Source: a virus
DNA: 21,275 bases
Direction: 5' to 3' (one strand)
Virus record (IMG/VR): IMGVR_UViG_3300044994_000189
Location: 1 to 21,275 of that record
Shown here in pieces: positions 1 through 21,275 of the stretch; position 1 is the stretch's first letter; each line of letters opens with the position of its first letter. Position numbers and translations under genes: made by a program. Below the pieces are notes generated by a model. The model was not told where the DNA came from, did not search any database, and saw nothing but the letters and a program-made list of their open reading frames with translations.

Positions 1-1179
1 ACGCACGAGCTGGTGCTGACCCATCCCGACGGCGGCCGCGTCGAGCTCATCGTCGAGTTCAAGGCCTTCGGCGAACAGCGCCTCGAGGAGGCGCTGCGCG
101 GCTGGGAAGGGTCATGGGCCTACGTCGACGAGTGCGACCTGCTCGACGAGCGCGCCCTGCCCTGGCTGCTCTCGCGCTGCGGCCGCTACCGCCTGGCGCA
201 GCAGCTCGACCCCGAGCGCCACCCGCCGCGGCGCTTCGTGTGGGGCACCTGCAACGCCACCGACACCGACCACTGGCTCTACCGCGACATGGTTGAGCAG
301 CCGCGCGAGGGCGTGAAGCTCTACCGCCTGCCCGGCGGGCTCGAGCCCAACGCCGAGCGCCCGCCAGGCATCACCGCCGACTACTACGAGACCCTGCGGC
401 GGACCATGCAGCCCTGGGAGGCGCGCCGCTTCGTCGATGCCCTGCCGGGCTACTCCCGCGATGCCGACCCGGTGTTTCCCGAGTTCAACGCCGCGCACCA
501 CGTGGCGGCCGCGCCGCTGCGGCCGAGCCCTTACCGCCAGCTCGTGATCGGCATCGATGCGGGCGGCACGCCGGCGGCCACGTTCTGGCAGCGCGACACC
601 TCCGGGCAGTGGCGCGGCCTCGCCGAGCTGGTCGCCCCCGCGAGCGGCGTGATGGGCCCCCGCCGCTTCGGCGAGAGCCTCGCGCAACTCCTGGCCGAGG
701 AGTTCCGCGAGGTCGACCCCAAATCCATCATCGGCGTGGCCGACCCCTCCGCCGCCTACGGCGCCGACCGCCTGGCCGGCGATGACGACTGGATCGAGAC
801 CGTGGCGCGCGTGGCGCGCATCCGCATCGTCGGCGCGCCGACCAACAAGGTCGCCCCCCGCCTCGAGGCCATCCGCCGGCCGCTGACCACATGGATCGAC
901 GGCACCACGCCGGGCCTGATCCTGTCGCCGACGATGAAGCGCACGCGCCGCGCGCTCGAGGCCGACTATCGCTTCCGCCGCATCCCCGTGGGCCCCGGCC
1001 AGTGGCGGCGCGAGGACGTGCCCGACAAGCACAGCCCCAACGGCGCCAGCCACGTCGCCGACAGCGTGCAATACGCGCTGCTCCACCTCGGCGGCTATGC
1101 CGAGGCCAAGGCGCGCGACCCCCGCGCCAGCGCCCGCTTCGCGCAGCCCATCGTCGCCGCAACCGGCTTCCGCCCCTGA
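1..1179 (+). CDS. terL: Phage terminase large subunit, 5' truncated by window edge
   Basis: This is the packaging motor that pumps DNA into the prohead through the portal and cuts the concatemer. The frame is open from base 1, so the true start lies upstream and the GTG at 13 is only an internal codon. Numbering from that codon, the visible part has the end of the ATPase domain, with a Walker B-like WAYVDE (Asp39, Glu40) and a coupling-motif-like GTCNATD near residues 78-84. The RNase H-fold nuclease follows, with candidate metal-binding aspartates at 182 (GIDAGG), 244 (VADPSA) and 350 (HVADSVQ). The Walker A region is outside the window. It heads the structural gene run, as in BPP-1-like podophages. 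The family call is secure. The packaging type (cos, pac or terminal repeats) cannot be read from this fragment. Confidence 0.9.
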   Translation, partial: THELVLTHPDGGRVELIVEFKAFGEQRLEEALRGWEGSWAYVDECDLLDERALPWLLSRCGRYRLAQQLDPERHPPRRFVWGTCNATDTDHWLYRDMVEQPREGVKLYRLPGGLEPNAERPPGITADYYETLRRTMQPWEARRFVDALPGYSRDADPVFPEFNAAHHVAAAPLRPSPYRQLVIGIDAGGTPAATFWQRDTSGQWRGLAELVAPASGVMGPRRFGESLAQLLAEEFREVDPKSIIGVADPSAAYGADRLAGDDDWIETVARVARIRIVGAPTNKVAPRLEAIRRPLTTWIDGTTPGLILSPTMKRTRRALEADYRFRRIPVGPGQWRREDVPDKHSPNGASHVADSVQYALLHLGGYAEAKARDPRASARFAQPIVAATGFRP

Positions 1180-1193
1180 AAGGACCACGCCGC

Positions 1194-1562
1194 ATGCCCG
1201 TGACCACCATCAAGCTCGACCCTGGCCAGAAGCACCACCGCCGCGGCAGCGACGGCGAGCTGCAGCCCAAGCCCGTCGCCATCACCGCCGCCGACGCGCC
1301 GGAGCCGCAGCCGGGCCAGGCGCTGCCACCCTCGGCCGACCCCGACTTCGTCGAGGGCCCGCCCGTGCCGCGCCCCACGGTGACGATCACGCTGCAGGAC
1401 CGGCACCACGACTGGCTGCTGATGGCCGCCGCGCGCGAGGGCCGCAGCCCCGAGCACCTGGTCGAGGCGCTGGTGCGGCAGGCCTATGCGGCCGACCCGC
1501 TGCGCGTGCGCTCCACCCTGCCGCAGATGCCGGGCCAGCCGGCAGGGACGGCGCGGCGATGA
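1194..1562 (+). CDS. Small hypothetical protein, possible ribbon-helix-helix C-terminus
   Basis: This encodes a 122-residue protein. The ATG at 1194 is chosen because it follows an AGGA element at 1181-1184, 14 bases after the terminase stop; earlier in-frame starts would run inside the terminase gene. Residues 1-60 are rich in Pro and charged residues and probably disordered. Residues about 62-100 read as a short beta-strand (TVTITL) followed by two helices (DWLLMAAAREG, then SPEHLVEALVRQAYA), the layout of Arc/CopG-type ribbon-helix-helix DNA-binding domains. A DNA-binding role, for example a regulator or packaging accessory, is therefore an inference from secondary-structure pattern only. 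The stop overlaps the next start as ATGA, so the two are probably coupled. No named family was recognised with certainty. Confidence 0.65.
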   Translation: MPVTTIKLDPGQKHHRRGSDGELQPKPVAITAADAPEPQPGQALPPSADPDFVEGPPVPRPTVTITLQDRHHDWLLMAAAREGRSPEHLVEALVRQAYAADPLRVRSTLPQMPGQPAGTARR

Positions 1563-1927
1563 AGCCGCCGCCGGTCGCACTGCTGCCCGAGGACGGCGAG
1601 GGCGGCGTCGAATACCTGCCGGTGCCGGACCTCACGCCGGACGAGGTCGCGACGTTCGACGAGGCCCGCCGCGTGCTCGGCGTCACCGAGCGCGAGCTGG
1701 TCGCCATCGGCGGCGCCTGGTGGGACAGGACCGGCCGGCACCTCATCCGCGCCCCCGAGTGGCGCAACCCCGATGCCGGCCTGCCCTCGCGCATCACCCG
1801 CGGCCTGCCCTTCGCCGAGCTGACCCCGATCGAGCGCCAGCGCGTCACCATCGCCTGCTGGCTGCACAAGATCGTGCCGGCCCTGCAGGCGGGCCAGCCG
1901 CTCGACCCGCTGCACAGGGGCGCGTGA
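1559..1927 (+). CDS. Hypothetical phage protein, 122 residues
   Basis: The start is the ATG at 1559, which overlaps the preceding stop as ATGA. The protein is soluble, with no signal or membrane segment. Its middle reads as helical (TPDEVATFDEARRVLG, then TERELVAIGG), followed by a Trp-rich turn (AWWDRTGRHLIRAPEWRNP) and another helix pair ending in IACWLHKIVPALQ. No catalytic motif or known family was recognised. It lies in the run of small genes between terminase and portal, where phages of this kind often keep poorly characterised accessory genes. The overlaps and uniform codon use support a real gene. The function is unknown. Confidence 0.6.
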   Translation: MKPPPVALLPEDGEGGVEYLPVPDLTPDEVATFDEARRVLGVTERELVAIGGAWWDRTGRHLIRAPEWRNPDAGLPSRITRGLPFAELTPIERQRVTIACWLHKIVPALQAGQPLDPLHRGA

Positions 1928-1930
1928 GCC

Positions 1931-2368
1931 ATGTGGTTCGTGGGCTTCCCGACGGCCGACAGCGGCATCGCCCCGCGCGGCGGCTGGCGCTGGTGGCGCT
2001 GGTTCACCGCGCCCGGCTATCGCCATGTCTGCGCCTGGTGCCCGGCCGGCGACGGCGGCACGCTGTTCGTCGATCCGCTCGCCGGCCGGCTCACGGTCGA
2101 ATACTTCCCCCAGCCGGTCGAGCAGGTGACGCGGCACTTCGTCGACGCGGGCATCTGGACGCTCGCCTTTCCGGGGGTGCTGCCCGGCCCGCATCGCCGC
2201 CCGCCGCTGCGCCCGCTCGTGACCTGCACCGAGGTCATCAAGGCCGCCATCGGCCTGCGCGCCTGGTCGGTCATCACGCCGCGGCAGCTCGCCCGCGCCC
2301 TGCGCCGCCGCGGCGCCGTGCCCGTGCTGCCGCTCACCTCGCTTCCCCCCAGCCAGCAAGGAGCCTGA
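1931..2368 (+). CDS. Hypothetical protein, possible permuted papain-like (NlpC/P60 or YiiX-type) fold
   Basis: This encodes a 145-residue protein starting 3 bases after the previous stop. The N-terminus is rich in Trp (GGWRWWRWF). His32 sits in GYRHVCAW just before predicted strands (TLFVDP, RLTVEYFP). Cys99 opens a helix in TCTEVIKAAIGL, followed by TPRQLARAL. A His-first, Cys-later order with the Cys at the start of a helix is what circularly permuted NlpC/P60-like proteins (YiiX, LRAT-type) show. This is a pattern-based inference, and it could equally be an unrelated or inactive structural protein. There is no signal peptide. Its place between terminase and portal does not reveal its role. 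Confidence 0.6.
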   Translation: MWFVGFPTADSGIAPRGGWRWWRWFTAPGYRHVCAWCPAGDGGTLFVDPLAGRLTVEYFPQPVEQVTRHFVDAGIWTLAFPGVLPGPHRRPPLRPLVTCTEVIKAAIGLRAWSVITPRQLARALRRRGAVPVLPLTSLPPSQQGA

Positions 2369-2372
2369 CGCC

Positions 2373-2603
2373 ATGGGAGCCATCTTCTCGCCGCCCAAGC
2401 CCAAGGGGCCCGATCCGGGCCTGATCGCCGCGCAGAAGCAGCAGCTCGAGGACGAGCGCAAGCGCGCCGCCGAGCTCGAGGCGCAGAAGCAGAGCCGCCT
2501 GCGCGCCATGCTCGGCCGCGGCAGCGGGCGCGTCAGCCTGCTCGGCGGCGCCGAAACCGGCGTGCCCGACAGCGCCACCGCCGGGGCGGAGAAGCTCGGA
2601 TGA
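2373..2603 (+). CDS. Short coiled-coil phage protein upstream of portal
   Basis: This encodes a 76-residue protein. It begins MGAIFSPPKPKGPDP, followed by a charged helix about residues 17-46 (QKQQLEDERKRAAELEAQKQ) likely to form a coiled coil. A Gly/Ser stretch with GSGRVSLLGG comes next. This layout (MG start, Pro-rich head, charged helix, then an R-G-S-x-LLG-like tail) recurs in short proteins found beside portal genes in many podophages and siphophages. Their role is unclear, though head assembly is plausible. The stop overlaps the portal start as ATGA. A GGAG just ahead of the ATG (2360-2363, AAGGAG) serves as ribosome-binding site. Confidence 0.7.
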   Translation: MGAIFSPPKPKGPDPGLIAAQKQQLEDERKRAAELEAQKQSRLRAMLGRGSGRVSLLGGAETGVPDSATAGAEKLG

Positions 2604-4243
2604 GCGCGCGTCTTCCCCCGCTCACCGAGGCGGAGGCCAAGGGGCTGGCCAAGCGCGCCAAGGCGGCGTTCGCCCGCCTCGACCGCTACATGACCACCTT
2701 CCGCGACATCGTCGAGCTCGCCATGCCGCAGCGCGACGCCATCACCCGCAAGGCGGAAGGCCAGGAACGCACCACCGCGATCTACGACAGCACCGCGTGC
2801 TACGGCACTAGCCGCTTTGCCAACCGCGTGGTGCAGGCCATGTTCCCGGCCCAGCAGCGCTGGGCCGAGTTGCGCCTCTCGGTGCCCGAGCTCGACGACG
2901 CCGACGAGGCGGACCGCGAGGCGCTGCAACTGCGCCTCGACGCCGTCAACCGCCTGATCTTCCAGGCGGTGATGGAAAGCAATTTCGACCTCGCCATCGT
3001 CGAGGCCGCGCATGACCTGGCCGGCGGCACCATGGCGCTGCTGGTCGAACCGGGCCGCGCCGCTGGCGGCTGGGGTGCCGCGGCGCTCCGCTTCCAGGCC
3101 GTGCCCATCGGCGCCGTCGCCATCGAGGACGGGCCGTTCGGCACCGTCGGCGCGGCGTTCCACACCCAGCGCCTGGCCGCGCGGCTGATCCGCCCCACCT
3201 GGCCCGACGCGGAACTCGATGCCGACCTCGCCCGCAAGGTCGAGCAGAAGCCCGACGACGAGGTCGAGCTCCTGCACGCCACGGCTTACGACTACGAGCG
3301 GCGGGCCTGGCGCATCGCCGTGCTGCACAAGACGCACGTGCTGGTCGACCGCACCGCGCGCGCCTGCCCGTGGATCATCGTGCGGTGGATGCGCACGCCC
3401 GGCGAAATCTACGGCTACGGGCCGCTCACCATGGCGCTGCCCGACATCCGCACGCTGAACAAGGCCAAGGAACTGACGCTGCAGAATGCCGCGCTCAACG
3501 TCGCGGGCGTGCACACGGCGGTGGACGACGGGGTGCTGAACCCGCTGACCATCCGCCTCACGCCGGGCGCGATCATTCCGGTGGCGTCGAATGGCGGGCC
3601 GCGTGGCCCGTCGCTCGCGCCGCTGCCGCGCGCGGGCAGTTTCGACCTGAGCCAGATCGTGATCGAGGAGTTGCGCCGCGACATCCGCGCCGCGCTCTTC
3701 GACATTCCGCTGCCGGACCAGATCAGGTCCAACGTGTCGGCGACCGAGATCGAGCAGCGGATGGCCGAATACAACCGCCAGACCGGCGCCTTCGGCCGCC
3801 TCTACATCGACGGCACGCGGCCGCTGATGCAGCGCATCGTCGACATCCTCGACGACGAGGGTGTGCTGCCTGGCGTGTTCGACCTGATGCGCGATGACAG
3901 CATCCGCGCCGTGCCAACCTCGCCGCTCGCGGTGATGATGGACATGGCCGAGGTGCAAACCATCGCCCGCTATGTGCAGATGGGCGCGGCGTTCGAGGCG
4001 TTCGACCCTGGCTTCATCCGCCGCGGCATCTCGACCGACCGCCTCGCGAGCTGGCTGGCCGAGCGCCTCTCGGTGCCCGCCGTGCTGCGCATCACCGAAG
4101 CCGAGCGCCAGGCTCAGGCACGCAAGACCGAGGAGATGCAGATGCTCGAGATGGCCGCCAAGAGCCCCGCCGTCGCCCGCGTCGCCGACAACCTCACCGC
4201 CCCGCAGACACTGGCCGCCCCGGCCATGGCAGGTGCGGCATGA
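2600..4243 (+). CDS. Portal (head-to-tail connector) protein, T7 gp8-like
   Basis: This 547-residue protein is close to the length of T7 gp8 (536). It forms the dodecameric ring at one capsid vertex, on which terminase docks, the prohead nucleates and the tail assembles. It is recognised by the head-to-tail connector pattern: an N-terminal helix with RLDRYMTTFRDIVELAMPQR, then YDSTACYGTSRFANRVVQAM and FPAQQRWAEL. A central part carries MRTPGEIYGYGPLTMALPDI followed by the LNKAKELTLQNAAL helix. A region with NVSATEIEQRMAEYNRQTGA precedes the C-terminal helical part that ends in an Ala/Pro-rich tail. It starts and ends in ATGA overlaps with its neighbours, consistent with coupled expression of the head genes. 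The call is firm. Confidence 0.95.
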   Translation: MSARLPPLTEAEAKGLAKRAKAAFARLDRYMTTFRDIVELAMPQRDAITRKAEGQERTTAIYDSTACYGTSRFANRVVQAMFPAQQRWAELRLSVPELDDADEADREALQLRLDAVNRLIFQAVMESNFDLAIVEAAHDLAGGTMALLVEPGRAAGGWGAAALRFQAVPIGAVAIEDGPFGTVGAAFHTQRLAARLIRPTWPDAELDADLARKVEQKPDDEVELLHATAYDYERRAWRIAVLHKTHVLVDRTARACPWIIVRWMRTPGEIYGYGPLTMALPDIRTLNKAKELTLQNAALNVAGVHTAVDDGVLNPLTIRLTPGAIIPVASNGGPRGPSLAPLPRAGSFDLSQIVIEELRRDIRAALFDIPLPDQIRSNVSATEIEQRMAEYNRQTGAFGRLYIDGTRPLMQRIVDILDDEGVLPGVFDLMRDDSIRAVPTSPLAVMMDMAEVQTIARYVQMGAAFEAFDPGFIRRGISTDRLASWLAERLSVPAVLRITEAERQAQARKTEEMQMLEMAAKSPAVARVADNLTAPQTLAAPAMAGAA

Positions 4244-4488
4244 GCATGCCCCACGCCACCGAAGCCGCCCGCGCCTGGCAGCAGCAGCGCGAGGACTACG
4301 AAAGCCTCGTGCGCGCGGTGTTCGCCACGCCGGCAGGCCAGGCGCTGATGCTGCACTGGAAAACCACGCTGCTGCAGGCGCCCACCTGGATGCCCGGCGA
4401 TGACCTCGCCACCGCCGCGCACGCCGAGGGCCGCAAGGCCTTCGTGCGCGCGCTCGATGCCATCATCACCCCGCAGAGGCTCGCATGA
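4240..4488 (+). CDS. Bbp19-like small structural protein
   Basis: This encodes an 82-residue protein between portal and scaffold, overlapping both by ATGA. The core reads FATPAGQALMLHWKTTLLQAP, a hydrophobic helix after a conserved F-x-T-x-x-G turn, and later AAHAEGRKAFVRALDAII. The same two-part pattern (FxTPxGxxxLxxL, then AxxxGRRxxxxxI) is seen in the Bbp19 family of Bordetella phage BPP-1 and its relatives, which sits at the same place in the gene order. The exact role of that family is not well established; it is counted among structural or assembly proteins. The name rests on motif and position, read by eye. Confidence 0.7.
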   Translation: MSMPHATEAARAWQQQREDYESLVRAVFATPAGQALMLHWKTTLLQAPTWMPGDDLATAAHAEGRKAFVRALDAIITPQRLA

Positions 4489-5408
4489 CCCTCGACACCG
4501 CCACCGATGCCGACGCCGCCGCCGCCCCTGGCGGCCTGCTCGATCTCGCCCCCGCAACCGAGGTGCCCGCCGCCCCGCCCGCTGGGCACCCCGCCGCCAC
4601 CAGCCCAGCACCCGCCGAAACCGCACCCACGCCCCAGGGAGAGGCGAAGCCGGCCCAGGCCAAGGCAGCACCCGCGCGGCCCGAAGGCCTGCCCGATGCG
4701 TTCTGGGACGCCGACAAGGGCGAGGTGAAGCTCGCCGAGCTCATCAAGAGCCAGGCCGACCTGCGCCGCATCGTCTCGCGCGGCGAGCACAAGCCGCCAC
4801 CGACGCCCGATGACTACAAGCTGCCTGCCAACGACAAGATTCCCGCCGACCTGATCACGCCGGACGATCCGCTGTGGAAAGCCACCACGGCGGCGGCGCA
4901 TGCGCGCGGCTTCAGCCAGGCGGACCTTGAAGCGCTCGCCACGCCGTTCCTCACCACGCTCGCCGAGCTGACCAAGGACGCGCGCCCGATGACCGCGGAG
5001 CAGGCCAAGGCCGCGCAGGAACAGGCCATGGCGGCCGAGATGGCCAAGCTCGGCCAGCAGGGGCCGGCGATCATCCGCGGCGTCGACACCTGGCTCAAGG
5101 GCCTGGCCGCCAAGCAGGTGATCACCACCGACGAGCTCGCCGCGCTGCGCGCCACCGCCACCGCCGATGGCGTGCGCGCGCTCGCCAAGCTGCGCGAGCT
5201 CGCGGGCGAGCGCTCGCTCGGCATCAACGCCGGCGCCGCCCCCGAGATCGGCAGCGAGGAGGAGGCGCGGGCGCTGCTGCGCCAGGGCTTCGCCGCCGGC
5301 GGCGAGCAGACCGACGCGGGCCGCGCGCTGCTCGAGAAGGGCCGCGACATGCTCCGTCGCCTCGAGGCGGCCGGGGTGACGCTCGGCACCGTGCGGCAGC
5401 CGCGGTGA
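4485..5408 (+). CDS. Capsid assembly scaffolding protein
   Basis: This 307-residue protein has the size of T7 gp9 (307). It should form the internal scaffold on which the capsid protein co-assembles before packaging, and then leave the head. Residues 1-65 are Ala/Pro-rich and probably disordered. The conserved segment starts near residue 69 with LPDAFWDADKGEVKLAELIK and QADLRRIV, typical of podophage scaffolds. A PxxPDDYKLP stretch follows, then long acidic, helical and Ala-rich sequence. The C-terminal helices (EARALLRQGF, KGRDMLRRLEAAG) could be the capsid-binding end. It starts in an ATGA overlap and lies directly before the capsid leader. The family call is good; domain limits are approximate. 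Confidence 0.88.
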   Translation: MTLDTATDADAAAAPGGLLDLAPATEVPAAPPAGHPAATSPAPAETAPTPQGEAKPAQAKAAPARPEGLPDAFWDADKGEVKLAELIKSQADLRRIVSRGEHKPPPTPDDYKLPANDKIPADLITPDDPLWKATTAAAHARGFSQADLEALATPFLTTLAELTKDARPMTAEQAKAAQEQAMAAEMAKLGQQGPAIIRGVDTWLKGLAAKQVITTDELAALRATATADGVRALAKLRELAGERSLGINAGAAPEIGSEEEARALLRQGFAAGGEQTDAGRALLEKGRDMLRRLEAAGVTLGTVRQPR

Positions 5409-5416
5409 CGAAACCG

Positions 5417-5446
5417 TTGACAGCCAGATGCAACAGTGTCTAGCGG
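5417..5446 (+). promoter_or_regulatory. Candidate sigma-70-type promoter for the capsid gene
   Basis: A perfect -35 hexamer TTGACA (5417-5422) lies 9 bases after the scaffold stop, in a locally less GC-rich patch. The -10 is weak: TCTAGC at 5439-5444 with a 16-base spacer matches only three consensus positions. A phage promoter ahead of the capsid gene would make biological sense, but the hexamer could also occur by chance. Confidence 0.25.
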
Positions 5447-5448
5447 GG

Positions 5449-5475
5449 AGGGTGGCCGCGCCGCGCGGCCATCCT
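5449..5475 (+). terminator. Strong hairpin after scaffold gene, terminator or 5' mRNA stem
   Basis: Arms 5449-5460 and 5464-5475 pair over 12 base pairs with one G-U, around the three-base loop CCG. No run of U follows; the next bases are only moderately T-rich (GTGTTGTCCTCCTC). It could be a weak intrinsic terminator after the scaffold gene. If transcription starts near 5450 from the candidate promoter, it could instead be a protective 5' stem on capsid mRNA. Confidence 0.45.
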
Positions 5476-5493
5476 GGGTCGTGTTGTCCTCCT

Positions 5494-5542
5494 CACCCTG
5501 AGGGCCCGCGCCGTCGCACACCGCGCGGGCCCGACCCGGATG
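5494..5542. repeat. GC-rich palindrome with REP-like layout
   Basis: The inner arms 5502-5511 and 5523-5532 pair perfectly over 10 base pairs around an 11-base loop. An outer pairing of CACCC (5494-5498) with GGATG (5538-5542) has one mismatch. The order CTCACCCTGAGG, stem, then CGA and GGATGG resembles the CATCCTGAGG-type palindromic intergenic elements common in alphaproteobacterial genomes. That resemblance is from memory and not verified. It may otherwise act as a terminator or a processing site. Confidence 0.35.
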
Positions 5543-5615
5543 GCCCCAAGCCCGGCCTGACACCGCGGACAGAGACGCGGGCGTGCCGGCGCTTCCGGCA
5601 GCGGACGACCCCGCA

Positions 5616-5669
5616 GCCAGGGGCCTATCGGCCGATCACCAGGCCGACCCTCGCGGCCAGGGCCTATCG
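5616..5669 (+). repeat. Imperfect direct repeat upstream of capsid gene
   Basis: GCCAGGGGCCTATCG (5616-5630) recurs as GCCAGGGCCTATCG (5656-5669), differing by one G and offset by 40 bases. The second copy ends 37 bases before the capsid start. The pair could be a double binding site for a regulator or a small duplication; no protein partner is evident. Confidence 0.4.
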
Positions 5670-5696
5670 CACCGCGTGAACCCATCCACGCCAGCG

Positions 5697-5703
5697 AGAG
5701 GAC
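5697..5703 (+). promoter_or_regulatory. Capsid gene ribosome-binding site
   Basis: AGAGGAC precedes the capsid ATG at 5707 with a 5-base gap after the GAGGA core. It is one of the few free-standing Shine-Dalgarno sites in the window, fitting a gene that is translated independently and at high level. Confidence 0.6.
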
Positions 5704-5706
5704 CTG

Positions 5707-6546
5707 ATGTCCATCCAGCTCAGCCAAATCGCCCAGATCGAGTTCGACGAGCAGATCAAGGCGGCCTACCAGGGCGCCGGCATCCTGCGCCCGCATGTGC
5801 GCGTGCGCACCGGCGTCGTCGGCAACACCTGCGAGTTCCGCCGCTTCGCCCGCGGCCTCGCCACGCCCCGCGTGCCGCAGACCGACGTGGTGCCCATGAA
5901 CATCGGCTATGCCAAGCGGCAAGCCGTGCTCGCCGACTGGAACGCCGCCGAATACACCGACGTGTTCGACCAGGCCACCACCAACGTCGACGAGAAGCCG
6001 ATCGTCGCGGCCAACATCGCCGCCGCCATCGGCCGCCGCGAGGACCAGATGATCCTCGATGCGCTCGATGCCGCCAACCCCACGGTGACGATCGATACCA
6101 ACGTCGGCGGCGCCAACAGCGGCATGAACCTTGCCAAGCTGCGCCGCGCCAAGCGGTTCCTCGACGACCGCGCCGTGCCCACCGGCATGCGCTGCCTCGT
6201 CCACTCCGCCGAGGCGCTCGAGCAGCTCCTGAGCCTGCCGGAGGTCACCAGCACCGACTACAACACCGTCAAGGCGCTCGTGAATGGCGAGGTGAACACC
6301 TACATGGGCTTCACGCTCGCCATGATGGAGGCGCGCGACGAGGGCGGCCTGCCCAGGACCGGCGCGCTGCGCACGTCCTTCGCCTTCGACAAGATGGCGC
6401 TCGGCCTCGCCATCGGCATCGACTACCGCAACGAGGTCTACTACATCCCCGAGAAGACCTCCTGGCTCGCCAACGGCCTGTTCAAGGCCGGCGCGGTGTC
6501 GATCGACGACCTTGGCGTGGTCGAGATTCAGCACACCGAAGCCTGA
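5707..6546 (+). CDS. Major capsid protein
   Basis: This 279-residue protein builds the icosahedral head shell. It is shorter than T7 gp10A (about 345). The sequence reads as a phage capsid protein of the BPP-1/T7-like podophage group: an N-terminal helix (AQIEFDEQIKAAYQGAG), a strand with NTCEFRRFARGLA, and RVPQTDVVPMNIGYAKRQAV leading into DWNAAEYTDVFDQATTNVDE. A long helix follows (IAAAIGRREDQMILDAL). The C-terminal part has MRCLVHSAEALEQLL, MGFTLAMMEAR and RNEVYYIPEKTSWLANGLFK, ending in VSIDDLGVVEIQHTEA, the kind of closing strand common in HK97-fold capsids. The neighbours (scaffold before, small accessory genes after) agree. The HK97 fold is inferred. Its separate leader and ribosome-binding site suggest high, independent expression. 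Confidence 0.9.
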   Translation: MSIQLSQIAQIEFDEQIKAAYQGAGILRPHVRVRTGVVGNTCEFRRFARGLATPRVPQTDVVPMNIGYAKRQAVLADWNAAEYTDVFDQATTNVDEKPIVAANIAAAIGRREDQMILDALDAANPTVTIDTNVGGANSGMNLAKLRRAKRFLDDRAVPTGMRCLVHSAEALEQLLSLPEVTSTDYNTVKALVNGEVNTYMGFTLAMMEARDEGGLPRTGALRTSFAFDKMALGLAIGIDYRNEVYYIPEKTSWLANGLFKAGAVSIDDLGVVEIQHTEA

Positions 6547-6551
6547 GGAGG
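6545..6551 (+). promoter_or_regulatory. Ribosome-binding site deciding the start at 6557
   Basis: GAGGAGG lies just after the capsid stop, 5 bases before the ATG at 6557. It favours this start over an in-frame ATG at 6512 inside the capsid gene. The resulting MPF start matches those of the two paralogous genes downstream. Confidence 0.65.
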
Positions 6552-6556
6552 GTCCC

Positions 6557-6856
6557 ATGCCTTTCGTTCGAGCGAACTTCCAGCCCATCGGCGGGTCCCG
6601 TCCCGGCATCGGCGGCGCGCCGATGGCGTGGAGCTACAAGACCAACGACCCCATGACGACGGTGCGCGCGGTCGGCTACTTCAACGAGGTGCGCAGCCTG
6701 CTCAACATCGGCGACGAGATCAGGGTCGTCATCGTCACCAACCTCGGACAGCCCAACGAGGCGCTGTCGTCGGTGGTGCGCTGCGCCGTGATCACCAAGA
6801 CCGCCACCACGGTCGACGTGACCGATGGTGTCTCCGAGGCCATCACCAACACCTGA
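6557..6856 (+). CDS. Small virion-associated protein, first of three paralogues; possible decoration protein
   Basis: This encodes a 99-residue protein directly after the capsid gene. Its key stretches are QPIGG, WSYKTNDPMTTVRAVGYF, LNIGDEIRVVIVT and late strands (RCAVITKTATTVDV). The same plan (IGG, W-x-Y-[RK]-T-x-D, G-Y-[FW], GD-x-[IV], beta-strands) appears in the proteins starting at 6910 and 7149, so the three are paralogues. The fold is probably all-beta. The position beside capsid, and a terminator right behind it, suggest high expression together with capsid and a head decoration or cement role, as BPP-1-like phages have at this locus. That role is inferred. A spacer (about residues 14-22) absent from the other two is present near the N-terminus. 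Confidence 0.8.
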   Translation: MPFVRANFQPIGGSRPGIGGAPMAWSYKTNDPMTTVRAVGYFNEVRSLLNIGDEIRVVIVTNLGQPNEALSSVVRCAVITKTATTVDVTDGVSEAITNT

Positions 6857-6864
6857 TGGCCGCA

Positions 6865-6890
6865 CGGGCGGGGGCTTCGGCCCCCGCCCG
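6865..6890 (+). terminator. Intrinsic terminator with UUCG tetraloop
   Basis: A perfect 11-base-pair stem (6865-6875 with 6880-6890) closes a C(UUCG)G tetraloop, one of the most stable RNA hairpins. It begins 8 bases after the stop of the gene at 6557. The following tract (CTTGCTC) is short on U, so read-through is likely and termination probably partial. It separates capsid and its first companion gene from all later genes, like the partial terminator after the T7 capsid gene. Confidence 0.75.
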
Positions 6891-6897
6891 CTTGCTC

Positions 6898-6902
6898 GGA
6901 GG
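6898..6902 (+). promoter_or_regulatory. Ribosome-binding site for the gene at 6910
   Basis: GGAGG stands 7 bases before the ATG at 6910, just behind the terminator hairpin. It fixes the start of the 79-residue protein rather than an upstream in-frame start inside the previous gene. Confidence 0.65.
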
Positions 6903-6909
6903 CGTCCCG

Positions 6910-7149
6910 ATGCCGTTCTCGCTCAGCAGCCTGCAGCACATCGGCGGCGGCCTCTGGTCCTACCGCACCACCGACACTGCCGCAGCCGTCAACGCGGCGA
7001 ACTACTGGGGCCAGTCCTGGCCGCTGATGCGCGTCGGCGACCAGGTGCTGCGCACCACGCTCGACAACGCCGGCGCCGTGGTCAGCCATGGCACCCACGT
7101 TGTCATCAGCGCCACGCGGACGGCCGCAACCACCAGCGGCGGCACCTGA
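6910..7149 (+). CDS. Small structural protein, second paralogue
   Basis: This 79-residue protein consists almost entirely of the shared domain: MPF start, HIGGG, WSYRTTDTAAAV, a YW pair, RVGDQV, then LDNAGAVVSHGTHVVIS and TRT. By hand alignment about 36 of 77 positions are identical to the N-terminus of the next protein. It is probably a minimal all-beta unit. It lies between a terminator and its longer paralogue, and its stop overlaps that gene's ATG as TGATG. It may be a free decoration subunit or a partner of the longer protein. The function is inferred from location only. Confidence 0.8.
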   Translation: MPFSLSSLQHIGGGLWSYRTTDTAAAVNAANYWGQSWPLMRVGDQVLRTTLDNAGAVVSHGTHVVISATRTAATTSGGT

Positions 7150-8234
7150 TGCCGTTCGACCCGCGCGAGCTGCGGTCCATCGGCGGCGGCGTGCATCGCT
7201 ACCGCACCACCGACAGCGCCGCCACCGTCGCCGCGCCCGGCTACTGGACCGGCGCCTGGCCGGCGCTGCGCCGCGGCGATCATGTCTTCGTCGTCACGCT
7301 CGACGGGCAGGGCCAGGTGGTCACGTCCGGCCGGCACATCATCACCACATCGACGCGCACCGAGGTGTCGAGCGCCGCCGAGACCGTATCCGGCATGACC
7401 AGCAGCCTCTCGTGGCCGCTCACCCTCAGCATGAGCGCGCTGCCGGACGGCGGCTTCAGTCCGGCGTTGCTCGACCCCACCATCGCCTTCGATGCGCAGA
7501 ATGCCGCCGTGTTCGGCGGCAGCTTCCCGGCCGACGGCGCCAACGTCAGCAGCACATCCGCCGTGTGGGGCGCCACGCACACGCTGGCGCAGCGCAATTC
7601 CGCGCCCGTGCCGACCTTCGCGGTCGATGCGCTGGGCTCAGGCCGCCATGCGCTCAGGTTCCTCAACACGGCAAGCCAGCAATTGGCCTCGACCGGCGCG
7701 CCCGCACCGTTCTGGGGCACCAACCCATCGGCGACTCTGGTGGTGGTGGCGCGCTGGCCGACGGGCGGCAACGGCACCGGCACGCAGTTCCTCGCCGGCG
7801 TGTGCCATCCGCCCGGCACCAGCAACGCCGCGCACAACAACTTCGCCATCATCACCCAGACCAACGGCACCATCGGCCGCGCGACGGGGGCCACGACAAG
7901 CGGCGACCTGCAGCTCGGCTCCGCCGGGGCGGATAACGACAACCTGCTGTTCTTCCTCGAGCGAAACGGCGCGGCAGCCTCGGGCACACGACTGAGACTA
8001 TCCCGCGACGGAACGGCCGACGCGAGCGCGGGCCCTGGCGGCACCGACACGCTGACCGGTGCCGCCGCGGCCTCCTCCGTCATCTTCTCGGTCGGCGCGC
8101 GCGAATACAACAACGCGGCCAGCCTGTTTCTCAATGCATGGGTCGGCGCGGTCTATCTCATCCCGCGCGCGCTGACCGCCACCGAAAAGACCGACTTCAA
8201 CACCTGGCTGCGCAGCCGCTGGGGGATCGCATGA
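7149..8234 (+). CDS. Third paralogue fused to a concanavalin/LamG-like domain; virion surface protein
   Basis: This encodes a 361-residue protein. Residues 1-80 are the shared domain (RSIGGG, YRTTDSAATV, GYW, RRGDHV, LDGQGQVVTSG). A linker follows, then from about residue 100 a sequence with the look of a concanavalin A/LamG-like beta-sandwich: LDPTIAFDAQNAAVFGG, HALRFLNTASQQLAS, ATLVVVARWP, a long strand-rich middle, NAWVGAVYLIPRALT and the ending FNTWLRSRWGIA, which is typical for such domains in bacterial and phage proteins. The likely role is glycan binding on the virion surface, with the N-terminal unit as the docking part. The ATG is chosen by the TGATG overlap and by the MPF start shared with its relatives. 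It could be a head fibre or a tail-side adhesin. Confidence 0.8.
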   Translation: MPFDPRELRSIGGGVHRYRTTDSAATVAAPGYWTGAWPALRRGDHVFVVTLDGQGQVVTSGRHIITTSTRTEVSSAAETVSGMTSSLSWPLTLSMSALPDGGFSPALLDPTIAFDAQNAAVFGGSFPADGANVSSTSAVWGATHTLAQRNSAPVPTFAVDALGSGRHALRFLNTASQQLASTGAPAPFWGTNPSATLVVVARWPTGGNGTGTQFLAGVCHPPGTSNAAHNNFAIITQTNGTIGRATGATTSGDLQLGSAGADNDNLLFFLERNGAAASGTRLRLSRDGTADASAGPGGTDTLTGAAAASSVIFSVGAREYNNAASLFLNAWVGAVYLIPRALTATEKTDFNTWLRSRWGIA

Positions 8235-9430
8235 CCGCGCGTTTCCCCAACTTCGACGTGATCCTCTGCGGCCAAAGCCAGGCGGTGATGTTCGCCAATG
8301 GCGCCGGCGAGACGGTGGACGGCGGGCTTGCCAATGTGGCGCGCGTGCGGCTGCAGAACGAGCTGGCCACCTTGGCCCCCGGCGTGACGTGCTTCGTCGG
8401 CCCGGCCGGATCGAACGTCACCTTCTACGCCGACAGCCCGTTGTTCGAGGAATACCGCGGCGTTGCGTCGGAGGCGTTCTTCGACGCCTCCCCGTTCGCC
8501 AATCGCAGCAAGGGCACCAGCCAGCGCAACTACATCAACGGCCGCGCCGCCGCCAACAAGGCCGGGCTTGTCGTCATCTACCAGCACGCGCAGGATGTCG
8601 CCGCTGGCGTCCCTGGCTTCCCGGCCGGCTATGCCGCAGGCGTGGGAGCCTATGTCGATGCGCTGATCGCTGACGCCGGCACGGCCGGATGGGGCGACTT
8701 CGCGATCCTGCCCGTGCTCAGCACCACGCGCGGCAACGGCAGCGAGGAGCACCTGACCGCCTATCGCCGCGCCTGGGCGGCAGTGGCCGGCGATGATGTA
8801 TGGCAAGGGCTCACCCGGCGCCCGCAGGTGCTCACCCCGCTCTACAACATCACCACCACGCCCGCCATAGCCGTCAACGGTGCGGATCAAACCCACTTCA
8901 CGCGCATCGCCGCGCACCGCAACGCCATCGCGATCGCGCAGCGCGCCGCCGGCTGGCTCGGCTTTGCCACGCCCATGGCCGATCAGCCGCGCCTGCGCCG
9001 CGCGCGGCTGATCACCCCCACCACCGTGCGCGCCTTCATCGCCACCGGCAAACGCGGCGCGGCGTTGCAACTGCAGAACGTGGCGACGGCGCGCTGGTCA
9101 TTCATCGGCGGCGGCACGGTGTCGGCCGTCTCGGCCGTCAACAACGCCGACGTGGCGACCACCGGCTATGCGACGATCGACCTGACCGTGTCCGGCGTGG
9201 TCGCGGGATCCTCACGCCTCAGGTTCTCGGCCAACTTCGCCACGCCGCTCTACCAGAATGGCCACACGCCGCCGCGCGGCCCCCTGCTCAACGCCGCCTG
9301 GGGCCTGGCGCCAGGCACCACGCTCGCCACCGTCACCGATACCGGCGAGGACGTGAAACTGCCATCCGGGCAATACGCCATCGGCATGGCCAATTGCGAC
9401 GCTGGCGTCATCGTGGAGGCAGCAGCATGA
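8231..9430 (+). CDS. SGNH/GDSL-type esterase-like virion protein, possible surface glycan deacetylase
   Basis: This encodes a 399-residue protein. Strand one runs into the nucleophile motif (FDVILCGQSQAV, Ser16), as in the GQS-type sialate-O-acetylesterase-like SGNH enzymes. Asp219 and His222 lie in ADQTHFTRIAAHR and fit the D-x-x-H of block V. Between them, VVIYQHAQDVAAG and FAILPVLSTTRGNG read as core strands. Residues about 270-399 form a strand-rich C-terminal part that may be a trimerisation or carbohydrate-binding domain. The inferred activity is removal of acyl groups from capsule, O-antigen or exopolysaccharide during adsorption, and it stands next to a lectin-like gene. There is no signal peptide, which fits a virion component. 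The start is the ATGA overlap. The substrate is unknown. Confidence 0.75.
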   Translation: MTARFPNFDVILCGQSQAVMFANGAGETVDGGLANVARVRLQNELATLAPGVTCFVGPAGSNVTFYADSPLFEEYRGVASEAFFDASPFANRSKGTSQRNYINGRAAANKAGLVVIYQHAQDVAAGVPGFPAGYAAGVGAYVDALIADAGTAGWGDFAILPVLSTTRGNGSEEHLTAYRRAWAAVAGDDVWQGLTRRPQVLTPLYNITTTPAIAVNGADQTHFTRIAAHRNAIAIAQRAAGWLGFATPMADQPRLRRARLITPTTVRAFIATGKRGAALQLQNVATARWSFIGGGTVSAVSAVNNADVATTGYATIDLTVSGVVAGSSRLRFSANFATPLYQNGHTPPRGPLLNAAWGLAPGTTLATVTDTGEDVKLPSGQYAIGMANCDAGVIVEAAA

Positions 9431-9798
9431 GCCAATTCGGAACGGATGGTGCGTCTCTTGCCCTCGCCGCGGCCCTGGGCGGCACGCTCTACGTCGCGCT
9501 CGGCACGGGGCAGAATCTCGGCGCGCTGACCGGCGAAGCCGCCGGTGGCGGCTATGCGCGCGCGGCGCTCGGCACCGTGACATTCAGTGGCCACCAGGCG
9601 CAGAACGCCGCGACGGTGACGTTCCCGACGCCGACGGCGACCCTCGGCACGTTCACGCACGCGGCCATCTTCGATGCGCCGACGGGCGGCAACTGCCGTG
9701 CCGTCGGCCCTCTCGTGGCGGCGGTGGACTGGACGACCGGCCAGCCCGTCAGTTTCCCCGCGGGCGCCATGCAGTTCGAGGCGGTGCGCGCGCCATGA
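9427..9798 (+). CDS. Gp80-type phage tail-fibre-like protein
   Basis: This encodes a 123-residue, all-beta protein. The order LYVALGTGQ, TGEAAGGGYARAAL, NAATVTFPTPTATLGTFTHAAIFDA, GGNCRAVGPL and PVSFPAGAMQFE matches a widespread family annotated as phage tail fibre protein or Gp80-like minor tail protein. In that family the GGGYAR and GT-x-TH-x-x-IFDA signatures are conserved. It is probably a small structural subunit of the tail tip or of a fibre. It starts and ends in ATGA overlaps. Family membership is fairly clear; its place in this virion is not. Confidence 0.8.
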   Translation: MSQFGTDGASLALAAALGGTLYVALGTGQNLGALTGEAAGGGYARAALGTVTFSGHQAQNAATVTFPTPTATLGTFTHAAIFDAPTGGNCRAVGPLVAAVDWTTGQPVSFPAGAMQFEAVRAP

Positions 9799-9962
9799 CC
9801 CGCCGCGTGCCTGCCACGCGCCGTGTGTGGCGGCCCGCGCCGATGCCCGCGCACGAGGCGCTGGCAATCCTCATCGCCTATGCGACGGAAGGGGCTGCGC
9901 TCAAGCGCGAGGCCAACGCCGCGCGGCGGCGCGCGCGGCAGCGCAAAAAGGCAGGGCCGTGA
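9795..9962 (+). CDS. Very small basic protein, 55 residues
   Basis: This short frame starts at the ATG overlapping the previous stop (ATGA, 9795-9798) and ends overlapping the next start (GTGA, 9959-9962). Leaving it out would create a 160-base hole in an otherwise seamless gene run. The product is strongly basic: an Arg-rich head (TRRVPATRRVWRPAP), a short helix (AHEALAILIAYATEGAALK) and an Arg/Lys tail (ARRRARQRKKAGP). It might bind nucleic acid or act as a small virion or chaperone subunit, but no family is recognised. Confidence 0.6.
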   Translation: MTRRVPATRRVWRPAPMPAHEALAILIAYATEGAALKREANAARRRARQRKKAGP

Positions 9963-10342
9963 GATACCATCCCGCCAGCCCGCTCGCCATCGATGCGGAG
10001 CCGTTCCACTCCGCCGTCGATGCGCTGCGCTGGGCCTTCGCCGCCGTGCAGGAGCGCGGCTCGGGCGCCTGGTGCCCGGCGGCGGTGCCGCAGCGCGCCC
10101 ACACGACGCCGCGCCCCTGCGAGCCGGTGGACGTGATCCGCGTGTGCGACATGGTGATCGAGAAATACCGGCTCGACCAGCAGGAGCAGACGCTGATCGT
10201 GTGCGCGGGCCTGGGCACACTCTCGGGCCAGCAATGGCGCTCGGCCCAATGGCAGGCCATCGAGGACCGCCTGACCTGGTATCTTCAAGCCAAGGGGATC
10301 GTGCAACGGCCGGGGGGCCAGACAGAGGAACCCAGCGGATGA
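9959..10342 (+). CDS. Hypothetical protein, 127 residues, GTG start
   Basis: The start is the GTG at 9959, overlapping the preceding stop as GTGA; the longer in-frame extension upstream overlaps two other genes and is not credible. The protein has an N-terminal helix (AVDALRWAFAAVQE), a Cys/Pro segment (Cys39 in AWCP, Cys54 in RPCEP), and then helices VIRVCDMVIEKYRLDQQEQ, LIVCAGLG and AIEDRLTWYLQAKGI. The last two could form a helix-turn-helix-like pair. Four cysteines are present (39, 54, 63, 82) but no clear zinc motif. It is in an operon-like run, ending in an ATGA overlap with a membrane protein gene. The function is unknown. Confidence 0.6.
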   Translation: MRYHPASPLAIDAEPFHSAVDALRWAFAAVQERGSGAWCPAAVPQRAHTTPRPCEPVDVIRVCDMVIEKYRLDQQEQTLIVCAGLGTLSGQQWRSAQWQAIEDRLTWYLQAKGIVQRPGGQTEEPSG

Positions 10343-10680
10343 CCGACAGCGCGCACCCCCCCATGCATGCCCTGGGCGAAACCATTCGCCAATGGGCGCA
10401 CGTCGCCGTGCTGCTGCTCGGTGGCCTCAGCGCGTGGTTCAACCTCGCCGCCAAGGTCGAGGCCATCGAGCAGAAGCATGCGGCGTGGCGCCTCGAGCAG
10501 AGCGCCACCATGACCAAGATCACGGCCGCCATCGAGCGCGAACAGGCCGAGACGCGCATGCTCATGATCGAGATCGCCAAGATCGCCGCGGTCAATGAAG
10601 CGATCCGCGAAGAGCTCCGCCGCCAGAGCCAGCGCGCCGAGCGGCAGGGCTTCGCGCCCGCAGCCCGCGAGGTGCCGTGA
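10339..10680 (+). CDS. Membrane-anchored coiled-coil protein, possible i-spanin- or holin-like
   Basis: This encodes a 113-residue protein with one hydrophobic segment at about residues 20-38 (AHVAVLLLGGLSAWFNLAA) preceded by few charges. A long charged helix follows (39-101) with regular Leu/Ile/Met spacing, likely a coiled coil. The topology of one N-terminal membrane helix and a periplasmic coiled coil is that of inner-membrane spanins of the Rz type. It is also seen in other small phage membrane proteins and some holins. No endolysin or outer-membrane spanin gene lies beside it here. The lysis role is thus an inference. The start is the ATGA overlap at 10339. Its position right before the tail tubular gene is unusual for lysis genes. 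Confidence 0.7.
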   Translation: MTDSAHPPMHALGETIRQWAHVAVLLLGGLSAWFNLAAKVEAIEQKHAAWRLEQSATMTKITAAIEREQAETRMLMIEIAKIAAVNEAIREELRRQSQRAERQGFAPAAREVP

Positions 10681-11306
10681 TGGCAGAGACCGACATCAGC
10701 ATCTGCGCCGCCGCGCTCAGCCTGATCGGCGTCGAGCCGATCACCTCCTTCGACGAGGGCACGCCGGCGGCCGCCGCCTGCGCCCGCCTCTATCCCGGCC
10801 TGCGCGACAGCGTGCTCGCCATGCACACCTGGAACTTCGCCATTACGGCGATCGAGCTGGCCCGCCGCGCCGATGCGCCGACCGGCTGGGAAGCCGCCTA
10901 CACCCTGCCCACCGACCTGCTGACCCCCTTGGGTTTCTTCAGCGACGCCTCGCTGCGCCACCCCATCACGCGCTTCGACTGGCAGGACGGCGCGTTCGTG
11001 ACCGACCCGACGGCCGCCTGGTGCCTCTACCTCCGCCAGGTCGAGGAAGCCGCGTGGCGCGCGCCCTTCGCGCTCCTGATGCGCTACGCGCTCGCGGCCG
11101 AACTCGCCATGCCGTTGACCGAAAAGCCAAGCGTCGCCGACTACTGGCAGGCGCAGGCCTTCGGCACGCCGGCCGAGAACCGCCGTGGCGGGCAGTTCCG
11201 CGTCGCCGCTTCGGCCGACGCGAAGGAAAGCCCCACCGTCATCCTGCCGGCCGGCGCGGTCTTCCTCGCCCGCCAGGGCATGAGCCAGCCATGGCGCTTC
11301 GCGTAA
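10680..11306 (+). CDS. Tail tubular protein A, T7 gp11-like
   Basis: This 208-residue protein is close to T7 gp11 (196) and forms the ring that connects the portal to the tail nozzle. Its recognisable stretches are ISICAAALSLIGVEPI, the CARLYPGLRDSVLAMHTWNF block typical of the family, WEAAYTLPTDLLTPLGF and RYALAAELAMPLTEKPS. The start is either the ATG at 10680 (TGATG overlap) or a GTG one codon earlier; the ATG is preferred. Its 3' end overlaps the next gene by 16 bases. The family call is firm. Confidence 0.92.
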   Translation: MAETDISICAAALSLIGVEPITSFDEGTPAAAACARLYPGLRDSVLAMHTWNFAITAIELARRADAPTGWEAAYTLPTDLLTPLGFFSDASLRHPITRFDWQDGAFVTDPTAAWCLYLRQVEEAAWRAPFALLMRYALAAELAMPLTEKPSVADYWQAQAFGTPAENRRGGQFRVAASADAKESPTVILPAGAVFLARQGMSQPWRFA

Positions 11307-13225
11307 GGACCCTGCAGACCAGCTTCTCGGCCGGCGAGCTCGACCCCGAGCTTGCCGGCCGCTCGGACGTGGAGCGCTACTTCCGCGGCGCCGAGCGGGC
11401 GCGCAACGTCATCGTGCGCCCCACCGGCGGCCTGCGCCGCCGTCCCGGCCTGCGCCATGTGACGACCATCACCGACGCCGCCGCGGGCGTGAGGCTGGTC
11501 GACTTCAACTTCAACGCCGAGCAGACCTATCTGCTGGTCTTCACCGCGAACACGATCCGCGTCATCAAGAACGACGCGCTGGTGCACACCATCACCGGCA
11601 CGCCGTGGACCGGCGCGCAGGCGAGCAGCATCACCTGGACGCAGAGCGCCGACACGCTGATCGTCTTCCACCCCGACGTGGCGCCGCAGCGCCTGCTGCG
11701 CCAGGGGTCCGACACCAACTGGTCGCTTGGGCCCCTGCCGCTGACCAACATTCCGGGCCACGACTACGGCGCGGTGACGCCGACCGGCACCATCACGCCC
11801 TCGGCCACGACGGGCGACGCCATCACGCTCACCGCCTCGGCCAGCATCTTCACCGCCAGCATGGTCGGCTGGTATCTGCGCACCACGCGCAACGCGCTGG
11901 CGCGCATCACGGCTTTCACCTCCCCCACCGCCGTCACCGCGCGGGTGCTGCGCGCCTTCCCCAACACCAACGCGATCCCGGCGGCCGACTGGTCGCTGCG
12001 CGAGCCGGTCATCAGCACCACGCGCGGATGGCCGAGCTGCGGCGTGTTCTATGCCGGGCGGCTCTATCTCGGCGGGCTCAAGTCCCGCCCCGCTACCGTG
12101 CTCGGCTCGCGCGTGTCGGACTTCTTCAATTTCGATCCGGGCAACGCGCTCGATGACGACGGCATCGACGTGACCATCGACACCGACCAGGTCAACGCGA
12201 TCCGCTTTCTCTCGGCCACGCGCCAACTGCACGCCTTCACCTCGGGCGGCGAGCACATCCTCGCCGGCGACAATGACGGCGTGATCACCCCCGCCTCGGC
12301 CCGCTGGATCGAGCAGACGCGGCGCGGCGCGGTCGCCAATGTGCCGGTGGTCGAGGTCGATGGCGCGCTCTTGTTCGTCCAGCGCGGCGGCAAGGCGGTG
12401 CGCCAGCACCTCTACGACGAGGTGCAGGGCGCCTACGGCAACATCGTGTTGTCGCGGCTTGCCGAACACCTGATCCGCAATCCGGTGGACATGGCCGCGC
12501 GCAAGGGGGCGACGCTGGATGCGGCCGACCATGTGCTGGTGGTCAACGGCGACGGCACCGTTGCCGTGCTGCTGACCGAGCGCAGCCAGGAAACCGTCGC
12601 CTGGGTGTTGTGGGAGACCGACGGCACGGTGCACCAGGTGGCCGCGCTCGACGATGGCGCGGTCTATCTCGGCGTCGCGCGCAATGGCGCCTGGCGCGTC
12701 GAGCGGTGGGATGACGACCTGCTGGTGGATGCCGGCGTGCGCGTCACCACCGGCCTGCCGCTGACCACCGTCACGGGCCTCGGCCACCTCGAGGGCCTCA
12801 CGGTCGCCATCGTCGCCGATGGCGCGGTGCAGCCCTCCGCCACCGTCACGAACGGCACCGTCACCCTGCCGCGCGCGGCCGAGGACGAGGTGCAGGTGGG
12901 CCTGCCCTTCACCGTGCTCGTGCGGCCCATGCCGCCGGAGCCGCGCCTGCCGGGCGACCCGATGCTCGGCCGCAAGGCGCGCATCGTGCGCGCCAGCATG
13001 CGCGTGGACGAGACAGGGCCGTTCACGTGCAACGGCATCGTCGTTGACGCGCGCCGCTTCGGCGATGCGCCCAACACGCCGCTCACCGCCCCGCCACGGC
13101 GGCTGACGGGAGATGCACGCCTCTCCGGCCTGACAGGGTGGAGCGCGCGCCCCACCGTCGACATCGCGCAGGAGGACCCGCAGCCCTTCCAGATTCTCGC
13201 CCTCGCCCTCGACGTGGCGACGTAG
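11291..13225 (+). CDS. Tail tubular protein B, T7 gp12-like nozzle protein
   Basis: This 644-residue protein forms the tail nozzle through which DNA leaves. It is shorter than T7 gp12 (794). The N-terminus is the family signature: LQTSFSAGELDPELAGRSD, then FRGAERARNVIVRPTGGLRR and RPGLRHV. Later marks are TRGWPSCGVFYAGRLYLGG, LGSRVSDFFNFD, DQVNAIRFLSATRQLHAFTS and GGEHIL, a beta-propeller-like region. The ATG at 11291 is chosen because it opens this signature, although it overlaps the gene for protein A by 16 bases. The middle (about residues 165-225) carries an extra threonine-rich beta segment. No enzyme motif is visible. Confidence 0.92.
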   Translation: MALRVRTLQTSFSAGELDPELAGRSDVERYFRGAERARNVIVRPTGGLRRRPGLRHVTTITDAAAGVRLVDFNFNAEQTYLLVFTANTIRVIKNDALVHTITGTPWTGAQASSITWTQSADTLIVFHPDVAPQRLLRQGSDTNWSLGPLPLTNIPGHDYGAVTPTGTITPSATTGDAITLTASASIFTASMVGWYLRTTRNALARITAFTSPTAVTARVLRAFPNTNAIPAADWSLREPVISTTRGWPSCGVFYAGRLYLGGLKSRPATVLGSRVSDFFNFDPGNALDDDGIDVTIDTDQVNAIRFLSATRQLHAFTSGGEHILAGDNDGVITPASARWIEQTRRGAVANVPVVEVDGALLFVQRGGKAVRQHLYDEVQGAYGNIVLSRLAEHLIRNPVDMAARKGATLDAADHVLVVNGDGTVAVLLTERSQETVAWVLWETDGTVHQVAALDDGAVYLGVARNGAWRVERWDDDLLVDAGVRVTTGLPLTTVTGLGHLEGLTVAIVADGAVQPSATVTNGTVTLPRAAEDEVQVGLPFTVLVRPMPPEPRLPGDPMLGRKARIVRASMRVDETGPFTCNGIVVDARRFGDAPNTPLTAPPRRLTGDARLSGLTGWSARPTVDIAQEDPQPFQILALALDVAT

Positions 13226-13236
13226 GACCACCGCCC

Positions 13237-13797
13237 ATGGCCGAGACCATCACCACCGCCCTCTTTGGCCAGGCTGCCACTGGCGCCGCCGCCGCCGCCG
13301 CCGCCAGCGCTGGCACCGCCGCCACCGCCGGGCTGCTCGGCTACGGCGGCTCCATCACTCTGGGCGGTGTGCTCAACACGGCGCTCGCGCTGGGCTCCGC
13401 TGGACTGTCGCTCGGCGGCGGGCTCGCGCAATCGCGGGCCATGCAGGCACAGGCCCAGTGGCAGGACTTCCAGGCCGGCCAGGAAACCCTGCGCGGCGAG
13501 CAGGAGGCCAACCGGGTGCGCGAAACCCTGCTGCGCACGCTCGCGAGCAACAATGCCGGGCGCGCGGCCGCAGGCGTCGAGCTCTCCGGCTCGGCCCTCG
13601 ACGTGGACGCCGAGGCCGCCGCCGCCGCCGAGCGCGAACTCTCCATCGTCAGCGGCAATGCCGCCGCGCGGGCAGGCGCGGCGCGTTCCTCCGCCCAGAG
13701 CGCGCGCATCTCCGGCAATGCGGCATTGCTCGGCGGCGTCGGCCAGGCCGCGGGCAGCCTGTTCAACTACGCCAGCCGCGTGCGGCGGATCGGCTGA
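13237..13797 (+). CDS. Internal virion protein, T7 gp14-like
   Basis: This 186-residue protein is similar in size to T7 gp14 (196), which is ejected first and inserts in the outer membrane. Residues 1-65 are Ala/Gly-rich and hydrophobic (TAALFG-like start, Ala7 run, LLGYGG, LALGSAGLSLGGG). A charged helix with QAQWQDFQAGQETLRGEQEA follows, then the conserved block ASNNAGRAAAGVELSGSALD, which is common to gp14-type proteins, and an Ala-rich C-terminal helix ending in basic residues. Its place after tubular protein B matches T7 gene order. A weak AGGA stands 10 bases before the ATG. The Ala run is encoded by seven GCC codons. Confidence 0.85.
   Translation: MAETITTALFGQAATGAAAAAAASAGTAATAGLLGYGGSITLGGVLNTALALGSAGLSLGGGLAQSRAMQAQAQWQDFQAGQETLRGEQEANRVRETLLRTLASNNAGRAAAGVELSGSALDVDAEAAAAAERELSIVSGNAAARAGAARSSAQSARISGNAALLGGVGQAAGSLFNYASRVRRIG
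13285..13305 (+). repeat. Seven-unit GCC trinucleotide run
   Basis: Seven in-frame GCC codons give an Ala7 stretch in the gp14-like protein. It could vary by whole codons through slippage without a frameshift. In DNA this rich in GC it may have no special role. Confidence 0.6.
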
Positions 13798-16196
13798 TGG
13801 CGCGGCGGCCCATCATCCGCCAAGGCGGGCGGCCCCTCGGCGCGGTGGCGCAGCTTGTCAACGTGCCCGCGCTCGGCGGCACCAGCGCCGCCGCCGCCGG
13901 CCTCGCCGGCGAACTCAACCGCGTGCTCGAAGGCCGCCTGCGCGCGGCCGAGGAGCGCGCCATGCGCGAAGGCCTCGAAGCGGGGCGCGTCGCCGGCGCC
14001 GAAGACCCCGCCGCGCGCATGGACCCCGACACGGTGCGCGGCGCGGCGTTCAACCGCGGCGCCATCGAAACCGGCGCGCGCCGGCTCGAGACGCAATTGC
14101 GCACCCGGCTCGACGAACTCGCGCGCGAACACGCCGCCGATCCCGGCGCGCTGCAGACCCAGGCGCAGGACTACATCGCCGGCATCGCGCGCAACCTGCC
14201 AGCCGACCTCCGCCCCGTGTTCGACACCGCCGCCGAGGCGGTGCTGCGCCCCTACGTGACGCAGGCCACGCGCGAGCAGGAACGCGCCGTCGCCGATGAG
14301 CGCCTGGCCAGCTTCGCCGAGGCCACGCGCGAGCGGCTCGCCGCCATCACCCGCAACGCCCGCAACGCACCGGCAGACCCCGCCGCCGCCGCGGCGCTGC
14401 GCCAGGACCTCGACGCCATGCGCCAGGACCTGGTGGCGCTCGGCCCCCGCAGCGCCTTCACCTTCCGGGGTGTGCGCTACGAGGCCGACCCGACGCGCGC
14501 GGGCGCCATCAGCCTGGTCGACATGGAGCGGCAGCTCGGCAGCATCGAGCGCGAGACGGCCGAACAGGCCGCGCTCGGCGCCTATGAGCGCGGGCCGCGC
14601 ACCAATAGCTGGATCGACGGATGGGTCAGCCGCGCGCGCGCGCAGGGCGTGCCCGGCCTCGACCAGGACGGCATCGACCGCGTCGAGGCGCGCATGCGCG
14701 CCGACGCCAACCGCCGCCAGCACGAGGCGGACCGCGCCGCCGCCCGCGCCGAGCGCGAGGAGCAGGCGCGGCTCAGGCTGCTCGGCCAGAGCATCACCGA
14801 GGCCGCCGCACTGGCCCGCGCCGGCTACATGCCCGCCAACATCGACGCGCTGCGCGAGGCCGCCGCCGGCACGCCGCTTGCCGCCGCCGTGCGCGACGTG
14901 GCCGACACGGCCTTGCAGGTGCAGGGGTTCCGGCTGCTGCCCGCCGCCACGCAGGTGGCCGCCATCACCGCGCTCACCCAGCGGCTCGAGGCGGGCCAGG
15001 GCACGGCCGAGGACGTGGCGCAGCGCGACCGGTTCATGGCCGTCTATACCGCGCAGCAGCGCGCGGCGGAGGCGGATGCGCTGTCGGCCTACGCCGCCTC
15101 GACCGGCGCGGCCCTGCCGCCGCTCGACCTCGCCAACCCCGAGAGCCTCACCGCGCGCGTGCAGCTCGCAGAGCAAGCGGCGGTGCATTTCGGCCGCGCC
15201 GGTGCTGCGCCCTTCACCGCCGCCGAGGCCGACGCGCTGGTCGCCCGCTTCGGCGCGGCGCGCACGCCACAGGAGATGGCGGCCGTGCTTGAGCCCTTCA
15301 TCAACGCGCCCCCCACGGTGCGGCAGGCCGCCGTGCAGATGTTCGAGCGGCAGCGCGGCGACAACCGCCTGCCCGCGGGTACGATGGCGTTGGTCATGGA
15401 TGCGCTGCGCGAGCCCGCAGGCCGCCAGCGGGCCTATGCGCTGCTCGGCGCGCTGCTGGCCGATGCGCCGAAGGTCGAGGGCGGGCAGCAGGCCATCCTC
15501 CGCACCGAGATCGACCGCACCATGGGCACCGGCGTCAGCGGCGCGCGGCGTCAGGCCATGCAAGCCTCGGGCGACATGCGGCCTGCCGCCCTCGACCATC
15601 GCGACCGGGCGCTGATCGAGCGCCTGGCGCAGCAGCAGATGGCCGCTGGCGTGGCCGCGCGGCAGGCGGTGGCAAATGCGCGGTCCATGCTCTACGGCCA
15701 CCTGCAGGAAATCGACCAACCCGACTTCGCGCATGTCTATTTTCCCGCCACCGTCGATGCCGCCCAAGTCCAGCGCGGCCTGCGCGTCTTGCGCACCGAG
15801 GCCGCGCTGGCGGTGCTCGAGGCGCCGGAGCCCGAGCGCACCGGCCCGGCCGCGCGTGGCGATGCCGTCGCCGTCGATCGCCAGCGGCGGCTTGACCGCG
15901 CCATCGCCCTCGCGCGCCAGGGCACGTGGATCAACGACGGCGGCGGCTTCGCGCTGATCGCGCCCGAAACCGGCGAGCCCGTGGCCGTGCGCGACCGCGT
16001 GCAGCGCCTGACCGTCGAGGACGTGCTCGCCGCCAGCCGCCGCGTGCCCGGTGCCGACGCCGAGCTGCAGCGCCGCTTTGAGCAGCGGTTGGCGGAGATA
16101 CGCCGCACCCTTGCCCCGCCACGCTCGCGACCGCCGCCGCCGCCCGGCGCGCCCATGCCGCCGGCCGACGCCACGCAGCCGGTGATCGCGCCATGA
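13797..16196 (+). CDS. Large internal virion protein, T7 gp15-like by position
   Basis: This encodes a 799-residue protein (T7 gp15 has 747), starting in a TGATG overlap. It is helical throughout with many Ala, Arg and Glu residues, for example ELNRVLEGRLRAAEERAM, long charged helices around residues 140-330, and repeated IDALREAAAG- and VAAITALTQRLEAGQ-like helices. The C-terminus is a basic Pro-rich tail (PPRSRPPPPPGAPMPP). There is no membrane helix and no clear lytic transglycosylase motif. As a member of the ejection set it should form part of the core above the portal and then the channel across the periplasm. The assignment relies on order, size and helical character. Confidence 0.75.
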   Translation: MARRPIIRQGGRPLGAVAQLVNVPALGGTSAAAAGLAGELNRVLEGRLRAAEERAMREGLEAGRVAGAEDPAARMDPDTVRGAAFNRGAIETGARRLETQLRTRLDELAREHAADPGALQTQAQDYIAGIARNLPADLRPVFDTAAEAVLRPYVTQATREQERAVADERLASFAEATRERLAAITRNARNAPADPAAAAALRQDLDAMRQDLVALGPRSAFTFRGVRYEADPTRAGAISLVDMERQLGSIERETAEQAALGAYERGPRTNSWIDGWVSRARAQGVPGLDQDGIDRVEARMRADANRRQHEADRAAARAEREEQARLRLLGQSITEAAALARAGYMPANIDALREAAAGTPLAAAVRDVADTALQVQGFRLLPAATQVAAITALTQRLEAGQGTAEDVAQRDRFMAVYTAQQRAAEADALSAYAASTGAALPPLDLANPESLTARVQLAEQAAVHFGRAGAAPFTAAEADALVARFGAARTPQEMAAVLEPFINAPPTVRQAAVQMFERQRGDNRLPAGTMALVMDALREPAGRQRAYALLGALLADAPKVEGGQQAILRTEIDRTMGTGVSGARRQAMQASGDMRPAALDHRDRALIERLAQQQMAAGVAARQAVANARSMLYGHLQEIDQPDFAHVYFPATVDAAQVQRGLRVLRTEAALAVLEAPEPERTGPAARGDAVAVDRQRRLDRAIALARQGTWINDGGGFALIAPETGEPVAVRDRVQRLTVEDVLAASRRVPGADAELQRRFEQRLAEIRRTLAPPRSRPPPPPGAPMPPADATQPVIAP

Positions 16197-18580
16197 CCGA
16201 GCTGCTCGACACGGCGCCCGAGGGCGAGACCGTCGACCTCGCCACCTGGGCCTGGCGCGGCGCGGCGCCGCCGACCGGCCGCGGCGCCTTCCTGCGCGCC
16301 AACGCGGCGCAGAACTGGTGGTCCAGCGGCGCCGGCCAGGGCTTCGCACAGCAGGGCGCGGCCCGCGCCGATGACGGCGATGTGTACCTCACCGAACGCG
16401 AGTGGCGCGCCAGCCCCGAGTTCCGCGAGGGGCTGCGCTACGAACCGGGGCTGAGCCGCGGCCGCGCGCGGTTCAACGCCGTCATCTACGACCAGAACCG
16501 CGTGCGCGAGGACGTGATCCAGCGCCGCGATGCGGGCATCGTCGACACGGTGCTCGGCTTCGGCGCGGCCATGATCGGCGGCCTGGCGTCGCCCGAGAAC
16601 TTCATTCCCTTCACCGGCCCCGCCTGGCGCGCGGCGCAGATCGCACGCTTCGGCTCCATCGGCGGGCGCGCCGTGGCAGGTGCGGCCGACGCCGCCATCG
16701 GCACCACGCTTGTCTCGCCCGTGGTCATCGCCAGCCAGCAGCGCTTCGGCGACAGTGTGGGCCTTGCCGACGCCCTGCTCGACATCGCCATGGGCGCTGC
16801 CCTCGGCTCGGTGCTCGGCGCCGGCTCGGGCGTGCTGGCGCGCTGGACGGGGCGGGATGCCACGCTCTTCGCCACCCAGCGCGCCTACGCCGCCGCCGCC
16901 CAGCAGCTCGACGAGGCCGCCGCCGCGCTTGCCGAGGGCCGCCCCGTGCGCATCGACCCCGCCCTGCAGCGCGAGATCGAGGCGCTGCGCGGACAGGTCG
17001 CCGAACTCGATGCCGCGCGGCAGGAGGCGCTCGCCGCGGCCGACGCGGCGCGCCGCGCCGCCGACGCCAGCGGCAGGCTTGCCGACATCGGCCCTGGCGT
17101 GGAGGTGCGCGTGCGCGCCGGTGCTGACAGCGATATCACCTTCGCCACGCGCTACGAGGTGGTGGAGGCCGAGACGCTGATCACCAGCCACGCGCTGGAC
17201 GGCCAGATCAACCCAGCCTTCGACCAGACGCTGCAGATCCGCGAGCGCGACCGCGACGCCTCGATGATCGCCACCCGCCAGCGCGCCTCGAACCTCGACC
17301 CGGCGCAACTGCTGGGGTCTCCCCTCGGCTCGACCGGCGCGCCCATCGTCGCGCCCGACGGCACGGTCGAGTCGGGCAACGGCCGCACCCTGTCGCTGCG
17401 GCTCGCTTACGCCGAGGCCATGCCGGGCGCGCAGACGTATCGCGACACGCTGGCGCGGCTTGGCTTCAGCGTGGATGGCATGCGCGCGCCCGTGCTGATC
17501 CGCCGCCGCATCGAGGACTTCCCCGACATCGAGACCCGCCGCCGCGCGGCCGATGACATGAACCGCGACGTGGTCGAGCGGAAGACCGCCGCCGAGGACG
17601 CCGCCGCCGATGCGCGGCTGCTCACCCCCGCCGTGGTCGCCGAGCTGCGCCCCGGCGCGCTGACCTCGGCCGGCAATGCCGCCTTCGTGCGCGCCTTCGT
17701 CGCCGCCCTGCCGGCGCCCGAGCGCGCCGCCATGACCGGGCCTGACGGCGCCTTGTCGGCCGACGGGCTGCGCCGGCTGGAGCGCGCCGTGCAGGCCGCG
17801 GCCTATGCCGACCGCAGCCTCGTGGCCACGCTGCTCGAGGACCCCTCGGACGACCTCAACCGCCTCGGCCGGGTGCTGCGGGCGGCCGCGCCGTCGGTGC
17901 TGGCCTGGCGCGCCGCCGTGGCGGAGGGACGTGTCATCGCCCAGCTTGACGGCACCACCGACCTGGTGGCCGCCGCCATGCTGATCGCCGATGCCCGCCG
18001 CAAAGGCCGCCCGCTGGTCGACCTGCTGAGCATTCCCGCCGACATGTTCGGCGACGGCCCCACCGCCACCACGCGGTTGTGGCTGTCGCTGATGCTTGAG
18101 CGCCGCGCCAACGGCACCGCCGCCATCGCCGACCCCGACAGGATCGCCGCGCGGGTGGACGCCGCGCGCAGGCTGGCGGAGGACAGCCCGCAGGCGCCCG
18201 ACATGTTCGGCGCGCCGCCGCCGACCATCCGCTCCGTGCTGGCCACGCTGCATCTGCGCGAGAGCATCGACCTGCCCTTCCTGCCCGACGCCATCCGCGA
18301 CTTCGCCGACCCACCCGCCCGCAGCCTTGCCGGCCCGCCGGCGGAGGCGCCGCCGCCGCCGCGCGCCGCAACAGACCCTGCCGCCGCGGCAACGCCACGC
18401 ACCGCCGACCCGGAGCTCGACCTGATCGCCGCCGCCGTCGATGACCTCGCCCGCGCCGGCGCGCTCACCGAGGCCGACGCCGCGGCGCTGCGCGCGGGCA
18501 ACCGGGCGGGCGACCAGGCCGAGGCCATGGCCGACGCGCTCGAAGCCGCCGGCGCCTGCATGCTGAGGGCCGCGCTATGA
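16193..18580 (+). CDS. Ejected internal virion protein with a DdrB/ParB-like domain (polyvalent protein)
   Basis: This encodes a 795-residue protein. Residues about 115-220 hold two hydrophobic Gly/Ala-rich segments (VLGFGAAMIGG; LLDIAMGAALGSVLGAG) that could enter a membrane. A coiled coil spans about 230-300. Residues about 315-470 match the ParB-like domain of the phage P1 DdrB type: YEVVEAETLITSH, INPAFDQTLQIRERDRDAS, APIVAPDGTVESGNGRTLSL with Glu393, Gly395, Asn396, Gly397 and Arg398, then a helical part with DMNRDVVERKTAAEDAAADA. The C-terminal third is helical. Such domains occur in polyvalent proteins thought to enter the cell with the DNA and counter host restriction. Here the gene stands in the internal virion set, ATGA-coupled on both sides. 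Its exact activity is unknown. Confidence 0.8.
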   Translation: MTELLDTAPEGETVDLATWAWRGAAPPTGRGAFLRANAAQNWWSSGAGQGFAQQGAARADDGDVYLTEREWRASPEFREGLRYEPGLSRGRARFNAVIYDQNRVREDVIQRRDAGIVDTVLGFGAAMIGGLASPENFIPFTGPAWRAAQIARFGSIGGRAVAGAADAAIGTTLVSPVVIASQQRFGDSVGLADALLDIAMGAALGSVLGAGSGVLARWTGRDATLFATQRAYAAAAQQLDEAAAALAEGRPVRIDPALQREIEALRGQVAELDAARQEALAAADAARRAADASGRLADIGPGVEVRVRAGADSDITFATRYEVVEAETLITSHALDGQINPAFDQTLQIRERDRDASMIATRQRASNLDPAQLLGSPLGSTGAPIVAPDGTVESGNGRTLSLRLAYAEAMPGAQTYRDTLARLGFSVDGMRAPVLIRRRIEDFPDIETRRRAADDMNRDVVERKTAAEDAAADARLLTPAVVAELRPGALTSAGNAAFVRAFVAALPAPERAAMTGPDGALSADGLRRLERAVQAAAYADRSLVATLLEDPSDDLNRLGRVLRAAAPSVLAWRAAVAEGRVIAQLDGTTDLVAAAMLIADARRKGRPLVDLLSIPADMFGDGPTATTRLWLSLMLERRANGTAAIADPDRIAARVDAARRLAEDSPQAPDMFGAPPPTIRSVLATLHLRESIDLPFLPDAIRDFADPPARSLAGPPAEAPPPPRAATDPAAAATPRTADPELDLIAAAVDDLARAGALTEADAAALRAGNRAGDQAEAMADALEAAGACMLRAAL

Positions 18581-21186
18581 CGAGCGCGCGGGAGTGCATC
18601 GACACCATCAAGGCCGCCGGCAAGGGCCTGCTCGACGATGACCAGGTGCTCGAGCTGGTCGAGCGTGTGCAGGCGCGGCTGGACCGCGCACGGGCAGAGC
18701 GCCAGGCCGCGCGCGCCGACGTGACGCTGCGCGAGGGCCTCAAGCAGGATGCCGAGGCGCTGCGGCTCGAAGCCGCGCTCGCGCGCAAGCATGCGGCGCT
18801 GACCGTGCTGGCCCGCCAGCGCGTGCTGGGCCAGGTGGCGCTGATGCGGCAGCAGGGGCTCGACCCGCGCCGCGCCTTCCTCGCCGTGCTGGAAGGCAGC
18901 GCGCGCGGCATTCAGGGCGCGCGCGCCTCGGTCGCCGCCGCGCAAGGCGGCTATCGCGCAAGCTATCTCGGCCAGATGTTCACCGCGCTCGACGAGCTCG
19001 GCCCCGGCGTGATCGCCGCGCTGCGCGATGGCGAGGCCTTCCAGGATCAGGTGGTGCGCGAGATGCGCGCCCTCGGCAAGGGCGGGCAGGTCAAGGGCGC
19101 GCCGGTCAGCGGCAACGCGCTGGCGCAGCAGGTGGCGCAGGTCTTCGCCCGCGTGGCCGACCTCAGCCGCCGCGACCTCAACCGCCTGGGCGGCATGGTC
19201 GGCGACCTCGAGGGCTGGACGCCGCAGGCGCATGACCGCGACCGCATCGCCCGCGCCGGCCGCGACGCCTGGATCGAAACGATCCTGCCGCGGCTCGATC
19301 TCGAGCGCTCCTTCCCCGACGCCGCCGGAGACGAGAAAACCGTGCGCGGCATCCTCGCCGAGCTGTTCGACAGCATCACCAGCAACGTCGACCGTGTCGC
19401 GCCGGAGCGCGACCAGGCGCTCGCCGCCTCGCGCGTGACACCCACGCCGAACCTCGCGCGCACGCTCAGCCGCCACCGCACGCTGCATTTCCGCGATGCC
19501 GATGCGTGGCTGGAATACCGGCAGCAGTTCGGCACCGGCCACATCTTCGACGCCATGATCGGCCACCTCGAACGCGCCGCGCGCATCGCCGGGCAGATGG
19601 AGGTGCTGGGGCCGAACCCGGCCTTCACGCTGCAGACGGCGCTCGACGCCGTGCGGCTCGACATCCGCAACGACCCGGCCATCCCGCCGGAGGCCAAGGA
19701 GGCGCTCGCCGCCCCGCTCACCTTGCAAGGCAGCGGCGGCATCGCCTCCGCCTATGCCGAGGTCCAGGGCTTGACCTTCGGCATAGGCGGCAGCAAGACG
19801 GCGGCGCACATCATGTCGGAAATGCGCGCCTGGCAAGGTGTCGCCAAGCTCGCCGGCGCGTTCATCAGCGCGTTCTTCTCCGATCCCTGGATTCAGGCCG
19901 CGCACCAGAAGTTCCTCGGCCGCGGCTGGGGCAACGCCCTCGCGAGGCAGGTGTCGGAGATGCTCGCGGGCGTCGCCTCCGCCGACCGCCGCCGCATGGG
20001 CTGGCAGCTTGGACAGGGCTTCGACACGCTGGCGCAGACCATCACCAGCAGCTACTTCGTGCATGACGGCCAGCCCGGCGTGATGCAGCGGCTGCTCACC
20101 TGGACCATGCGCTATCAGGGCCTCGCCTGGCTGACCGACACCCTGCGCAGCACCGGGGCGCGCATGATGGCCGAGCAGTTGGGCCAGGCGGCCGGCGTGC
20201 CATGGAGCAGGATCGACGCGCCGCTGCGCCACGCGCTCGGCCTGCACAACATCGGCGAGGCCGAGTGGGCGGCGATCAGCCAAGCGAAGGCCCGCCACGC
20301 CGGGGGCAAGGCGTTCATCACTCCCGATGCCGTGCGCGACCTGCCCGATGAGGCCATCGTGCCGCTCCTCGGCGAGCGGCTGAGCCGCGCCGAGGAAGCC
20401 GCGCGCAAGCGGGGCGGCGACCAGGAAGCGGCCGAGATGCGCGCGCGGCTGATCGGCGACGAACGGCGGCGGCTCGAAATCGCGCTGCACCGCTACATCA
20501 ACGACGAGCTGCGCAGCTTCGCCGTGCTCGAGCCCGGCGCGCAGGTCCGCCGCGTCACGCTCAACGGCACCCAGCGCGGCACCTATGCCGGCGAGGCGCT
20601 GCGCATGCTCGCCACCTTCAAGAGCTTTCCCGTCGGCTTCACCCTCGGCCCGCTGGCACGCCAGTGGCACGGCGGGCCGGCGCAGCGCTCCGCCGGCATC
20701 GGCAACATCGCCATGCTGATCGGCGGGCTCGCGGTGCTCGGCTATGCCGCGATGACGGCCAAGGACTTCGTGCGCGGCTACGGCCCGCGTGACCCCACAA
20801 AGCTCAACACCATCCTTGCCGCGCTGCTGCAATCGGGGGGCTTGGGCATCTACGGCGACTTCCTCTTCGGAGAGGCCAACCGCTTCGGCGGCTCCACGCT
20901 CGCCACCGTCGCCGGCCCGGTGATCGGCGAGGCCGCCAGCCTGGTTGACCTCGCGCAGCGCGCGCGCTCGGGCGAGGCCACGGCCGCGGAGGCGCTCAAC
21001 TGGCTGCTCCGCAACACGCCGTTTATCAACCTGTGGTATGTCCGCCCCGCGCTCGACTACGCCATCCTCAACGAGATGCGCGATGCCGTGAGCCCCGGCT
21101 TCATCCAGCGCCAGCAGTTGCAGCGTTACCGCGATTACGGCCAAGACCCGCTGCCCTGGGGCGGGCAGCAGCTCGACGTGTTCTGA
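18577..21186 (+). CDS. Large internal virion/ejection protein, last of the core set (gp16-like by position)
   Basis: This encodes an 869-residue protein, ATGA-coupled to the previous gene. Residues 1-100 are coiled coil (DQVLELVERVQARLDRAR). The middle contains AHIMSEMRAWQGVAKLAGAF and FSDPWIQAAHQKFLGRGWGN. From about residue 510 come conserved-looking blocks: TWTMRYQGLAWLTDTLRS, GLHNIGEAEWAAI, FITPDAVRDLPDE, LHRYINDELRSFAVLEPGA and ATFKSFPVGF. A hydrophobic segment near 710-725 (IAMLIGGLAVLGYAAM) is followed by GIYGDFLFGEANRFGGS. These C-terminal blocks recur in phage internal and polyvalent-type large proteins. T7 gp16 is longer (1318) and has an N-terminal transglycosylase domain, which is not seen here. 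The role is inferred: part of the trans-envelope DNA ejection channel. Confidence 0.78.
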   Translation: MTSARECIDTIKAAGKGLLDDDQVLELVERVQARLDRARAERQAARADVTLREGLKQDAEALRLEAALARKHAALTVLARQRVLGQVALMRQQGLDPRRAFLAVLEGSARGIQGARASVAAAQGGYRASYLGQMFTALDELGPGVIAALRDGEAFQDQVVREMRALGKGGQVKGAPVSGNALAQQVAQVFARVADLSRRDLNRLGGMVGDLEGWTPQAHDRDRIARAGRDAWIETILPRLDLERSFPDAAGDEKTVRGILAELFDSITSNVDRVAPERDQALAASRVTPTPNLARTLSRHRTLHFRDADAWLEYRQQFGTGHIFDAMIGHLERAARIAGQMEVLGPNPAFTLQTALDAVRLDIRNDPAIPPEAKEALAAPLTLQGSGGIASAYAEVQGLTFGIGGSKTAAHIMSEMRAWQGVAKLAGAFISAFFSDPWIQAAHQKFLGRGWGNALARQVSEMLAGVASADRRRMGWQLGQGFDTLAQTITSSYFVHDGQPGVMQRLLTWTMRYQGLAWLTDTLRSTGARMMAEQLGQAAGVPWSRIDAPLRHALGLHNIGEAEWAAISQAKARHAGGKAFITPDAVRDLPDEAIVPLLGERLSRAEEAARKRGGDQEAAEMRARLIGDERRRLEIALHRYINDELRSFAVLEPGAQVRRVTLNGTQRGTYAGEALRMLATFKSFPVGFTLGPLARQWHGGPAQRSAGIGNIAMLIGGLAVLGYAAMTAKDFVRGYGPRDPTKLNTILAALLQSGGLGIYGDFLFGEANRFGGSTLATVAGPVIGEAASLVDLAQRARSGEATAAEALNWLLRNTPFINLWYVRPALDYAILNEMRDAVSPGFIQRQQLQRYRDYGQDPLPWGGQQLDVF

Positions 21187-21192
21187 CAGGAG
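21187..21192 (+). promoter_or_regulatory. Ribosome-binding site of the tail fibre gene
   Basis: CAGGAG directly follows the stop of the preceding gene and stands 6 bases before the ATG at 21199, supporting that start. Confidence 0.6.
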
Positions 21193-21198
21193 CCGCCT

Positions 21199-21275
21199 AT
21201 GAGTTTGCCCGCCAACACCCGCCGCGACCGTTACGTGGCCAACCAGGGCCAGACGGTCTTTCCCTACACGTTCCG
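21199..21275 (+). CDS. Tail fibre or tailspike protein, N-terminus only (cut by window edge)
   Basis: Only the first 25 residues are visible. They read MSLPANTRRDRYVANQGQ followed by TVFPYTF. The Y-x-A-N-G/Q-x-QTVFPYTF pattern is the common virion-anchoring start of podophage tail fibres and spikes of the T7/P22-like kind. The position right after the internal core genes matches T7 gene 17. The receptor-binding or depolymerase part lies outside the window. Confidence 0.8.
   Translation, partial: MSLPANTRRDRYVANQGQTVFPYTF

Follow-up and report, generated by a model that had tools for sequence, protein, structure and literature searches.

Here, we show that three adjacent genes, designated D1, D2, and D3, which follow the major capsid protein gene in a 21,275-base virus record from IMG/VR (analyzed here over its whole length as the window; GC content about 0.72), encode one common domain of about 80 residues, and that the single convincing solved relative of this domain belongs to the capsid of LME-1. 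Because of its homology to LME-1 orf16, the match in fold, and its adjacency to the capsid gene, we read D1 with little doubt as a capsid decoration protein. It is furthermore probable that D2 and D3 are paralogous anchors related to an ancestral decoration protein and that D3 displays an exchangeable binding module on the phage head. The steps obtained are homology, fold, synteny, duplication, and module exchange, whereas capsid binding by D2 and D3 would follow from homology.

A common domain and its capsid-borne relative

Judged from its genes, the window has an order of the podophage type: terminase (cut at the left end), portal, scaffold, capsid protein, D1 to D3, a putative esterase, and a gp80-like protein, followed by small genes, tail tubular A and B, and internal virion proteins, the names of the tail and internal virion genes being assigned by position and relatives (Table 1). 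D1 starts 11 bp past the capsid gene, and D2 and D3 follow it, 382 and 621 bp downstream of the capsid gene. A sequence-only reading had placed the three genes at 6557-7440; the three starts were right, but the D3 gene (361 aa, 7149-8234), whose ATG overlaps the D2 stop codon as TGATG, ends only at 8234. The protein encoded at 8231-9430 had no Pfam, PHROG, or PDB match and is a putative SGNH-like esterase/hydrolase by its motifs.

Table 1. Features of the capsid region and of the adjoining cassette in the window
Feature	Position	Strand	Evidence
Major capsid protein, 279 aa	5707..6546	+	Pfam PF19821 E 1.2e-70; PDB 9EG4 chain A (LME-1 capsid) E 1.1e-38
D1, probable ancestral capsid decoration protein, 99 aa	6557..6856	+	PHROG 18004 E 9.6e-12; AlphaFold pLDDT 91.8
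GC stem-loop, 11 bp stem, TTCG loop, no T-run	6865..6890	+	directly after D1 stop
D2, free-standing domain paralog, 79 aa	6910..7149	+	PHROG 18004 E 4.3e-8; 86% identity to L005 copy; dN/dS 0.18
D3 N-terminal domain (putative anchor), residues 1-82	7149..7394	+	PHROG 18004 E 1e-4; orf16 Z 10.2
D3 C-terminal module, ~280 aa	7395..8234	+	last ~100 residues like Arthrobacter phage Mendel gp23 C-terminus
Putative SGNH-type esterase/hydrolase, 399 aa	8231..9430	+	motifs only: GQSQA near N-terminus, DQTH further on
GP4 fiber I (gp80)-like protein, 123 aa	9427..9798	+	PF23140 E 6.6e-19; PDB 8jou chain a E 2.6e-5
Small ORF, 55 aa, final cassette gene	9795..9962	+	next gene (9959-10342) matches genes directly after D1 in L014/L015

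All three proteins start with MPF, share the motifs IGG, [W/H]-x-Y-[RK]-T-x-D, [G/N]-Y-[WF], and GD-x-[IV], and match PHROG 18004, a family without assigned function. Their pairwise Smith-Waterman scores (BLOSUM62; 196 for D2/D3, 96 for D1/D2, and 83 for D1/D3) were never reached by shuffled sequences (2,000 per pair; maximum 50 to 56), and the domain is thus common to the three well over chance, as had been proposed on the basis of hand alignment. The condition set for rejecting that proposal, a first protein without significant similarity to the second and third, therefore does not hold. The agreement of about 36 of 77 positions estimated in that way for D2 and D3 is close to the computed 37 of 79 ungapped positions, and the insertion ascribed to D1 is 9 residues long and lies after IGG.

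When a profile built from 57 domain sequences was searched against the PDB, a single solved chain matched convincingly, namely, orf16 of entry 9EG4 (residues 1-99, E 1.8e-5). By its title, this entry is the icosahedral capsid of the LME-1 phage; LME-1 is a Legionella element (PMC9765430, PMC5071653). The entry comprises 7 chains of orf16 and 7 chains of a capsid protein homologous to that of the window, bearing out the assumption that the shared domain is capsid associated. An AlphaFold model of D1 superimposed on chain H of 9EG4 with Z 11.0 (1.7 Å, 77 residues), versus Z 5.7 for the runner-up. The D3 N-terminal model (pLDDT 89-98, residues 1-80) gave 1.6 Å over 70 residues, with the next best match at about Z 6, a fold match not fully independent of that of D1, since the D3 model used an alignment shared with D1. 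9EG4 was absent among the Foldseek matches listed for D1 and ranked first by VIA re-alignment. PDB searches with P0001 and P0003 singly returned nothing credible, with weak matches to Scone-E/-R.

Chain H covers 89 residues (2-90) of the 269-residue orf16 protein, and since only this part is resolved, orf16 looks like an ordered capsid-bound domain with a mobile C-terminus. Like D3, orf16 has a part C-terminal to the capsid-bound domain; however, its C-terminal ~180 residues are absent from the solved chain, so that the likeness to D3 covers the N-terminal domain only. Furthermore, orf16 is one protein in the capsid entry, whereas the window encodes three paralogs.

Loci carrying the domain were collected with the capsid protein as query and, separately, with the domain alone. 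Among loci with a capsid gene, 160 of 168 domain copies lay less than 200 bp downstream of that gene, finds by the domain alone included; domain identity went down to about 25-35%, and some loci overlap or are near-identical, so that these are not independent cases. This distribution agrees with the earlier description of D1 as a companion of the capsid protein. One locus is without a capsid gene, its sequence ending just upstream, and a Vibrio phage group (L004) has a related capsid protein without the domain. A search of bacterial genomes with a D2/D3 alignment found no relative of these proteins, and plasmids yielded no capsid match. Taken together, capsid decoration is the likely role of a very widespread family of unknown function encoded beside the capsid gene of many aquatic and soil podophages.

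Duplication, module exchange, and the cassette holding D2 and D3

Near relatives with capsid proteins 92-94% identical to that of the window (L012 and L014-L016, as well as L010 over the part held) possess D1 and lack D2 and D3, the exceptions among L010-L016 being L011 and L013. Since in L014 and L015 the gene straight after D1 is a homolog of the small window gene 9959-10342 (39-40% identity, E 2e-20), the window carries an insert of about 3 kb (about 6890-9960), which contains a small ORF in addition to D2, D3, and the genes for the SGNH-like and gp80-like proteins. D1 and tail tubular A are separated by a median of 80 bp over 150 loci but by 3,827 bp in the window, and no step in composition sets the cassette apart (GC 0.68-0.72). 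L095, L103, and L157 have 2.6-3.0 kb between D1 and tail tubular A, and because they hold other genes there, the slot between capsid and tail genes is an insertion hot spot that takes different modules. In these loci (L095 3392-4323, L157 3997-4922, and L103 1601-3283) a small unrelated protein and longer structural-looking proteins were seen in the slot, and apparently lysis genes too.

In a tree of the domain, D2 and D3 from the window joined those from L005 in one clade (99/99), which bears out the tandem duplication suggested earlier. Within it, the D2 proteins grouped together (98/93) and so did the D3 proteins (93/87); the D2/D3 split is therefore older than the split between the window and L005. 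D2 is 86% identical between the two and the D3 anchor 60%, whereas the L005 D3 C-terminus, from about residue 78, showed no similarity to that of the window by phmmer or BLAST and matches PHROG 27064. By this comparison, D3 is best described as a kept anchor with a C-terminal module that was exchanged between the window and L005. The division into docking domain and surface module made by the sequence-only reading thus found support, while its label "concanavalin-like" has no family match and is kept as a possibility.

This module gave no match in Pfam, PHROG, NCBIfam, or the PDB, and nothing was found in a scan of IMG/VR. Over its last ~100 residues it is similar to the C-terminal end of gp23, a "minor tail protein" of Arthrobacter phage Mendel (pairwise E 5e-9), and tblastn against phages with the D3 C-terminus returned only Mendel, with E about 1. 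AlphaFold confidence was below 50 for D3 residues 83-334. A lectin-like, concanavalin-type module is possible.

Rough pairwise dN/dS counts from these short genes, window versus L005, were 0.18 for D2, 0.30 for the capsid protein, 0.82 for D1, and 0.89 for the D3 anchor. Given its value, D2 is a maintained protein under purifying selection, and the D3 anchor and D1 diverge fast. The capsid protein of L011 is 98% identical to that of the window and its D2 is identical over the 48 aa available, but its D1 (L011 6851-7156 versus window 6557-6853) is only 47% identical, and D1 alleles therefore seem to be exchanged between close relatives. Because alleles were swapped between such near-identical phages, D2 and D3 were probably not copied from the D1 allele now present in the window phage.

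Duplication of the domain was also found elsewhere. L110 carries an independent one (98/96), with copies at 5001-5285 and 6426-7010, the second of which (194 aa) has its own C-terminal module of ~118 residues and sits between tail tubular A-like and B-like genes. In L115 (5287-5733), a second, diverged copy with a basic C-terminal tail lies beside D1. We consider, tentatively, that domain duplication together with gain of a C-terminal module arose at least twice, once in the window/L005/L011 group and once in L110, and we hold this view jointly with the modular display on heads described below.

Possible roles of D2 and D3 on the virion

The stem-loop directly after D1 may separate the capsid genes from the downstream genes in expression. 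Of 109 distinct sites, 60 had a stem of 9 bp or more in the 70 nt that follow the domain gene; of 101 control stretches, 1 had such a stem. Some relatives (L110, L115, and L037) have a T-run after the stem-loop, as in intrinsic terminators; in the window there is none, and a scan for the terminator consensus found no terminator. Strong stem-loops right after D1, varying in sequence, were also seen in L005, L011, L012, L015, L080, L110, and L115. D2 is preceded by a Shine-Dalgarno-like GGAGG of its own, the TGATG overlap is kept in both the window and L005, and all frames are intact. Production of D2 and D3 is therefore probably lower than that of the capsid protein and D1; D3 in particular, encoded past the stem-loop and coupled to D2 in translation, would be a minor component.

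By analogy with LME-1 orf16, D1 would be co-produced with the major capsid protein and coat the outer capsid of a podophage head, presumably in the 1:1 ratio to the capsid protein suggested for orf16 by the composition of 9EG4. D2 and D3 would have been brought in by the ~3-kb cassette, directly behind the stem-loop with which the capsid/D1 pair ends. The D3 N-terminal domain would then anchor on the capsid, with the C-terminal part of ~280 residues exposed as an exchangeable appendage, which most likely would bind or adsorb to surface sugars and act alongside the SGNH-like esterase and the gp80-like fiber protein. Such a role in adsorption is suggested by the length and exchangeability of the D3 extension and by its place beside the SGNH-like and fiber proteins. 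D2 would be a conserved free unit, probably filling or spacing anchor sites. Two observations speak against this reading of D2 and D3, namely, the fast divergence of the D3 anchor and the lack of a T-run after the stem-loop of the window. It is about as likely as not, and thus held with somewhat less confidence than the paralogous anchors themselves, that phages of this group duplicate the decoration protein to obtain a plug-in anchor for exchangeable binding modules and that heads are mosaics of plain and adhesive subunits.

Alternatively, D1 could be the capsid decoration protein while D2 and D3 took on a new function as tail or neck adaptors and hold a tail-side complex with the SGNH-like and gp80-like fiber proteins. 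The position of the cassette between capsid and tail genes, its GP4 fiber I homolog, the loss in D2 and D3 of the N-terminal loop of D1, and the second L110 copy among tail tubular genes, away from the capsid gene, would all fit. We nevertheless consider this explanation the less likely one, as the one relative with a solved structure sits on a capsid, nearly all copies are linked to a capsid gene, and short-loop versions, such as L110 D1, also occur directly after it. The shared fold, the retained conserved residues, and the strong conservation of D2 are likewise compatible with D2 and D3 being additional decoration proteins in competition with D1 for the same sites and stabilizing the head, the D3 extension having no binding role; however, an extension of 280 residues that differs in L005 and travels with SGNH-like and fiber proteins makes this improbable. 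A D3 anchor dN/dS near 0.9 might indicate that one of the duplicates, D2 or D3, is decaying and has no function, but this is highly improbable in view of the low value for D2, the intact frames, and the conservation of the TGATG overlap in L005.

Comparison with other phages

Capsid-bound adhesion proteins, among them T4 Hoc, T5 pb10, and phi29 gp8.5, are thought to aid carbohydrate-mediated attachment to cells (review PMC7602432). The role proposed for D3 would resemble theirs in being head bound and serving surface attachment. However, these proteins have Ig-like or coiled-coil folds, to which, in the comparisons made, the domain of D1 to D3 is unrelated, and, unlike them, D3 would be duplicated from a stoichiometric decoration protein. 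If D3 is head bound, head-mounted adhesins may evolve when a structural subunit is duplicated and its cargo replaced, and the domain suggests a compact natural anchor for protein display on phage heads.

The podophage head of Ralstonia phage GP4 carries a 1:1 cement protein, gp1, which is Ig-like and 157 aa long (PMC9698820), and GP4 also possesses the fiber I protein gp80, a homolog of which is encoded in the window. Gp1 was first suspected to be a homolog of the D1 to D3 domain and was rejected, as no similarity was found.

A single copy of the PHROG 18004 domain follows the capsid gene, as D1 does, in Methylophilales phage MEP301 (gp30) and in Dunaliella viridis virus SI2 (DVVG_00003). The SI2 copy has its own C-terminal extension of ~90 residues, different from that of D3. 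In SI2 (L003, NC_023841), where this decoration domain is present, the capsid protein is 54% identical to that of the window. By its gene content SI2 is a tailed phage, and its recorded algal host is therefore doubtful.
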